Shown piece by piece: positions 1-64,000 of a stretch of DNA of 64,000 nt. The stretch is from Rhodospirillaceae bacterium (GTDB lineage: Bacteria > Pseudomonadota > Alphaproteobacteria > Dongiales > Dongiaceae). How positions within the stretch are numbered: the stretch's first letter is position 1; every line of letters starts with the position of its first letter. The stretch is taken from the NCBI GenBank assembly GCA_008012315.1, contig SSEL01000058.1, positions 62,001-126,000 of the forward strand, read 5' to 3'. The position numbers and the translations under genes were made by a program. Under the pieces are notes generated by a model. The model searched no databases and was not told where the DNA came from. It saw only the letters and a program-made list of their open reading frames with translations.

Positions 1-1301
1 AGGTCGACATTGAAGGCCGAGACGGCGATGCCGAGCATCGCGAAAGCCAGCAGATAGAAGGCAACGAAACTGATTACCGAACGCACGATTTCATCACTCA
101 GGGGCCGGCCGTTATAGGTCGGCAGCAGCACGCGGTGGGGATGGACCAGCGATCGCAGTTGCCACTTTGCGAAGGCACCCAGGACACACAGCCGAAACAC
201 TTTGATCGCACCGGCGGTCGACCCCGTACAGCCGCCGAGGAAAAACAGGATAAGCACGGCGGCGACGGGCAATGTGCCCCAGTTGGGGTAATTTTCCGCG
301 ACATAGCCCGCTGTCGTGCCGATCGATACCACCACGAAAGCCGACGACCGCAGGGCGCCCAGGATGTCGCGTCCGTTATCGGCGATTTGCCAGAGCGTGA
401 TCACCAGCGTGAACCCGACGATGTACAGGCAATACCAGCGTATCTGCTCGTCGCGAAGCAGGGGCTTGAATTTGCGATGCCACATCGCTTGCGCCATGAG
501 GGTGAAGGTCAGGCCGCCGAGGAACATGAAGATTGTGCTGATCCATTCGACTGCGGGATTATTGAAATAGCCGATCGACGCATCCTTTGTGCTAAAGCCG
601 CCCGTCGCCAGAATGCCCATGGCATGGCAGACTGAATCGAAAAGCGGCATGCCGGCGATCGTCAACAGGACGGCGCAAAGCAGCGTCAGCAGCGAATAGA
701 CACTGAGAATCTCCATGGTGACTTCCGCCGCGCGCGGCCGGATCTTGTCCGACTTGTCGGAAAACTCCGCGCGAAAAAGCTGCATGCCGCCAACACGCAG
801 TTCCGGCAGAATCATGACGCTGATGACGATGATGCCGATACCGCCGATCCAATGCAGCAGCGAGCGCCACAACAGCACGCCATGGCTTTCATGATCGAGA
901 CCCACCATGACCGTGGCGCCGGTGGTGGTCAGCCCGGACATGGCCTCGAAGAAGCCATCGGTATAGCTCAGCCTGGCATCGCTCCAGGTCAATGGCAGGG
1001 CTGAAAAGGCACAGAAGATGATCCAGGTCAGGACCGTCAGCAGAAAACCTTCGCGCAGGCCGAACCGGTATTGATGCGATGTCCGGAAGGCGAGAAACAT
1101 CGCGCCGCCGATCGCCCCCGTCGCCAGGGCCGCCGCGCCGAAGGCCTGCCAGTTCTGCCCTTGGACGGTTCCGCCGGAAAGATAAGGCACCACGCCGTCG
1201 ATCATCAGCGGAATCAACATGATGGCGGCCAGGATCATCAGCAATTTGCCGATGCTGTAGCAGCACCAGCGCAGATCCGGCCAACTGATCACCGATGGCA
1301 T
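1..1301 (-). CDS. trkH: TrkH-family potassium uptake membrane subunit (3' end cut by window)
   Basis: Reading the minus strand from an ATG at 1301 gives an open frame to the window edge, about 433 residues of a family that usually has about 480. It starts MPSVISWPDLRWCCYSIGK and is a run of membrane helices. The pore-loop signatures of TrkH/KtrB are visible: SGLTTTGATV, TGGFSTKDASIGYF and CTGSTAGAIKVFR, each carrying a selectivity-filter glycine. The family forms the K+-translocating subunit in the inner membrane and works with the cytoplasmic regulator TrkA, which is not in this window. A GGGAAGG ribosome site precedes the start by about 6 bases. The C-terminal 40 to 50 residues lie outside the window. 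Confidence 0.93.
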   Translation of the reverse strand, partial: MPSVISWPDLRWCCYSIGKLLMILAAIMLIPLMIDGVVPYLSGGTVQGQNWQAFGAAALATGAIGGAMFLAFRTSHQYRFGLREGFLLTVLTWIIFCAFSALPLTWSDARLSYTDGFFEAMSGLTTTGATVMVGLDHESHGVLLWRSLLHWIGGIGIIVISVMILPELRVGGMQLFRAEFSDKSDKIRPRAAEVTMEILSVYSLLTLLCAVLLTIAGMPLFDSVCHAMGILATGGFSTKDASIGYFNNPAVEWISTIFMFLGGLTFTLMAQAMWHRKFKPLLRDEQIRWYCLYIVGFTLVITLWQIADNGRDILGALRSSAFVVVSIGTTAGYVAENYPNWGTLPVAAVLILFFLGGCTGSTAGAIKVFRLCVLGAFAKWQLRSLVHPHRVLLPTYNGRPLSDEIVRSVISFVAFYLLAFAMLGIAVSAFNVD

Positions 1302-1356
1302 GATGCCTTCCCCGTCCTGTCACGTCCGGTGCGTCAGCAGCACGCCTTGGACCGCA

Positions 1357-2103
1357 TCATGAGCTGGATCCGATGGTCGAGGCCGGCAGGCCGATGATGG
1401 CCAGGAATTCACGGCGGGTCGACGGATCGGTACGGAAGGCGCCCAGCATGCGGCTGGTCACCATCGAGGTGCCCGGCTTATGCACGCCGCGCGTGGTCAT
1501 GCATTGATGGCTGGCATCGATCACCACGGCGACGCCGCGCGGCTGCAGCACGTCGTTCAGCGTGTTGGCGATCTGCGCCGTCATCTTTTCCTGGATCTGC
1601 AGGCGCTTCGCATAGACATCGAGCAGGCGCGCCAGCTTGCTGATGCCGACCACGCGACGACGCGGCAGGTAAGCGATATGGGCGCGGCCGATGATCGGCG
1701 CCATATGATGCTCGCAATGGCTCTCGAAGCGGATGTCGCGCAGCACGATCATCTCGTCATAGCCATCCGTCTCCTCGAAGGTGCGCTTCAGGATGCTGAC
1801 GGGATCGATCGAATAGCCCTTGAAGAATTCGCGGTAGGCCCGCGCCACCCGGTCGGGCGTGCCGCGCAAGCCTTCGCGGTCCGGATCATCGCCGGCCCAG
1901 CGGATCAGCGTGCGGATCGCTTCTTCGGCATCGGCCTGGGTCACTTTGACATCGGCCTTCTTCGTCAAAGCGCCCTGTCTGGTGACGGTCAGGCTGGTAC
2001 CCGTCGCTTTCGATGAAGCCGTCTTCGAAGACGCGGTTTTCGGCGCGGTCTTGCTGCGCTGCGCCTGCCGGGTTGCCGCCGATCGTTTGGTTTTATTTGT
2101 CAC
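1357..2103 (-). CDS. folE: GTP cyclohydrolase I
   Basis: Converts GTP to 7,8-dihydroneopterin triphosphate, the first step of tetrahydrofolate (and queuosine) synthesis, in the cytoplasm. The 248-residue protein has the family core: [16 protein letters not shown], the zinc and active-site stretch [20 protein letters not shown], the RLQIQEKMT segment and the end motif [10 protein letters not shown], which supplies another zinc cysteine. The N-terminal 50 residues are a Lys/Ala/Ser/Thr-rich extension not needed for the fold. The start is GTG at 2103 with AAGGA upstream. It lies just downstream of apaG on the same strand; whether they are co-transcribed is unclear. Confidence 0.97.
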
Positions 2104-2211
2104 GCTGTAATCCTTTCTGCCGCCGCCCGTTCAAGACGGACGACAACCGGAACATGCCGTTGAAACCGCTGAATGCCGAGGATATCGACGCTTTCCGTCG
2201 CAACGAAAACG

Positions 2212-2604
2212 TCAATTGAGCTTGATCGGCTGATGCGGGCTGTCGAGCGAGAAAGCCGGTACATCCACCTCGAAACGCTCCCCGGCCGGCGTCTCCATCT
2301 GATAGGAGCCGACCATGATGCCGGAGGGCGTCTGCAACGGCGTGCCGCTGGTATATTCATAGCTCTCGCCGGGTTTGAGGACCGGCTGTTCGCCGACCAC
2401 GCCGGCGCCGCGCACCTCCTGGACCCGGCCCAGTGAATCGGTGATGCGCCAATAGCGGTTGCGCAGCTGCACGGTCTCGGCGCCGCCATTCTCGATCCGC
2501 ACGTGATACTTCCAGACATAATGGGATTCGTCCGGCGCCGATTGATCGTCCAGATAGGTCGGCAGAACGGTGATCGTGATCGACCGGGTTGTCTGGGTGT
2601 ACAT
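2212..2604 (-). CDS. apaG: ApaG-domain protein
   Basis: A 130-residue protein that is an ApaG beta-sandwich along its whole length: [47 protein letters not shown] and [11 protein letters not shown] are hallmarks. ApaG is linked genetically to Co2+/Mg2+ resistance and Ap4A metabolism in enterobacteria; its biochemical role is unsettled. Family length is about 125, so the gene is complete. No partner gene such as apaH or ksgA is nearby; folE lies downstream on the same strand. Confidence 0.95.
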
Positions 2605-2857
2605 ATGCGATGAAACCTTACGTCCTGTCGCGGCCGCTTTCGCTGTCAGCCCTGCGCGGCCACGATCCTCAAATCCTCAGTCCCGATACTTCGCAATCCC
2701 GATACTCCGGGGCCGGACTCTTTTCAACCGCTTCCTGGCGATAACCGGTGCATTTGCCGGAAACGGCGCCAACCGGCCGATCTTATCGGCTTTCCCCAAC
2801 AGCGCCAAGGGATGCAGCCGGCCGGATCGGCAGCCGGAATGGCCGCGAACGGCCGGC

Positions 2858-2893
2858 ATAAAAGAAAACGGCGCCGGATTGCTCCGGCGCCGT
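2858..2893 (-). terminator. Rho-independent terminator of the OmpA-like lipoprotein gene
   Basis: An 11-bp perfect stem, ACGGCGCCGGA paired with TCCGGCGCCGT around a 4-base loop (2868-2893). On the minus strand it is followed by TTTTCTTTT. It starts about 25 bases past the stop codon at 2920. The gap from here to apaG shows no credible gene. Confidence 0.8.
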
Positions 2894-2919
2894 TCCCGAG
2901 GTGATCTCTAACCGAGGGC

Positions 2920-3750
2920 TTACTGAATGATGATTTCAGCGCGGCGGTTAGCCTGTTCGCGGACGCCATCGGCGGTCGGAACAGCATTCTCGGTTTCACC
3001 CTTCCAAGCGGTGGTGATCGATTCAGCCGGGATACCGGCGGCAATCAACGCAGCGCGGACCGAGTCAGCGCGACGCTCGGAGAGCTTTTCGTTATAGGCG
3101 GCGGAGCCGGCACGGTCGGTATGACCGGTGACCGAGATCGCCGTCGACTTGTTGTTGTTGTAATCGGCAACAACCTGATCAAGCACCGACTGGCCGGCGG
3201 CGTTGATGTTGGACTTGTCGAAGTCGAACAGCACCAGATAGGTCGCCGGTGCAGCCGCAACCGGGGCCGCCGGCTTGGCTTCGAGTTCGGTCAGGGCCGC
3301 CATCAATTCATCGCGGCAGGTCGAAATATGATCCTGCTGGAAGTTTTCTTCCTGCTGTTCAAGCCAGCAATCGAAGCGGCTCTGGGCACGGGCCGCAACT
3401 TCCGGCTTCGCGTCGCGGGCGCCGCCATCCAGCGCCGTGATCAAACGGGCACGGACGTCATTGATTTCCGGCAGCGTATCGGCCGGCAGGTCGCGCTCGG
3501 CGGGATCCTGCGGCGTCACCAATTCACCCCGGGCCGAAGCGAGGCCGCGGCGGGCATACCAACCGGCATCACGCCAGTCATACATCTCGTCGGCTTCGAA
3601 CACCGAGAGATCGCGATATTCCTTGGTCAGGGCTTGGGTGAAGGGCGTGCCACCGCTGGGCTCGGTGGTGCGGATTTTTTGAATGTCGGTGCTGCAGGCG
3701 GCCAGCAGGGCCATGGCACCAACAACCCCCAGCAGATTGAATAGTTTCAT
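2920..3750 (-). CDS. OmpA-domain lipoprotein (Pal-like fold, longer than Pal)
   Basis: A 276-residue outer-membrane lipoprotein. The start at 3750 is chosen because it has GGAG upstream and begins a textbook lipoprotein signal, MKLFNLLGVVGAMALLAAC, with cysteine 19 as the lipidated residue. Residues of about 60-165 are a helical linker or domain of unknown role. The last 110 residues are an OmpA C-terminal peptidoglycan-binding domain: YLVLFDFDKSNI, TGHTDRAGSAAYNEKLSERR and the closing NRRAEIII, with the usual Asp and Arg ligands for diaminopimelate. It probably anchors the outer membrane to peptidoglycan. It is not Pal itself: no tol genes are nearby and it is about 100 residues longer. Confidence 0.9.
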   Translation of the reverse strand: MKLFNLLGVVGAMALLAACSTDIQKIRTTEPSGGTPFTQALTKEYRDLSVFEADEMYDWRDAGWYARRGLASARGELVTPQDPAERDLPADTLPEINDVRARLITALDGGARDAKPEVAARAQSRFDCWLEQQEENFQQDHISTCRDELMAALTELEAKPAAPVAAAPATYLVLFDFDKSNINAAGQSVLDQVVADYNNNKSTAISVTGHTDRAGSAAYNEKLSERRADSVRAALIAAGIPAESITTAWKGETENAVPTADGVREQANRRAEIIIQ

Positions 3751-4384
3751 TTTGCTCCTCGCTCTTTTGTCCCTCGCTGGTTGAGGGCCGGCGGGTATTC
3801 CGGCCTCGGACCAACGATTGTCCAATTTCATAAAACCGGAACTAGCGATTGTTCATCCCCGGTGATGTCAGCGCTGATTGCCGACTTCCTGCGAACTATA
3901 GGTAAAAGCCCACTTAATGTCAAAAGGCAGCGGCCGCACGGAAGTGACGATTTCAGGCGGCCTTTTGCCTCTTAGCGACCAATGCCACAAGGTTATCCAC
4001 GGGCTCTCCGCGCGGCCTGCGGATCGGTCTTCGGGTCAATGGGGAGCGACCGCCGGGCGGCCTTCCCGCGCCCTCGGCATGAGCCAAAAGTTGCACAGGC
4101 GAGGTCATCCGCTTTCTTGATAAATACCTGATCCGGCTGAAAAACAACTCCTCCGCGCGGTGCCGCCCACCGAACGGGAAAGTTGTTCCCGCGGATCACC
4201 CATGGCGGCCGGATGCTATCCCGGAGACCGACCCAACCAAGCCGGCGAGGACCCTGTGCAAGTCCCCTGACAGCTCAATGATCTAAAATACGGGGTTGGC
4301 TTATCGCGAACATGTGATCGGGCGTTTTCGACCCCGCCGACATCATGCGGTCCCGCCTGATACCCATCGTCATCACGCCTTGTC
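3751..4384. other. Non-coding stretch upstream of tRNA-Gly
   Basis: About 630 bases without a convincing gene. The open frames in it have no ribosome sites, no recognisable products and run in mixed directions. The left end presumably holds the promoter of the lipoprotein gene. Confidence 0.5.
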
Positions 4385-4413
4385 TTGAACGGTTGCAGGC
4401 GATCTCTTATAAA
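4385..4413 (+). promoter_or_regulatory. Sigma70-type promoter of the tRNA-Gly gene
   Basis: TTGAAC (4385-4390) and TATAAA (4408-4413) are separated by exactly 17 bases, about 62 bases upstream of the mature tRNA 5' end. This is close to the consensus for a housekeeping sigma factor and is correctly oriented. Confidence 0.65.
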
Positions 4414-4474
4414 GAGCGCGCAGCGCGTGATGCCGCCCAGCCGTCCATTCCAGCGACGGCAGAGGGCTCGGTAC

Positions 4475-4548
4475 GCGGGTGTAGCTCAATGGTAGAGCAG
4501 AAGCTTCCCAAGCTTACGACGGGGGTTCGATTCCCCTCACCCGCTCCA
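4475..4548 (+). tRNA. tRNA-Gly, anticodon CCC
   Basis: A complete cloverleaf of 74 bases with encoded CCA. The acceptor GCGGGTG pairs with CACCCGC, the D arm is GCTCAATGGTAGAGC, the anticodon loop TTCCCAA gives anticodon CCC, and the T arm is GGGGG-TTCGATT-CCCCT. Its 3' half, from the anticodon loop on, is the left attachment repeat of the integrated element, so the present 3' half was probably supplied by the element on integration. Confidence 0.95.
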
Positions 4549-4568
4549 ATGCTTTCAATTGGTTAGCT
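4505..4568 (+). repeat. Left attachment repeat (tRNA-Gly 3' half plus flank)
   Basis: A 64-bp direct repeat matching 23875-23938 with three mismatches (4522, 4536 and 4560). It begins in the anticodon loop of the tRNA, a common crossover position for tyrosine integrases. Weaker similarity runs on to about 4615, including an ATCCGGAAAA-type motif. Confidence 0.92.
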
Positions 4569-4621
4569 CCTATTTCGATAGAACGTTTGGTGGCTATCCG
4601 GAAAAAATCCGGAAACTCACC

Positions 4622-5032
4622 TCAAGGGATAGTCAGCTCTATTCCGTTATAGTGCCCCAGCCTCTGGTGCGTCTTGGCATCGAAGATCGATATGGCCGTT
4701 CTTTTATCTTGTCCCTTGAAGATCACGCATTCGTAGGATTCGACGAGATTCTCTTTCACTTCGAAGGGTGCGGTCATCCACGGCAATCGGTAGACAAGGA
4801 TACCGGGTTCTCCGCTCACAAAGACGACGTCAATCTTCAGGGGCGTGTAACCTTTAACCGCTGCATCCCTTAGCCAGCGTCGGCACTCGTTTTCTTTCTT
4901 CTTCTCCGCCTCTGTTTGCGATTGCTCCAGTTTGGCGTTCTGCGGCGGCTTGTCTTGAAGAGCACTGTTGATGCCGCTCAACACGGCAGAGCCGACGAAG
5001 AGAATCAGCCCCCATTTGACCCAATGACGCAT
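4622..5032 (-). CDS. Membrane-anchored protein of unknown function
   Basis: A protein of 136 residues starting MRHWVKWGLILFVGSAVLSG, which is either one membrane helix or an uncleaved signal anchor. A charged Lys/Glu-rich linker with QTEAEKKKENE follows, then a soluble domain of about 80 residues outside the cytoplasm, with SYECVIFKG and HYNGIELTIP. The start at 5032 has GGAAGGA seven bases upstream. I do not recognise the family. It is the outermost element gene at the left end, facing the attachment site. Confidence 0.6.
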   Translation of the reverse strand: MRHWVKWGLILFVGSAVLSGINSALQDKPPQNAKLEQSQTEAEKKKENECRRWLRDAAVKGYTPLKIDVVFVSGEPGILVYRLPWMTAPFEVKENLVESYECVIFKGQDKRTAISIFDAKTHQRLGHYNGIELTIP

Positions 5033-5130
5033 CTTTGATCCTTCCACCTAAAAGAGTAAAAATAACCCATAGGTGGGTTTTAAAAAACCTATTTGTGGCA
5101 ATGGAATGCCATTTCGCCTTCTCTCTGGGG

Positions 5131-5409
5131 ATGGTTACACCTCGGGAAATTCGAGCAGCTCGGGCTTTTATGGGATGGACTCGTGAAGAACTCGCGCAGT
5201 TCTCACTTCTCTCACTGAACTCCATCGTCCGCCTCGAAAAAGAAGAAGGCAGCCCGCGATTAAGCACTGTGCAGAGAGTCAGAGAAGTTTTTGAAAAGTG
5301 TGGAATACGGTTTCTGTCGCTTAGCGGACAAACTGAAGGCATCTCGTATTCCCAGCAATATGTTCGCGGGAAGCCCCAGCTGCGCCACCGTCTCCTGAAG
5401 TCTACATAA
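5131..5409 (+). CDS. XRE-type helix-turn-helix regulator
   Basis: A small DNA-binding protein of about 92 residues with one XRE/Cro-like domain: TPREIRAARAFMGWTREELA, then SLNSIVRLEKEEGSPRLST, then VREVFEKCGIRFL. This last phrase is typical of single-domain XRE proteins in integrative elements. It is transcribed away from the 4622-5032 gene; the short gap between them probably holds both promoters. The start is uncertain: ATG 5131 gives the cleanest domain, ATG 5098 would add 11 residues. It may control element functions, but no operator was identified. Confidence 0.75.
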   Translation: MVTPREIRAARAFMGWTREELAQFSLLSLNSIVRLEKEEGSPRLSTVQRVREVFEKCGIRFLSLSGQTEGISYSQQYVRGKPQLRHRLLKST

Positions 5410-5926
5410 ACTGCTAAAGCGGCTACGACCTTCCAATCCACTGCCGCTGCATTTTCCTTACCCGCTTCTCAAATAGCCGCCCAATACCAGTTCGAGTTGA
5501 ATGGCGTGCACCGGGACCGAAAGGTCATGGATAGCGGCGGACGATTTCACGACTTAGGTTAGGACTTCCAATGTAGATGAACGCACTTGAGCCGTCGCCC
5601 TGGGTGGACGAGTGAGCATGTTTGAGCCGTCAGCCGAAATTCTTTTGAGGCCAACCGGTATTGGCTCCCGCCAACAACTTTGACCGCAGCTCGCATCAGG
5701 CGTGCATGTATGTGCTTATGGTGTGGACCTTTAATCCAGTCATTCCAGGAAGCATATATATATCACTCCGAGCCTCGATTCATTGATGCACCGGAACGTG
5801 CAACCGCTGCTTATCCGGGAGTGGGGGGTTAGAATCGCAAGCAGCGGCTTAATCCTTGCGCCATCACGCCTGCCAGCTGAGAAGCGAGACGCGTACACAT
5901 CGCTGAGATAAGCCAGCACTGCGCTT
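5410..5926. other. Non-coding stretch inside the element
   Basis: About 520 bases between the XRE gene and the 3' end of the cyclase homologue. No convincing gene, repeat or strong terminator was seen. Confidence 0.4.
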
Positions 5927-6742
5927 TCAAAAAAGCTCTGTTGTTTGACCAAAAATTCTCTTTGATCTAGCACCATCAGCGAGAGCGATTCGTCTAAAAC
6001 AACCTTCGACTCGGCCGTCTTCGCCGAGCTTTGCCACGGTATTGTTCCAATATTGAGCTAGCCATTCCCATTTGGCGTATACGTCCGGCGCTTCTATCAT
6101 CTCGTCAATGCGAGATTGAATTATCTTTTGTATCTTGCACCCATCCTTGAATAAGGTATGGCGCTTTGCTGCCTCATCAACCGGTCCCTGTGAATTGTAA
6201 GTCGCGAGCATCAAAAGATAGTTCAAATACCAAACACCATCTCTGTCGCGCACAATGCGAGCATGATGTAGGGCATCAGCTACCTCATCTTCAGAGGCAT
6301 ATCTTTCAGCTGCTTTTTTTGCAGATGCACCCAAGATGACGCGCGGATACTTTGCTATTGTTGATTCTAATGCATAGGCTTTGTTCACGCCCCGTCCAAA
6401 CACGATTTTATCATCGTGGTACATGGGGCCAATGGTTACGCCACCTCGCACCAGCACCCCCATTCGAAGTAGCTTCCCCGCCAAGTGATCGAGCACAAAG
6501 AGGATATGCCATAGCCCTTGGCTGTCGTTGCGCGCCGACAAAATCAAACTATCCGAGAAGTTTTGAGTTTGTAGGTCCGTGGTGCCATCGGTTTTCCACG
6601 GCAAGCTGACATCGTTGATATTGCCAAGTACCTCGATGAGTGCAGTGCGCTTCTCTTCGTTTTTGTCAGCTTCTTCTACAAGCCCTTTGAAGCCTAGAAT
6701 ATCAACGAAAGCAACGACCCGATTTTCATATTGATTCGGCAT
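5927..6742 (-). CDS. Divergent class III nucleotide cyclase homologue (candidate defence signal synthase)
   Basis: A 271-residue protein with no membrane segment. The start at 6742 has GGAG six bases upstream. The first 130 residues line up with the catalytic core of class III cyclases, including the one at 42279-44333 in this window. AFVDILGF (Asp14) matches FTDIVGF, the first metal Asp. NFSDSLIL (Asp64) matches IGDSVMAF, the second. RGGVTIGPMYHDD then FGRGVNKAYALE matches RIGVETGRAIAG then LVGDSVNLAQRFE. The Arg of the canonical NxxxR is Ala124 here, and the adenine-selecting Lys is Gln60, so the nucleotide used may not be ATP, or the enzyme may be weak or inactive. The C-terminal half (about 140-271) is helical and unrecognised. 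It lies 220 bp downstream of a membrane pentapeptide gene on the same strand. Pycsar systems pair similar small soluble cyclases with membrane or TIR effectors; the link here is inference. Confidence 0.7.
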   Translation of the reverse strand: MPNQYENRVVAFVDILGFKGLVEEADKNEEKRTALIEVLGNINDVSLPWKTDGTTDLQTQNFSDSLILSARNDSQGLWHILFVLDHLAGKLLRMGVLVRGGVTIGPMYHDDKIVFGRGVNKAYALESTIAKYPRVILGASAKKAAERYASEDEVADALHHARIVRDRDGVWYLNYLLMLATYNSQGPVDEAAKRHTLFKDGCKIQKIIQSRIDEMIEAPDVYAKWEWLAQYWNNTVAKLGEDGRVEGCFRRIALADGARSKRIFGQTTELF

Positions 6743-6962
6743 TAATGACTCCGAACTGGCCACGTTGGGCGGGCTAGGACCTTTAGTGTTCCACCGTTTT
6801 CCACCTCGGGCGCCTTCCACCAATTTCGGAGAGAGTACTGGAGCAAACGATTTGCGCGCTGCAAGTTGGAAAAGAAGGATATGCGCCGACGCTAAAAGTA
6901 CACTGTCGCCAAAGCTCCAATTTGTTGCGACGATGTTAGCGACCTATCGTATTTAATACAGT

Positions 6963-8150
6963 TTACTTCAGTCGCAAGTGATTCCGAATAGCTAAGCCAC
7001 ATAGAAACAGTAATGTAGCGCTACTAACACTTTGGAAACCGACCCAGAGAGAGTACCAAAACCTAAACTCAGGCCGAATAATATCTATTGCTCCCTGAGG
7101 TAGCGTTATCTTCGCGGTCACACTGAGTGGAAAGGAACTGGCAATAGCAAGGCTCCAAAGTTCTTTATCCAAAGGGGGAGTTCCACAAACAGCGCACAGC
7201 CAAGCAACAAAGACGCCGGCAATCGTCACCCCAAATAACCAACAGAGCGGTCGCCAGGTCGACAGTCCATAGTCAGACATTGCCCAATACAGCATAAATA
7301 GCCAACGACTTCGCGTGACTTGTCGATGACGTGATTTAAGTTCAAGACGAGCAAATGACACAGCGGCAGCGGTAGCATCCAAGCTCACCATTTTTTTCTT
7401 CAGCGTTTGATAGCAATGGGCAGCGTCTGAGCTGTAGGTATCCGGAAACTGTTGGTCAAACTCCGACGTGTCCGAAAACGTCACTCCTTCGTGCATATCC
7501 ACTTGATGGAACTTGGGTGCTTTATCAAAGCGGCATTTCGTGAAATTGGCTGAAGCGGTAAACTTTGCATTTTCAAAGTTCGCTTGTCCACAAAACTGGG
7601 CTTTGTGAAAAGATAACCCCTGAAATTCAGAGCTTACAAATCTGGGATTAGGAATGCCAGCTTGGTCAGAAAAGGTTACTGCTTCAAATACAACGTCCTC
7701 TAATTGAGCGTTGGTGAAGTCTACGTAGTCTAAGAACTGGCACGCTTTAAATGTGACAAAGAAAACCCTCTGACGGAAAACACTGACAGCCGCATTAAAG
7801 ATTGCGCGTTCGAACGAACAGTTTCGAAGCTCAGCGGCGACGACGACACGACCATCGAATCTAGCATCGTTAAAATTTAACATTCGGTCGCTCGTGCACG
7901 ACATAAAAGTATTTCCGCTTACTTGGATTTCGGAAAAATCTACATCGCCATAAAACTTTACACTCCTAAGCGTTAAGGATCCAAATTTGCAGCTGCGAAA
8001 ATTCGCAGCTTCCTTGAAAATAAGCTCGCTGAGGTTCAGGCGATCAAAATTCTCCCCACTAAAGTCATAACTAGCTTCGGGTTGTTCACAATACTTATGC
8101 CATTCGTCTTTCCCACCCTTTAAAGCTCGAACAGCTTTTATATTCCCCAA
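6963..8150 (-). CDS. Pentapeptide-repeat protein with C-terminal membrane domain
   Basis: A 395-residue protein. Residues of about 25-235 are a right-handed quadrilateral beta-helix made of pentapeptide repeats, for example ANFENAKF, ANFTKCRF and VDFSEIQ. A helical linker follows (YQTLKKKMVSLDATAAAVSFARLELKSR is shared in style with a widespread architecture; cited here only by position, about 250-280). The C-terminus then has the phrase MSDYGLSTWRPL and two or three membrane helices, ending CGLAIRNHLRLK, resembling small ion-channel modules. The protein is probably in the inner membrane with the beta-helix in the cytoplasm. It lies 63 bp after the nuclease-like gene on the same strand. No cyclic-nucleotide-binding domain is visible. 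Confidence 0.8.
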   Translation of the reverse strand: MGNIKAVRALKGGKDEWHKYCEQPEASYDFSGENFDRLNLSELIFKEAANFRSCKFGSLTLRSVKFYGDVDFSEIQVSGNTFMSCTSDRMLNFNDARFDGRVVVAAELRNCSFERAIFNAAVSVFRQRVFFVTFKACQFLDYVDFTNAQLEDVVFEAVTFSDQAGIPNPRFVSSEFQGLSFHKAQFCGQANFENAKFTASANFTKCRFDKAPKFHQVDMHEGVTFSDTSEFDQQFPDTYSSDAAHCYQTLKKKMVSLDATAAAVSFARLELKSRHRQVTRSRWLFMLYWAMSDYGLSTWRPLCWLFGVTIAGVFVAWLCAVCGTPPLDKELWSLAIASSFPLSVTAKITLPQGAIDIIRPEFRFWYSLWVGFQSVSSATLLFLCGLAIRNHLRLK

Positions 8151-8213
8151 GAATTCGATCTCCTACCATGCTTGAAAAGTTAACCAGTTCCTCCATTCAT
8201 GACGGTCGTCCGG

Positions 8214-9599
8214 CTAGTCCACCGAGGATACCGTCGAAGGGACATTAGGAATCCAGCTTTGTATAATTTGAGCAAGTGTGCGGGCATCCGGAGCAAAATC
8301 GAGCCTATCCAAAAGCTCGACCAACTGTTCTCGGCATGCCAAAGCAATTTGTTTTTGATGTAGTAGGGGCCAGTAACCTCTTGTTTGTTCGCGAGGACAA
8401 TCGGCAGCAATAATTGGCACAACGCCCTGCGCCACTTGCCCTTCCGCCGCCAAGTCCTCTTTTACCTTACTGGCTCGGGCTGATAATTTGTCCACCTTTC
8501 CTTTATTGTTAACGTCGCCGGTTGTGCATTCGATTAAATATATTTGCTCGTCAAACTTCGAAAATACGACGATGTCGGGGGCATCCGTGAACTGGCCTAT
8601 TTTTCCATAGTGCAATGGACTGCCCCCGAGCAGGGTAACTAACAAATTTACACGATCTTCAAAGCTTTCCTTCGCTCCATTCTCAAAAAGGCTTTCTGTA
8701 TAATTCTTAGGGTCGAACGTTTTGTGCAGAGCTACAAGATTACTGAAAGATTTTTTAGGATCTCGGAGCCAAAAACGAGCGGCATGCTCTCCTTGAAAAT
8801 TGATCATCAAGCTCCCCATAGGAGAAGCATCCCCAATGGGAAACATTAGTTTTCCCTTATGGCCCTCATCAGTGGTAACCCAATCAACGTTCTCACTCTC
8901 TATCATCACTCTATCTACGTTTCCTGCACTATGGTATGCAATCAGCCCAACCGTAATGTCTGGAATTTCCGCGGTCGGAGAAAGCCAAAGTTCACCAGTT
9001 AGCTTGCCGTTTTGGAAACTTAAATTATCTGCCGAGATCGGCGGGAATATCGTGCAAGAGCTAACGCTAGCCGCCTCAGCATTACCATGATCGGGAAACG
9101 CACCAAACTCACCGAGCAAGTTCAGAAAATTGCTGAATGGTGGTTCAAATGCCATCACTTCTAAGTCCAAGGTGGGATTTTGGGGAAGTTCACCAGGCGG
9201 CAACGGCTTTCCGACAAAATACATCGTGGGAAGTCTAAGTGGCCCAGCGCGATAAGGCGGCTGATGCGGCTGAAAATTGCTTTCAAGATGAGCTGGTCTT
9301 TCTAGACTCGAATCAAAGCCGCCCACTTCCTCCTGCCCTTGTTTCTTCAAGAACTCGGTGATTAAGCTCTCTGCGCCACCGCTGTCGATCGTCCGAACAG
9401 ACCAATGTGCGAAAATGGAGCGAGTGTGGACAGTCCGGTTTGCTTCAGGCCTATTCGTAGGAGTTAGCTCAAGATGATTCCATCGCAACTGCCATCCACT
9501 TCGGCCTCTCACTGCAATGTATGATCGTACGGCGGCCACTGCGAACCGCCCCCAACTTCGAGCCAAGGAAGTGAAGTACTCTAAATCTTCTTGTTGCAT
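8214..9599 (-). CDS. Large protein with C-terminal PD-(D/E)XK-like domain
   Basis: A 461-residue protein. The first about 320 residues are not recognised; they contain several beta-rich stretches. At about 325-420 there is a restriction-endonuclease-like core: FEDRVNLLVTLLGG (helix with conserved Glu), APDIVVFSKFDE (Asp after a hydrophobic strand), IYLIECTTGDV (Glu in the second strand, with Thr where Lys is usual), then NKGKVDKLSARA, where a Lys could substitute. The pattern resembles Mrr-like nucleases. Activity is uncertain because of the altered ExK. It follows the ArsR-type gene by about 95 bp on the same strand and precedes the pentapeptide gene. Confidence 0.65.
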   Translation of the reverse strand: MQQEDLEYFTSLARSWGRFAVAAVRSYIAVRGRSGWQLRWNHLELTPTNRPEANRTVHTRSIFAHWSVRTIDSGGAESLITEFLKKQGQEEVGGFDSSLERPAHLESNFQPHQPPYRAGPLRLPTMYFVGKPLPPGELPQNPTLDLEVMAFEPPFSNFLNLLGEFGAFPDHGNAEAASVSSCTIFPPISADNLSFQNGKLTGELWLSPTAEIPDITVGLIAYHSAGNVDRVMIESENVDWVTTDEGHKGKLMFPIGDASPMGSLMINFQGEHAARFWLRDPKKSFSNLVALHKTFDPKNYTESLFENGAKESFEDRVNLLVTLLGGSPLHYGKIGQFTDAPDIVVFSKFDEQIYLIECTTGDVNNKGKVDKLSARASKVKEDLAAEGQVAQGVVPIIAADCPREQTRGYWPLLHQKQIALACREQLVELLDRLDFAPDARTLAQIIQSWIPNVPSTVSSVD

Positions 9600-9694
9600 G
9601 GCCCCCTCGTTATCTGGCTTTTCAAGCGAGGGTAGCGGATTTAACCGCTTAAGAGCTAGGGGTCGTCACTTAGAGTGCCTCTGAATATCGAGGG

Positions 9695-10006
9695 TCAGAC
9701 GGATGCCATTGCTTTCATAAGGTCGTTGCAAAGTTTTGGCTTGCCGCGGTAGCAGTCGCTCGCCAGAAAGCTAAGTAGTTCCCGGACGCCATCAGTACCA
9801 ACCCGGTGACTGATCACCCAGCCCTTGTGCTTTGATGTTACATGCCCAGCTCGACTAAGGATCGCGAAATGTGTCGACATCGTGCTGGCTGGAACATCCA
9901 AATCACGCACGATGTCGCCTGCCGCAACCACTGGCTGGGAGGCTTGAATCAGGTGTCGAAGAGCACTTAAGCGAGCCTCATGTGATAGCGCTGAAATAGG
10001 CCTCAA
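9695..10006 (-). CDS. ArsR-type winged-helix regulator
   Basis: A 103-residue single-domain protein: ALSHEARLSALRHLIQA, then AGDIVRDLDVPASTMSTHFA (recognition helix), then LSRAGHVTSKHKGWVISHRV (wing). No paired Cys metal site of the classical ArsR type is seen in the recognition helix; two Cys occur near the C-terminus (SDCYRGKPKLC). As first gene of the minus-strand array it may repress that array. It diverges from the 10138 gene, with about 130 bp between them for both promoters. Confidence 0.8.
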   Translation of the reverse strand: MRPISALSHEARLSALRHLIQASQPVVAAGDIVRDLDVPASTMSTHFAILSRAGHVTSKHKGWVISHRVGTDGVRELLSFLASDCYRGKPKLCNDLMKAMASV

Positions 10007-10137
10007 GAGCTTGCTTTATTTCCATCTTCTATAAATGCCCAAATATGGCAGGCACAGGCGGTTTTTCTCGTTTTTGGTGTTCCTACGAATCGGACCTAGC
10101 GCGTATTCTATTTGTTCCAAAGGAGTAGGAGCACCCG

Positions 10138-10923
10138 ATGACCAGAGTTTCCGATTTCATTGGTGGTGCAGTCGGCCCCAAGCTTGATGCTGCGGTGGGA
10201 GACCCGTCGATTGCTGCGCAATTTCGAGACGCAACAGAAGCGAGCGGGCTGAATTCGCTGCTGGAGCGCATGATGGGACCTAAGGAAAAGTCCACCCATC
10301 CTCTTCAAAGTCTCCTGGATCCTATCCCGTCAAACCCTTTGCTTACTGACACTCTAAACCGAATGTCGTCGATTTCAGAGGAGCTACAAAGGAGTATCGC
10401 TGGAGTGAACGTCGGGCTGCCCCAATCCTATATGCCCAACTTCGAAATGCCCTCCTTCAAGCCGCCTGCCTTCGAAACGCACACCCTCGAAATTCCGAAC
10501 TTCGAGATTCCACCAAACCCTATCAACAAGACCAACGATCTTCTCGCAAAGATGATCGTTAAATCGGACGAACTTTTATCGGTGCAAGCTCAGCAGGCGG
10601 CGTTAATCCAGAAGCTCGCAGATCTTTCAGCGATATCACTGGAGCATGCCCGTCTTTCCGCCACTGAATCAGCTCAGGCAACGAGGCTCGCCGAGAAATC
10701 CGAAAAGGCAGCTCGCTGGGCGGTTTACATAACGATCATAAGTTTGGCGGTATCTATTGCTTTTTCCTCTTTGCAGACATGGATGTCGTGGGATGGTGGC
10801 AGAGAGACCGACGCTGTTCTAAATGACATTCTAAAGGCAGTCAGACAGGACGACGCGCCTGCAAACCCCGATGCGCCCGCACCTCCAACTCCGATAGTGA
10901 CCCAAGATAAATTGGCCAATTAG
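10138..10923 (+). CDS. Coiled-coil protein with one C-terminal membrane helix, unknown function
   Basis: A 261-residue protein starting MTRVSDFIGGAVGPKLDAA with AGGAG upstream. The middle (about 95-140) is rich in Pro/Phe/Glu and repeats a PNFE(M/I)P-like phrase (PNFEMPSFKPPAFE, then IPNFEIPPNP). A predicted coiled coil at about 140-195 leads into one membrane helix (WAVYITIISLAVSIAFSSL), then a short Pro/Ala-rich tail. The family is not recognised. The next gene starts about 100 bases downstream on the same strand and also encodes a membrane protein, suggesting a two-gene unit. Confidence 0.65.
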   Translation: MTRVSDFIGGAVGPKLDAAVGDPSIAAQFRDATEASGLNSLLERMMGPKEKSTHPLQSLLDPIPSNPLLTDTLNRMSSISEELQRSIAGVNVGLPQSYMPNFEMPSFKPPAFETHTLEIPNFEIPPNPINKTNDLLAKMIVKSDELLSVQAQQAALIQKLADLSAISLEHARLSATESAQATRLAEKSEKAARWAVYITIISLAVSIAFSSLQTWMSWDGGRETDAVLNDILKAVRQDDAPANPDAPAPPTPIVTQDKLAN

Positions 10924-11021
10924 TTAAGTCTCTGCCAATCGCAGCGTACATGCCGCCTGACAGGTCAAAGATGATCCTCGCTCAAGTGGCTATAACTAGC
11001 CCGCATTCGTTGGGGAATGGA

Positions 11022-11861
11022 ATGGACATGTTGGAAGAAATCAAGGAGACATTGCGAGCGCAGGGCGTGCTCGCGTGGGTATCCAATGCGTTTTGGGAGA
11101 TCCTTGCAATCTTTTGTATCTCTGCCTTGCCGGCCGCTTCATACCTTCTGGGCCAAGGCGTGCCGCCGACTAGGTTGTTCTCGAGCACCCTCTGGTTGGT
11201 CAACGTTTCTATAGGAGTTGCTCTTAGTCTAACGACGTCAAGCATAGTCTCTTTGATATTCCTTGCCATCAAGCTATTTGGCACAGCAGAGAAGGGCTCA
11301 TTAAAGGCTCTTAGTTGGGATCGTCTTGTTGATCGCTTCATGGGCATGGCGCATGCGGGATATGCGATGCTGATCCTGTTTGCCCTTGTTCTTTTTGGGT
11401 CGAGCTTTGATTGGGGAGCCCGCTTCGCGCTTTTAGGCTGGTTAGCTTGTGCGTTTGGCGTCTTCGCTGTTTTTCTTTTCGGTACTTCAAAAAGAAATAG
11501 CGAGTCGGATGCCGAACGCCTCCCGATTGCGGAACGTTCTCGAGCCGTTTTCTTGTTGTTCGCTATGGCGGTCAGTTGGGCCCACTATTTAGGTCCCGTA
11601 GGTGGGATACTCCTTAGAACGGTCTACCTGGGTGGAGGATCAGCCGTGGTTTTTGTGACCGATGGAGATATTCCTCGAAATGCTGCGCTTATATTGGAGG
11701 CGTCAGATGGCTGGTTCATCCGTGAAGGCGGGCAGTGCGATAAATTGGTGTTCATTGCATCTGGCAACATGAAACAGCAAACTTGGTTGAATAAGAAAGC
11801 CCAGCCGGTATGCAAGCTGGAAAGTAACTTTGTAGCATTGCCGAAACAGGCTGGTTCTTGA
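11022..11861 (+). CDS. Multi-pass membrane protein, unknown function
   Basis: A protein of about 279 residues. I chose ATG 11022 (MDMLEEIKETLRAQG) because GGGG lies six bases upstream; the frame is open 24 codons further. It has about five or six hydrophobic segments, including ILAIFCISALPAASYLLG, TLWLVNVSIGVALSLT, GYAMLILFALVLFG and LLGWLACAFGVFAVFLFG, then a C-terminal soluble tail of about 90 residues with a Cys pair (GGQCDKLVFIASG and QPVCKLES) that could form a disulphide if outside the cytoplasm. The family is not recognised. It probably works with the upstream coiled-coil membrane protein. Confidence 0.65.
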   Translation: MDMLEEIKETLRAQGVLAWVSNAFWEILAIFCISALPAASYLLGQGVPPTRLFSSTLWLVNVSIGVALSLTTSSIVSLIFLAIKLFGTAEKGSLKALSWDRLVDRFMGMAHAGYAMLILFALVLFGSSFDWGARFALLGWLACAFGVFAVFLFGTSKRNSESDAERLPIAERSRAVFLLFAMAVSWAHYLGPVGGILLRTVYLGGGSAVVFVTDGDIPRNAALILEASDGWFIREGGQCDKLVFIASGNMKQQTWLNKKAQPVCKLESNFVALPKQAGS

Positions 11862-11932
11862 CCCGGACCCGGGTTGCTTCGCGAAGGTAGTTTGAATCTG
11901 GTTGCTTTCCTAAAGCCTCCGGGATCGCGACG

Positions 11933-12345
11933 GGCGGATGCTTAGCCAATGACGAAACAGCATTGAGCGTGATGATGTAGTATCCATTCCAGTCCATCGG
12001 CGCCTTCAATCGGCAAGGCGGTTTTTTCGCCCCCTCACAGACGTAAGCCTATTCACGCATGCCCCCTAGCCGAGCAGGCCCGTCTCGACCCTTTCTCGGC
12101 CTTCTTTCCCGCCTTCTCATGGCACGCCCCGACAGATAAGGGACTCGTCGGCCGAAACGCGAGAGTGTTCGATTTTTCGTCAAGGTGGCAGCTGGAAATG
12201 ACCCGACAAGATCTGCGAAGGATGGACCATCCCGGAAGCGTTATTGATCCCGGAGGGCACTTTGTGATTTCAGCTGGACCTAATTGCGATGGAGAACTCT
12301 CGATGGTGCGATGTTATTCAACCGCCACCGAGCGATCCCCGCCTG
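11933..12345. repeat. Element repeat, copy A (about 410 bp, diverged)
   Basis: Matches 20533-20946 in the same orientation, collinear with many substitutions and few gaps. Shared landmarks in order: AAACAGCATTGA, TATCCATTCCAG (copy B has GCATCCATTCCAG), CGGCAAGGC with a T-tract hairpin, CCCTAGCCGAGC, CGGCCTTCT, GGCCGAAAC, CCGGAGGG and GATGGxGAACTC. The hairpin stem differs between copies (GGCG/CGCC here, GGCCG/CGGCC there) but stays paired. It covers the 3' end of the gene at 12280-12681. On the minus strand it could encode a short peptide starting MDWNGYYIITLNAV, similar to one in copy B. Confidence 0.8.
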
Positions 12346-12681
12346 TCGCGCTCTAGTCAGCAACCACTTTTCGTTCTCGTCGTAAAAGAGGCAACGTTCC
12401 TCATCGAGCTTAGCGCGTAGTTCTTCTGGATTCGGAAGGTCGAGCTCTGCTCGGACAGCGTTGACATAACTGAGATCAGCCGGCGTTAGCCCAGCATAGT
12501 AGCCCCAAGAGGGAGAAACTGCGGCACCGACTTCCACTAACTTCCGCAGGGCTGCACCCACAGCCACTCCTGGGAGTAGGCTCGCAATTTCCGCTCGCGA
12601 ATGCACCTTATTGTCGTCAAGAATGGCGAGAATTTTGGCTCCAATTGATCCAGCTCGAGGTCTCCAATTTGGCCTGAGCAA
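12280..12681 (-). CDS. Winged-helix-like protein, possibly the 3' part of a frameshifted gene
   Basis: A frame with no good start (TTG 12681 is the first candidate). It contains a helix-turn-helix-like stretch, SRAEIASLLPGVAVGAALRK then VEVGAAVSP. The last about 25 residues (ENEKWLLTRARQAGIARWRL then NNIAPSRVLHRN) resemble the Rep C-terminus (AENWLLTKPQQESVDQWRLE then NLVPSRVPHRD), because they lie in the shared repeat. The frame stays open far upstream without an ATG, and the overlapping 12537-12980 frame supplies one, which suggests a frameshift or a remodelled fusion. Function unknown. Confidence 0.45.
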   Translation of the reverse strand: MLRPNWRPRAGSIGAKILAILDDNKVHSRAEIASLLPGVAVGAALRKLVEVGAAVSPSWGYYAGLTPADLSYVNAVRAELDLPNPEELRAKLDEERCLFYDENEKWLLTRARQAGIARWRLNNIAPSRVLHRN

Positions 12682-12980
12682 TTTCGGTTCTTCGGAACTC
12701 GCGATGAATTGGATTCTAATCTGGCGAGCACAAAGTCTCTTTCCAGAACTTGGCAGAGCCTCTTGGCGTCGACTAACCTCGCCTTGAATGAGATCGTATG
12801 CAGATGCATTCGCTTGTCGTGTTTGCTCACGCTGCCCCCAAGCTGCGCTGACATAGGACTGTAGCGCAAAATGAAAGAACTGTCGAAAGGGCTACGAAGA
12901 TTTGCTAGGTACCAAAATAAGGAAGTTTCCTTCGCGCGCCAGTCAATAGCCGGGGGGAACGATATGAGCGCGAGGTTCAT
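12537..12980 (-). CDS. Hypothetical protein overlapping the winged-helix frame
   Basis: A 147-residue frame beginning MNLALISFPPAIDWRAKETS. It overlaps the downstream frame by about 145 bases. The N-terminal 95 residues look protein-like (MHLHTISFKARLVDAKRL, QVLERDFVLARLES); the last 40 do not and probably are out of frame. The simplest reading is that 12980 down to 12280 was one gene with a frameshift near 12690. It could also be an unrelated small gene. No family recognised. Confidence 0.35.
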   Translation of the reverse strand: MNLALISFPPAIDWRAKETSLFWYLANLRSPFDSSFILRYSPMSAQLGGSVSKHDKRMHLHTISFKARLVDAKRLCQVLERDFVLARLESNSSRVPKNRNCSGQIGDLELDQLEPKFSPFLTTIRCIRERKLRAYSQEWLWVQPCGS

Positions 12981-13108
12981 ATCGAGGTCGTTAATCCCAC
13001 TTCATACAAAGAGGCCATCTATGCGACCGACTTTGTTGCAATTGATCGCCATGAACGATTTCCTGGAGGCGACCACCTCGCTGGAGCATAATCACGAGCG
13101 CATATCTT

Positions 13109-14428
13109 TCACAGTCGCCCGTAACGCGAAGGTTCTAGCGGTTTCCATGAATGGGCGCTTTTTGGCGCTTCCACCTTTGGCGCAACCGCTTCGCCGTCGA
13201 TATAGTCTATCCCGGCTTCGACCATTGCCGTTAATTGACCGGTCGTCCTTGCGCAATGCACGAAGCTACGCAGTCCCGCCGCTTTGGCAGCAGCAGCAAA
13301 CCTTTGTAAAATAGACGCCCCGCTGGCAGGCAATTCGTCAAGTGAAATGGAAACGCCATAAATGCCGCTTGCGGCGATGTCGAAAAACTTGGTGATCCCG
13401 GTCACGGGAAGGCCCACCACAACGGCATTGAAAAACGGCTGGAGGACTTGCGACATTTCGATCACCCGGCTTACAGGCGTCAGCGATGACGCGCCGTAAA
13501 TTTCCGACAGCATAAACTTTCGACATGATCGCGGCACACGCCGACAAAGGTCCAGATAGTCATCACGGAAGTTCTTTTGGTTCAGCGTAAAGAAATTTAC
13601 CGGCACCAAGAGAATTGCCTTGCTGTTGCTTTGCAACAGGCTGTGCAAAGTACTGATCGCCCGGCCGAGGATCAAGTAATCAAGCTCCGCAATCGCCCGT
13701 TGAAGTTCGCTTGGTTCGGCAATCGTTTCGAAAGATTGCAGCGTCGAACGGCTGGTCCAGTCATCGAGCAAACAACGATGTACGACAATGCGCTCCTGTG
13801 CCGGACTCCAGGTGGGACTGAAGACAACGGTTGCATCATCTAAGAGCACGCGTCGCTGTCGCTCGAAGGATTCAGTTGCCTCTTGTTTAACGGCATCGAG
13901 CGAAGCGGCGATACATTCCAGCATCGACGCACCGTCATTCGCTGTATGCGCTTCCACTTCAGTGATACGGTGGCCGATCTGAAGCTTCGAGGCTTCCGGA
14001 ATCTCGCGGAACAGCTTTCCCTTGATCTCGTCAACAATAGCCTTGGTGATTTGGCTTGCTTCGCGTTTATTCAAATCGGCGAAGCACAAGATAAAGGTAT
14101 CGGCATCTCGTCGGGTGAAGATGTCTTTGGCCGTTAGATTTTTGCGTATCGTCTTTTCGGCTATATCATACGCACGAGCTGCCACCAATCTCCAATTGTC
14201 GCCTAAATCCGCCTGGATATCTCCCATACCGATCAATTCGACCGTGCTGGCCGCAATAGGCGCCTGCGGATTCGACCGGATGTCGATCAACGTCCTCGCA
14301 CGGTCATCGAACCCGGCGTGATGTTGCATATTTCGCGTTTTCGTCACAACGCGCGACGGGCGATCTTCGAGCAGCGACCGCTCCCAGTCAAAAATGGCCG
14401 TAATCCTTGTCAGCAGATTGCGTATCAT
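13109..14428 (-). CDS. Degenerate GGDEF/EAL-like protein
   Basis: A 439-residue soluble protein. Residues of about 75-190 resemble a GGDEF fold (AYDIAEKTIRKNLTAKD, then TRRDADTFILCFADLNKREA), but the signature is RDADT, so no diguanylate cyclase activity is expected. Residues of about 225-425 resemble an EAL fold (SELQRAIAELDYLILGRA, ILLVPVNFFTL, GIYGVSISLDELPASG, then AAGLRSFVHCARTTGQ), but the ExL and metal-binding residues are absent. It is therefore more likely a c-di-GMP-independent scaffold or sensor. It lies 175 bp downstream of the GGDEF-EAL gene on the same strand. Confidence 0.7.
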   Translation of the reverse strand: MIRNLLTRITAIFDWERSLLEDRPSRVVTKTRNMQHHAGFDDRARTLIDIRSNPQAPIAASTVELIGMGDIQADLGDNWRLVAARAYDIAEKTIRKNLTAKDIFTRRDADTFILCFADLNKREASQITKAIVDEIKGKLFREIPEASKLQIGHRITEVEAHTANDGASMLECIAASLDAVKQEATESFERQRRVLLDDATVVFSPTWSPAQERIVVHRCLLDDWTSRSTLQSFETIAEPSELQRAIAELDYLILGRAISTLHSLLQSNSKAILLVPVNFFTLNQKNFRDDYLDLCRRVPRSCRKFMLSEIYGASSLTPVSRVIEMSQVLQPFFNAVVVGLPVTGITKFFDIAASGIYGVSISLDELPASGASILQRFAAAAKAAGLRSFVHCARTTGQLTAMVEAGIDYIDGEAVAPKVEAPKSAHSWKPLEPSRYGRL

Positions 14429-14602
14429 TATTTCCTTTCAGCCCTCTGTCTAGCTTCTACGGGCGATGATCTGCGCCCCACGAAATGGAAAGCCAATTGG
14501 ATTGTTGATCGCAGTGCTGCCCCAGTTAAAGCACTGGAGCAATAGAAGACATCATCTTGCTGGAGCAGTCGAGAAACCTGGATGCAAGAGTTTAACCAGC
14601 TA

Positions 14603-16582
14603 TCAATTTGTTGCCGCGCTGCTTTGCGTCGACACTGCCTTCGCATCCTCATTTCTGATGACTTCGATGATGTCTTGTTCCGGCAACGGTCGACCGAAAA
14701 GGTAGCCCTGCCCATAACGGCAACCTGCATGCTGCAAGAGTGCTCGTTCGGCTTCAGATTCAACTCCTTCGGCAGTAACGGCAATGTCGAGCGCTTTCCC
14801 GAGCGTTATAATAGCATCTACGACGGTTTGCTTGACGCGGCTCTGATGCATATCCTCCACGAAGCTTTTATCGAGCTTCACTTCTGAAATTGGAAACCGC
14901 TCGAGATAGCGCAGACTTGAATATCCCGTTCCAAAATCATCAATAGACAAGCCGATACCTAGCTCCCGGATCCTCTTGAACGTGCCAATCATTTCGAGAG
15001 AGCCGTCAGCGAAGAGCGTTTCGGTCAATTCCAGCATCAGCCAGGAAGGATCTGCACCCGTTTCACGCAGAAGTTCGCCGAGATGGGCGACCATATCGCA
15101 ACTGGTGAACTGTGCTTGTGATACGTTGATCGAGACTGTTAGCGGTGCGGCGCGGCCTTGATTGAGCCGAGCGGCGAAACACATGCCTTCACGCATCACC
15201 CAAGAACCTATATCGACGATGATCCCCGTCTCTTCGGCAAGAGATATGAATCGGCCCGGCGCCTGCAATCCGAACAGCGGATGCCGCCATCTGACCAAGC
15301 CTTCGACACCGATAATGGCGCCCGAATCGATGTCAACTTTCGGCTGATAGTGCAGTTCGAAATCCGAATCCGCCACCGCTTGACTCAGCTCATGGGTTAA
15401 GCGTATCCGATTTCGAACATTTCGATCCGTGTGACTATCAAATCCACGCACCTCGCGCAGTCGCGAGCGGCGTGATTCCTGGAGCGCGACTCCAGCGTGG
15501 CGCATCAAGGTCATCGCATCCTCACCACGTGCGCCCACAGCGTAGCCAATGGCGAACCGGACATGAACGGTGGTGCCCGCCAACACAAATTTTGGGCACA
15601 GCACTGCTCGCAATGTAGATATGACGTTCTTCGCATCCTCCGGTTTTTCCAACCTAACAGCCAGTCCAAATTCATCAGCCGCTAGTCGTGCGACACAAGC
15701 CGCCCGCAGCTTGCCGAGGCGCGCCGCAGTTTGCGCCAACAGCTCATCGCCGACCTCGTGTCCGTAGCTGTCATTGATCTCGTGGAAGCGAGCGATGTCT
15801 ATTTTGACAACCATAATCAAATCGGCGTCGCCTATTCTTGTAAGAGCTGCCACTTGATCGAAGAAATAGGAGCGGTTAGCAGCCTTGGTGATTTGATCGA
15901 CATGACCCACCCTCTTCAGCTCCACTACCTCGGTAACATCCCGCAGAAAGCCGATGTAATGTGTCGGCTCCTTTCCCGATAAGGCTATTGGCCTCAGCCG
16001 CAATTCATTCCAAAAAGTAGTTCCATCCTTGCGACAGCTTTGCATGGTGATTGCCACCTCACGGCATGCAAGCATGGCTTGTCGGATATCGGATAGGTCG
16101 GATTGGAACCGGTCGGTGCTCTGAAGATATGGATATTTCCTGCCGATGGCTTCGCTCGCCGTGCAGCCGGTTATTGCTTCGTAGCCTTTGTTGACGAAAA
16201 CCAAGGGCATACCGGCCTGGCGAATGTCGGCAAGTAATACGCCGTCTACCATGCCATCTAAGACGCCGGTCGTGGCGCCTTGAATCGCATTTAATTTGAA
16301 ACGAATTGCTGCGATCTCCGCGCGATGCCTAATAGTGCAGGGAACCGCTATCGTAATAAGCGCCACCAACGCGCTGCACATGACAATTGAAGGTATAAAA
16401 AGGGGGTGATCTTGAGCGCCGGTTTCACGGATGGCATGCCAAAGAATGCTTATGAAACCTGTGATCAGCAACCCCGCGATCAGCCCCCAGATTAATGCTA
16501 TAAGGCCGAACGAAGAGGGCCAGAGTCCCCTTTTCGGATGATCGATATAAAAAGGACTTTTTAACTCGTCGTCGCTGATCAT
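14603..16582 (-). CDS. Membrane PAS-GGDEF-EAL protein, probable c-di-GMP phosphodiesterase
   Basis: A 659-residue inner-membrane protein. Two N-terminal helices (about 25-50 and 65-85) precede a PAS domain (about 105-225: GVLLADIRQAGMPLVFVNKG, then GCTASEAIGRKYPYLQ, then IGFLRDVTEVVELKRV). The GGDEF domain (about 230-385) has VKIDIARFHEINDSYGHEVG but the signature is AADEF, so it is probably inactive. The EAL domain (about 395-650) keeps GVEGLVRWRHP, ISINVS-like SVSINVSQAQF, ELTETLF, DDFGTGYSSL, VKLDKSFV and AEGVES, so c-di-GMP hydrolysis to pGpG is likely. The last about 20 residues are an unrelated tail. Confidence 0.9.
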   Translation of the reverse strand: MISDDELKSPFYIDHPKRGLWPSSFGLIALIWGLIAGLLITGFISILWHAIRETGAQDHPLFIPSIVMCSALVALITIAVPCTIRHRAEIAAIRFKLNAIQGATTGVLDGMVDGVLLADIRQAGMPLVFVNKGYEAITGCTASEAIGRKYPYLQSTDRFQSDLSDIRQAMLACREVAITMQSCRKDGTTFWNELRLRPIALSGKEPTHYIGFLRDVTEVVELKRVGHVDQITKAANRSYFFDQVAALTRIGDADLIMVVKIDIARFHEINDSYGHEVGDELLAQTAARLGKLRAACVARLAADEFGLAVRLEKPEDAKNVISTLRAVLCPKFVLAGTTVHVRFAIGYAVGARGEDAMTLMRHAGVALQESRRSRLREVRGFDSHTDRNVRNRIRLTHELSQAVADSDFELHYQPKVDIDSGAIIGVEGLVRWRHPLFGLQAPGRFISLAEETGIIVDIGSWVMREGMCFAARLNQGRAAPLTVSINVSQAQFTSCDMVAHLGELLRETGADPSWLMLELTETLFADGSLEMIGTFKRIRELGIGLSIDDFGTGYSSLRYLERFPISEVKLDKSFVEDMHQSRVKQTVVDAIITLGKALDIAVTAEGVESEAERALLQHAGCRYGQGYLFGRPLPEQDIIEVIRNEDAKAVSTQSSAATN

Positions 16583-16830
16583 GAGCTTACAGTTAGCCGA
16601 GCCTGGTTAGGAATACAGAGATATGCAATTTCTGATGAACTGGATCGGCTGATGCGGAATTATTTTTCGGTCGAGAGGGACCAGGACTCCATGTCGCAAC
16701 CCCACGGAGCAAGTTTTTTTGCGCCGGCTTGGTTATCTGTTTATATCGCCAACTCGGCAGACGGGCGCAAACGCTCGAAGGTTCTCACGTAGCAGGAGGG
16801 CGAGTCCCACGGCCTGATCAGGAGATTGCT

Positions 16831-17808
16831 GTGAATAGACTGTTTTCGACCATGGCTGTACATCCACGTGATCGATTTTCGTTCTGGCACGAGGTTGCCT
16901 GCGTGAAGGTCGTGGACCATGACTCGCGGCCGGATTCCCAACCGCACTTTCACGCTGAGCTGCAATATAGTTCCGTCATGGATATTGGGCTCGTCAAGTT
17001 TGAAAACTCACCGATGAGTGTGTCTCATATCGATCGCCACATAGCTCGTGCGACGAGCGACGAGTTTTTCCTCTGCAACCAACTCCACGGTTCGTTGACA
17101 CTCGAACAGAACGGGCGCCAAGCCACGCTCGCCGAAGGCGAAATGGCGCTTCTTGATCCGCTACTGCCTTACACAGGCAAGTTCCATGTTGGGTCAGAAC
17201 TTCTTGTCCTCAAGCTACCTCGGCGGGAGATCGAAGCGCGCATCGGTAAGACGCCGGAAATGCTCATCCAGACAATCAAGCGCTCACGTCCGGAAAATTT
17301 GCTAACCTTCTCCTATATCGCCATGTTGGCTGAGCACGGTGGAAACCTAGCGCCAACGTGCGATGCATTTGCACGAAATCATTTGCTCGATCTAGTTGGC
17401 ATTTCCCTGGGAAATGCCGGAGACCGCCGGCCGCGGTTATCCTCGGCTCGTGCTGTCAGCTTGGCGAAGATTCGGTCGGTAATTGAGGCACGACTGACTG
17501 ATCCAGAACTGGATATCGAAACGATTTCCAGGGCTGCTGGGATCAGCGCACGGTATGCCAATGCCATCGTCAAAGACACGGGGCAATCACTCATGCGTTT
17601 TGTTCTCGAGCGCCGTCTCGCTCATTGCAAAACAGCGCTTGAAGATCCTGCTCAGATAAATCGGACGATTAGTGAAATCGCCTACGGCTGGGGCTTTACG
17701 GATATGACCCATTTTGGACGGGTGTTCAAACAAACCTTTGGATCTCTGCCCCGCGATCATCGGCGACAATACCTGGAGACTTTGAAATTAGCTGACAAGG
17801 ACAGCTAG
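16831..17808 (+). CDS. AraC-family regulator
   Basis: A protein of 325 residues starting at GTG 16831 (VNRLFSTMAVHPRDRFSFWH), with AGGAG six bases upstream. The N-terminal about 190 residues are an AraC_binding_2-type ligand domain (PHFHAELQYSSVMDIGLVKF, then DEFFLCNQLHGSLTLEQNG). The last about 110 are the double helix-turn-helix domain: IETISRAAGISARYANAIVK, then FVLERRLAHCKTALED, then ISEIAYGWGFTDMTHFGRVF. No target gene is obvious; it sits between the c-di-GMP gene, which diverges from it, and the GHKL-nuclease gene, which converges on it. Confidence 0.9.
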   Translation: MNRLFSTMAVHPRDRFSFWHEVACVKVVDHDSRPDSQPHFHAELQYSSVMDIGLVKFENSPMSVSHIDRHIARATSDEFFLCNQLHGSLTLEQNGRQATLAEGEMALLDPLLPYTGKFHVGSELLVLKLPRREIEARIGKTPEMLIQTIKRSRPENLLTFSYIAMLAEHGGNLAPTCDAFARNHLLDLVGISLGNAGDRRPRLSSARAVSLAKIRSVIEARLTDPELDIETISRAAGISARYANAIVKDTGQSLMRFVLERRLAHCKTALEDPAQINRTISEIAYGWGFTDMTHFGRVFKQTFGSLPRDHRRQYLETLKLADKDS

Positions 17809-17923
17809 TCGTAATCTTCACAGCTCCCGCCTCGTCCCGGAGTGAGCGTTCATTGGCCCAAGATATCCATTTCCTTTGGCAAAAAGCGAGACTTCGCCTC
17901 GCCAGTCAGACATCAAAACGCGA

Positions 17924-20047
17924 TCACTCAGCTGCTGCCGCGGATTTCGAGGGCAGCTTCTCGATCTTAAGCTTCGCGAAGAACGCCTGATTGCGCAGCG
18001 ATGCGTTCTGAAGCACCTGATCGTAGGGAATGAATTCGAAGTAAGCATTTAGATCGTCGAAGTACGCAAATCGCCCGTTACCGTCCGGCGTTGGCTTATA
18101 AATTTGATGAGCTTTCAAAAGCTCATAGAGTTGATCAGAGGGCTCCGCAATCAAGAAGCAATGAAATGGTGTCTTGTCATTGATATCTGTGATGCGCTCG
18201 CCATCATGGGTGTAACAGCTTTTAGACTGCAAAGACTCGATGTACTTACGAATTTGGAAAACAGGGTTGTCACCAGGAGCTCCCGAATAGGTGACCTTAT
18301 CTGGGCTCTTAAACTCGACGATTACTACTGGATCTTTTGTATTCTCGCGACGAAACAGCATGGGGCGCTTGAATATCGCTAAGTCAGGCTCACTCCCATC
18401 ACCGTAAAGCTTCATGTCCTTCAGAGCTTCACGCCGCAATTCCTCTTCCGCAGTCACCGGCTCCTGTTCTTTTGCGAAGGTTCGAATCTGGCGGTCCGAC
18501 GTGATGTAAGTGTAATAGGCGAGGCGATCGTCTATTAGCCAAAGGTTATGGTCGTCGTAGTTGAGCGTGTCACTCGTCACACCCAACGGACAGAATATTT
18601 CATGAACAATGTCTTCTGGCTGGTGCTTTGAAGTTGCTTTGTCGATCTTTCGGCGCTCTTTTAAAATTTCGATCACCCAGCGGCGCTCGACCACATACTG
18701 GGCGAGAGCGCTCTTTTCTGTCTCTCCAAGAGCCGCGGTTAGGTCGTGCACGTGCTTCGCGAACTGCTCGTCCGACATACTTGCCGAATTGACTTGGAGC
18801 TTCTCCACCTGTTTATACAACGCTTTGTTGGCGCGGTGCCGCCTGATTGCCACATCTTGAACGAGCTGTGTTTCATCCCAGTTTAGCGGCATATCTTCTA
18901 CGTACTCTTCGACGTTAGTAATCCCCGATGCGTATAGCGGATTCTCTTGCAGCACGCGCTCAAGCATCTCTCTATTCCGCTGTCGTCTCTCCTTCAAATA
19001 GGGGTCAAGAAACGCTTTCGTCGTGTCCACAATGAGCTTGGTTACTTCTTCGAAGTCGATGTCACCGAGATCGAACCCAGTACGTTCATGGTTCAAGGCT
19101 TCATCGAACATTGGACCCGAAACGAGGCCGATATAGATTAGGCTGCCATGTTCCTCGCTGGGGAGCGACTTAAGACCAATAACATCGTCAATTTTGTTAG
19201 TAACGACGGACCTATCCGCTGCACAGAAAATCAAAGAGTTGCCAATGGGAGCCAGCTTCTTCGGGAGTAGCAAATGCATGATAAAGCATTTGTGGCTGTC
19301 ATCGATTGCGACCTCGACCGGCTGCTTGTCGCCTATGATGGAGTCAAAAAAGAAGTCGGAGAGATTGGTAGATCCCTCTTCATCGATTAGATTGATCTTG
19401 AGACGCTTCGGCTGAGCGAAGAGGGAGATAAAGTGAGCAAGGAGACTGTTGCGAATGTCACCTGGTTTCACGTGGGCCTTCGCCGAAAACCGATCGTCGA
19501 ATTCTCGCAAGTTTACGATAGTTCCCGTTTTCGTAGTGGCTGGCAAAACCGCTTCGTTGTATGCGTCAAAGGGGCTCTCATTGTTCAATCTGAAATCAAA
19601 TGATCTTTGTACTTTCTGCTCGCCGCGTTCAAAGATGGATACTACTTCATTCTTACGAAACACCTTAAGCCACGATAAACGGCCGATGCCGCGTCCCTTT
19701 TTGGCCGCTCGATACTCCGTGTCCAGCTCTTGAAAATGGAGAAATAGCGGGTCAGTCAGGCCTATTCCGTTGTCGGAAATAACGAAGCCTTCAACGTCCC
19801 CATGTTTAGGTCTCGGACCCGGTCGATCTTCGTCAATGGGTCGCCGAAGCACCTCAATGCTCACAATGCCGTCGTCGGCCCATGTATCGGGGAAGCGCTC
19901 TTGTATTGCGTAGAGCGCGTTTGTAACCGCTTCGTAGATTGGCATCATTGAGTTCGACGCCGTTGGCGGTAGGTTGAAGTTGCGGACGCGCCCTGTAAAG
20001 CTATGGCGCATCTCTGGCTGTTTGAAGTCTATTATTTGGCTCGTCAT
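17924..20047 (-). CDS. GHKL-ATPase / PD-(D/E)XK nuclease fusion, putative single-gene defence protein
   Basis: A protein of 707 residues; ATG 20047 is chosen for its GGGGGAAGGA ribosome site. The N-terminus is a GHKL (HSP90/MutL/MORC-type) ATPase: N-box EAVTNALYA (39-47), SDNGIGLTD (91-99) and the lid GRGIGRLSWLKVF (118-130). A middle domain of about 350 residues, partly helical, follows. At about 555-590 is a nuclease core: EPDLAIFKRP (Asp) and VVIVEFKSP (Glu and Lys of ExK), then a conserved Gln in FQIRKYIESLQ. MORC-related GHKL proteins fused to nucleases are known from defence islands. Here it stands alone, without an adjacent methylase. It has its own promoter region upstream. Function is inferred. 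Confidence 0.8.
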   Translation of the reverse strand: MTSQIIDFKQPEMRHSFTGRVRNFNLPPTASNSMMPIYEAVTNALYAIQERFPDTWADDGIVSIEVLRRPIDEDRPGPRPKHGDVEGFVISDNGIGLTDPLFLHFQELDTEYRAAKKGRGIGRLSWLKVFRKNEVVSIFERGEQKVQRSFDFRLNNESPFDAYNEAVLPATTKTGTIVNLREFDDRFSAKAHVKPGDIRNSLLAHFISLFAQPKRLKINLIDEEGSTNLSDFFFDSIIGDKQPVEVAIDDSHKCFIMHLLLPKKLAPIGNSLIFCAADRSVVTNKIDDVIGLKSLPSEEHGSLIYIGLVSGPMFDEALNHERTGFDLGDIDFEEVTKLIVDTTKAFLDPYLKERRQRNREMLERVLQENPLYASGITNVEEYVEDMPLNWDETQLVQDVAIRRHRANKALYKQVEKLQVNSASMSDEQFAKHVHDLTAALGETEKSALAQYVVERRWVIEILKERRKIDKATSKHQPEDIVHEIFCPLGVTSDTLNYDDHNLWLIDDRLAYYTYITSDRQIRTFAKEQEPVTAEEELRREALKDMKLYGDGSEPDLAIFKRPMLFRRENTKDPVVIVEFKSPDKVTYSGAPGDNPVFQIRKYIESLQSKSCYTHDGERITDINDKTPFHCFLIAEPSDQLYELLKAHQIYKPTPDGNGRFAYFDDLNAYFEFIPYDQVLQNASLRNQAFFAKLKIEKLPSKSAAAAE

Positions 20048-20083
20048 TGTCGTCCTTCCCCCAATGCAGGTTACGACTTTCAC

Positions 20084-20532
20084 TCGCGTAAGGCGAGCTT
20101 CATGATGTGGCTACTCCGCAAATCGTAATTGCTTCTGGCTTAGGGCTTCTCATAAGCGTCCTTAGGTCTCCGCCTGTTGATGATTATGCCACGGCAGCAA
20201 CAATACGAGGACATTCACGCTGGACGGTGTCGCGGGCATTGGGGAAGCGCCGGAGGCTTCGACCAAGACGAGCGCCGACGGGTACGGTCAGACCCAGCCA
20301 CGACTTTGATCATTGAAAGTATCCATTAGTAAATATATGTGGACGCTATGCCCACCTGATATCGACAGTTTCAGGCAGAGTTAAGGGAAATGGAAAGCGG
20401 CCAGGGCCGGACGGTTACAAACGGTCAGAGGCTGACTTGGCTGTTTCATTTTATTTTTGCGTAGCGAGTTACGCGAATATTAAACTCGATCGAACGATTT
20501 TGCTCGGACCTGGAAAACCAAGAAAAATTCCG
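20084..20532. other. Non-coding stretch inside the element
   Basis: About 450 bases upstream of the GHKL gene. It must contain that gene's promoter. No convincing gene was seen. The right end abuts repeat copy B. Confidence 0.4.
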
Positions 20533-20673
20533 GATCATGACGGGCTGATGCTTAGGCAATGAGGAAACAGCATTGAACGTGATTTCGTAGCATCCATTCC
20601 AGTTCATCACTGTCTTCGATCGGCAAGGCCGTTTTTTCGGCCCCTCACGGCCCTCAGCGTATTTTCGCACCAC
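20446..20673 (-). CDS. Possible small protein downstream of rep
   Basis: A 75-residue minus-strand frame whose core MNWNGCYEITFNAVSSLPKH is similar to MDWNGYYIITLNAVSSLAKH encoded in repeat copy A, with no gaps between them. The differences are mostly replacement changes, so there is no clear sign of protein-level conservation. The likely start is the internal ATG near 20607 rather than the first codon. Listed as a doubtful gene because the two copies keep the frame. Confidence 0.25.
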   Translation of the reverse strand: MVRKYAEGREGPKKRPCRSKTVMNWNGCYEITFNAVSSLPKHQPVMIRNFSWFSRSEQNRSIEFNIRVTRYAKIK

Positions 20674-20946
20674 CCCTAGCCGAGCCCTCCTTCACGCGCG
20701 GCCGTCGGCCTTCTTTTCGGCCTTCTCACAGCCTGCCTCGACGAGCAAGGGGGTCGCTCGGCCGAAACACGCGTCTTCGATTTCTCGTTACGGAATGCCA
20801 GCTGGAATGAACCGGCAAAATTTGTGAGCATGGGGACTACCCCCGGAGGCATCATTGCCCCCGGAGGGTATTTTGTGTCCGTTGCACCTAATCGCGATGG
20901 GGAACTCTTGATGGTACCAGGTTCTCCAACCGCCACTGATCGACGC
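20533..20946. repeat. Element repeat, copy B (about 410 bp), at the rep 3' end
   Basis: Partner of 11933-12345. It spans the last about 20 codons of rep and 350 bases downstream. It holds a T-tract hairpin (GGCCG-TTTTTT-CGGCC) and a direct subrepeat CCCCCGGAGG, repeated about 25 bases apart. Its position next to an HUH Rep makes a replication origin or a single-strand recombination site a reasonable guess, not a demonstrated one. Confidence 0.8.
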
Positions 20947-21613
20947 TCTCCTGTTGCGGCTTAGTCAGCAGCCAATTTTCGGCCTCGTCTCTGCTCATGT
21001 GACCCAAGGCGATAGTCATACGGGCTCTATAGTGATTTGGATGCACCGTGAATGACTTCTTTCTTCGAGTGCGAGCTGCTTCACTGAGAAATTCCGAGGC
21101 ACCGCACCTTTTTCCGATAACTGTTCCTCCAAATTCACGGCGAATGCCAAGAGCAGTACATATTTTTTTGCCGGCACCTTTCAGCATGTACCGAACAGTA
21201 CCATTTGCCCTCCCAATCTCAGTACCTGGTGGAAATTGCTTTGATTTCACAATTCCTTGCTTTACTCGACAGCCAGCTTTCCGAAGCCATCGTCGCTGCA
21301 GCCGACCGAACTCTTCGACAAACGTCGGAGGCACATGAACCAAATAGTGTCCATGGATACCGGTCTTACAGTGGTTTTCAAGAACCCAGACTTGAGCGAA
21401 TGGAACACCTCTTCTGCGCAACCACTCACAAGCCAATTTCCAAAAGCGTGTTTGGGCTGCATGGAAATCAGCTGAAACCTCTGCCTGCTCCCAATTGATC
21501 GTTATCCACCGGTTCAGTCGATAGCCGACGCGGAAAGCTTCATCGACGCTCTCAACAATATTTCTCACACCACGGAGAGAGAGAGCGACCGATAGGCTAT
21601 TACCATCATTCAT
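20888..21613 (-). CDS. HUH-type rolling-circle Rep-like protein
   Basis: A protein of 241 residues from ATG 21613 (GTG 21628 is an alternative). It shows the order of HUH endonuclease motifs: NRWITINWE (motif I strand), then VWVLENHCKTGIHGHYLVHV (Glu plus the His-x-His pair), then GTVRYMLKGAGKK (motif III, with the Tyr-x-x-Lys arrangement of single-tyrosine Reps). Such proteins nick one strand at an origin and drive rolling-circle replication of phages, plasmids or satellites. Its start overlaps the stop of the upstream small gene by 8 bases, implying coupled translation. The C-terminus lies inside repeat copy B. Confidence 0.75.
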   Translation of the reverse strand: MNDGNSLSVALSLRGVRNIVESVDEAFRVGYRLNRWITINWEQAEVSADFHAAQTRFWKLACEWLRRRGVPFAQVWVLENHCKTGIHGHYLVHVPPTFVEEFGRLQRRWLRKAGCRVKQGIVKSKQFPPGTEIGRANGTVRYMLKGAGKKICTALGIRREFGGTVIGKRCGASEFLSEAARTRRKKSFTVHPNHYRARMTIALGHMSRDEAENWLLTKPQQESVDQWRLENLVPSRVPHRD

Positions 21614-22019
21614 CAGACGGCCCCCCACTCACACTGTGTAACGATCGTTTCTGTATCCGACGCTTGTACAAGTTCAGCCGTATAGCTACGGCAATCATCG
21701 TCGTATTACTCGTAAACCTATTCGGTAATTCCTCTGCTTGCCTTACCCATATATGTGCTCGACAGCTCACATAGAGGAACTTTGCTGATGCAAATCTCCA
21801 GGCTAAGGCGATGGAATACCGGCAATAACTCGGTTTATGGCTCACTTCCTTGACCTGCAGCGGCCGCAAGTTTTGCAGTCTGCCAAAGTTGTTGGGTGTC
21901 AGCTGATATCCCCGGCGCAAGTATTCGCCGGCCCGCAAGATAAAGGCCAGACAATTAGGCATACCTAATACCATGCAGTTCGAGCATTGGAAGTTTCGCC
22001 CGATGCGCAAGACGAGCAT
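21606..22019 (-). CDS. Small basic protein between alpA and rep
   Basis: A protein of 137 residues from ATG 22019, starting MLVLRIGRNFQCSNCMVLGM with a CxxC pair. The sequence is basic and has no recognised family. What supports it is the layout: TAATG joins it to the alpA stop, and its TGA overlaps the rep start, so the three genes form one coupled unit. The protein sequence itself has low complexity in places and it could be a spurious frame. Confidence 0.45.
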   Translation of the reverse strand: MLVLRIGRNFQCSNCMVLGMPNCLAFILRAGEYLRRGYQLTPNNFGRLQNLRPLQVKEVSHKPSYCRYSIALAWRFASAKFLYVSCRAHIWVRQAEELPNRFTSNTTMIAVAIRLNLYKRRIQKRSLHSVSGGPSDE

Positions 22020-22213
22020 TAGATGTCCTCCCTTTGGTTTTGCTCTAGGGACTTCATCCATTCAGAAAGAGCATGGGAGGAGATTAAGGTGCGAGACCCG
22101 GCTTTAATTTTCCGCGGCCCCCGACCGTCTTTCCATTCTTTATAGATCCACGCACGACTGATGCGCGCAATTTTGCACGCCTCGGCTACGGTGAAGATTT
22201 TTGGGTGTTCCAT
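22019..22213 (-). CDS. alpA: AlpA/MerR-like small DNA-binding protein (excisionase or regulator)
   Basis: A 64-residue single helix-turn-helix domain: IFTVAEACKIARISRAWIYK, then RGPRKIKAGSRTLISSHALS and EWMKSLE. This is the AlpA / excisionase layout found beside tyrosine integrases in tRNA-borne elements. The encoded protein probably acts as recombination directionality factor or activates excision genes. Its stop and the next start share the sequence TAATG. The gap of about 230 bases to the integrase stop is AT-rich and should hold its promoter. Confidence 0.8.
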   Translation of the reverse strand: MEHPKIFTVAEACKIARISRAWIYKEWKDGRGPRKIKAGSRTLISSHALSEWMKSLEQNQREDI

Positions 22214-22440
22214 GGCAATGTCCTTTAAGGTTTCAACCTAAGTACATAGCCGGCCTCTTTTTGGAGGAACTGGGTCAATTCATCCCATTTAAGGACAATA
22301 AACCTTATATCCTTTTTTTTAACTCAACTAACCTGTTGTTCTATCTCAATAGTAAATGCACTGTAGATTGTTTTCCTATTTAGATACAAAAACCCTATCC
22401 GCTCCATAGTATTTTATAATTTACAGAATATCGTTTCACA

Positions 22441-23739
22441 TCAATTACAAGGGAGCATTTGTAGTTGGTCGGCGACCGGCCCGGTAAGTCCTCCAATTTC
22501 TTCCTGCGGATTTTCTATGAAGCGCGGCGAGCTTCTACGAATAACGTCCGAGACATAACTTTTAGCGAGATGCCCATAATGGCGTTCGACCATCCGGGTA
22601 TCCCGATGCCCCAGGTTCTGGGCAACGACAATAAGTTCGGCGCCATTCATGATGGTAAGGCTTGCCCAAGTATGGCGCAGTCCATGAAAAGTAAAGGAAG
22701 GGTCTAAGCCAGCGGCACGAAGGGCATCCTTAAAGGGACGATGCTGATGATCCTGTTTCCAGGGCGATCCATCTGCTTTCTTTAGCAAGCTATCGCTCGA
22801 TGGTCTGTTTGCTACGAGCCTGATGCAAAGAGCTATTCCTTCCTTATTTAGAACGATATGTCGGGATTTGCCGCTTTTGCTTTCTCTGACATGCAGCGTT
22901 CCGCTTTCTGGATGGAAATCAGAGACCAACAATGCTCCGAGCTCGGCGTACCTCCCGCCGGACAGAAGAGCTAGCTGCACCAAGTCCCGCAGATCTGGCG
23001 AACAGACCGCGAGAAGATGCCGCGCTTCCTCGATCGTCAGATAGCGGGAGCGCGCGCGTTCTGTATTTGGAAACGCCTTTACACGAGCCCATGCTTCGTT
23101 TCGAGCGATGAGCCCTTCCGACCACGCTCGATTCAAGGCCGCCCGAAGGATAGTCAATTGCCGGTTTGCCCGCAGGCGACGTTTTCTCTCGGCCTCCTTC
23201 AAATTTGCATCTTCTGCCCGAAACCTTCTTACCTTGGATCGCCCACTTCTCAGTCGTGGAGGCTCAGAAGCAATTTGCTGGTGCCATTTACGAATCAGCA
23301 CGGTTGTCAGCTTGGCAACGTCGATATGACCAAGGTGAGGAAGAATGAAAGCGTTTATGTAGATTTTGATATGGCCATATGACTTTCGGTGCGTTCTGAT
23401 CCACTCGAGATAGTCAGACATACATTCCGAGATGGTGTATGGCCCACGACGCTGAACGCCTATTGCTTGCTGATCGAGCCACTCCCGCGCTAGCTGCTGC
23501 GCTTGATCAAAACTTAATATTGTCTTCCCGTTAGAAGGAATTGCATCGTCCGCTGCAGCCAGCGCCGAATAACGATGCTTACTTGATAGACTGTCCCAAT
23601 ATCGAACCGTCCAGGATCCTCCCTGCGCCAAGCGGCGATATCCTAAATGCCCTCCTTTGGTCAGCCTTACCCAATATGGCTCTGCTTTGGGCGACAATTT
23701 CTGTCGCGCCGCCTTGCTCTGCAGTTGCACGATTCGCAC
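22441..23739 (-). CDS. int: Tyrosine-type site-specific integrase
   Basis: A 432-residue tyrosine recombinase, starting at GTG 23739. The SAM-like core-binding domain occupies about 95-230. Catalytic residues are visible in order: Arg in LLSGGRYAELGALL, Lys in the beta-hairpin VRESKSGKSRHI, His-x-x-Arg in FHGLRHTWASL, His in NLGHRDTRMV and the nucleophile Tyr in ERHYGHLAKSY. It starts about 135 bases from the right attachment repeat and reads into the element, the standard position. It is intact, so excision remains plausible. Confidence 0.95.
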   Translation of the reverse strand: MRIVQLQSKAARQKLSPKAEPYWVRLTKGGHLGYRRLAQGGSWTVRYWDSLSSKHRYSALAAADDAIPSNGKTILSFDQAQQLAREWLDQQAIGVQRRGPYTISECMSDYLEWIRTHRKSYGHIKIYINAFILPHLGHIDVAKLTTVLIRKWHQQIASEPPRLRSGRSKVRRFRAEDANLKEAERKRRLRANRQLTILRAALNRAWSEGLIARNEAWARVKAFPNTERARSRYLTIEEARHLLAVCSPDLRDLVQLALLSGGRYAELGALLVSDFHPESGTLHVRESKSGKSRHIVLNKEGIALCIRLVANRPSSDSLLKKADGSPWKQDHQHRPFKDALRAAGLDPSFTFHGLRHTWASLTIMNGAELIVVAQNLGHRDTRMVERHYGHLAKSYVSDVIRRSSPRFIENPQEEIGGLTGPVADQLQMLPCN

Positions 23740-23874
23740 TCACGTCGATATGGAAAAAATCCGGAAAAATGCTCCTGGACACCGGTAAGATGTGGGAAAC
23801 GGCCATCGAAATTTCAATTTCGGATCAACAGCTTACCCCGTCTACACGAATCCATCCGCATCCAAAGTTTAAAT

Positions 23875-23938
23875 TTCCCAAGCTTACGACGAGGGTTCGA
23901 TTCCCTTCACCCGCTCCAATGCTTTCAATCGGTTAGCT
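23875..23938 (+). repeat. Right attachment repeat (displaced tRNA-Gly 3' half)
   Basis: Copy of 4505-4568. Two of the three mismatches (23892 A for G; 23906 T for C) fall on the two partners of one T-stem base pair, so the stem is preserved as A-U instead of G-C. This is probably the original host tRNA 3' half, displaced by integration. Confidence 0.92.
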
Positions 23939-24289
23939 TCTGTTTCAACAAATCGCTCGGCCGTCATCCGAAAAATCCGGAAACGGCGAGTTCTCTTCCG
24001 TCATCGCGCCAGTCCCCCCTAATGCGTCTTATCCGCGGCACGTCCTGGTGTCTCTTGTTCTCGGCACGCCCTCGCAGCAAGGCGCGATGACAATCGCGCA
24101 TGCGGCGGATGTCGACGGTGCTTCCCGGCCGAACGAACCTGCCTTCATGGCACAGGCTCAGCTGCGGCAATTGCCCGGCCATGGGCCACCGCATGCGCAT
24201 GGCAGATATTCTCCGGCCGAAGCCATGCCGACATCGCCCGCCGGCCGGGCCTACTTGCGCGCCAAAGCGCAGCGACCCATTTCAACTTC
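23939..24289. other. Non-coding stretch right of the element
   Basis: About 350 bases. The first 50 resemble the left flank (ATCCGAAAAATCCGGAAAC against ATCCGGAAAAAATCCGGAAA). The rest presumably holds the promoter of the protease gene. No gene seen. Confidence 0.4.
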
Positions 24290-25231
24290 ATGCCATACGA
24301 TTCACCACTTCCTGCCGATGACACGCTGGATCCCTACTCCGCCCGTGTGACACAAGCGTTCGAAGCTGTCGGCCCGGCCGTCGTGCATATTCTTGCCGAG
24401 GGCCAAGGACGGGGCACAGGATCCGGCGTGCTCTATGCTCCCGACGGTTATCTGATGACGAATAGCCATGTCGTCTCCGGGGCTTCGCATATCTCGGCGA
24501 GACTGACGGATGGACGGCAGTTTGCCGCGACGCTCATTGGCGATGACCCGGCGACCGATCTGGCGATCCTGCGTCTTGAAGGAAACCGGTTTCCTTATGC
24601 CCAGTTCGGCAGCTCGGCGCATTTGCGCGTTGGTCAGCTGGTCGTCGCGATCGGCAATCCGCTGGGATTCCAGGCGACCGTCACCGCCGGGATCGTCAGT
24701 GCCCTCAGCAGGACCTTGCGCTCGCCGGCCGGCCGGTTGATCGAGAGCGTCATTCAGACCGATGCCGCCCTCAATCCCGGCAATTCCGGCGGCGCGCTGG
24801 TCGATGGTTGGGGCCGCGTCATCGGCATCAACACGGCGATGATCGGCCAGGCTCAGGGCCTGTGTTTCGCCATCGGTATCGATACAGCGATCGACGTGAC
24901 GATGCGGCTGATGCGCGATGGCCGCGTCAAGCGCGCGGTGCTGGGCTTCGCCGGCCAGACGATCATGCTCGATGCCCGGCTGAGCCGGGGATTGCGGCGC
25001 GCCAGCCCGACCGCCGTGCAAATCGTCGAGGTCATCGCCGGCGGCGCCATCGATCGTGCCGGGCTGCAGAAGGGCGACGTGATCCTGGCCGTGGATGAAC
25101 AAGCCATCCTGTCGATCGACGATCTGCACCGCTATCTGACCGCCGAGGTGGTTGGCAAGTCATCGGTGCTGACCATCATGAACAAGACCGGGCTGCAGCG
25201 AATCGCCGTGACACCAAAAGCCGATACATAA
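24290..25231 (+). CDS. S1C (HtrA/Deg-type) serine protease with PDZ domain, no signal peptide
   Basis: A 313-residue trypsin-like protease. The catalytic triad is visible: His in MTNSHVVSGA, Asp in PATDLAILRL and Ser in LNPGNSGGALVD. A single PDZ domain covers about 215-305 (VEVIAGGAIDRAGLQKGDVI). DegP-type proteins have a signal peptide and often two PDZ domains; here the N-terminus MPYDSPLPADDTLDPYSARV is hydrophilic, so the protein is probably cytoplasmic unless the start is wrong. No upstream signal-like frame was seen. Confidence 0.93.
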   Translation: MPYDSPLPADDTLDPYSARVTQAFEAVGPAVVHILAEGQGRGTGSGVLYAPDGYLMTNSHVVSGASHISARLTDGRQFAATLIGDDPATDLAILRLEGNRFPYAQFGSSAHLRVGQLVVAIGNPLGFQATVTAGIVSALSRTLRSPAGRLIESVIQTDAALNPGNSGGALVDGWGRVIGINTAMIGQAQGLCFAIGIDTAIDVTMRLMRDGRVKRAVLGFAGQTIMLDARLSRGLRRASPTAVQIVEVIAGGAIDRAGLQKGDVILAVDEQAILSIDDLHRYLTAEVVGKSSVLTIMNKTGLQRIAVTPKADT

Positions 25232-25665
25232 TAAGCCGCCCGCCACAACAGCCCGGCCGGCCCGCGGCCGGCGGCCGTCGTATATTCACGTTTTGCGGGC
25301 GCCTTTGGCGTCCCGCCTGCTGCCCGGCTGGCGATGACAAATTGACGTCGCAGGGAACGCCCCGCTGCCCGCTGCGTTATCGGGACCGGGCGGATCGAGG
25401 GCGGGCCGCAAAACCGGCCGCGGCGAGAACGTCGTTAATGCATCCTTAAGGCCCTGTGCATAAATCTATGGAAAGCCGCAAAAACAACGGGATTCCGCCA
25501 CGTTTTCTGTGGATAAACGTGGGGAGGAATGTGGATGGACTGTGCATATCTTTACAATTGCCAGCTCGCGGGCGGCAGCGCATGATCCGCTTGCCCTTCA
25601 TGCTTCAATCTATGCGTCGGATATCGCGGCTGTGGTCGGGACGCCGATTAAACTGAGGATGCAAC
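25232..25665. other. Non-coding stretch
   Basis: About 430 bases between the protease and the PAS protein. It contains short GC-rich inverted repeats just after the protease stop that may terminate transcription. No gene seen. Confidence 0.4.
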
Positions 25666-26199
25666 TTGCAAGAAGCGCGCTCGGTCGCTGATTTGAATTC
25701 CGCTGTCCTGAGCGGGTTGGACGTCTATTGGCGGCAGCAATGCGCCGGCCGGGACATGCCGCGTCGCGCCGATATCGACCCGATCGCCCTGAAGCAGATC
25801 CTGCCGCGTATCATCCTGACGCGGATCGAGCATACGCCGCTGCGCATTCTTTATACCGTCGTCGGCACGCAATGCGTCACCTCGGCCGGATTCGATTATA
25901 CCGGCTATTATCTTGATGAACTGGACATGTCGACTGAAGTCGGCACCGATTGGCCGGCGGTCTATCGGCAGATCGTCAATGAGCGCCGCCCGGTCTTCGG
26001 CATCTGCGACACGGCCTTGAGCAATGGCCAATCCAGGCCCTATGTGGCCGGCCTCTACCCGCTTTCGGATGAAGCCGGTCAGATCAGCCATGTCATCGCG
26101 GTCGAAGACATCGTTCTCGACCCCACTGACGAGCTGCTGATGGTGCCAACCCAGCCGATCGTGCTGAAGCCGCGCTCAAAAGGCCGTGCCGCCAGCTAG
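25666..26199 (+). CDS. PAS_5-family sensor-domain protein
   Basis: A 177-residue protein that is essentially one PAS_5 domain, common in Rhodospirillales and Rhizobiales. Signature phrases are CAGRDMPRRADIDPIALKQI, ILPRIILTRIE, PLRILYTVVGTQCV and FDYTGYYLDELDM. No output domain is attached. The start is TTG 25666, supported by GAGGA six bases upstream; there is an ATG close by but in another frame. Function unknown beyond ligand or protein sensing. Confidence 0.85.
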   Translation: MQEARSVADLNSAVLSGLDVYWRQQCAGRDMPRRADIDPIALKQILPRIILTRIEHTPLRILYTVVGTQCVTSAGFDYTGYYLDELDMSTEVGTDWPAVYRQIVNERRPVFGICDTALSNGQSRPYVAGLYPLSDEAGQISHVIAVEDIVLDPTDELLMVPTQPIVLKPRSKGRAAS

Positions 26200-26445
26200 A
26201 CCATTCCGGCTCCAGCCGCCCTCTCCTGACCGCTTCCCTCCTCACGGGCCGCCATACCGCCCGGCGGAAAACCAGCCGGGCCGCGATGGCCGGCGGTCAT
26301 AGTCGCAACTGACTTAGAAAATGTCGCAACAGCGCGGCTGACGACCTCGCGGAACCGTTACATCTGTTGCGATTTCGCCCGCTTCCGGGCAGGTTAGCCG
26401 GCGCTTAGCAAACACCGCGCTTGATGCAATTTGATGGGTGGCAAC

Positions 26446-27147
<702 letters not shown>

Positions 27148-27186
27148 CGGCTCGGTCCTCGCCTAGTAACTCTTTTCCGAGCGTCC

Positions 27187-27257
27187 GGGCGGGCCGATCG
27201 CGGCCCGCCCCCGTGACCGCGATCACAACCCGCCGTCTTTCAACCGGCGGGTTTTCG
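27187..27257 (+). terminator. Tandem hairpins after the corrinoid-protein gene
   Basis: The first is GGGCGGGCC / GGCCCGCCC (27187-27210). The second is AACCCGCCG / CGGCGGGTT (27227-27253) followed by TTCG, a typical intrinsic terminator, about 80 bases past the stop codon. Confidence 0.75.
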
Positions 27258-27356
27258 TTCCTATTGCCGCCCTAGGCGCCGAAACGCATAGTGCGCCCGG
27301 GGGCCGATATCAAGCGCCGGCGCACGAGCCCGGCGATCGATAGGAGCTTAATTATT

Positions 27357-28064
27357 ATGACCTTACCTTTCGCGGGTCGCTTTTCCGCCGACCGCACCTC
27401 CCTGATGACACGTCGCGGTTTTGCCCGCCGCCTGGCCGGTAGCGCCGCCCTGAGCACGAGCCTGACGGCATCCCTGGTCACGAGCTTCGGCTTTGCGGCA
27501 GGAACCGCCGCCGCCGCGACCGACCGCACCATCCTTGGAAGCGTCAAGCAAATGCGGCAACTCGCCGGCGCCACCTTTGACAAGGAAACGCGCCTTTTGC
27601 ATCTCGACGACAAAGTCTTCCAAAGCGATCTGCTGTGGACCCGGGATGGCGGACAATTGCAGGTGGCGATGCTCGACGGCAGCACTTTGAATCTGGGCGA
27701 GAATGCCGAAGTCCGGTTGGACGATTCGCTCGGTGGCAATTCTGTCTCCAACTTCCTGCACGTCCTCCGCGGCGCCTTCCGTTTCAACAGCGGTAACGCG
27801 GAAAAGCCCACGGCACCGCCGAAGATCGATACGCCTTTTGCTATTCTGAGCTTGCGGGGCACCGATGTTTTTGGCGGTCCGTTCGAGAAATCATATGACA
27901 TCTTTGTTTTCAGCGGCGAGGTCGAGGTGAGGAACGATGCCGGCGCGGTCACCCTGAAGCCGGGATACGGCACATCGCTGACAGCACGCAATGTTCCGCC
28001 GACACAGCCAAAAGTCTGGGGCGATGCCAAGGTCAAGCGCGCACGCGCCATGGTAGGAGACTAG
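27357..28064 (+). CDS. Exported FecR-domain protein
   Basis: A protein of 235 residues. ATG 27357 has TAGGAG ten bases upstream. The N-terminus carries a twin-arginine-like signal, LMTRRGFARRLAGSAALS, then an Ala-rich h-region and an AAAATD cleavage area, so it is probably periplasmic. The body is a FecR beta-fold domain: DKVFQSDLLWTRDGGQLQVA, then LDGSTLNLGENAEVRLDD and GAFRFNSGN, then ILSLRGTDVFGG. In this stand-alone form the family is not tied to iron signalling; function unknown. It ends about 30 bp from the convergent LysR gene. Confidence 0.85.
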   Translation: MTLPFAGRFSADRTSLMTRRGFARRLAGSAALSTSLTASLVTSFGFAAGTAAAATDRTILGSVKQMRQLAGATFDKETRLLHLDDKVFQSDLLWTRDGGQLQVAMLDGSTLNLGENAEVRLDDSLGGNSVSNFLHVLRGAFRFNSGNAEKPTAPPKIDTPFAILSLRGTDVFGGPFEKSYDIFVFSGEVEVRNDAGAVTLKPGYGTSLTARNVPPTQPKVWGDAKVKRARAMVGD

Positions 28065-28091
28065 CGTTCGCGTCTGCCCGGCTTCGCAGTT

Positions 28092-29018
28092 TTAAAACTT
28101 GTCCCAGGGAGAAACGGGCTGGAAAGCCTGTACCAATGCATCCACAACGACGCGGATCTTTGGTGCCGGCGCGCGCGAACCGTGCCAGAAAACATGAATT
28201 GGCGCGGCATTGACCGGGGCTGTCATCAGAACCGGCTGCAACCGTTTCTGCCGCAGATCATCGGCAATCAGCCAGGTGGACATGTAGCCGATTCCCAGCC
28301 CCGATAACACGGCTTCACGCAGCGCCTCGCCGTGACGGATGATGTGGCGCGGCTTCACCCGCGCTTCGACGATATTGCCGTCATCGTCGCATACCAGCCA
28401 GGGTGTCGCCCGGCCATCGCGCATGAAGACGATGCATTGGTGGCGTTCCAGGTCGTCGATTGCCGTCGGCAATCCGCTCGCGGCGATATAGGCCGGTGAC
28501 GCGCAAAGCATCCATTGCTGTGTGCCGATCTTTCTGCCGATCAGGCTCACCGAGTCGCCGGGATCGCCGACGCGGATAACCAGATCGATCCCTTCCTCGA
28601 CCAGATCGACCAGCCGATCCGTGAAAGTTACATCGAGCATGAGCTTCGGATGTCGACGGGCGACTTCGTGCAGCACCGGCATGACCCATATTCGGCCGAA
28701 TGACAGCGGCAAATTGATACGCAGCCGTCCCGACACGTCCCGATGCCGGGAGGCAAGCAGCGTCTCGGTGCTGTTCAACTCATCCAGCACTTTGAGGCAG
28801 CTGGCATAGTAGACCTGCCCCTCTTCCGTCAGGCTGAGCTGCCGGGTGGTGCGGGTGAGCAGTTTCACCCCGAGGCGTTCCTCCAGCCGCGCCACGCTTT
28901 TTCCCACGGCGGATTTGGACAGGCCCATACGCGAGGCCGCTGCGGTGAAGCTCCCCGTTTCCACCGCATGCACAAAGCCGGAAATCCCCTGGAGATGTGA
29001 AAGAGGATCGTAGCCCAT
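28092..29018 (-). CDS. LysR-family transcriptional regulator
   Basis: A 308-residue LysR regulator. The HTH is at about 10-60 (FVHAVETGSFTAAASRMGLS, KSAVGKSVARLEERLGVKLL). The substrate domain follows (GRLRINLPLSFGRIWVMPVL, then FTDRLVDLVEEGIDLVIRVG). It is in the CrgA/AaeR-like subgroup. It lies divergent from the SnoaL-like gene at 29192, with about 170 bp between, so that gene is the likely target. Confidence 0.93.
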   Translation of the reverse strand: MGYDPLSHLQGISGFVHAVETGSFTAAASRMGLSKSAVGKSVARLEERLGVKLLTRTTRQLSLTEEGQVYYASCLKVLDELNSTETLLASRHRDVSGRLRINLPLSFGRIWVMPVLHEVARRHPKLMLDVTFTDRLVDLVEEGIDLVIRVGDPGDSVSLIGRKIGTQQWMLCASPAYIAASGLPTAIDDLERHQCIVFMRDGRATPWLVCDDDGNIVEARVKPRHIIRHGEALREAVLSGLGIGYMSTWLIADDLRQKRLQPVLMTAPVNAAPIHVFWHGSRAPAPKIRVVVDALVQAFQPVSPWDKF

Positions 29019-29191
29019 GGCATCTCACCCCCGCCGGATATAGCCCGGATGATTGTAGCTTAAATGTCGCAAGTGTTCGCCAAAATCGGCGCCATTTCCG
29101 AGCCTATATTTCCAATAGAGTCATTTCGAGGAACTCGAGTCCCAGCATTAAAGCGGCAGGTCTCGCATCGAGGCGCGAAAGGAATTGAAAA

Positions 29192-29605
29192 ATGGCGAAA
29201 AGAAATGCGGTGGAAATCGTTGAGAACTTTTGGCGGGATGTCTGGCAGGCACGCAATCCGGAAGCGATTGACCGCTATGTCACCGAGGATTTCGTCCTGA
29301 CAACCGGTGGCGTCGACATCCGCTCAAAATCGGAATTCAAGAAATGGGCGACGGCCTTTCTTGCCAAGGTCAACGATTTCGAATTCCACGTTGTCGAAAC
29401 TTTTCAGAATGAGAAAGGCGACCGGGTCGCGTCGCGCTGGCGCATCACCGGCAAGAATAACGGCTTTGCGAATACCAGGCCCTGCCAGTCGCCGATCGAG
29501 GTGACGGGAACAGCGGTGTGGGAAATCCGGGAAGACGGGCGTCTCGCGCACAACTGGGTGGAACGCAATGCCTATGAAGTCTTCCGAGAGCTTGAAAAGA
29601 AATAG
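29192..29605 (+). CDS. SnoaL-like (NTF2-fold) protein
   Basis: A 137-residue single-domain protein of the NTF2 fold: VENFWRDVWQARNPEAIDRY, then EDFVLTTGG and SKSEFKKWATAFLAKVNDFE, then VASRWRITGKN and ALWEIR-like AVWEIREDGRLAHNWVERNA. Members are isomerases, hydrolases or ligand binders; the substrate cannot be inferred. It diverges from the LysR gene, suggesting LysR control, and converges on tdm. Confidence 0.85.
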   Translation: MAKRNAVEIVENFWRDVWQARNPEAIDRYVTEDFVLTTGGVDIRSKSEFKKWATAFLAKVNDFEFHVVETFQNEKGDRVASRWRITGKNNGFANTRPCQSPIEVTGTAVWEIREDGRLAHNWVERNAYEVFRELEKK

Positions 29606-29631
29606 CCAAACTCTCGGAACAACAGGCCGGC

Positions 29632-32022
29632 TTACGATCTCGGCTTGAGTTTGTCGGGATCGTAGAAGGGGAAGCGGACGACGCGGGCGGGGTAGCGCTT
29701 CTGCTGGCCATCGAGGCGGCCGATCTCGACCTCGGTGCCGATCGCGGCATAGCTGGGATCGATGCGGCACAGCGCGATGTTCTTGTTGAGGACCGGCGAG
29801 CGGCAGCCCGAGGTGACGACGCCGACCTGGGCCCGCCCGACATGCACGCAAGAACCATGGCCGCAGATTTCGGCACCGTCGATCTCCAAGCCCACCAGCA
29901 CATGGCGGGGGTTTTCCTTGCGCTTCAGGATCGCCTCGCGGCCGACGAATTCCTCGTTGCCCTTGGCCGCCACGGTGAAGCCGATCCCAGCCTCGTAGGG
30001 ATCGGTCTGGTCGTTGAACTCGTAATTGGCAAAGACGAGACCCGCTTCGATCCTGAGCATGTCGAGGGCTTCCAGCCCCAGCGGCAGCAGGCCGTGCTGC
30101 TGGCCCTCGGCCCAGACCGCATCCCAGACGGCGGGGCCGTCCTTGGGATGGCAGAAGACCTCATAGCCGAGCTCGCCGGAATAGCCGGTGCGCGAGACCA
30201 GGACCGGGATGCCGTTATAGCCGCCGATCCGCCCGATGGTGAAATGGAACCACTGGATCTCATCGACCCGCGGCCGGGCCGGCGGGGTCCAGACGATCTC
30301 CTTGAGGATATCCCGGCTCTTCGGCCCCTGGACCGCGAGGTTATGGAGCTGGTCGGTCGCCGACTTGACCCAGACCTGCTTCAGGCCCCGTTCCTCGGCC
30401 AGGTCGCGCAGCCATTTGCCGCCGAATTCATCGCCGCCGATCCAGCGGAAGCGCTCGGCCCCCATCCGGAATACCGTGCCGTCATCCACCATGCCGCCAT
30501 GGGGGTAGCACATCGCCGTATAGACCACCTGGCCCTCGGCCAGGCGGCGGATGTTGCGGGTGCAGGCGATCTGCAAGAGATCCTCGGCATCCGGCCCCAG
30601 CACCTCGAACTTGCGCAGCGGCGAAAGGTCCATCACCACCGCCTTCTCGCGCGCCGCCCAGTATTCCGCCTGGGGACCGGCATTGTTGAAGCGATTGGGC
30701 AGCCAGAAGCCGCGATATTCCGTGAACTGCCGGGTCAAAGCCGAGGTTCGCTGGTGAAAACCCGTTTCCCGCGTCAAACGCGGCTCCGCTTCTGCGCTCA
30801 TCCGATAAGCCACCGCTCGTGAGAAAGTGTTATGGGCCGCATAGACCCGGACATGAATGTCGGTCGGGTTCCAGGCATTGGTCGCGTCGATATCGTCCGG
30901 GCAGGCCGAGGAGGCGCAGACCAGGTCCTTCATCGCCCGCAGCAGGACGTAGTCGCCCGGCCGGGACCAGGGATCGTCGAGGAAGATCGCATTCGCCGCA
31001 TTGACCCCGGTATTGTAGAAGAGGTTGATCGCATGCCAGCCGGGCCGCCGCGCCAGGCCGTAGCTGTCGAGCTGGTTGTTGAAGTTCTCCGAACAGCTGA
31101 TATGGCCGGGATAGCCGGCATCCTCGTAGAAGCGCGGCGTGCAGGCGAGGCCGAAACTGTCATGGCGCCCCACCGTGTCGCGCACCACCTCGCAGAGCGG
31201 CTGCATGTCGAGATCGAAATACTTCGAGGCCAGGCCCGGCCCGGGATAGAGCTGGCCGGTCAGGGTCCGGGTGGTGGTGAGGTCCAGCCCCCGCTCCCGC
31301 CCGTCCTGCAACTGCCTGGCATCGAAGCAGACGAAATCCGAGCATTCCCGGCCCTGCACATCGATGATCTGGATATACTGGCCCTCGCGCACCTCATAGG
31401 CGCGCGCGGTCCTGGCATCGACCCGGTATTCGGCCACCAGATCGCCCAGTTCCGGCGGCAGCGGTACCGATTTGGCCGGCACGATGGTGGCCCGGTAGAC
31501 CAGGACCGAGAGATCGGTCGGCGGGTTGTCGCCATCGACCGGCATCATGCCATCGGCGCCCGGCCCGGCGGCATGGAAGATGACATCGACAGCGCGCTCG
31601 GCCCGCAGCGAGACCTTGTCGCCGGGCCTGGTATCGCCCTCCAGCAGCCGCGCCACCTTGTCCACACCCAGCGGAATGCCGCGCTTGCGCAGGCCGGCCG
31701 CCACCTGCGGGCCGGAGAGCCAGTCGTCGCTGCCGGTCTCGCCGCGCAGCAGCCGGTTGATGCCCGGCGACTCCTGCCTGGCCGTCAGGCCCAATGCCTC
31801 CAGGTCGGGCTTGCCGCCAGATCCGGCGCTACCGGGGGCAAAAGCCGCCACCTCGCAAGCCTGCCGGCCCTCCCGGTCGATCACCTCGACCCGGTCGCCG
31901 GCAAAAAGAGACAGGATCACTGCCCCGCCGCCCAGCACCCGGTAATGCTCCACCCCAGGCGCGAAAAACGGCAGCCCAGGCTCGCGAACCCGCAGTCTCG
32001 GCGCAGAGGTCGCTGATATCAT
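29632..32022 (-). CDS. tdm: Trimethylamine N-oxide demethylase
   Basis: Converts TMAO to dimethylamine and formaldehyde in the cytoplasm; the formaldehyde is captured as methylene-tetrahydrofolate. The 794 to 796-residue protein (start MISATSAPRLRVRE at about 32022, GAGGAG upstream) has the Tdm layout. Residues of about 10-390 are DUF1989-type, with zinc-ligand candidates in GRECSDFVCFD and CTPRFYEDAGYPGHISCSEN. A GcvT-like folate-binding domain covers about 425-795 (VMDLSPLRKFEVLGPDAEDL, then YTAMCYPHGGMVDDGTVFR, then GYSGELGYEVFC). It follows tmm by 77 bp on the same strand. Confidence 0.92.
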   Translation of the reverse strand: MISATSAPRLRVREPGLPFFAPGVEHYRVLGGGAVILSLFAGDRVEVIDREGRQACEVAAFAPGSAGSGGKPDLEALGLTARQESPGINRLLRGETGSDDWLSGPQVAAGLRKRGIPLGVDKVARLLEGDTRPGDKVSLRAERAVDVIFHAAGPGADGMMPVDGDNPPTDLSVLVYRATIVPAKSVPLPPELGDLVAEYRVDARTARAYEVREGQYIQIIDVQGRECSDFVCFDARQLQDGRERGLDLTTTRTLTGQLYPGPGLASKYFDLDMQPLCEVVRDTVGRHDSFGLACTPRFYEDAGYPGHISCSENFNNQLDSYGLARRPGWHAINLFYNTGVNAANAIFLDDPWSRPGDYVLLRAMKDLVCASSACPDDIDATNAWNPTDIHVRVYAAHNTFSRAVAYRMSAEAEPRLTRETGFHQRTSALTRQFTEYRGFWLPNRFNNAGPQAEYWAAREKAVVMDLSPLRKFEVLGPDAEDLLQIACTRNIRRLAEGQVVYTAMCYPHGGMVDDGTVFRMGAERFRWIGGDEFGGKWLRDLAEERGLKQVWVKSATDQLHNLAVQGPKSRDILKEIVWTPPARPRVDEIQWFHFTIGRIGGYNGIPVLVSRTGYSGELGYEVFCHPKDGPAVWDAVWAEGQQHGLLPLGLEALDMLRIEAGLVFANYEFNDQTDPYEAGIGFTVAAKGNEEFVGREAILKRKENPRHVLVGLEIDGAEICGHGSCVHVGRAQVGVVTSGCRSPVLNKNIALCRIDPSYAAIGTEVEIGRLDGQQKRYPARVVRFPFYDPDKLKPRS

Positions 32023-32099
32023 CGTCATCTCCTCAAGCTCGGCCGCCGCGGCGGTCTTGCGCGGATCAGGCGCCCGCGCGAGGCGGGCGCCGTTACGCA

Positions 32100-33458
32100 T
32101 CACTTGGCCGGGACGCGGCTTTCATTGAGATAACTCTCCAGCGAGTCATCCATTGCCTCAAGCCACGGCGTGTGATGCTTGGGCGACATATTGCCGGTCA
32201 TGATCGAGCGATAGGAGTTGTTGCGGAAGCCCATGATGTTTTCCGCCTTGTGATGCTCCCATTCCATGAAGGTCTTGTTGACCGTCTCGATATCGAACTT
32301 GGGATAGTCGGTGAGGTCGATCAATTCCTTCACGTAATCGCCCTGGAACCAGATCATCTGCTCGGCGTCTTCCAGCTTCTCTTCGCGGGCGCGCCAGGCA
32401 GCACTGTTGACGCGCATCTCGTCCTGGGTCGGCAGCTTCTGGCGGCCGAGGATGACGTCACGCGAATACCAGGCCTGGGCATCGAACATGTTGAACGTAT
32501 AGAACTGGTCCTGCATGCCGATGTAATGCAGCTTCGGATTGTTCTCCCAGACGACGCCGCGATAGAGGTTGAGCGGCCACAGGCGGTTCTCGGTCTTCAG
32601 GCGCAGCTCGTCCGGCAGGAACGGCAGATGATGCAGGTAGCCGGTGCAGAGGATGATTGCGTCGATCTCTTTCGAGGTGCCGTCCTTGAAATAGGCCGTC
32701 TTGTTCTCGACCCGCTGCAGCAGTGGCCTCTCCTCCCAGTTCGCCGGCCATTTGAAGCCCATCGGCTTGCTGCGATAGCTGGTGGTGATGGATTTGGCGC
32801 CGTATTTGTAACATTGCGACCCGATATCTTCCGCCGAATAGCTGCGGCCGATGATCAGGATGTCCTTGCCCTTGAATTCCACCGCGTCGCGGAAATCGTG
32901 GGAATGCATGATGCGGCCGTTGAAGGTCCGGAAGCCGGGGAATTCCGGCACGTTGGGAACCGAGAAATGGCCCGAGGCGACGATCACATGGTCGAATTCC
33001 TCTGAGCTCACATGATCCTTCGCCTGGTCATGCGCGGTGACGGCGAACTTGCCGCTCTTCTCGTCATAGGTAACCTGGCGCACCGGCGTGCGGAACCGCA
33101 CCCAGTTGCGCACGCCGGCCTTCTCGACGCGGCCTTTGATGTAGTCCCACAGCACGGCGCGGGGCGGATAGGAGGCGATCGGCCGGCCGAAATGTTCCTC
33201 AAAGGTGTAATCGGCGAATTCCAGGCATTCCTTCGGGCCGTTCGACCACAGATAGCGATACATGCTGCCATGCACCGGCTCGCCATATTCATCGAGGCCC
33301 GTGCGCCAGGTGTAGTTCCACAACCCGCCCCAGTCGTCCTGCTTTTCATAGCAGACCACTTCGGGGATTTCGGCTCCCTTGGCGGCTGCGGATTGGAACG
33401 CGCGCAAAACGGCTGTTCCAGATGGACCGGCACCGATGACGGCAACTCGCTTCTTCAT
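32100..33458 (-). CDS. tmm: Trimethylamine monooxygenase
   Basis: Flavin monooxygenase oxidising trimethylamine to TMAO with NADPH and O2. The 452 residues match the length of bacterial Tmm. FAD motif: [12 protein letters not shown] (7-18). FMO fingerprint: [18 protein letters not shown] motif: [12 protein letters not shown]. The C-terminal LCTGY motif is [12 protein letters not shown]. The FMO and Baeyer-Villiger alternatives are less likely because of the strong Tmm phrases and the adjacent tdm. The two genes form an operon that lets the cell use TMA as nitrogen, and possibly energy, source. Confidence 0.94.
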
Positions 33459-33933
33459 GTGTTTTCCCTACCCTTGACGATGGACTCGTTATCTCTTTCG
33501 CGGCGCATCCTCGCCGGCGCCGGTGTCCCGTCCGGCGCCTCAATGTTACCCGCGCATCTCATCGGATATTAGCATCACCGCAGGCCCCGCCACGAGCTTC
33601 GGCAACGGCTGACATCGCGATATGACTTGTCCGTACTATATCTCTGACCTGCTCCCTCGCCGCAGCATTCGCCTGCGGCTCCGACACTCCAGATTTTTCA
33701 TCATAAGAATTTTTATTTCGCTCAAGTTAAACGCGATTCGTTAAAAAGCAATCGTAAAGAATCGCGTCAATAAGCGGTCTGGCTTTGGTCGCGCTGCCCG
33801 CTGGCAGGGGCATGACGACTTAGCATGATAGGCCCGGATGGGCGTGACGAGATTGTCCGAAACCGACGCGCAAGAGAATACCATCGGCGCGGCGCCGCTT
33901 GTCAGGAGCCGGCGGCATCGTTAGAAGGCAGAC
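33459..33933. other. Promoter region between tmm and a divergent membrane-protein gene
   Basis: About 475 bases with no gene. It is AT-rich at 33690-33770 and holds the inverted repeat listed separately. It must contain the tmm promoter, and probably that of the 33934 gene. Confidence 0.55.
33731..33767. promoter_or_regulatory. Inverted repeat, possible operator
   Basis: ACGCGATTC (33731-33739) is the exact inverse of GAATCGCGT (33759-33767), with a 19-base AT-rich spacer. It lies 273 bases upstream of tmm and 167 bases upstream of the gene at 33934. It could bind a dimeric regulator; no cognate regulator is identified. Confidence 0.45.
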
Positions 33934-34353
33934 ATGATCGAGAAACCGAACAAGGCATCGGCCGCAAGCCCGACCACTGCCAGACCGCCGGCCGGGCCGT
34001 CGGTCGGATTGGCGACGCCACGCATGTGGCGTTGGCTGGCGATAACGATCGTGGTTCTCAGCCTGGCAGCCGCTTTCCGTTATCTCGTGGTCGAGCCGCG
34101 CAGCATGGGTTTTGCCTGTTCCGAAACGCCGACGCCCTGGTGGTGCGCGCCCCGCGAATGGGTGATCATGCTGCATCTCAACAATGTCTGGGGTGCGGTG
34201 GCTTTGGCGAGCGGCATCCTCGCCTTGTTCTTCCGGCAGAATTGGGCCTTGCCGGTGGCGCTGGTCACCGGCCTCGCCGGCATGATGTTGTATGACACCA
34301 GCCTGTCAGCGATCGGTTTCCTCTTCGCCCTGATGCGGATGCTCCGCAACTGA
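33934..34353 (+). CDS. Small membrane protein, unknown function
   Basis: A 139-residue protein with AGAAGG six bases before ATG 33934. A Pro/Ala-rich N-terminus of about 30 residues precedes three or four membrane helices: WRWLAITIVVLSLAAAFRYL, VIMLHLNNVWGAVALASGIL, WALPVALVTGLAGMML and a last one ending LFALMRMLRN. A loop with two Cys (GFACSETPTPWWCAPRE) probably lies outside the cytoplasm. The family is widespread but uncharacterised. It is convergent with the ndvC-like gene, with 3 bases between their stops. Confidence 0.75.
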   Translation: MIEKPNKASAASPTTARPPAGPSVGLATPRMWRWLAITIVVLSLAAAFRYLVVEPRSMGFACSETPTPWWCAPREWVIMLHLNNVWGAVALASGILALFFRQNWALPVALVTGLAGMMLYDTSLSAIGFLFALMRMLRN

Positions 34354-34356
34354 CCT

Positions 34357-36168
34357 TTAGGGCGCGATCGGAGCCGGCTGTCGCACGAAGAACATGCTCC
34401 AATACCGGATCCAGGGCAGGGCCAGCAGCAGCGCTTCCGCCGTCCAGATCAAGGCCTGCCGGTTCTGCGGCCCTTCGATCACCGGAATAGCCATGGAAGC
34501 CGCCACCAGGATCAGGGAGAGCGCCGCCTCTTCCCGCCGGTCCGAGCGGTAGACATCGATCGTGCCGCGGCCGCGCCGCAGCACCATCAGGATGAGATGC
34601 GCCGCCATCGGAATGGCGAAAGCGAGGATCGGGAAATCGCGGTAGCGGGCATCGAAGGCGAGGCTGAGCGAGACCGTCGCCGCGCCCAGCACCGCCGCCA
34701 ATTGCAGCAGCGACAACCAGGCCACAGGATCGCGCCGTTCGATGGTGAGGTGCGGCAGGCCGTCGGTGATCTGCATGATGCTGGGCGCCGCCATCGCCGA
34801 CCGGCCACTGGCAAGCACCCGCAGGATCGCCCAGGCCGTAGCCGCACCCAGCAGCCAGAGGAAAGCTTCGATGGCAATCTCATACCAGTCGTAAGCGACG
34901 ATGCCGATGCGCCGCGCATAAAGCAAAAGGATGGCGCCCGCCCCTGCCGACAGGATCGGCAGCAGGATGGCGTGCCACAAAGTCAGGCGGCGCGATCCGG
35001 CGAAGAGCGAGGTCACCAGCAGCACCGCGCCAAGCCCCAGCGCCATATGCCAGCCCTGGCGCCAGTCGCTGTAATTGCTGACCGGACCGGTCAGCGGGAA
35101 CTTAAGCTGCCGGTCGCCGGAGAACACGCCCCAATAGCCGCCTACCGTGCCTTCGGAGGCCCGCTTCCAGGGCTGGTCGAAGGCTTCGATCAGGTTGTAA
35201 TCGACCGAAATCGAATTGGCATAGGCGATGAAGTCGCGGATATAGCGCGCCTCATCGATGATGCTTGGTACTGCCGAGGCCCGCTGCCGGCCGGCACTGG
35301 GAAAGCCGGTCTCGCCGATCAGCACCGGCTTGTCGGGATAGGCAGCTTTCAGGATGCCGTAGATCGCCCGCAGATGCTCGACGCCTTCGGTCGAGGCGAT
35401 CGGATGGTCTTCCCAATAAGGCAGGATGTGAATGGTGATGAAATCGGCGGCCGCCGCCAGAGCCGGCAGGCCGTCGCCGACCCGGCCATTGCCCGGCTGC
35501 CAGAACTCCCAGACATCGGCATAGGTAACCGGCACGCCGGTCGCTTCCTTCACCCGCTTCAGCATGCCGGTCAAAGCAGCCGGCGTCTGCTCGCCGCGCA
35601 GCAGGACTTCATTACCGACGATGATGCCGCGCAACGCATCGGGATATTTCTTGCCGAGCTCGATCCCCTGCTGCAGCTGCTTTTCATTGGCCGCCGGATC
35701 GCGGCCGATCCAGATTCCCATCAGCACCTTCATGCCAAGCTTTTGGGCGACGGGCAGTACCTGGTCCAACCCCTGATCGGTGGCGTAGGTGCGGACGCAA
35801 TCGGTCACCGCCTTCAGCTTGGTAAGGTCCTCGACGATTTGCTGCGGCGGAATGACGAGATTGCTGTCGAAGGGCGATTGCTTGCCGCGGAACGGCGTAT
35901 AAGACAGGCATTGCAGCTTGCCGTTCGGCGCATCGGCCATGGTTACCGGCAAGCCCAGCTGCCGAAAGATGGCGAAACCGCCCGCCGCCGCGACCAGGCA
36001 ACCGATCAGCAGCGCCACCAGCAGCGAGGGCGGCCACGCGCCGGCCGAGGCGGGTGTGCCGTGCGGCGGCGCGCCGTCCCGGGGAATGCCGGCACTGGGC
36101 GTGTCAACCCGGGCCATGCTGGGCCGCGCCATGCTGGCAGGAGCCGGGCCGGAAGAAAGTGACGTCAT
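34357..36168 (-). CDS. ndvC: NdvC-like GH17-type membrane protein (beta-glucan synthesis)
   Basis: A 603-residue protein. An N-terminal membrane helix at about 45-70 is followed by a GH17-like domain (about 80-375): CLSYTPFRGKQSPF, then GMKVLMGIWIG, the acid/base Glu in IIVGNEVLLRG and the nucleophile Glu in VLIGETGFPSAG. The C-terminal about 210 residues hold six or more membrane helices. Size and layout match Bradyrhizobium NdvC, involved in beta-1,6 linkages or branching of cyclic beta-(1,3),(1,6)-glucan. It is downstream of the ndvB-like gene, 54 bases apart on the same strand. Confidence 0.8.
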   Translation of the reverse strand: MTSLSSGPAPASMARPSMARVDTPSAGIPRDGAPPHGTPASAGAWPPSLLVALLIGCLVAAAGGFAIFRQLGLPVTMADAPNGKLQCLSYTPFRGKQSPFDSNLVIPPQQIVEDLTKLKAVTDCVRTYATDQGLDQVLPVAQKLGMKVLMGIWIGRDPAANEKQLQQGIELGKKYPDALRGIIVGNEVLLRGEQTPAALTGMLKRVKEATGVPVTYADVWEFWQPGNGRVGDGLPALAAAADFITIHILPYWEDHPIASTEGVEHLRAIYGILKAAYPDKPVLIGETGFPSAGRQRASAVPSIIDEARYIRDFIAYANSISVDYNLIEAFDQPWKRASEGTVGGYWGVFSGDRQLKFPLTGPVSNYSDWRQGWHMALGLGAVLLVTSLFAGSRRLTLWHAILLPILSAGAGAILLLYARRIGIVAYDWYEIAIEAFLWLLGAATAWAILRVLASGRSAMAAPSIMQITDGLPHLTIERRDPVAWLSLLQLAAVLGAATVSLSLAFDARYRDFPILAFAIPMAAHLILMVLRRGRGTIDVYRSDRREEAALSLILVAASMAIPVIEGPQNRQALIWTAEALLLALPWIRYWSMFFVRQPAPIAP

Positions 36169-36221
36169 GAAAGGCGTTCCGATCGGTTGGTCAAACTCGG
36201 CTCATCAGATGCTCGGTCTTC

Positions 36222-39143
36222 TTATGCAGCCGTCTTGGTGACGGATTCGGCATTGGCCGAGGGCAGCAGCTTGCCCGCATCGATGCTCGGCACTGCCGGC
36301 TGCTGGGTATGGGGGAAGGCGCTGATCATCGCCATGACCACCGAGCAGAAGAACGGCAAGGCCTGGATCGCCAGCAAGGCCGCCCACATGCAGGCATCCG
36401 GCTGAATCACCCAGTAGATCGAGGCCAGCCCTTTGAACGTCTGGCTGAGCGCCGCGACGATGCCGTCGACACTCAAGGTCCAGGTCGGGCCGGTGAACTG
36501 CCCGATGATGGTACTGACATCGAGGCCGCGCGCCCAAAGGAGAGCGATGGCGCAACCGACCAGCGCCAGGCAGATCACTGCTTCCTCCCGCGCCGAGACG
36601 AGCGCACGGATCACTGCCGGCGAATTCTCCATCTTCGGGGTGCGATGGAACGGCAGGTTGGAGGTGAAGAGGCCGCGCCACACCGCCTTGGCCACGGCAT
36701 GGGACAAAGCCAAGCCGGCGATGGCGGCATAAAAATTATCCAGCGCGCCGCACGGCACCTTGCTGGCATAAAGCCACATCGACTTCCCGACCTTGAAGAA
36801 GAACATGCCGAGCGTCACCACCAGGAACAAAGTGAGCGGCGGTTCGATCATGCGCGGCCAGACCAGGGTGCCGATGCTCCAGAGAATCGCCATGGCGACG
36901 AACAGCAATTGCAACCCGTCGGCGATCCAGGGCATCCAGCCGGCCAGGAACTGATAGCGTTGCGGCGGATTGAGGCGGCCGGGCCGGCCGAAAGGCATCA
37001 GGTCGCGCCAATGCCCTTTCAGGATCTGCATGGCGCCATAGGCCCAGCGATAGCGCTGCTTGCGATAGGCTTCGAAACTGTCGGGCATCAGGCCCTTGCC
37101 GTAGCTCTTTTCCGTATAGATCGCGCGGTGGCCGGCCTCGAACAGGCGCAGGCCGAGCTCGGCATCCTCGGTGATGCACCATTCGGCCCAGCCGCCGACT
37201 TCCTTCAGGGCCGAGGTGCGGATCAGCGCCATAGTGCCGTGCTGGATGATGGCGTTCTTCTCATCGCGGGTGCGCATGCCGAGATAGAAGAAGCCCGCAT
37301 ATTCCCAGAAACACATGCGCTTGAAGAGGCCGTCCTTGCCGTCGCTGTAATCCTGCGGCGCCTGGACCAGCGCCACCTGCGGATCGGCGAAATGCGGCAC
37401 CAGCGTCTTCAGCCAATCGCTGCGCACTTGGTAGTCGCTGTCGATGGTGGCGATGACCTGCGCATCCGGGTCGGTCTCGGTGATGGCGAAATTCAGCGCC
37501 CCGGCCTTGTAGCCGGGCCAGTTCGGCAGGTGGAAGAAGCGGAAATTCGGCTTGTTCAGCGACTGGATATAGGCCTCGACCGGCTTCCAGACCGCATCGT
37601 CCTTGGTGTTGTTGTCGATGATCAGCACTTCGTAATCGGGATAGTCGAGCCGCTCCAGCGCCTGGATCGTCTCGATCATCATCTCCGGCGGTTCGTTGTA
37701 GCAGGGCACATGCACCGAAACCTTGGGCAGGTGCCAATTGCCCTCGATCGGCGGCGGCGCCAGCCGCCGGTTGGTCTTGCCGAGCCAGAGATTGAGCGCC
37801 ATTTCGGCGCCTTCGATCAGGAAGATGATGATCAGCAGCAAGGTCGCCGGCGCCACCATTGCCAAAGCGGCGATATCGACCCAGGTCAGGTACCGGGTGC
37901 TGTAGAGCGCATAGATGGCAATCGTCGTCATGACGCCGCCTTGCACCAGCAATGCGATGAAGACCCGGCCACGCCGGTTGAGATCGAGACTGGCGCGCAA
38001 AACCCAGAGCACGAAGGGCAGGCCCAAGGCGATGGTGGCGATCGCCAAAGCCCGCCAGTTCTGGTTATTGACCAGCACACCGGCCAGCGCCGGCTTCGGA
38101 TTGCCGTTGCCGTCCCACAGGCCCCAATAGGCTTCGACGCCGCCGCCGGTCTGAATCTTCCAGGGCTGGTCGAAGGCTTCGATGATGAAATAGTCGATAT
38201 TCTCTTTCTTCGCCTGCAGCAGGAAGCGGCGCAGGAAGGTGCCCTGATTGACCGGCGAGGCTTCCGCCTGGCCGCGCGTCAGGCCCTGGCTCGGCCAGCC
38301 CACCTCGGTTACCACGATGCGCTTGTCGGGATAGGTTTTCTGCAGCCGGTGATAGACCTGCATCACGGCATTGCCGTCAGTCTTGCTGTCGACCGCGCTC
38401 TCGACCTTCACGCCGTTCCAGAAGGGCAGGATATGCACGGCGATGAAATCGACGGCATTCACCAGCTTGGCGACATCGGCGTTATGGGCCTCCGCCGCCT
38501 TCAGCGCATCGCCGGTCAGCGGTTTGCCGTCCTTGTCGGTGGTCGGATGCGGCAGCCAGTAGTCGAAGGTTTCCGAGGTGCTGACCGGCATGCCGTCGAC
38601 CTGATCCTTCACCCGCTTGATATAGGTGAGCAGGCGGTCGACCCGCAGCGAGGCGCGTTCCGCTTCATCCTTGGGATCGCCGGGAAAATTCAGCTCCCGG
38701 CGATAGAGCACCTCGTTGCCGACCAGCAGCTGGTTGACGCCGCCGACATTATGCGCGAGGTCGATCAGGTTTTTGACTTCCGTCTCGTTGCGCACCAGGT
38801 CATTGCCGATCCAGGCGCCGGCGGTCACCCGCAGGCCCATGCGCGAGGCGATTTCCGGCACGTCATAGGCCGCTCCGGTAGTCTCATAGGTGCGGATCTG
38901 GCCGGTGATGCCGGCCATCTTCTCGATATCGCCGGTCAGTTGATCGCGCGATGGCTCGACGCGGTTCTTAACATCGGTCGAGGTGCGATAAGGCGTGTAA
39001 GTAAGACCGCCGACATCGCCTTCCCAGGGTTGTTCATTCGCCGGACGATTGAGCAGATACCAGGCGCTGGCGAAGATCAGCACCACCACAAGACCGATGA
39101 TCCAATTCGAGAAACGCGTCATGTCCCAGCTTTCACTCATCAT
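36222..39143 (-). CDS. ndvB: NdvB-like beta-glucan synthase (GH17-like domain plus GT2)
   Basis: A protein of 973 residues (start uncertain between 39143, 39140 and 39122). A signal anchor comes first (FSNWIIGLVVVLIFASAWYL). A GH17-like domain (about 60-370) keeps LLVGNEVLYRRE and VVTEVGWPSQG. Two or three membrane helices follow (about 375-450). Then comes a family 2 glycosyltransferase domain (about 480-730): VHVPCYNEPPEM, ATIDSDYQV (DxD), CITEDAELG and QRYRWAYG (QxxRW). More helices end the protein. It should polymerise UDP-glucose into beta-1,3-glucan across the inner membrane. With the ndvC-like gene it resembles the Bradyrhizobium periplasmic glucan locus. Confidence 0.85.
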   Translation of the reverse strand: MMSESWDMTRFSNWIIGLVVVLIFASAWYLLNRPANEQPWEGDVGGLTYTPYRTSTDVKNRVEPSRDQLTGDIEKMAGITGQIRTYETTGAAYDVPEIASRMGLRVTAGAWIGNDLVRNETEVKNLIDLAHNVGGVNQLLVGNEVLYRRELNFPGDPKDEAERASLRVDRLLTYIKRVKDQVDGMPVSTSETFDYWLPHPTTDKDGKPLTGDALKAAEAHNADVAKLVNAVDFIAVHILPFWNGVKVESAVDSKTDGNAVMQVYHRLQKTYPDKRIVVTEVGWPSQGLTRGQAEASPVNQGTFLRRFLLQAKKENIDYFIIEAFDQPWKIQTGGGVEAYWGLWDGNGNPKPALAGVLVNNQNWRALAIATIALGLPFVLWVLRASLDLNRRGRVFIALLVQGGVMTTIAIYALYSTRYLTWVDIAALAMVAPATLLLIIIFLIEGAEMALNLWLGKTNRRLAPPPIEGNWHLPKVSVHVPCYNEPPEMMIETIQALERLDYPDYEVLIIDNNTKDDAVWKPVEAYIQSLNKPNFRFFHLPNWPGYKAGALNFAITETDPDAQVIATIDSDYQVRSDWLKTLVPHFADPQVALVQAPQDYSDGKDGLFKRMCFWEYAGFFYLGMRTRDEKNAIIQHGTMALIRTSALKEVGGWAEWCITEDAELGLRLFEAGHRAIYTEKSYGKGLMPDSFEAYRKQRYRWAYGAMQILKGHWRDLMPFGRPGRLNPPQRYQFLAGWMPWIADGLQLLFVAMAILWSIGTLVWPRMIEPPLTLFLVVTLGMFFFKVGKSMWLYASKVPCGALDNFYAAIAGLALSHAVAKAVWRGLFTSNLPFHRTPKMENSPAVIRALVSAREEAVICLALVGCAIALLWARGLDVSTIIGQFTGPTWTLSVDGIVAALSQTFKGLASIYWVIQPDACMWAALLAIQALPFFCSVVMAMISAFPHTQQPAVPSIDAGKLLPSANAESVTKTAA

Positions 39144-39484
39144 CCCCGGTGCCTGGCGATGGAATACGCCTGGGAGATACGCCTGTGCCCGGCGCCCGTC
39201 GGTATCGCCCGATGCTGGCAACGTAGCCGCCGGCCGCATGCCGCCCCCGGCATGCCATGATCCGGCCTCTTCGCGCCGCGCGGATCGGCCACCGCAAACG
39301 GAAACGCCCCTCTGGCATAGGCAATCCGGAGAGTTGTTGAAAAATCGACTGAATCCGGCCGGAATTCAAGTGGTCAAACGTGACGGCCAGGAATTGCCGG
39401 AACAAAAACCTGTGATATTGGCGGGACTTACCGTCGCATCGGGCCAAGCACCCGGATGTCGGCCGCCTTTCCCCTCGCCGGCGG
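39144..39484. other. Non-coding stretch
   Basis: About 340 bases upstream of the ndvB-like gene and downstream of the iminopeptidase. It should hold the ndvB promoter. No gene seen. Confidence 0.4.
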
Positions 39485-40435
39485 TCAGCCCAGGTCCCGG
39501 AACCGGTCCATCCCGGCCACCAGATGCCGGCGGATGCCCGGCTCCATGGCCGAATGGCCGGCATCCGGCACGACGTGATAGCGCGCTTCCGGCCAGGCCT
39601 GGACGAGATCGTCGGCGGTGCGGATCGGACAGACCAGGTCATAGCGGCCCTGCACGATGAAGGCCGGGATCTGGCGGAGCCGGCCGACATTCTCCAGCAG
39701 GTAATTGTCCGGCAGGAAGATGTTGTTGCGGAAGTAATGCGCTTCCATCCGCGCCAGGCCCAAGGCCAGCACGTCGGCGGAAAACGCCGAAACCGTTTCC
39801 GGGCTGGGCAGCAGGGTCGAACAGCTTCCCTCATAGACGCTCCAGGCGCGGGCCGCCGGCATGTGAATGGCGGGGTCCGGATTCATCAGGCGGCTGTGAT
39901 AGGCAGTCAGGAGATCGTCACGCTCCGCCACCGGAATATGGCTGACGAATTTCCGCCAGGCCTCCGGCGCCAGTTCCTTCATGCCATAGAGGAACCAGTC
40001 GATTTCTGATTTCCGGCACAGGAAGATGCCGCGCAGCGCCAGGCCGCGTACCCGTTCCGGATGGAATTCGGCATAGGCCAGCGCCAGGGTCGATCCCCAG
40101 GAGCCGCCGAAGACGAACCAGCGATCGATGCCGAGATGAGTGCGGAGCTTCTCGATATCCTCGATCAGCAGCGGCGTAGTGTTGTCGCGCACATCGCCCA
40201 GCGGCCGCGAGCGCCCGGCCCCGCGCTGGTCGAAAATCACGATGCGATAATGCGCCGGATCGAAGAAGCGCCGATGGGTGGCATTGGCCCCCGCACCGGG
40301 CCCGCCATGCAGGAAGACAACCGGAACACCCTTGGGATTGCCGGACTGCTCGTAATACATCTCATGCAGGGAATCGAGTTTCAGAAAACCGCTGTCATAG
40401 GGTTCGATTGCCGGATAGAGGTCCTTGTCCGTCAT
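39485..40435 (-). CDS. pip: Proline iminopeptidase
   Basis: A protein of 316 residues from ATG 40435. It is an alpha/beta-hydrolase of peptidase family S33 that releases N-terminal proline. Visible motifs: oxyanion region VVFLHGGPGAGA, DQRGAGRSRP, the nucleophile elbow GGSWGSTLALAYAE, acid Asp in VQGRYDLVCP and His in DAGHSAMEPG. The protein has no signal peptide and is cytoplasmic. It stands alone. Confidence 0.94.
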   Translation of the reverse strand: MTDKDLYPAIEPYDSGFLKLDSLHEMYYEQSGNPKGVPVVFLHGGPGAGANATHRRFFDPAHYRIVIFDQRGAGRSRPLGDVRDNTTPLLIEDIEKLRTHLGIDRWFVFGGSWGSTLALAYAEFHPERVRGLALRGIFLCRKSEIDWFLYGMKELAPEAWRKFVSHIPVAERDDLLTAYHSRLMNPDPAIHMPAARAWSVYEGSCSTLLPSPETVSAFSADVLALGLARMEAHYFRNNIFLPDNYLLENVGRLRQIPAFIVQGRYDLVCPIRTADDLVQAWPEARYHVVPDAGHSAMEPGIRRHLVAGMDRFRDLG

Positions 40436-40788
40436 GTGTCGCTCGATTCCTGTCGATTCATCCTGTCGGGAGCGACCACCGGCCCGAAAGCCTGCGTCAT
40501 CCCGCGTCGCCGCCAGTATTACATGCCGTCCCCGCCATGACACAAGCCATCGCGGCACACCCAAGCTGTCGCGGCACTCCAATGTAAGCGCAATTGTGAG
40601 CGCGATCCGCGGTCTCCGCGTGAAAGCTTTGCCGATCGCGGCTCGGCAGGCGGGGAAAGCCTTGGTCCGGCAGGATGGGCGATGCTAGGTTTATGACAGA
40701 CTGTGTTCAATGCTGCGACAGCACGCGCCGGCGCGAGGGGAGACGCCGCCACCGCTGCTTGAGGGTAGATTGAGGGAGAGAACGGCAG
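40436..40788. other. Non-coding stretch between divergent genes
   Basis: About 350 bases holding the promoters of pip (minus) and the M48 protease (plus). No gene seen. Confidence 0.4.
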
Positions 40789-42282
40789 ATGAAACGGAAA
40801 ACGGCCCTCGGCCTGGTGGCTGGCCTGACCATGACGGCCCTGCTGGGCGCCTGTACCACGGCGACCAGCCCGGCAACCGGACGCACATTCACCACCAACC
40901 TTTCCCCCCAGCAGGAAGCCCAGCTCGGCCGCCAGGAACACCCGCAGATCCTGGCGGAATTCGGCGGCGCCTACGACGCCCAGCCGGACCTGACCGCCTA
41001 TGTCACCAGCGTCGGCCAGGTGGTCGCCGCCAATGCCGAACGCAAGGATGTGACGTACACCTTTACGATTCTCAACACACCGGATGTGAACGCCTTCGCC
41101 GTGCCCGGCGGCTATGTCTATATCACCCGCGGCTTGTTGGCCCTGGCCAATAACGAAGCGGAAATCGCCGGTGTTCTTGGCCACGAAATCGGCCATATCA
41201 ATGCGCGCCATACGGCGGAACGCATGGGCCAGCAGCAGACCGCCCAGATCGGCGTGCTGGGGGCGACCTTGCTGGGCGCCATTCTCGGCGGCCAGACCGG
41301 CGCCAACCTGCTGGGCGGCGCGGTGCAGCAGGGCGCCGAATACCGCCTGGCGCATTATTCGCAGGAGCAGGAATTCGAGGCCGATTCGCTTGGTGTCCGC
41401 TATCTGAAGCGCAGCGCCTACGATCCGCAGGCGATGGCGACCTTCCTTGCCGATCTGCGGGCGCAAAGCCAGTTGGAGGCCCAGCTCGCCGGCCAGGATC
41501 CCAATGTGGTGGATGCCGACAACATGCTGGCCTCGCATCCGCGCACCGTCGATCGCGTCCAGCGGGCGATTGCCGAAGCCGGGCCGGAGCCGGCCGCCGG
41601 CGCAAAACTGGATCCCGATATCTATCTGCAGAAGATCGACGGCCTGGTCTTCGGCGACGACCCCAAGAACGGCGTCATCGACGGGACGCGCTTCATTCAT
41701 CCCAGCCTGCATTTCGCCTTCACCGTGCCGCAAGGCTTCAAGCTGGTGAACCAACCGGACATGGTGGGCGCGGCCGGACCGCAGGGTGCGGTCATCACCT
41801 TTACCTTGGCCTCGCCGCAGCCGAGCGGCAATCTGGCGGATTATATCGCCGGCGGGCAGATCGCTAAAAACGTCAGCTTCCAGAATGTCCAGGCCCTGAC
41901 CATCAACGGCATGCCAGCAGCGACCGGCACTGCGGCGGTAAAGACCAACAAGGGCGCGCGCAATGCCAGGGTCGTGCTGGTGAAGCATCCTGAGGGCACG
42001 GTCTATCAATTCCTCTTTTTCGCTACCGCTAATACGGCATCCGCTCTCGACGGCTCCTTCATGCAGACCGCCCGGAGCTTCCAGCAGATCGGCACAGATG
42101 AGGGTTCCAAGTATCAAGCCCAGCACATCCGCATCGTGACGGTACAAGCGGGCGATACGGCGCAATCGCTGTCGTCGCGTATGGTCACCAGCGCGAAGGA
42201 GGACTGGTTTGATGTTCTCAACAACCTTAAACCGGGCGAAGAGCCGCAAGTCGGTCGCAAGGTAAAGATCGTCACCTATTGA
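40789..42282 (+). CDS. M48 zinc metalloprotease lipoprotein with C-terminal LysM-like segment
   Basis: A 497-residue lipoprotein: signal LVAGLTMTALLGAC with Cys22 as the lipidation site. The M48 catalytic domain (about 35-265) has GVLGHEIGHINARH (HExxH zinc site) and EQEFEADSLGVRYL (third ligand Glu). BepA/YfgC-type proteins have a similar start. The C-terminal about 230 residues are different from BepA, with TVQAGDTAQSLSSRM and NNLKPGEEPQVGRKVKIV resembling a LysM. It should act in the periplasm in outer-membrane protein quality control. Its stop overlaps the next start. Confidence 0.9.
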   Translation: MKRKTALGLVAGLTMTALLGACTTATSPATGRTFTTNLSPQQEAQLGRQEHPQILAEFGGAYDAQPDLTAYVTSVGQVVAANAERKDVTYTFTILNTPDVNAFAVPGGYVYITRGLLALANNEAEIAGVLGHEIGHINARHTAERMGQQQTAQIGVLGATLLGAILGGQTGANLLGGAVQQGAEYRLAHYSQEQEFEADSLGVRYLKRSAYDPQAMATFLADLRAQSQLEAQLAGQDPNVVDADNMLASHPRTVDRVQRAIAEAGPEPAAGAKLDPDIYLQKIDGLVFGDDPKNGVIDGTRFIHPSLHFAFTVPQGFKLVNQPDMVGAAGPQGAVITFTLASPQPSGNLADYIAGGQIAKNVSFQNVQALTINGMPAATGTAAVKTNKGARNARVVLVKHPEGTVYQFLFFATANTASALDGSFMQTARSFQQIGTDEGSKYQAQHIRIVTVQAGDTAQSLSSRMVTSAKEDWFDVLNNLKPGEEPQVGRKVKIVTY

Positions 42283-44333
42283 ACAAGATTGAGGAAAGCA
42301 CGGATCGCGTGACCGATAACAGCCTGGCCGATCGTTCGCCCGCTCTACCTGCGCCGCCACCGTCCGCCGATGTGCCGCCGGCAGTGTCGGCCAATGCGGC
42401 AGTTCCGGCGCCCGCGGCGATTCCCGCACCGAAATCCCGCTTCCGGGCTCGGCTGCACCGCCTGATACGGCCGCGGCTGTCGATCGTCACCACGCTCGCG
42501 CTCAGTTTCGGCAGCCTCGTCATCGTCGCCGTCGGCATCGCCGTCTGGCATCTCTACACGGTGGCGCAGAACAATACCGGTCAACTGATCGCCACCACCG
42601 GCCAGGCCGTCGTTACCATCATCAGCCAGAATCTGCGCCATCAGCTCGACCCGACGGAAAATCAGCTCCACGCCCTCTCCCGCTTCATCCTCGCCGATCA
42701 TCGCGACATCTTCGACAATGGCCGCATCAAGGACCTGCTGATGGGCTCGCTGGCCTCGGACGAGCAGATGGACAGCCTCATCTACGTGCGCAGCGACATG
42801 CGCGTCATGGCGGCGAACCGCACCGGCGATGACCGCGACGATTACAGCATTCGCGAGATCTCCGGTGAAAGTGCGCGCACCTTCAGCGTCTACCTTACCC
42901 GTGTCGGCGATCGCCGATCCGCTTTCTGGGGCACGCCGTTCTATTCGTCACCGCGCAAGGGGACCGTCATCCCGCTCTATATGCCGGTCTGGCGCGGTGG
43001 CACCTTGATCGGCCTGCTGCGCGCGACAGTCACCGTCGCCGGCCTGTCGCGCCATATCGACGAGGATCTCACCGGGCTGAAAGGGACACCTTTCGCCATG
43101 AATGCCGACGGCTTCATCATCGCCCATCCCGCGGCGAAGAATGAGATGGAATCGGCAATGGGCCGGCTGCTGCGGCCATCCGATCTTGGCGACAAGGTAC
43201 TCGCCGCCTTTCGCTTCAACGACAGCAGCGATATCGACGTCCAATCGCTCTATCCCAAACTGCCGTTGAATTTCCATGTCCAACAGGTGCAGGTCGATGG
43301 ATCGGATTATTTCATCCTGTACCGGCCGCTCAGCGGTTATGAGTACAAGGAACCCGGCGATACCCGGAAACGCGACTGGATCATCGGCACCCATGTGCCG
43401 GACAGCACCATCAATGCCTTTCTCGATCAAGTGACCCGCGCCGCCATTCTCGGCTTGGGGGTGATGCTGCTGGCCGTCGCCATGGCGATCCTGATCGGGC
43501 GCCGCATCGCCCGGCCGATCGCCCGGCTCGCCGCCGCTTCGGAAAAAATCGCGCGGCTGGAACTGGACGATCGCGATCCCCTGCCCGGCAGCCGGCTGCG
43601 CGAGGTCGATGTCGCCGTTACGGCCTTCAACCGCATGCGGGCGGGACTTGGCTGGCTCTCCACTTACGTGCCCCGGTCACTGCTGCCGATGTTGGTGCGG
43701 ACCGGCTCGACCGATGCGTTCGAATCGAAGGAACGTGAGGTCACGATTCTCTTCACCGACATCGTCGGCTTCACCACCATCAGCCAGCGGCTGGATGCGC
43801 CGGCCCTTGCTGCCTTTCTCAGCCGGCATTTCTCGCTGCTGGAGGAGGCGATTGCCGAGGAAGGCGGCACGATCGATAAATATATCGGCGATTCCGTCAT
43901 GGCCTTCTGGGGCGCCCCGGCGATGCAGCCCGATCATATACAACGGGCCTGCCGCGCCGCCTTGGCCATCGCCGACAAGGTCGCCGCCGATAACGAGCGC
44001 CGGCGCCACAAGGACCTGAAACCGGTGCGCCTGCGGATCGGTGTCGAAACCGGCCGGGCCATTGCCGGCAATATCGGCGCACCGAGCCGCATCAACTATA
44101 CGCTGGTCGGCGACAGCGTGAACCTGGCGCAGCGCTTCGAGCAATTCGCCAAGACCGTCGATGACGGCAGCAGCGATACCGTGGTCATCATCGGCGGCGA
44201 GGTGGCGGCAGTCCTGCCGCCGGAGATGGAAGCGGAGCCGCTGGGCTACCATCTTTTGCCGGGCCGATCCGAGGAAATGCAGCTCTATCGGCTGCATGCG
44301 GTGAAAACGCCGAGCGGCAATCCTGGCGATTGA
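42279..44333 (+). CDS. Membrane adenylate cyclase (Cache-like sensor, HAMP, class III catalytic domain)
   Basis: A 684-residue protein starting at TTG 42279; TTGA overlaps the M48 stop TGA, so translation is probably coupled. A Pro/Ala-rich N-terminus precedes helix 1 (about 65-90), a periplasmic double-Cache-like sensor (about 95-375), helix 2 (about 385-410) and HAMP (IGRRIARPIARLAAASEKIA). The catalytic domain is at about 485-620: LFTDIVGFTTI (metal Asp), GGTIDKYIGDSVMAFWGAP (Lys and second Asp), YTLVGDSVNLAQRFE (adenine Asp, and NxxxR). All residues for ATP to cAMP are present. The joint unit with the protease suggests envelope-stress sensing, as inference. Confidence 0.92.
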   Translation: MNKIEESTDRVTDNSLADRSPALPAPPPSADVPPAVSANAAVPAPAAIPAPKSRFRARLHRLIRPRLSIVTTLALSFGSLVIVAVGIAVWHLYTVAQNNTGQLIATTGQAVVTIISQNLRHQLDPTENQLHALSRFILADHRDIFDNGRIKDLLMGSLASDEQMDSLIYVRSDMRVMAANRTGDDRDDYSIREISGESARTFSVYLTRVGDRRSAFWGTPFYSSPRKGTVIPLYMPVWRGGTLIGLLRATVTVAGLSRHIDEDLTGLKGTPFAMNADGFIIAHPAAKNEMESAMGRLLRPSDLGDKVLAAFRFNDSSDIDVQSLYPKLPLNFHVQQVQVDGSDYFILYRPLSGYEYKEPGDTRKRDWIIGTHVPDSTINAFLDQVTRAAILGLGVMLLAVAMAILIGRRIARPIARLAAASEKIARLELDDRDPLPGSRLREVDVAVTAFNRMRAGLGWLSTYVPRSLLPMLVRTGSTDAFESKEREVTILFTDIVGFTTISQRLDAPALAAFLSRHFSLLEEAIAEEGGTIDKYIGDSVMAFWGAPAMQPDHIQRACRAALAIADKVAADNERRRHKDLKPVRLRIGVETGRAIAGNIGAPSRINYTLVGDSVNLAQRFEQFAKTVDDGSSDTVVIIGGEVAAVLPPEMEAEPLGYHLLPGRSEEMQLYRLHAVKTPSGNPGD

Positions 44334-44379
44334 TCAAGCGCCACCGGACCGTATGCCGGACCGCATCAGGTGAACCGTA

Positions 44380-45180
44380 TCAGGCTTCGACCAGGTCCAG
44401 GATTGCGCCGCGCGTATCGAGACAGGCGACGATCGCCTTGCCGCCGAAGCCACAGCCGCCATCCAGTGTCACGGTGAAGGGGCCCTCGCCGGGGCCGCCA
44501 TGCTGGCGATCGAAGCCGCGCACCACTTTCAGGAATTCGCCGTAAGGATGATTGAGGCTGGGGAAGCCGGCGCTGCCCCACCACAGGCTGTCGCCCTGGG
44601 CATCCAGCGGCCGCTCGGGATCGAGGCCGGCATGCACGAAGAGCAAGGTGAGGTCATGGGTATAAGCGGCGCGGCGGACCGTGCTCATGAGCTGATAATG
44701 GCCGGGCCGCGCCTGCATGGCGGCGCGCAGCGAATTGGTCCAGCGGGTGATCGCCAGTGCGCCCTCGCGGCAGCGGATGATGCCTTCGGCCGGATCGCCG
44801 CCATAGGCGGCGATCGTCTCACCGACACCTTGGCGCAGCATCCAGGGTAGGACCTCTTTCGGATTGGGCGCGAATTGCAATTGCAGCAGCTTCTGCCACA
44901 TCTCTTCCTGGGCGCCGCGCAGATAGGCAATGTCGAAGATGAACATATTCGGCCGCGCCAGGACCTCGCTGCGGAAGCGCACCAGCTCGGTCATCACGCC
45001 GGCGACGTCGGGACCGCGGCCAAGAAACCCGCCGAGATAGACCAGCCGGTCGCCCGGCAGGAACTGGCCGGCGAGATAATCATGCAATGCCTTCAGCCGC
45101 TCGGCCTCACCATGCACGGGCGAGACCGCCCAGATGCGGCTGGCGGCACGCAGGACGGCGAATTTGTCCTGTTCCGGCAT
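44380..45180 (-). CDS. Metallophosphoesterase-fold protein lacking metal ligands
   Basis: A 266-residue protein of the PPP-phosphatase-like family, found in Rhodospirillales. The signature motifs are altered. GDxHG is SPVHG (IWAVSPVHGEAERLKAL). GDxxDRG is GGFLGRG (DRLVYLGGFLGRGPDV). GNHE is lost (FIFDIAYLRGAQEE). LLFVHAGLDPERP keeps the late His. With the metal Asp, Asp and Asn/His residues gone, catalysis is unlikely. It may bind a ligand or partner. It lies between the cyclase, which converges on it, and the EamA transporter. Confidence 0.8.
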   Translation of the reverse strand: MPEQDKFAVLRAASRIWAVSPVHGEAERLKALHDYLAGQFLPGDRLVYLGGFLGRGPDVAGVMTELVRFRSEVLARPNMFIFDIAYLRGAQEEMWQKLLQLQFAPNPKEVLPWMLRQGVGETIAAYGGDPAEGIIRCREGALAITRWTNSLRAAMQARPGHYQLMSTVRRAAYTHDLTLLFVHAGLDPERPLDAQGDSLWWGSAGFPSLNHPYGEFLKVVRGFDRQHGGPGEGPFTVTLDGGCGFGGKAIVACLDTRGAILDLVEA

Positions 45181-45316
45181 GGCGTGATCGTCTTTCCGTC
45201 CTGTTTTATCCGACTCGGGCTGTCGATCACTCTATCAGGTGGCAGGCGCGGACCAAACTGGATCGCGTTGACCTTCGCGTGACCGCTGGCGCGAAGCGAA
45301 GCCGCGACATGGCAGG

Positions 45317-46225
45317 CTAACGGAGGCGCGTGGCAGTACGGCTTTGATGCAATTCCCCAAGCAGATACCAGACCACCGCGGCGAGCACGAAGCCGCCGCC
45401 GATGAAAGCCGCGCGATCCGGCCGTTCGGAAAAAGCCAGCCAGACCCATAGAGGGGCCAGCACGACATCGAGCAAGGCAACCAGGCTCGCTTCGCTCGAC
45501 GGTAGATGCCGCCCGCCGGTGAGGAAGAGCATGTAAGCAAGTGCCGTGGTGGTGACGCCGAACAGCGCGAGGATGAGGAGCTCTTGCCAGCTCGGCAGGG
45601 TGGTTGCCATCAGCGGCCAGCAGACCAGCGCCACCAAGGCGGCGGCCAGGCAATTGACCGGCGCCATGGAGATCGAAGGATAGCGCCGCGCCATGACCAG
45701 GACGACGGCCAGGGTCACGGTCATCAGCAGCGCCATGGCATTGCCGGCGAGATCCTGTCGCGGTGCTGCGCCGACCATGATGATGATGCCGAACAGGGCA
45801 ACGGCACTGGCCGGCAGCACGCCACGCCGGGTTCGCTCGCCGATCCACCAGAAGGCGATGCCGGCGGAGACAAAGGGGATCATCGCATAGACGATCATGA
45901 CATTGGCGACGGTGGTCAGCTTCAATGCCACGACATAGCCCAGCATCGACAAGGCGGAGATCGGGATGGCGATCAAACCCGGCCAGCCGATGGCGCGAAA
46001 GGCCCATGCCGAGCGATGCCGGTGCTGCATCACCACAATCAGCAGCAAGGCGAGTGACGCGAAGATCGAGCGCCAGCCGATCATGGTCCAGACATCGAGG
46101 TCGAGCAGCCGGACAAAGAAGCCGGCCGTGCTCCAAAAGAAGGCGGATGCCGCGACCAGGACGAGGCCATAGGCATGCCCGCGCTTCACCGGATTGCCGG
46201 GAATGCCTTTCACGATCTCTTCCAT
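45317..46225 (-). CDS. EamA-family (DMT) transporter
   Basis: A 302-residue inner-membrane protein with ten hydrophobic segments in two EamA repeats (about 18-150 and 160-295), e.g. YGLVLVAASAFFWSTAGFFV and GWRSIFASLALLLIVVM in the first; MALLMTVTLAVVLVMAR starts the second. The family exports amino acids and other metabolites. The substrate cannot be told from sequence. It begins 100 bases upstream of a structured intergenic region. Confidence 0.88.
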   Translation of the reverse strand: MEEIVKGIPGNPVKRGHAYGLVLVAASAFFWSTAGFFVRLLDLDVWTMIGWRSIFASLALLLIVVMQHRHRSAWAFRAIGWPGLIAIPISALSMLGYVVALKLTTVANVMIVYAMIPFVSAGIAFWWIGERTRRGVLPASAVALFGIIIMVGAAPRQDLAGNAMALLMTVTLAVVLVMARRYPSISMAPVNCLAAALVALVCWPLMATTLPSWQELLILALFGVTTTALAYMLFLTGGRHLPSSEASLVALLDVVLAPLWVWLAFSERPDRAAFIGGGFVLAAVVWYLLGELHQSRTATRLR

Positions 46226-46369
46226 TGGTCCTCACCGCCCCTGTGGGCAGGAAACTTAGAACACATCAGGAACGTGTCAGCAAGAAGCCATGATCGCGCC
46301 ACGCTCGCCAACCGCGCCGCTCTCACCGGCAGCCGGCCGTCAGGGCGGCATATATAGGCTTATATGATG

Positions 46370-46460
46370 TGCTGGACTCGAAACCCCTGACGGATGGGGC
46401 CGGTTAGGGTCCCGGGAACCATCCGTCATTCGCGGTCGAACCGCTAGGGGGCCTCTCGAG
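46370..46460. ncRNA. Structured intergenic segment, possible small RNA
   Basis: Read on the plus strand, CCCCT (46385-46389) can pair with AGGGG (46446-46450), enclosing two hairpins: TGACGGATGG / CCATCCGTCA (46388-46427) and GCGGT-CGA-ACCGC (about 46432-46444). That would be a three-way junction. A further small hairpin CTCTCGAGGAGAG follows. Upstream are TATATAGG and TATATGAT, which could be -10 elements. No known RNA family was matched. It may also simply be overlapping terminators of the flanking genes. Confidence 0.35.
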
Positions 46461-46504
46461 GAGAGAGCTTGGGAAGTGTGCTGCCGGCGGGTTGTCGCCG
46501 GCGA

Positions 46505-46545
46505 AATCAAAACCGGCCTGAAGGCGCCGATCAGGCCGCCTTCAG
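46505..46545 (-). terminator. Probable terminator of carD
   Basis: CTGAAGGCG / CGCCTTCAG (46518-46545) with a 10-base loop overlaps the carD stop. On the minus strand it is followed by GGCCGGTTTTGATTT, a T-rich tail. Confidence 0.5.
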
Positions 46546-47061
46546 AACCTGATGCAGGCGCTGTGTCGCCGCCTGTTCGTCGATCCCGTCAATCGCCGCC
46601 AATTCGCGGACCAGACGATCCAGCGCCGCCTGGTAGATCTGGCGTTCGCTATAGGATTGGTCGGGCTGATCGGCATTGCGATGCAGGTCGCGCACCACTT
46701 CCGCGATGGAAACCGGGTCGCCGGAATTGATCTTGGCTTCATATTCCTGGGCGCGGCGCGACCACATGGCGCGCTTCACGCGGGACCGGCCCTTCAGGGT
46801 CTGCATGGCCGTGTCCATCACCTTCTTCGAGGACAGCTTGCGCAGGCCGGAATTCTTTGCTTTGGCGACCGGAACGCGCAGGGTCATGCGGTCCTTGTCG
46901 AAATGAATGATGATGACCTGCAGGCTGTGACCGGAAATCTCTTGCGACTCGATACCTAGGATCTTGCCGACGCCATGGGTCGGATAAACGACGAAATCGC
47001 CCTTTTTGAACCCGATATCCTTGTCCTTCGCCGCAACGCTCTTCTTTGCCTTCTCAGCCAC
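46531..47061 (-). CDS. carD: CarD/CdnL-type RNA-polymerase-binding regulator
   Basis: A 176-residue protein. The start is GTG 47061 (VAEKAKKSVAAKDKD), chosen because GGAGG lies eight bases upstream. The N-terminal RNAP-interacting Tudor-like domain is FKKGDFVVYPTHGVGKILGI and IIIHFDKDRMTLRVPVAKA, then a helical DNA-contact domain (KSGLRKLSS-like NSGLRKLSSKK, RVKRAMWSRRAQEYEAKINS, IAEVVRDLHRN). CarD stabilises open complexes at rRNA and other promoters. Family length is about 170. Confidence 0.95.
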   Translation of the reverse strand: MAEKAKKSVAAKDKDIGFKKGDFVVYPTHGVGKILGIESQEISGHSLQVIIIHFDKDRMTLRVPVAKAKNSGLRKLSSKKVMDTAMQTLKGRSRVKRAMWSRRAQEYEAKINSGDPVSIAEVVRDLHRNADQPDQSYSERQIYQAALDRLVRELAAIDGIDEQAATQRLHQVLKAA

Positions 47062-47553
47062 GATCACTACCTCCAAACGAACATCACCACGTTGCTGCTT
47101 CGGCCAGCACACCGCTTCGGCTTGATGCCTTGAGGGACGAACGAGGCTGTCGCCCGGCCATCAGCAAACCCGACACTTAGCAATTCCCCTGGCCATCCGA
47201 TCCCAGAACAACTCCTGTCGCCGAAGATGGGGAAGCCGGCGCGAGGGCCGCTGACAAAAGAACACCCGCCAGCTCCGTCAGCAAACTGACAAAAGCGGGT
47301 TTTCCGCGGTCAAGAATTCCCGATCCCGGACCAAGAGCCCAGAACAAATTCTTATCAATTGTAGGCTTGGACGGCCTGTCGACACCTGGTCGACGCAAGT
47401 TCTCCGCCCGAAGGACCTATGACCATCTTATAACAGAAACGGCTGTTTGATTCAAGGAAAGGGAGCTATGCGCCGCGCGCAGGCAGAGTGCCCTGCAGCC
47501 CTTGAGGGTCAACAGACTTGACCTACTAGATATAGATTAACCAGTTGATTTTG
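47062..47553. other. Non-coding stretch between carD and fdxA
   Basis: About 490 bases, with no convincing gene. It must hold the carD promoter. GGTCAA-CAGAC-TTGACC near 47506-47524 is a 6-bp inverted repeat just past fdxA, perhaps its terminator. Confidence 0.45.
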
Positions 47554-47889
47554 TTAACTATTTCCCGGATTCGGGCTGAAATGCTTCTCGAATTTATCAG
47601 GCACGTTCTTCCAATCATCGGCATCCGCCGGGGCTTCGCCCTTGCGGGTGATGTTCGGCCATTGGGTGGCATATTCGCGGTTAATTTCCAGCCACTTTTC
47701 CATGCCGCCTTCGCTGTCCGGCAGAATTGCATCGGCGGGGCATTCGGGCTCGCAGACGCCGCAATCGATGCATTCATCCGGATGGATCACCAGCATGTTC
47801 TCGCCGACGTAAAAGCAATCGACCGGACAGACCTCGACGCAGTCCATGTACTTGCACTTGATGCAAGCTTCCGTCACCACATAGGCCAT
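47554..47889 (-). CDS. fdxA: Seven-iron ferredoxin
   Basis: A 111-residue FdxA-type ferredoxin carrying one [3Fe-4S] and one [4Fe-4S] cluster. Ligand runs are [18 protein letters not shown] (positions 9-26) and [12 protein letters not shown] (40-51). The C-terminal extension ([16 protein letters not shown]) is typical of the proteobacterial FdxA family. It acts as a soluble electron carrier. It follows the S4-protein gene on the same strand by about 190 bases, a common alphaproteobacterial order with carD downstream. Confidence 0.96.
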
Positions 47890-48080
47890 AGCCGTCTCCT
47901 GCTCTTCTACGCTTCCGCGCCACTACCGACAATCACGTAGCGACAATCGCGCGGCCTGTTACCACGCCATCAAGGCATGACGCAACACATCCGTCGCCGC
48001 ATCGCGGCCGTTTGCTGCATATCAGCCATCGGCTCATGACGTCCAGATGCGATATCGACGCATCAACTTTCGCCACGGCA

Positions 48081-48494
48081 TCACTCTTCGCCATGCAGGC
48101 GTTCGATCGCCCGCCGCTCGCGCTTCGTCGGCCGGCCGCTGCCCGCATCCCGTTGCGCATCCGCGAGATCGTCGTCAGGCAAGCCGCCCGAGCTCACCGC
48201 CTTGCGCGGCATCGGCGGATCGAGATCGAGATAAAGCTGCTGTGCCTCGACCGCCGGCCCGCGGCGCTGTCCCAGCGCCACGACCTTGATCACCCGGATA
48301 TGCGGACCAAGGGCGAAGGTCAAGACATCGCCGGGACGGATCGCATAATGCGCCTTCGCCGTCGGCACATTGTTGACCCGCATGCGCCCGTCTTCCACCA
48401 ACTTGCTGGCCAGGCTGCGGCTCTTCACGAAGCGGGCGAACCACAGCCATTTATCGAGACGCAGGCTCGACGTATCGGTGGCGGCGCCGCTCAT
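48081..48494 (-). CDS. S4-domain RNA-binding protein (Hsp15-like)
   Basis: A 137-residue protein. The S4 domain is at the N-terminus: RLDKWLWFARFVKSRSLASK, then GRMRVNNVPTAKAHYAIRPG. The C-terminus is basic and acidic mixed, ending in a KRERRAIERL stretch. Hsp15 (HslR) binds 50S subunits carrying blocked nascent chains; this protein is close in layout, but the exact orthology is not certain. The helicase gene ends 39 bases upstream of it on the same strand. Confidence 0.88.
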   Translation of the reverse strand: MSGAATDTSSLRLDKWLWFARFVKSRSLASKLVEDGRMRVNNVPTAKAHYAIRPGDVLTFALGPHIRVIKVVALGQRRGPAVEAQQLYLDLDPPMPRKAVSSGGLPDDDLADAQRDAGSGRPTKRERRAIERLHGEE

Positions 48495-48532
48495 CGCACG
48501 ATCATCCCTGAATCACCTGTCCTTGTTGCAGT

Positions 48533-51064
48533 TCAGCCATCGACTTTCAATCCCGCCAGCACCGCGAAGGGCGAACGCGGATCGATATCGGCCTGCTGCG
48601 GCACCGGTCGTTTGCGGCGCCGCGCAAAGCCGCTGGAGCCGCCACGGTCCTTGCGCACGAAACCGAGGGCCCGCAGAACCGGCGCGATCAAGGCGGCCGG
48701 CATGTTCAGTTGCCTCGGCAAGGTCTCATCCGCGAGATCCAGTCTCCGTGCCTCCGCCAGCCGGTGCAGGCCGCCCGACCAATGTTCCAGCCGGCCGAAC
48801 TCGACCAGATGGCCGGCGATCAACCGTCGGCCGCCAACCCGCGCCGTCGCATCGTCGATCGCGGCGGGAGCCGCCGCCAGGTCCGGCAAAAGCGCGATCG
48901 GCAGCGTCAGGCGCCGATGCACGGCATGCAAGAGCAGCAGCAGGCGCCGTTGCCGCCGATCGGTCAAGCGCTGCACCCAGACGGTCTCACGGCCGATCCT
49001 GAGGCCGAGCGATGTGAGCTGCTGCCGCTCTTCCCGGCTGAGCGCCGCAAGCTGCGCGGCGATCTCGCTGCGCGGCATGGCGCCCAGATGTTCGACCAGT
49101 TGATAGACGAGACCACGCGCCGAAGGCGGCAAGGTCGCCTCCGCCGCGGCGAAAAGCGGCTTCAGGCGACGGCGCAGATAAGGCGTCAGCCATTGCTTCA
49201 GCCGCTGCTCGATCGCCTGGCGCTGGCGGCCGTCCAGCAGCTCGTCATGCAGCAGCTGGATCTGCGGCTTCAACGGTGTATCGCCGGCGATGAGGCGGGC
49301 GATCACCGCATCATTCCAGTGCAGCCGGCCTTCATCATTGAGGCGGAACTGCCCGTCCGCTGCATCGACCACCTGGCCGACACGTTGCGCCACCGCCGGC
49401 CCCAAGGCGCGTCGTGCCGCTGCCAAAAGCGGCTTCGTTTCGATCCGGCCGGTGAAATCCGCGGCCTCGGCCAAAGGCGTGAAGGCAAAACCGCGCAACG
49501 TGCCGACCGCATGGCCTTCCACCAGCACCTCGTCGCTTTCCGTCACGACGCCGTAGAGCCGGCCGCCGCTCTGGAGATGGCGATGCAGCGCCGCATGCCG
49601 CTTGTCGATGAAACGTTGCGTCAGCGCGTCATGCAGGGCATCCGACAGCCGGTCCTCGATCGCCTGCGCCCGCCCCTGCCAATGGCCTGGATCGGCGATC
49701 CAGTCGCCGCGATGGGCGACATAGGCCCAGGTGCGGATATGGGCGAGGCGCTGGGTCAGTTGATCGATATCGCCATCGGTCCGGTCAAGCCGCGCCAATT
49801 GCCCCGCCACCCAGTCGACCGGCAGGCGTCCGGGGATGCGCGGCCCCGCCGTCAGGTGCCGGAACATCTGTCCCAGCAGCCGCACATGAGCATCGGCCAT
49901 CAGCTTACGGAAATCGGGAATCTGGCAAACCTCCCACAGCAAGGCGACGCGGGCACGGTCCTGGGCCAATGCGACGATCTCCGGATCGCGCGCCAGGTAT
50001 TGTAAGGCGAGATGATCCTCGCCTTCCTGCTGGCGGATCAGGCCGGGTTGCGTCGGCCGCGCCTCCAGGCTGCGCAGCAGGCGCTCGACGCTGCGGAAAT
50101 CGAGATCGGCATTGCGCCACATCAGATGCGGCAGGGGATCGAAGCGATGCGCCTCGACCGCTTCCACCACATCGGCCTCCATGTCGCCGGCATCGGCCGT
50201 GGTGCCGAAGGTGCCGTCCGTCATATGCCGTCCGGCCCGCCCGGCGATCTGGCCGATCTCCGCCTTGGTCAGCGGCCGCGGCACGCGCCCGTCGAATTTG
50301 CGCAGGCTGGCAAAAGCCACATGGCGCACATCCATGTTCAACCCCATGCCGATCGCATCGGTCGCGACCAGGTAATCGACCTCGCCCGATTGATAGAGTT
50401 CGACCTGCGCGTTGCGTGTGCGCGGCGACAAGGCCCCCATGACGATGGCGGCGCCGCCACGCTGCCGGCGGATGAGATCGGCGATCGCATAAACGTCGGT
50501 CGCGGAGAAGGCGACCACCGCCGAGCGCGGCGGCAGGCGCGTGATCTTCTTCGCCCCGCTATAGCTCAAGGTCGAGAGACGCGGCCGGTCGAGGGATTCG
50601 GTGCCGGGCACCAGGCTGCGGATCCAGCGCGCCGCCGTATCCGATCCCATGAACATGGTTTCCGACAGGCCACGCGCCCGCAGCAGGCGGTCGGTGAAGA
50701 CATGGCCGCGTTCCGGATCGGCCGCCAGCTGGATCTCATCCACCGCCAGGAAGGCGACGGGACGATCGAGCGGCATCGATTCCACCGTGCAGATGAAATA
50801 GTGCGCCGTGCGCGGGATGATTTTTTCTTCGCCAGTGATCAGCGCCACGGCGGCGGCACCCTTCGCCTTGACCACCCGCTCGTAATTCTCGCGCGCCAGC
50901 AGCCGCAAGGGAAACCCGACCATGCCCGTCTGGTGCCCCATCAGGCGTTCCATGGCGAGATGGGTTTTGCCGGTATTGGTCGGACCGAGGACAGCCGTGA
51001 CGGCAACAGCCTTCTTGTTGGTGTCAGGAGGAACAGCGGCGTGCCGCGGCGGTAAAGCGGTCAT
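48533..51064 (-). CDS. Suv3-like DExH RNA helicase
   Basis: An 843-residue superfamily 2 helicase of the Suv3-like group found in alphaproteobacteria. Walker A is GPTNTGKTHLA (27-37), the DExH box FLAVDEIQLAADPERGH, motif III AFSATDVYAIADLIRR and motif VI QIAGRAGRHMTDGTFG. The last about 450 residues hold the helical Suv3-like regions, a variable domain and a basic end (GFARRRKRPVPQQ). Mitochondrial Suv3 unwinds RNA for the degradosome; the bacterial role is not established. The gene leads the helicase/S4/fdxA/carD cluster. Confidence 0.92.
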   Translation of the reverse strand: MTALPPRHAAVPPDTNKKAVAVTAVLGPTNTGKTHLAMERLMGHQTGMVGFPLRLLARENYERVVKAKGAAAVALITGEEKIIPRTAHYFICTVESMPLDRPVAFLAVDEIQLAADPERGHVFTDRLLRARGLSETMFMGSDTAARWIRSLVPGTESLDRPRLSTLSYSGAKKITRLPPRSAVVAFSATDVYAIADLIRRQRGGAAIVMGALSPRTRNAQVELYQSGEVDYLVATDAIGMGLNMDVRHVAFASLRKFDGRVPRPLTKAEIGQIAGRAGRHMTDGTFGTTADAGDMEADVVEAVEAHRFDPLPHLMWRNADLDFRSVERLLRSLEARPTQPGLIRQQEGEDHLALQYLARDPEIVALAQDRARVALLWEVCQIPDFRKLMADAHVRLLGQMFRHLTAGPRIPGRLPVDWVAGQLARLDRTDGDIDQLTQRLAHIRTWAYVAHRGDWIADPGHWQGRAQAIEDRLSDALHDALTQRFIDKRHAALHRHLQSGGRLYGVVTESDEVLVEGHAVGTLRGFAFTPLAEAADFTGRIETKPLLAAARRALGPAVAQRVGQVVDAADGQFRLNDEGRLHWNDAVIARLIAGDTPLKPQIQLLHDELLDGRQRQAIEQRLKQWLTPYLRRRLKPLFAAAEATLPPSARGLVYQLVEHLGAMPRSEIAAQLAALSREERQQLTSLGLRIGRETVWVQRLTDRRQRRLLLLLHAVHRRLTLPIALLPDLAAAPAAIDDATARVGGRRLIAGHLVEFGRLEHWSGGLHRLAEARRLDLADETLPRQLNMPAALIAPVLRALGFVRKDRGGSSGFARRRKRPVPQQADIDPRSPFAVLAGLKVDG

Positions 51065-51192
51065 GATGACAAGATTTGGCCGCAGGCCGCCCGGAATGCA
51101 AGCCGGGAAAGCGGGATCGCCGGGCAGGATCGCCGGATTGTCACGCAGCCCGCTTCGGCTGGCGGAAACGGGCCAGCAACGAGGCGGGCAGA

Positions 51193-51945
51193 TTAGTCCT
51201 TACGGCGAAAGCGGAAATAGGCGGGTTGCCGCCCCTGGCGGATCGCCTTCTGCTCATAGCGGCTGGGCGGCCAGTCGGCGGGACGCTGCCGCCAGTCGGC
51301 GGGGCCTTCCGCCAGCCAGGTGAAAGCGGGATGATCGCTGGCATGGGCCATCGCCCAGCCGATATAGGTCGGGTCGTCGCTGCCGATCCGCAATTCCGCG
51401 CCCGGTTTCAGCAACCGCGCCAGCAGATCGAGATTGTCGCGATTGACAAAGCGCCGGCGGGCATGCCGGATTTTCGGCCAGGGATCGGGAAACAGCAGGA
51501 AGAAACGGTCGAGGCAGCGATCCGGCAGGGTTGCCAGCAGGTCGCGCGCATCTTCCGGATAGATGCGGACATTATCCGCCGCACGGCCATTACGCTCATT
51601 CTGCTGCAGGTGCCCGAGCAGGCCGGCGATGCCGTTCAGAAAGACTTCGCAGCCGATGAAGCCGACATCCGGATGGGCCGCCGCCTGGGCCGCCAGATGC
51701 TCGCCACCGCCGAAGCCCAGCTCCAGCCAGATGGCTTGCATCGGCCGTTTGAACAGGTTCCGGGGATCGAGCTTGCCGCCGGCTTCCGGCAAGGCCACCT
51801 GCAATTGCGGCAACAGCTCATCGATCAGCACCTGCTGATTGGAACGCAGCTTGCGGCCCTTGCGGCGGCCATAAAATTTGCGTCGCCGATCCGGCTCGGC
51901 CTCAAGAGGCATGTCCGGATCGGCGACGCCGTGATCACGCGTCAT
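51193..51945 (-). CDS. trmB: tRNA (guanine-N7-)-methyltransferase
   Basis: A 250-residue SAM-dependent methyltransferase that modifies G46 of tRNA variable loops. Motifs: ELGFGGGEHLAAQA (SAM binding), GFIGCEVFLNGIAGLL, LLATLPDRCLDRFFLLFPDP with PWPKIRHARRRFV (catalytic Asp and substrate Lys/Arg), and DDPTYIGWAMAH. It is followed closely by metK upstream on the same strand (18 bp), the enzyme that makes its methyl donor. The basic N-terminal stretch KFYGRRKGRKLR is typical. Confidence 0.96.
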   Translation of the reverse strand: MTRDHGVADPDMPLEAEPDRRRKFYGRRKGRKLRSNQQVLIDELLPQLQVALPEAGGKLDPRNLFKRPMQAIWLELGFGGGEHLAAQAAAHPDVGFIGCEVFLNGIAGLLGHLQQNERNGRAADNVRIYPEDARDLLATLPDRCLDRFFLLFPDPWPKIRHARRRFVNRDNLDLLARLLKPGAELRIGSDDPTYIGWAMAHASDHPAFTWLAEGPADWRQRPADWPPSRYEQKAIRQGRQPAYFRFRRKD

Positions 51946-51963
51946 ATGGTCGGTGCGGCCGGC

Positions 51964-53133
<1,170 letters not shown>

Positions 53134-53435
53134 GCTCAAATCCCCGCAATCTGTCTGTCGGTCGGATGAATGGCTGTAAATCAGCGCCAGGCCCGGTCGG
53201 GCCGCATGTCACAGATGCGAGTCGACGACCCGCGCTGAAAGGCGGCGCGGATCATGGTCGAGGGTCAGGCCGTGGTCAAGTCCCGGAATAGTGAACGAAA
53301 ACCCGCTCGCCGCATCCGGATATATTTGCCACCCTGCGGCCAGGTCGCGCCGAAAGGATCGTCATCCTGCAATTGTCCCGGCAGACACGGCCCGCGGCGC
53401 ATGGCCGGCCGGTAAAGATCGCCCCGATACCTGCC
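53134..53435. other. Non-coding stretch upstream of metK
   Basis: About 300 bases. GC-rich inverted repeats at 53187-53205 (GGCCCG family) are weak. No gene and no confident riboswitch were found. Confidence 0.4.
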
Positions 53436-53896
53436 TTACTCGTCGTCGCGGAAGGTCTTGGCGATCGATTTCGTCAGCTCGAAGATACGCTTGCGGACCT
53501 GCGGATCGGTGATCTTGTAATAAGCCCGGACCAGTTCCAGCGTTTCCCGCTTGGCCATCGGATCCGGTTCGTATTCCGGTTCCGGCGGCGTCGCGACACC
53601 ATCAGCTTCGACGGGCTCTTCTCCTGGACGCTGGCCGACATGTCTTCGAAAAAATATGAAACCGGCACATCCAGAACGCGCGCCAGATCGAACAGCCGGC
53701 TGGAGCCGACCCGGTTGGCACCACGTTCATATTTCTGAACCTGTTGGAAGGTCAGGCCGATCGCCTCACCCAATTTCTCCTGGCTCATGCCAAGCAAGGT
53801 TCGACGCAGACGAATCCGGCTGCCGACATGAACGTCGATCGGATTGGGATAGCCCCTGCTGGCCATACGACCTGAGGACTTACGACCTCGCGGCAT
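53436..53896 (-). pseudogene. XRE-family regulator disrupted by a one-base frameshift
   Basis: The first frame (from 53896) encodes an intact XRE domain: VGSRIRLRRTLLGMSQEKLG, then GLTFQQVQKYERGANRVGSS, then VPVSYFFEDM. After KSP (near 53612) it runs into Arg-rich nonsense (SRRRRNRNTNR) and stops at 53474. In the +1 frame the expected family C-terminus follows at once: EADGVATPPEPEYEPDPMAK, RETLELVRAYYKITDPQVRK, then RIFELTKSIAKTFRDDE and a stop at 53436. Adding one G in CCCGTCGAAG restores the protein. It is either a true inactivation or a sequencing error. Members regulate development and cell cycle in this class. Confidence 0.85.
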
Positions 53897-54036
53897 GGGA
53901 TACCTCTCTTTCTGCTGAAACGGCGCGGTTAATTTCGCCTAAACGTATGTTTCGTTCTTTGTTTGATAAGCCGTAAATAGGCATACGACAATATGAGGGT
54001 CAAACAAAAATATAGAGCAACTGTAAAAAACTCACG

Positions 54037-55659
54037 TTATTGTGAAATATTCCTGTTTATTCCCATTTTCCAATAGCTTACACCGAGCGCAGCCAGTCCG
54101 GCGCAGAGCGAAAATAGGACCGATATCACAATCCCATAACGCGCAAACGGAGTCAGCTTTTGCAACTTTTCTGGCAGGGCGACATCGAGGGTTCCAGCGG
54201 TGCCGAGGGGTAGCGATGCCAGCACCCGACCATACGGATCGACAGAGCCGGAAATGCCCGTATTAGCAGCACGAATCAACGGCAAACCCTCTTCCACCGC
54301 CCGGTATCTGGCGCTCACGAAATGCTGGTAGGGACCTGTGCTGGTGCCGAACCAGCCGTCATTGGTCAGGTTCAACAACCAGGCCGGGCGGTCCTCCGGA
54401 TTGGTTACCGCGCCGGGAAAAATTACCTCGTAGCAAATCAGGGCGCCGGCCGGCGGCAGGCCCGGAAGATGTAATGTTTGCGGGCCGGGACCTCGCGAAA
54501 AATTGAGCGAGCCGGGCGTCAGCTTGTTGATGAAGGGAAAGATATTGCGCAGCGGAACGTATTCGCCGAGCGGCACAAGATGAAACTTGTCGGCAGTCGC
54601 AATGATGTTGCCGCTGCCATTCAAGGCAGCAATGGAGTTCCAGATTTCGCGAATATCGCCACTGAGCGGTTCAGCCCGCAAATCGCCCGTCACCAACAGG
54701 CCATTGGGGGGAACGGCGCCGGCCAGATAGGCCCGCAATTGCGGATCGCGCTCCATCAGGAGGCTGACGGCAGTTTCCGGCCAGATCGCCGCCGTCACAT
54801 GGCGGAAGCCCGGCGTTTCCACCGTCATGTTCCAGTGCTTGTCGACATGGCGCCCGCGATTGACGCCGCTCAACTTCTCATCCTGCGGGATCGCCGCCTG
54901 GACCAACCGCAAGGTCACCCCCGGCACGGTGGCGCCGGTTGCCTGGCCGAGACGGTACTGGCCGCCAGCCCAGAAGCCGACCAGCAGCACGACACCCGCC
55001 AGATTGAGCCAGAGCGCCTGGCGTCGCGGCCCGGTCAGAAACAGCAAAGGCAACAGGGCCAGCAGGACCGTGAAGCCACCCAGCCCCCAACTGCCCCATA
55101 GGGCGGCCGACTGCATCATCGCGTCATTGATCGACCAGGTATAGGCGATCAGGTTCCAGGGATAGCCGGTCAAGACGTGGCCGCGCAGCCATTCGGTGAT
55201 CGGCCAGAGCGCCGCGAAAGCGAGGATCAGGGTCAACGGCCGGAAACGCCAGCGCCAGACTGCCAGCGTGGCAAGCCCCGGATAGATCGCCAGGAAGGCG
55301 GCAAGCCCGCCGATCACCGGCGGGATCATCCAGCCGAAATGCGCCGCATCGATCATGAAGGAATTGGCAATCCAGTAGTTGCCAACCAGGAAATGCCCCG
55401 CCCCCCACCACCAGCCGGCGCCGAAGGCGGCGCGCGGCCGCTTGGCCGTGATCATCAGCAGGAGCAGGCCGACAAAGGCCGGAATCAGCAAAGGCACCCA
55501 ATTGAACGGCGGCAGCGCCATGGCGCCCAGCGCGCCCAGCACCGCCAGCAGACCGCGCCGCCGCCAGGGCGACAGGCGTGCGCAGCGATCGAGCAGACCG
55601 GCGAGCCGGATCGGCTGATCTTCGGGCCGGTGACGTTGGGCGATGGAAGGCGAAGTCAT
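54037..55659 (-). CDS. lnt: Apolipoprotein N-acyltransferase
   Basis: Transfers a third acyl chain to the N-terminal Cys of lipoproteins in the inner membrane. The 540-residue protein has seven or eight membrane helices in the first about 240 residues, and a periplasmic nitrilase domain (about 245-500). The triad is visible: Glu in AAIWPETAVSLL, Lys in ATADKFHLVPLGEYVP and Cys in ALICYEVIFPG. A last helix ends the protein. Upstream corC, 79 bp away and on the same strand, is the usual neighbour. Confidence 0.96.
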   Translation of the reverse strand: MTSPSIAQRHRPEDQPIRLAGLLDRCARLSPWRRRGLLAVLGALGAMALPPFNWVPLLIPAFVGLLLLMITAKRPRAAFGAGWWWGAGHFLVGNYWIANSFMIDAAHFGWMIPPVIGGLAAFLAIYPGLATLAVWRWRFRPLTLILAFAALWPITEWLRGHVLTGYPWNLIAYTWSINDAMMQSAALWGSWGLGGFTVLLALLPLLFLTGPRRQALWLNLAGVVLLVGFWAGGQYRLGQATGATVPGVTLRLVQAAIPQDEKLSGVNRGRHVDKHWNMTVETPGFRHVTAAIWPETAVSLLMERDPQLRAYLAGAVPPNGLLVTGDLRAEPLSGDIREIWNSIAALNGSGNIIATADKFHLVPLGEYVPLRNIFPFINKLTPGSLNFSRGPGPQTLHLPGLPPAGALICYEVIFPGAVTNPEDRPAWLLNLTNDGWFGTSTGPYQHFVSARYRAVEEGLPLIRAANTGISGSVDPYGRVLASLPLGTAGTLDVALPEKLQKLTPFARYGIVISVLFSLCAGLAALGVSYWKMGINRNISQ

Positions 55660-55737
55660 GATGGCCGGATCCGAGAATGGAAATGCGCGGGGAGAGGGAA
55701 ACCGGCATGGCTGGCCGCACCGGCCATGCCGCGGAAG

Positions 55738-56658
55738 TCAATCGGCGGCCGTCTCATCTGCCGGTGTCGGCAGATTGCGGACCCGCAGCCGCTTGATGCG
55801 CCGCGGATCGGCATCCAGCACCTCGAAAGCAACACCTGAGGGATGCGTCACCAATTCGCCACGGCTCGGCACGCGATCGGTCAGCGACATGACCAGCCCG
55901 CCCAGCGTGTCGATATCGGCTTCACGCTCTTCCTCGGTCAGCATCGGCCCGACCAGTTCCTCGAAATCTTCGATCGGCGTGCGCGCATCGGCAAAGAGCG
56001 TGCCATCGGCGCGGCGCACCAGGAAGGGTCCGCGCGCCTTGTCATGCTCATCCTCGATCTCGCCGATGATCTGTTCGATCAGATCCTCGATCGTCACCAG
56101 GCCGTCGATGCCGCCGAATTCGTCCACCACCAGCACCAGATGCGCCCGGGCCAGCCGCATTTGCAGCAGCAGGTCCAGCACGCGGATCGACGGCGCGATG
56201 AACATCGCCTCGCGCATGACCTGTGTCAGGCGGAACGGCGTGTTGTCGACCACGAAAGGCAGCAGATCCTTGATATGAACGATGCCGACGATGTCGTCGA
56301 GATTGTCGCGATAGATCGGTAGCCGGGAATGGCCATGCTCGCGCATCAGGGTGATCAGATCGGTCAGGCTGATATCTTCCGGCGCCCCTTTGATATCGAC
56401 CCGCGGCACCATGACATCGTAAGCGGTCTGGTCGCCGAGCTTCAGGATATTCAGCAGCAGCGAGGATTCGCTGGTGGCGAGGGAATCCTCGCTATCGCCT
56501 TCGCTTTCCTCGATCAGCTCCTCGATGGCGTCGCGCAGGGCGTTCTCGCCACCCGGGCGGCGGCGCCAGAACCGCAGCCAGCTCTTCAGGCCGAGCCTGG
56601 TCTTCGCTTCATCGAAAGGCTCGCCACGTCCCGTTCGAGAATGGGAAAGGTCGCTCAT
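55738..56658 (-). CDS. corC: CorC/TlyC-type CBS-domain protein
   Basis: A 306-residue cytosolic protein. Tandem CBS domains occupy about 70-205 (DVMVPRVDIKGAPEDISLTD, SRLPIYRDNLDDIVGIVHIK, VVDEFGGIDGLVTIEDLIEQ), followed by the CorC_HlyC domain (about 215-300: LGGLVMSLTDRVPSRGELVT). It has no membrane helices, so it is the short form linked with Mg2+/Co2+ resistance and, in recent work, membrane homeostasis. It is in the conserved ybeZ-ybeY-corC-lnt cluster. Confidence 0.95.
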   Translation of the reverse strand: MSDLSHSRTGRGEPFDEAKTRLGLKSWLRFWRRRPGGENALRDAIEELIEESEGDSEDSLATSESSLLLNILKLGDQTAYDVMVPRVDIKGAPEDISLTDLITLMREHGHSRLPIYRDNLDDIVGIVHIKDLLPFVVDNTPFRLTQVMREAMFIAPSIRVLDLLLQMRLARAHLVLVVDEFGGIDGLVTIEDLIEQIIGEIEDEHDKARGPFLVRRADGTLFADARTPIEDFEELVGPMLTEEEREADIDTLGGLVMSLTDRVPSRGELVTHPSGVAFEVLDADPRRIKRLRVRNLPTPADETAAD

Positions 56659-56665
56659 GATGTCG

Positions 56666-57250
56666 TCACGTCATCCTAACCGGCGCAGCAAGATAGGGGT
56701 TGCCGATCCCCAGCCGCTTCAAGGCAGCAATCTCCAGGGCTTCCATTCGTTCCGCCTCGGCATCCTCCTCGTGATCATAGCCCAACAGGTGCAGCACACC
56801 ATGAATCACCAGATGCGTCAGGTGATCGCCCAGCGCCTTCCGCTGCTTCGCCGCCTCCTTGCGGACCACGCCCAGCGCCAGAATCACATCGCCCAGATGC
56901 CAAAGCATGCCGGAATCCGGCTTGCCGGCATCCAAGGCAGCGAAAGATAGCACATTGGTCGGCTTGTCCTTGCCACGGTAATCACGATTGAGCTGCCGGA
57001 CATGCCGGTCGTCACTAAGCACAATGCAAAGCTCATGCGCCTTGCGGGAGCCTTGCCAGCCATCCTGCCTCGCCTGGGCCATGGCGCGGCGCGCCGCCTT
57101 GCGCAACAGCCCGGAAACCGCCGGCAGGTCGGCCTGCCAATCATCTTCCTCGATAACGACCGCGATCCGCAAGGCGACTGCCCGCGATGCGGTTTTCCGC
57201 TTTTGCGCGGCTGACACGGAACGGCCAGCTCGCCTGGCGTCGCCTTTCAT
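56666..57250 (-). CDS. ybeY: Endoribonuclease YbeY
   Basis: A 194-residue protein that processes 16S rRNA 3' ends and takes part in ribosome quality control. The zinc motif is HLVIHGVLHLLGYDHEED (H-x3-H-x5-H), close to the C-terminus, as in the family. LNRDYRGKDKPTNVLSF is a second signature. An N-terminal extension of about 30 Lys/Arg/Ala-rich residues precedes the conserved core. It lies 7 bp upstream of corC and 18 bp downstream of phoH. Confidence 0.96.
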   Translation of the reverse strand: MKGDARRAGRSVSAAQKRKTASRAVALRIAVVIEEDDWQADLPAVSGLLRKAARRAMAQARQDGWQGSRKAHELCIVLSDDRHVRQLNRDYRGKDKPTNVLSFAALDAGKPDSGMLWHLGDVILALGVVRKEAAKQRKALGDHLTHLVIHGVLHLLGYDHEEDAEAERMEALEIAALKRLGIGNPYLAAPVRMT

Positions 57251-57268
57251 GACCGGGCCACCGCCGCC

Positions 57269-58360
57269 TCAGGAACGCCGGGACCGCTCGGCAGTGCCCT
57301 CTTCGGCATTGCCGGCCAGGCCCAGTCGGCGGTCGCGGGCGTCATAGGCGCCGACAATGCGGGCGACCAGCGGATGGCGGACAACGTCACGTTGGTCGAA
57401 CCGGGTGATGCCGATGGCATCGATGCCCTCAACCGCTTCCAACGCATCCCTGAGACCGGATTTCTGGCCAGGTGGCAGATCGATCTGGCTGAGATCGCCG
57501 GTCACCGCCATGCGCGAATTTTCGCCAAGGCGTGTCAGGAACATCTTCATCTGCATCGGTGTCGTGTTCTGTGCCTCGTCCAGGATGACGAAGGAATTCG
57601 CCAGGGTCCGGCCGCGCATGAAGGCGAGCGGTGCGACTTCGATTTCGCCGGAGCTCAGGCGCTTGATCACCTGTTCGCCGGGCAGCATGTCATGCAAGGC
57701 GTCGTAAAGCGGCCGCAGATAGGGATCGACCTTTTCCTTGAGATCGCCCGGCAGGAAGCCGAGGCGTTCGCCGGCTTCCACCGCCGGCCGCGACAGCACG
57801 ATGCGATCGACGGTGCCCTTGGTCAGCATGGCGACGGCGACGGCGACGGCGAGATAGGTCTTGCCGGTGCCGGCCGGGCCGATACCGAAGACCAGTTCGC
57901 GGTCATGCAGCTGGCGGATATATTTCGCCTGGGTGGCGGAACGCGGCGTGATATGGCGCCGCTGGGTACGGATCGCCGTACCGTCCTTCATGTCACTGCC
58001 GAAGAGATTGGGTTCGCCGTCTTCGCCGCCCCTGCCATCACCGCGCCCGTCGCTCCGGCCGTCCGGCCGCAGGTCGCTGCGGGCGATGCGCAAGGCGGCA
58101 TCGACTTCATGCTTGTCGACCTCAAGCCCGCGCTTCAGCCGCTGATAAAGCGAGGTCATCACCTGACGCGCCATAGTCACCGCCGGCCCGGCGCCGGAGA
58201 TCGTCACCTGATTGCCGCGCGACACCATGGAAACGCCCAGCTCGCGCTCGATCCGGGCGAGATGCTGGTCGTGCTCGCCGAACAGCAGCGGCGTCAAGCG
58301 GTTGTCGTCGAATTGCAGATGCAAGGGCGGCGCGATCGGACCAATCGGGTCGTAGCTCAA
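57269..58360 (-). CDS. ybeZ: PhoH-like ATPase (YbeZ)
   Basis: A 363-residue P-loop NTPase with an N-terminal KH-like region (about 25-95). Walker A is [15 protein letters not shown], Walker [27 protein letters not shown] is the sensor stretch. In E. coli YbeZ works with YbeY. The start is TTG 58360; its TTGA overlaps the miaB stop, so translation is probably coupled. A Gly/Asp/Arg-rich insertion at about 98-115 ([13 protein letters not shown]) is unusual. Confidence 0.94.
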
Positions 58361-59862
58361 GCGCGCGCCTCCCTTAAAAAGACATTGGCTGCCGGCACGG
58401 GAACGGCCGCCGCCGTCGCATCCGTGAGCGTGCCAGCCAGACTGAAATGGCTGAGACCGTCGATCCGCACCAGGGCGATCCGACCGATCATCTCGTCGGG
58501 CGCCATCGCATGGACCGGCTGTAGATAGGGCGATTTGCCGACCAGCTGGCCGGCATAGCGGCCCGGCTTTTCGAACAGAACCGGTAAAGTCGTGCCGACC
58601 ATCCGCTGATTGAATTCGGCGAGCTGCCGGTTGAGCAGCGCCTGCAATCGTTGCAGCCGCTCATCCTTGACCGCTTCCGGCACCTGGGTTTCGAGTGCTG
58701 CGGCCGGTGTGCCGGGGCGAATGCTGTATTTGAAGGAGAAGGATTGGGCGAATCCGATCTCTTCGACCAGGGCCATGGTCGCCAGGAAATCGGCCTCGCT
58801 TTCGCCGGGGAAGCCGACGATGAAATCCGAGGACAAGGCGAGATCCGGCCGCGCCGCGCGTAACTTCGCGACGATCTGGCGGAACCGCTCGGCCTTATGT
58901 TGCCGGTTCATCGCTTCCAGGATGCGATCCGAACCCGATTGCACCGGCAGATGCAGGAACGGCATCAGTTGCGGCACCTCGGCATGGGCGGCGATCAGAT
59001 CGTCTTCCATGTCCCGGGGATGCGAGGTCGTGTAGCGGATGCGGGCAAGCCCGTCGACGCTTTCGGCCAGATGGCGGATCAGGTGGCCAAGCCCCCATTC
59101 GGCACCGCCGCGCGGCGCCGCACCGTGATAGGCATTGACGTTCTGGCCGAGCAACGTGATTTCCCGGGCGCCCTGATCCACCAGGCGGCGCGCCTCGGCG
59201 ACGATCTGCGCCACCGGCCGCGAGAATTCCGCGCCGCGGGTATAAGGCACCACGCAGAAGGTGCAGAATTTGTCGCAACCTTCCTGGGCCGCCAGGAACG
59301 CCGACACGCCCTGCGGCGCCGTCGCTTCCGGCAAATGGTCGAATTTCGATTCGACCGGGAAATCCGTGTCAAGCACACCGGGTCGCGGCGGCAATTGCTT
59401 GCGCGAGACACCGGCGGCCTTGGCGGCCAGGCGGGCGGCACTGGCCCGGGTGGCGCGCGCCACCATTTCCGGCAGCCGGTGATAGGTCTGGGGGCCCAGC
59501 ACGATATCGACCTGCGGCGCGCGGCGCAGGATTTCCGCACCTTCGGCCTGGGCGACGCAACCGGCGACGGCGATGATCATGTCATTGCCCTCGGCCTGCC
59601 GCTGGTCGCGGTCGAGCTTCAGGCGGCCGAGTTCGGAAAACACCTTTTCGGCGGCTTTTTCGCGGATATGGCAGGTATTGAGGATCACCATATCGGCATC
59701 GGCCGGATTCTCGGTCGGGCCATAGCCGAGCGGCGCCAGCACATCCGCCATGCGGGCGGAGTCATAGACGTTCATCTGGCAGCCATAGGTTTTGATGAAG
59801 AGCTTTTTCGCCAAGGTCGTACCGCTCAAAAATCCCCGGCTCGGCTCAGTATCGTGATGCAA
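58357..59862 (-). CDS. miaB: tRNA-i6A37 methylthiotransferase
   Basis: Radical SAM enzyme that adds a 2-methylthio group to i6A37 of tRNAs. The 501-residue protein has three N-terminal Cys for the auxiliary cluster ([31 protein letters not shown]), the radical SAM motif [16 protein letters not shown] and a C-terminal TRAM domain (about 430-490). The start is in a poorly conserved leader of about 20 residues; ATG/TTG near 59810 is also possible. It leads the conserved miaB-ybeZ-ybeY-corC-lnt run. Confidence 0.96.
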
Positions 59863-59953
59863 TCGCTCATCATTGTGCAGTCTAGCACGGGACCAGGGTC
59901 ACGTGTACCCGATTTGCCCTGCTACAACAAGGCGGTTCAACTCGTTGAAACCT

Positions 59954-60940
59954 TTAATCTTTTTTGACGGCCCCGGATTGCACCGGCGAGAGGGCGCCAG
60001 TCAGGCCGGCGATCGCCCGCGAGACGCCGTCGGAGACCCGGTCCAGGCAATAGCGGGTCAGCTCCTTGCGCGAGGCGAAAGCCGTCGCATCCGTGACCGG
60101 ATGGAACTCCACCACCACCCGTACCCGGCCCAGCCGACAGAAGGTCCAGAGATGCCCGCCCAGCGTCATATCGCCGTACCAGGCCAGCAGGGGCCGCAGC
60201 CCATGGCCCAGCGGCAGACCGTTGAGCCCGACATAGCTGATGGAAACCGGCTGCACGGCCAACGATTGCCCATGCGGCCGTGCCTCGGCGACCGAGAGGA
60301 GCGCGCTGCGAAACGGCAAGACGCGATTGCCGTCATTGGAGGTGCCTTCCGGGAACAGGATCAGATTGTCGCCGGCATCGAGCCGCTTTTGCAATTGATC
60401 GCGCTGCTGATGGGAACTGCCCCGGCGGCGATCGACGAAAACCGTCCGTTGCAATCTCGCCAGCCAGCCGAAAGCCGGCCAGCTCGCCACCTCGGTCTTG
60501 GCAACGAAACAGGCGGGCAGGATCGATCCCAGCACCGGGATATCGAGATAGGAGGTGTGATTGCTGACATAGAGGGTCGGCTGGCGGGTCGAGATATCGC
60601 CGATCACCCGGATATCGAAACCGAAGATGCGACAGCACAGCCGGTGATAAAAAAGCGGCAGCCGCACGGCGGCCCGGCTGCGCAGCAGGACCAGCAGCAA
60701 TTGGACCGGCATCAACGACAGGGTCAGGCCGATATAGAAAGCCATGCGCCAGGAGGCGAGCCAACTGGAGCCGAGCGAGATCGGCTCGGCCGCATCGGCC
60801 GCCACGACCTTTGCCAGGGCAGCCGCCTGCCTCGCCAGGCGGCGTTCTTGCGCTGCCCGTTGCCGGTCGTTCCGTTGGGATCTATCCGCGACGGCCATGG
60901 CCGGTGTCACATCTGGCGGCCAGGCTTCAACCGAGCCCAT
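59954..60940 (-). CDS. olsA: Lyso-ornithine lipid O-acyltransferase (PlsC family)
   Basis: A protein of about 328 residues from ATG 60940, overlapping the olsB end by 14 bases. After a basic N-terminal region and a membrane helix (MAFYIGLTLSLMPVQLLLVL) comes the acyltransferase: VSNHTSYLDIPVLG (HX4D), RTVFVDRRRG, LILFPEGTSNDGN (FPEGT) and ISYVGLNG. PlsC-like proteins next to OlsB acylate lyso-ornithine lipid; an AGPAT role in phospholipid synthesis is also possible. The immediate coupling to olsB favours ornithine lipid. Confidence 0.87.
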   Translation of the reverse strand: MGSVEAWPPDVTPAMAVADRSQRNDRQRAAQERRLARQAAALAKVVAADAAEPISLGSSWLASWRMAFYIGLTLSLMPVQLLLVLLRSRAAVRLPLFYHRLCCRIFGFDIRVIGDISTRQPTLYVSNHTSYLDIPVLGSILPACFVAKTEVASWPAFGWLARLQRTVFVDRRRGSSHQQRDQLQKRLDAGDNLILFPEGTSNDGNRVLPFRSALLSVAEARPHGQSLAVQPVSISYVGLNGLPLGHGLRPLLAWYGDMTLGGHLWTFCRLGRVRVVVEFHPVTDATAFASRKELTRYCLDRVSDGVSRAIAGLTGALSPVQSGAVKKD

Positions 60941-61814
60941 CCCGCTTGACGCTGCCGGCGCCCGCATCACCGCTCCTGGCGTCACTGCTTCCGGTGCCAT
61001 CACTGCCGGCCGCATCGCCACGCGTATAATGCTTGAAGTATTTGTCGGTGACGCGGCTGGTCACCACGATCACGCTAACATCGGTGGTGCCGAATTGATG
61101 ATCCACCACCGCGCCTTCGCCGACGAAGCCGCCGAGCCGCAGATAACCCTTGATCAGCGGCGGCAGCGCGACCAGCGCCCGCTTCTCGTCGATCTCCTCG
61201 ACCGGCATCATATTCATGTCGACATAGCGTTCCGGCAAAGCCTTCGGGCGAAATTCCGGCGGCGCGAGATGCCGGTGATGCAGATAGGAGAGCGGCACCT
61301 TGTGCTGGTCGGGATCGGTGCCCGGCAAGCTGGCGCAGCCGAACATGATCTCGATCTTATAGAACATCACATAATCGGTGATGCCCTTCCAAAGCAGCTG
61401 CATCGCCGCCTTGGTGCGATAGCGCGCATCGACGCAGGAGCGCCCCAGTTCGAGAATTTCGCCCTCATGCGTGGTGATGGCGCTGATATCGTATTCGTCG
61501 ATCGAATAGAACTGCCCGCGCTTCGCCGCGCCCTCGCGCCGCAACAGGCGATAGGTCGCGACAATGCCCTCGGGACCCGAGGCAAGCGCGTGATCGATGA
61601 TGATCAAATGATCGCAGAACGGATCGAAGCTGTCGAAATCGCGCGCTGCCGCCGCCATTTCCGGCGAGGGCTGCGCCGCCATCTCCTGATAGAAGACACG
61701 GTAGCGCAAAGCCTGGGCGGCCGCGATCTCGGCGGCATTTTCCGCCAGACGAATTTCGAGATTGCCGGAGCGAACTTCAACCGGCCGCGCTGCACCCGCC
61801 ATCGCCAGACTCAT
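60927..61814 (-). CDS. olsB: Ornithine N-acyltransferase
   Basis: A 295-residue OlsB-like GNAT protein. It transfers a 3-hydroxyacyl chain from ACP to ornithine, the first step in phosphate-free ornithine lipid synthesis. Signature stretches: AAAQALRYRVFYQEM, LELGRSCVDARYRTKAAMQL, IMFGCASLPGTD and LIKGYLRLGGFVGEGAV. The C-terminus (DAAGSDGTGSSDARSGDAGA) is a low-complexity tail. Its start overlaps the fur stop as ATGA. OlsBA is often phosphate-regulated; no Pho box was identified here. Confidence 0.9.
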   Translation of the reverse strand: MSLAMAGAARPVEVRSGNLEIRLAENAAEIAAAQALRYRVFYQEMAAQPSPEMAAAARDFDSFDPFCDHLIIIDHALASGPEGIVATYRLLRREGAAKRGQFYSIDEYDISAITTHEGEILELGRSCVDARYRTKAAMQLLWKGITDYVMFYKIEIMFGCASLPGTDPDQHKVPLSYLHHRHLAPPEFRPKALPERYVDMNMMPVEEIDEKRALVALPPLIKGYLRLGGFVGEGAVVDHQFGTTDVSVIVVTSRVTDKYFKHYTRGDAAGSDGTGSSDARSGDAGAGSVKRDGLG

Positions 61815-62251
61815 TTCTTCTTGCCTTTGCCATGCAGCGGCACAGCATAAAGCTCCAGGCGATGACCGACCAATTTATAGCCAAGCTGCTCGGCGACGCG
61901 GTGCTGCAGCTTTTCGATTTCCGGATTGGTGAATTCGACCACCATACCCGACTGGATATCGATCAGATGGTCGTGGTGATCCTCCGGCGCCTCCTCATAA
62001 CGCGCCCGCCCGTCGCCGAAATCATGGCGCTCGAGAATGCTCGCCTCTTCGAACAGGCGCACCGTCCGATACACGGTCGCCAGCGAGATGCCGGGATCGA
62101 TCTTGGTAGCGCGACGATAGAGTTGCTCGACATCGGGATGGTCATCGGCCTCCGACAACACGCGGGCAATCACCCGGCGCTGTTCGGTCATCTTCAGACC
62201 CTTGTCGTGACACAACTGTTCCAACCGAGATACGACGCTCACCAAAACCAT
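61811..62251 (-). CDS. fur: Fur-family metal regulator (Fur/Mur)
   Basis: A protein of about 146 residues from ATG 62251 (GTG 62242 has better spacing to AAGGA). The winged helix is KMTEQRRVIARVLSEADDHP, then ISLATVYRTVRLFEEASILE. Metal ligands are in HDFGDGRARYEEAPEDHHDH and the dimer domain follows (KLVGHRLELYAVPLHG). It lacks the CxxC zinc pairs of enteric Fur, as usual for alphaproteobacterial Fur/Mur, which may respond to manganese as well as iron. Confidence 0.93.
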   Translation of the reverse strand: MVLVSVVSRLEQLCHDKGLKMTEQRRVIARVLSEADDHPDVEQLYRRATKIDPGISLATVYRTVRLFEEASILERHDFGDGRARYEEAPEDHHDHLIDIQSGMVVEFTNPEIEKLQHRVAEQLGYKLVGHRLELYAVPLHGKGKKK

Positions 62252-62495
62252 CCTTACTAAAACCGATCGCTGATTCGGCCATTCTATCGCCACCGGGTCT
62301 CAGCGGCTATTCTCTCCGCCCGGTAAGCGATACCGCCGCACCGCCTTTGGCGGTTACGTCGGCTTGGTTCGATTCCCTGTTGCCGCCCATTCTGACGGTC
62401 CCGCGATCCGGCGGCAAATCAGAATTGGCAACCATCCTTGTTTCGTTAATACGCCCGAATATCAAGCCCAGATGCGACCTCGGGCGCGGCCTGTC
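62252..62495. other. Promoter region of fur
   Basis: About 245 bases between fur and mucR. No gene seen. Confidence 0.4.
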
Positions 62496-62915
62496 CTATC
62501 TCCTGCGGCCGGCGCCGGTGCCAAGGCCGATCTGCCGCGCCAGCGAGCTGCGCTTTTTGGCATAATTCGGCGCCACCATGGGATAATCGGCCGGCAAATG
62601 CCATTTTTCGCGATACTGCTCGGGCGACAGGCCGTAAGCGGTACGCAAGTGCCGCTTCAGCATTTTCAGTTTTTTACCGTCTTCCAGACAAACGATATAT
62701 TCCGGCATCACCGATTTCTTGATCGGCACCGCCGGCTCCTGGGGCTCCGCGGGGATCCGGGCGGCGCCGTCCTGGCTGAGGCCGGACAAAGCGCCGAAGA
62801 CCTCATGAATCAGTCGCGGAATATCACCCACGGCGACCGTGTTGTTCGAGAGATGGGCCGCAACGATCTCGGTCACCATCGGTAGTAAGGTCTGTCGTTT
62901 GCTGTCATCCGGCAT
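62496..62915 (-). CDS. mucR: MucR/Ros-family zinc-finger regulator
   Basis: A 139-residue regulator; ATG 62915 (MPDDSKRQTLLPMVTEIVAA) starts at the usual family position. The DNA-binding zinc-finger region is EYIVCLEDGKKLKMLKRHLR, then TAYGLSPEQYREKWHLPADY and PMVAPNYAKKRSSLARQIGL. Only one Cys precedes the two His, the second position being Asp, as in many MucR proteins. MucR proteins are H-NS-like silencers that bind AT-rich DNA and often repress horizontally acquired genes, so the AT-rich island in this window is a plausible target. Confidence 0.93.
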   Translation of the reverse strand: MPDDSKRQTLLPMVTEIVAAHLSNNTVAVGDIPRLIHEVFGALSGLSQDGAARIPAEPQEPAVPIKKSVMPEYIVCLEDGKKLKMLKRHLRTAYGLSPEQYREKWHLPADYPMVAPNYAKKRSSLARQIGLGTGAGRRR

Positions 62916-63085
62916 GTATTCATCCGCTTTTCTTGCAAAGAAGTCGACCGTAGCCGATGCCAATTAGGCATTCAACCCTAGTCAACTGTATCCGACCCGT
63001 ATTCATGCCGGGATCATAACAAATTCACGCCTCGACGCTTTGTTTAATTTTTGCGAATTTAGACGGAGACGCGCGTTATTTTTAT

Positions 63086-63589
63086 TTATTGCGTTAAATC
63101 CAGCCGCATGACCACGGCATCTACCGCGTCATTATTTCGGTTTCGATAGTAATTGCGGCGAATGCCGATCTGTTTGAAGCCCGCCGCCTGATAAAGCCGC
63201 GCCGCCGCGATATTCCGTGCGGCATGTTCCAGGAAGATCGCCTGCTGGCGGCCAGCCCGGGCCCGCTCGACGATATGCCCTGTCAACCTTTGGCCCAATC
63301 CCCGGCCCCGGCAATCCGGCCGCACTGCCAGGAGAATGATCTCCGTTTCATCGAGCACCGAACGGGTCACGGCAAAGCCCAGCGGCTCGTCATCCCGGCC
63401 GTGGAGCTTGCCAAGGAGCATGACCGCCGCCGCGCCGGGCATGGCAAGAATCTCGGCAAAGCTATTGGCCGTCCAGGCCTGGTCCCAAGCGGCGGTGAAG
63501 CAGGCCGCATGCAATGCCGCCAGAATTTCCAGATCGAACGGGCCGGCTGGCCGTATCTGGAGGTTGCCCGCCGCCTGATCGCCTGTCAT
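63086..63589 (-). CDS. rimI: Ribosomal-protein alanine N-acetyltransferase
   Basis: A 167-residue GNAT enzyme. The acetyl-CoA loop is VRPDCRGRGLGQRLTGHI, followed by FLEHAARNIAAARLYQAAGF and the C-terminal strand RRNYYRNRNNDAVDAVVMRL. RimI acetylates the S18 N-terminus. The start ATG overlaps the tsaB stop as ATGA; tsaB-rimI is a common pair in alphaproteobacteria, followed elsewhere by fur or mucR-type genes as here. Confidence 0.93.
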   Translation of the reverse strand: MTGDQAAGNLQIRPAGPFDLEILAALHAACFTAAWDQAWTANSFAEILAMPGAAAVMLLGKLHGRDDEPLGFAVTRSVLDETEIILLAVRPDCRGRGLGQRLTGHIVERARAGRQQAIFLEHAARNIAAARLYQAAGFKQIGIRRNYYRNRNNDAVDAVVMRLDLTQ

Positions 63590-64000
63590 GGCGTCGATTT
63601 CAAGTCGGCTGATTTCGGCTGCGAGATATCCGGCGGCCGGATATAGACCGGATCCGGCGGCAGGTCGAAGCGGTGGTTGGGATCCGCCGCCAGGGCGGCG
63701 GCGATGGCAGCATCGGTCGCCGCCTCGATCAGTGCCGGCGGCGATGTTTCGCCGGCATTGCCGCTTTGCAAAGCGGCAATGCCGTCCCCGATCACGGTCG
63801 AGACGGCTTCATCGCGAATCAACGCCCAGATCTCTTCCAGCGTCATCAAGGCGGGCGGCCGCAAGAAGGAGAGATCGCCGCCCAGCAACGCCGCATAAGG
63901 TTCGGCCCGGCGACTGTCGAGCACCACTAGGAAACGGTCGGGCAGGAAACGGTCGGGTAAAGCAGCCGGCCGGCCGGCCAAGGCGGCCGCGGCGACCTGG
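63586..64000 (-). CDS. tsaB: tRNA threonylcarbamoyladenosine biosynthesis protein TsaB (5' end outside window)
   Basis: The frame continues to the window edge, so the N-terminal ATPase-fold half is missing. The visible about 137 residues include LVVLDSRRAEPYAALLG, a family phrase, GDGIAALQSGNAG and the C-terminal PDPVYIRPPDISQPK, which matches the YLR-like end of TsaB. TsaB helps TsaD make t6A37 in ANN-decoding tRNAs. Confidence 0.88.
   Translation of the reverse strand, partial: QVAAAALAGRPAALPDRFLPDRFLVVLDSRRAEPYAALLGGDLSFLRPPALMTLEEIWALIRDEAVSTVIGDGIAALQSGNAGETSPPALIEAATDAAIAAALAADPNHRFDLPPDPVYIRPPDISQPKSADLKSTP

Follow-up and report, generated by a model that had tools for sequence, protein, structure and literature searches.

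The window, a stretch of 64,000 nucleotides from an alphaproteobacterial contig, contains a 19.4-kb island of low GC content, inserted in a tRNA-Gly(CCC) gene, which carries as cargo a gene encoding an ATPase-nuclease fusion protein. The GC content lies between 0.46 and 0.56 within the island, versus 0.57 to 0.68 outside it. The features of the island and of the encoded protein are as follows (the evidence for each assignment in parentheses).

4475..4548, plus strand: tRNA-Gly(CCC), the insertion site of the island
4505..4605, no strand: left flanking direct repeat (att-like), overlapping the 3' part of the tRNA-Gly(CCC)
17924..20047, minus strand: GHKL-S5-linker-PD-(D/E)XK protein of the paraMORC3 / VcSduA type, 707 residues
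17960..18640, minus strand: PD-(D/E)XK nuclease domain, residues 470-696 (alignment, model, fold search)
18391..18490, minus strand: clade-specific insert, approximately residues 520-552 (alignment; low pLDDT in the model)
18650..19060, minus strand: long helical linker, approximately residues 330-467 (secondary structure of the model)
19070..19490, minus strand: S5-type transducer domain, approximately residues 187-325 (alignment, fold search)
19490..20000, minus strand: GHKL ATPase domain, approximately residues 17-186 (motifs I-III, model, fold search)
22441..23739, minus strand: tyrosine integrase, adjoining the right repeat (Phage_integrase, 3e-24)
23875..23975, no strand: right flanking direct repeat (the two repeats 84% identical over 101 nt)

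The coordinates of the fusion gene include its stop codon. Its ATG at position 20047 is favored over an upstream GTG at 20083, because a clear purine-rich ribosome-binding site, GGGGAAGGACGACA, lies just ahead of the ATG. In one relative (locus L140), an identical tRNA-Gly is retained beside the OmpA flank; no junction of the right-hand flank with the tRNA-Gly was observed in the stretch examined, and an empty insertion site is thus only partly supported.

Two other ORFs of the island, 20888-21628 and 12280-12681 (both on the minus strand), share nearly the same C-terminal peptide (WRLENLVPSRVPHRD and WRLNNIAPSRVLHRN, respectively), and one of the two matches the REP_ORF2/G2P replication protein at 1.6e-5, just below the curated cut-off.

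In terms of its catalytic motifs, the 707-residue protein carries motif I of the GHKL fold as E39xxxN43, motif II as D92NGIG and motif III at G117 to G122 (GRGIGR, 118-123), while its nuclease domain contains E478, H482, D506, the EPD triad at 553-555 (with D555), E578-F579-K580 and Q598. Among 43 aligned homologues, D92, G94, G96, G120, G122, R322, E478, H482, D555, E578, K580 and Q598 are invariant, R279 of the S5 domain is nearly so, and E39 and N43 are conserved in at least 90% (one row of the alignment is truncated at this point). On the evidence of the aligned sequences, this conservation exceeds chance by far. The intact GHKL ATP site and the PD-(D/E)XK core with its EFK motif, both proposed in the sequence-only reading, are thus borne out across the family. 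The insert at approximately 520-552 is confined to the window protein and two relatives, from Phenylobacterium (L001) and from an alphaproteobacterial metagenome-assembled genome (MAG; L002).

By itself, the window protein produced no significant match in sequence searches of Pfam, NCBIfam, PADLOC and the PDB; the profile comparison with catalogued defence systems that had been proposed earlier (PADLOC, 2023) was thereby carried out, and it placed the protein in none of them. The missing matches are attributed to divergence, since 16 of the 22 family members scanned do match HATPase_c, and the assignment of the GHKL domain is therefore secure. The PADLOC matches among the relatives were only single and weak, for example LmuA at 4e-4 and TmtA at 3e-3.

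The full-length AlphaFold model of the window protein has a mean pLDDT of 84.3. In a fold search its N-terminal part matched structures that combine GHKL and S5 domains, namely TRAP1/Hsp90, GyrB/ParE, MutL and SMCHD1, with E-values to 1.9e-10. In a profile alignment with Mlh1, the CAxxRxV and ERTxF motifs of the family fall on the S5 region near "NHRLV" and "HPTK" of Mlh1/MutL, which suggests that R322, within the ERTxF motif, is the basic residue of S5 that reaches the ATP. When modelled alone, the C-terminal domain reached a pLDDT of 88.7 and a pTM of 0.86; its fold matches were weak, and the top ten were all PD-(D/E)XK nucleases, among them McrC, NucC, FokI and MspJI.

MORC, MutL and TRAP1 share with this protein an ATP-driven GHKL-S5 clamp, but differ in their C-terminal modules. 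A MORC protein proper is ruled out by the absence of the MORC-specific S5 motif, GhXhhpXXRhl (PMC2292703), since the residue eight positions before R322 is F314 rather than glycine. The closeness of the fold to MutL and Hsp90 might also accord with a MutL-like nuclease serving DNA repair or housekeeping, with no role in defence. Such a function is highly improbable, in view of the mobile setting of the gene, its defence neighborhood (described below) and its patchy distribution: a homologue occurs in 7 of 385 genomes of the class and in 2 of 61 genomes of close relatives, the window genome being counted in both figures.

The nuclease domain resembles that of the Shedu protein SduA (PF14082; PDB 8ti8, 8ti9 and 8ps4) in its PD-(D/E)XK core, in the order of its residues (E, D, ExK, Q) and in its C-terminal strand-helix. 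In hhalign, the nuclease profile scored 88% against Shedu over 146 columns, versus 0.1-0.6% for reversed or shuffled controls. It also scored 75% over 55 columns against HSDR_N_2, so that the link to Shedu is not specific. SduA_C/DUF4263 (PF14082) is absent from the 25 listed of the 26 families that the 22 family members matched at E<=1, the unlisted one matching a single member, and Shedu structures were absent from the 50 best fold matches of the C-terminal domain. For these three reasons the protein is filed under the paraMORC3 / VcSduA type, and a Shedu-specific assignment was not adopted. Another group of proteins combining GHKL and SduA_C domains (L045 and L046) has the same domain order, with a full-length profile match of E 6e-13 over 420 columns, but these are shorter (589-614 residues), show weak matches to SduA_C (the Pfam Shedu family) and, in L046, carry the corresponding residues as E31 and K508.

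The term paraMORC3 was applied to proteins with GHKL and S5 domains followed by a C-terminal domain of the restriction-endonuclease fold with an E-D-ExK signature, a subset of which, in proteobacteria and bacteroidetes, occurs as standalone genes (Iyer, Abhiman & Aravind 2008, PMC2292703). The window protein has all of these parts, i.e., an N-terminal GHKL domain whose ATP motifs are intact, the adjoining S5 domain and a C-terminal nuclease with E478, D555 and E578xK580; no difference was found on comparison with the 2008 description, which is a comparison of architecture and not residue by residue.

A member of this type has been characterized experimentally. VcSduA, from VSP-II WASA of Vibrio cholerae, likewise consists of an N-terminal GHKL and a C-terminal PD-(D/E)XK domain, and this single protein protects alone (Adams et al. 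2025, PMC12137116). Its defence is abolished by either E27A or K557A, and its authors tied it to paraMORC3 and proposed it, via DUF4263, as Shedu type I-D (PMC12137116). GrwAB, described in the same paper, was considered as a relative and rejected, being a DUF262/DUF1524 system.

The motif-I glutamate and the nuclease lysine are E27 and K557 in two homologues of the present set (L054 and L058), E27 and K556 in L022 and L023, and E27 and K558 in L025 and L029; E27 and K557 of the first pair align with E39 and K580 of the window protein. VcSduA shares with the family its similar size, the E27/K557 positions and the sequence of GHKL and PD-(D/E)XK domains in one chain. Judged by residue numbers, size and architecture, VcSduA and the window protein very probably belong to one family, VcSduA lying within its gammaproteobacterial clade. 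The window protein departs from the VcSduA type in the numbering of its catalytic residues (E39 and K580) and in its insert, and it is only 25-27% identical to the members of the VcSduA-like clade (L054 and L058). In the tree, it forms a three-member alphaproteobacterial clade with the Phenylobacterium and MAG proteins, apart from the VcSduA-like clade.

By sequence, then, the window protein is a divergent member of an already described family of GHKL-nucleases, and neither its domain combination nor its stand-alone setting defines a new type of system, both having been reported in 2008 and 2025. Of the earlier proposal of a novel single-protein defence system, the stand-alone GHKL/PD-(D/E)XK fusion and its plausibility as a defence protein stand, whereas the novelty is largely lost to paraMORC3 and VcSduA; yet the match to the characterized system, at about 25-27% identity, is not a close one.

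Relatives of the window protein include those of Phenylobacterium aquaticum (70% identity) and of the alphaproteobacterial MAG (58%). The family as a whole spans Alpha- and Gammaproteobacteria, Actinomycetota and Bacteroidota, and its genes are located on Ti and other plasmids, on viral contigs and in tRNA islands. Homologues were found in 58 plasmid records, at 43 viral-contig loci and in one phage record; 30 of the 58 plasmid records are conjugative. A Vibrio-type homologue, used as query, found no match in an E. coli genome search.

This frequent residence on mobile elements, including conjugative plasmids, phage and viral contigs, would also be expected if the protein served mainly in conflicts between elements, attacking competing plasmids or conjugating DNA on behalf of whichever island, plasmid or prophage bears it. 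Such a role is considered rather unlikely, since cargo of mobile elements is equally normal for phage defence and the anti-phage activity of VcSduA has been demonstrated (PMC12137116).

In the window, about 20 ORFs were scanned between 1.4 and 29.6 kb. None of these encodes a methylase, as the sequence-only reading had noted, and no partner gene for the GHKL-nuclease was recognizable nearby; among the island ORFs scanned, no clear defence gene was recognized besides the GHKL-nuclease gene itself. A methyltransferase linked to the gene, as in a restriction-modification (RM) system, is accordingly absent from the scanned ORFs. Elsewhere in the family no neighbor is constant, and the adjacent genes vary among phage genes, RM and Abi genes and recombinases.

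The surroundings of the plasmid homologues are nevertheless enriched in defence genes, which lie within 8 kb of the homologue in 8 of 11 plasmid loci and comprise a methylase, Abi, type I RM (twice, once together with Shedu), TIR, CBASS, RnlAB and LlaJI. Control stretches, located half-way round the same 11 plasmids, contained defence genes in 1 of 11 cases, or in 2 of 11 if a HEPN protein is counted. The excess corresponds to a Fisher p of 0.008-0.03, based on counts made by hand from annotation text, which are approximate.

Two of these neighborhoods bear on whether the protein acts as an accessory subunit, i.e., a clamp-nuclease that assists a separately encoded RM or helicase system, as proposed for most MORC and paraMORC proteins, whose genes usually reside in RM operons (PMC2292703). 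In Salinivibrio, the homologue comes immediately after a type I RM operon, and in V. fluvialis another lies just behind one. We regard an accessory function as unlikely for the window protein, given that its scanned surroundings encode neither methylase nor helicase, that the neighbors change between loci and that VcSduA needs no partner for protection.

Individual loci show further arrangements. On the V. fluvialis plasmid pIDH5335-1 (L023, 6619-10013), the homologue, behind the type I RM operon, overlaps an annotated Shedu nuclease gene by 4 bases, and the canonical Shedu and the GHKL-nuclease are probably co-transcribed. A DUF3800 gene overlaps the GHKL-nuclease gene on an Acinetobacter johnsonii plasmid (L025, 7986-11185) and lies near it in L018; the DUF3800 protein is a possible optional partner. 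In one contig (contig 3 of G290; L007 and L013), the GHKL domain (260 residues) and the S5 and nuclease domains (414 residues) are encoded by separate ORFs, 842-1624 and 1621-2865 of L007, with a 4-base overlap; the split, at approximately query residue 220, reflects a form of the system encoded by two genes or else a frameshift.

On Agrobacterium Ti plasmids (L024 and other records), the family member has TIR, VapC and ABC-3C genes around it and lies close to the replication genes of the plasmid. In the Phenylobacterium element (L001, 3825-7097), a 1090-residue protein is encoded near the GHKL-nuclease gene, which begins like a NERD nuclease and contains a P-loop ATPase (judged by eye to be STAND/Avs-like), and the element also bears relaxase-like and ArdC-like genes. 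In phage vB_RanS_PJN03 (L028), the homologue (UXN81045.1) is annotated as an N-acetylmuramoyl-L-alanine amidase, a label that similarity to the family does not support.

The gene in the window is probably a real and, by prediction, functional defence gene. We favor, as the likely though by no means certain reading, a single-gene restriction nuclease of the paraMORC3 / VcSduA type, directed against phages or other invading DNA and carried as cargo of the tRNA-Gly island. The following scheme draws on the biology of MutL, Hsp90 and Shedu for the closure of the dimer around DNA, for the trigger and for the order of steps, and presumes that the window copy is active. Upon binding of ATP, two chains would dimerize via their GHKL domains, with E39 of motif I serving as catalytic base and a basic residue of S5, probably R322, touching the gamma-phosphate. 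The S5 domain and the helical linker would next shut around the DNA as a clamp of the MutL or Hsp90 kind, and either this closure or hydrolysis would lead the C-terminal pair of PD-(D/E)XK domains (D555, E578 and K580) to cut it. By analogy with Shedu, the mark of foreignness may be free DNA ends, which are the first candidate trigger because type I Shedu is itself a sensor of DNA ends (PMC12904381).

In this scheme, the foreign DNA would be degraded directly and the cell would not be killed. PD-(D/E)XK effectors gated by an ATPase are known from other systems, and this counts in favor of an abortive-infection effector, in which a phage trigger would set off indiscriminate DNA cleavage and cell death. 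We deem that outcome quite improbable, since cultures expressing VcSduA survive phage at every tested multiplicity of infection, with no signs of abortive infection (PMC12137116).

The alphaproteobacterial clade may conceivably form a functionally distinct branch of the GHKL-nuclease family, in which the insert just before the catalytic D555 would confer a DNA trigger or target other than that of VcSduA, such as a plasmid or one specific kind of phage DNA end; this is a doubtful proposition.

The window protein and its relatives widen a defence family that is already known but has received little study, and in which the 2025 report covers one experimentally tested member. PADLOC-DB (2023) and Pfam either miss members of the family or see only their ATPase; with a profile built for the family, annotation tools could recognize them. 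Because the clades are so diverse, it is testable, by comparison of members, what the GHKL clamp senses before it licenses the nuclease.
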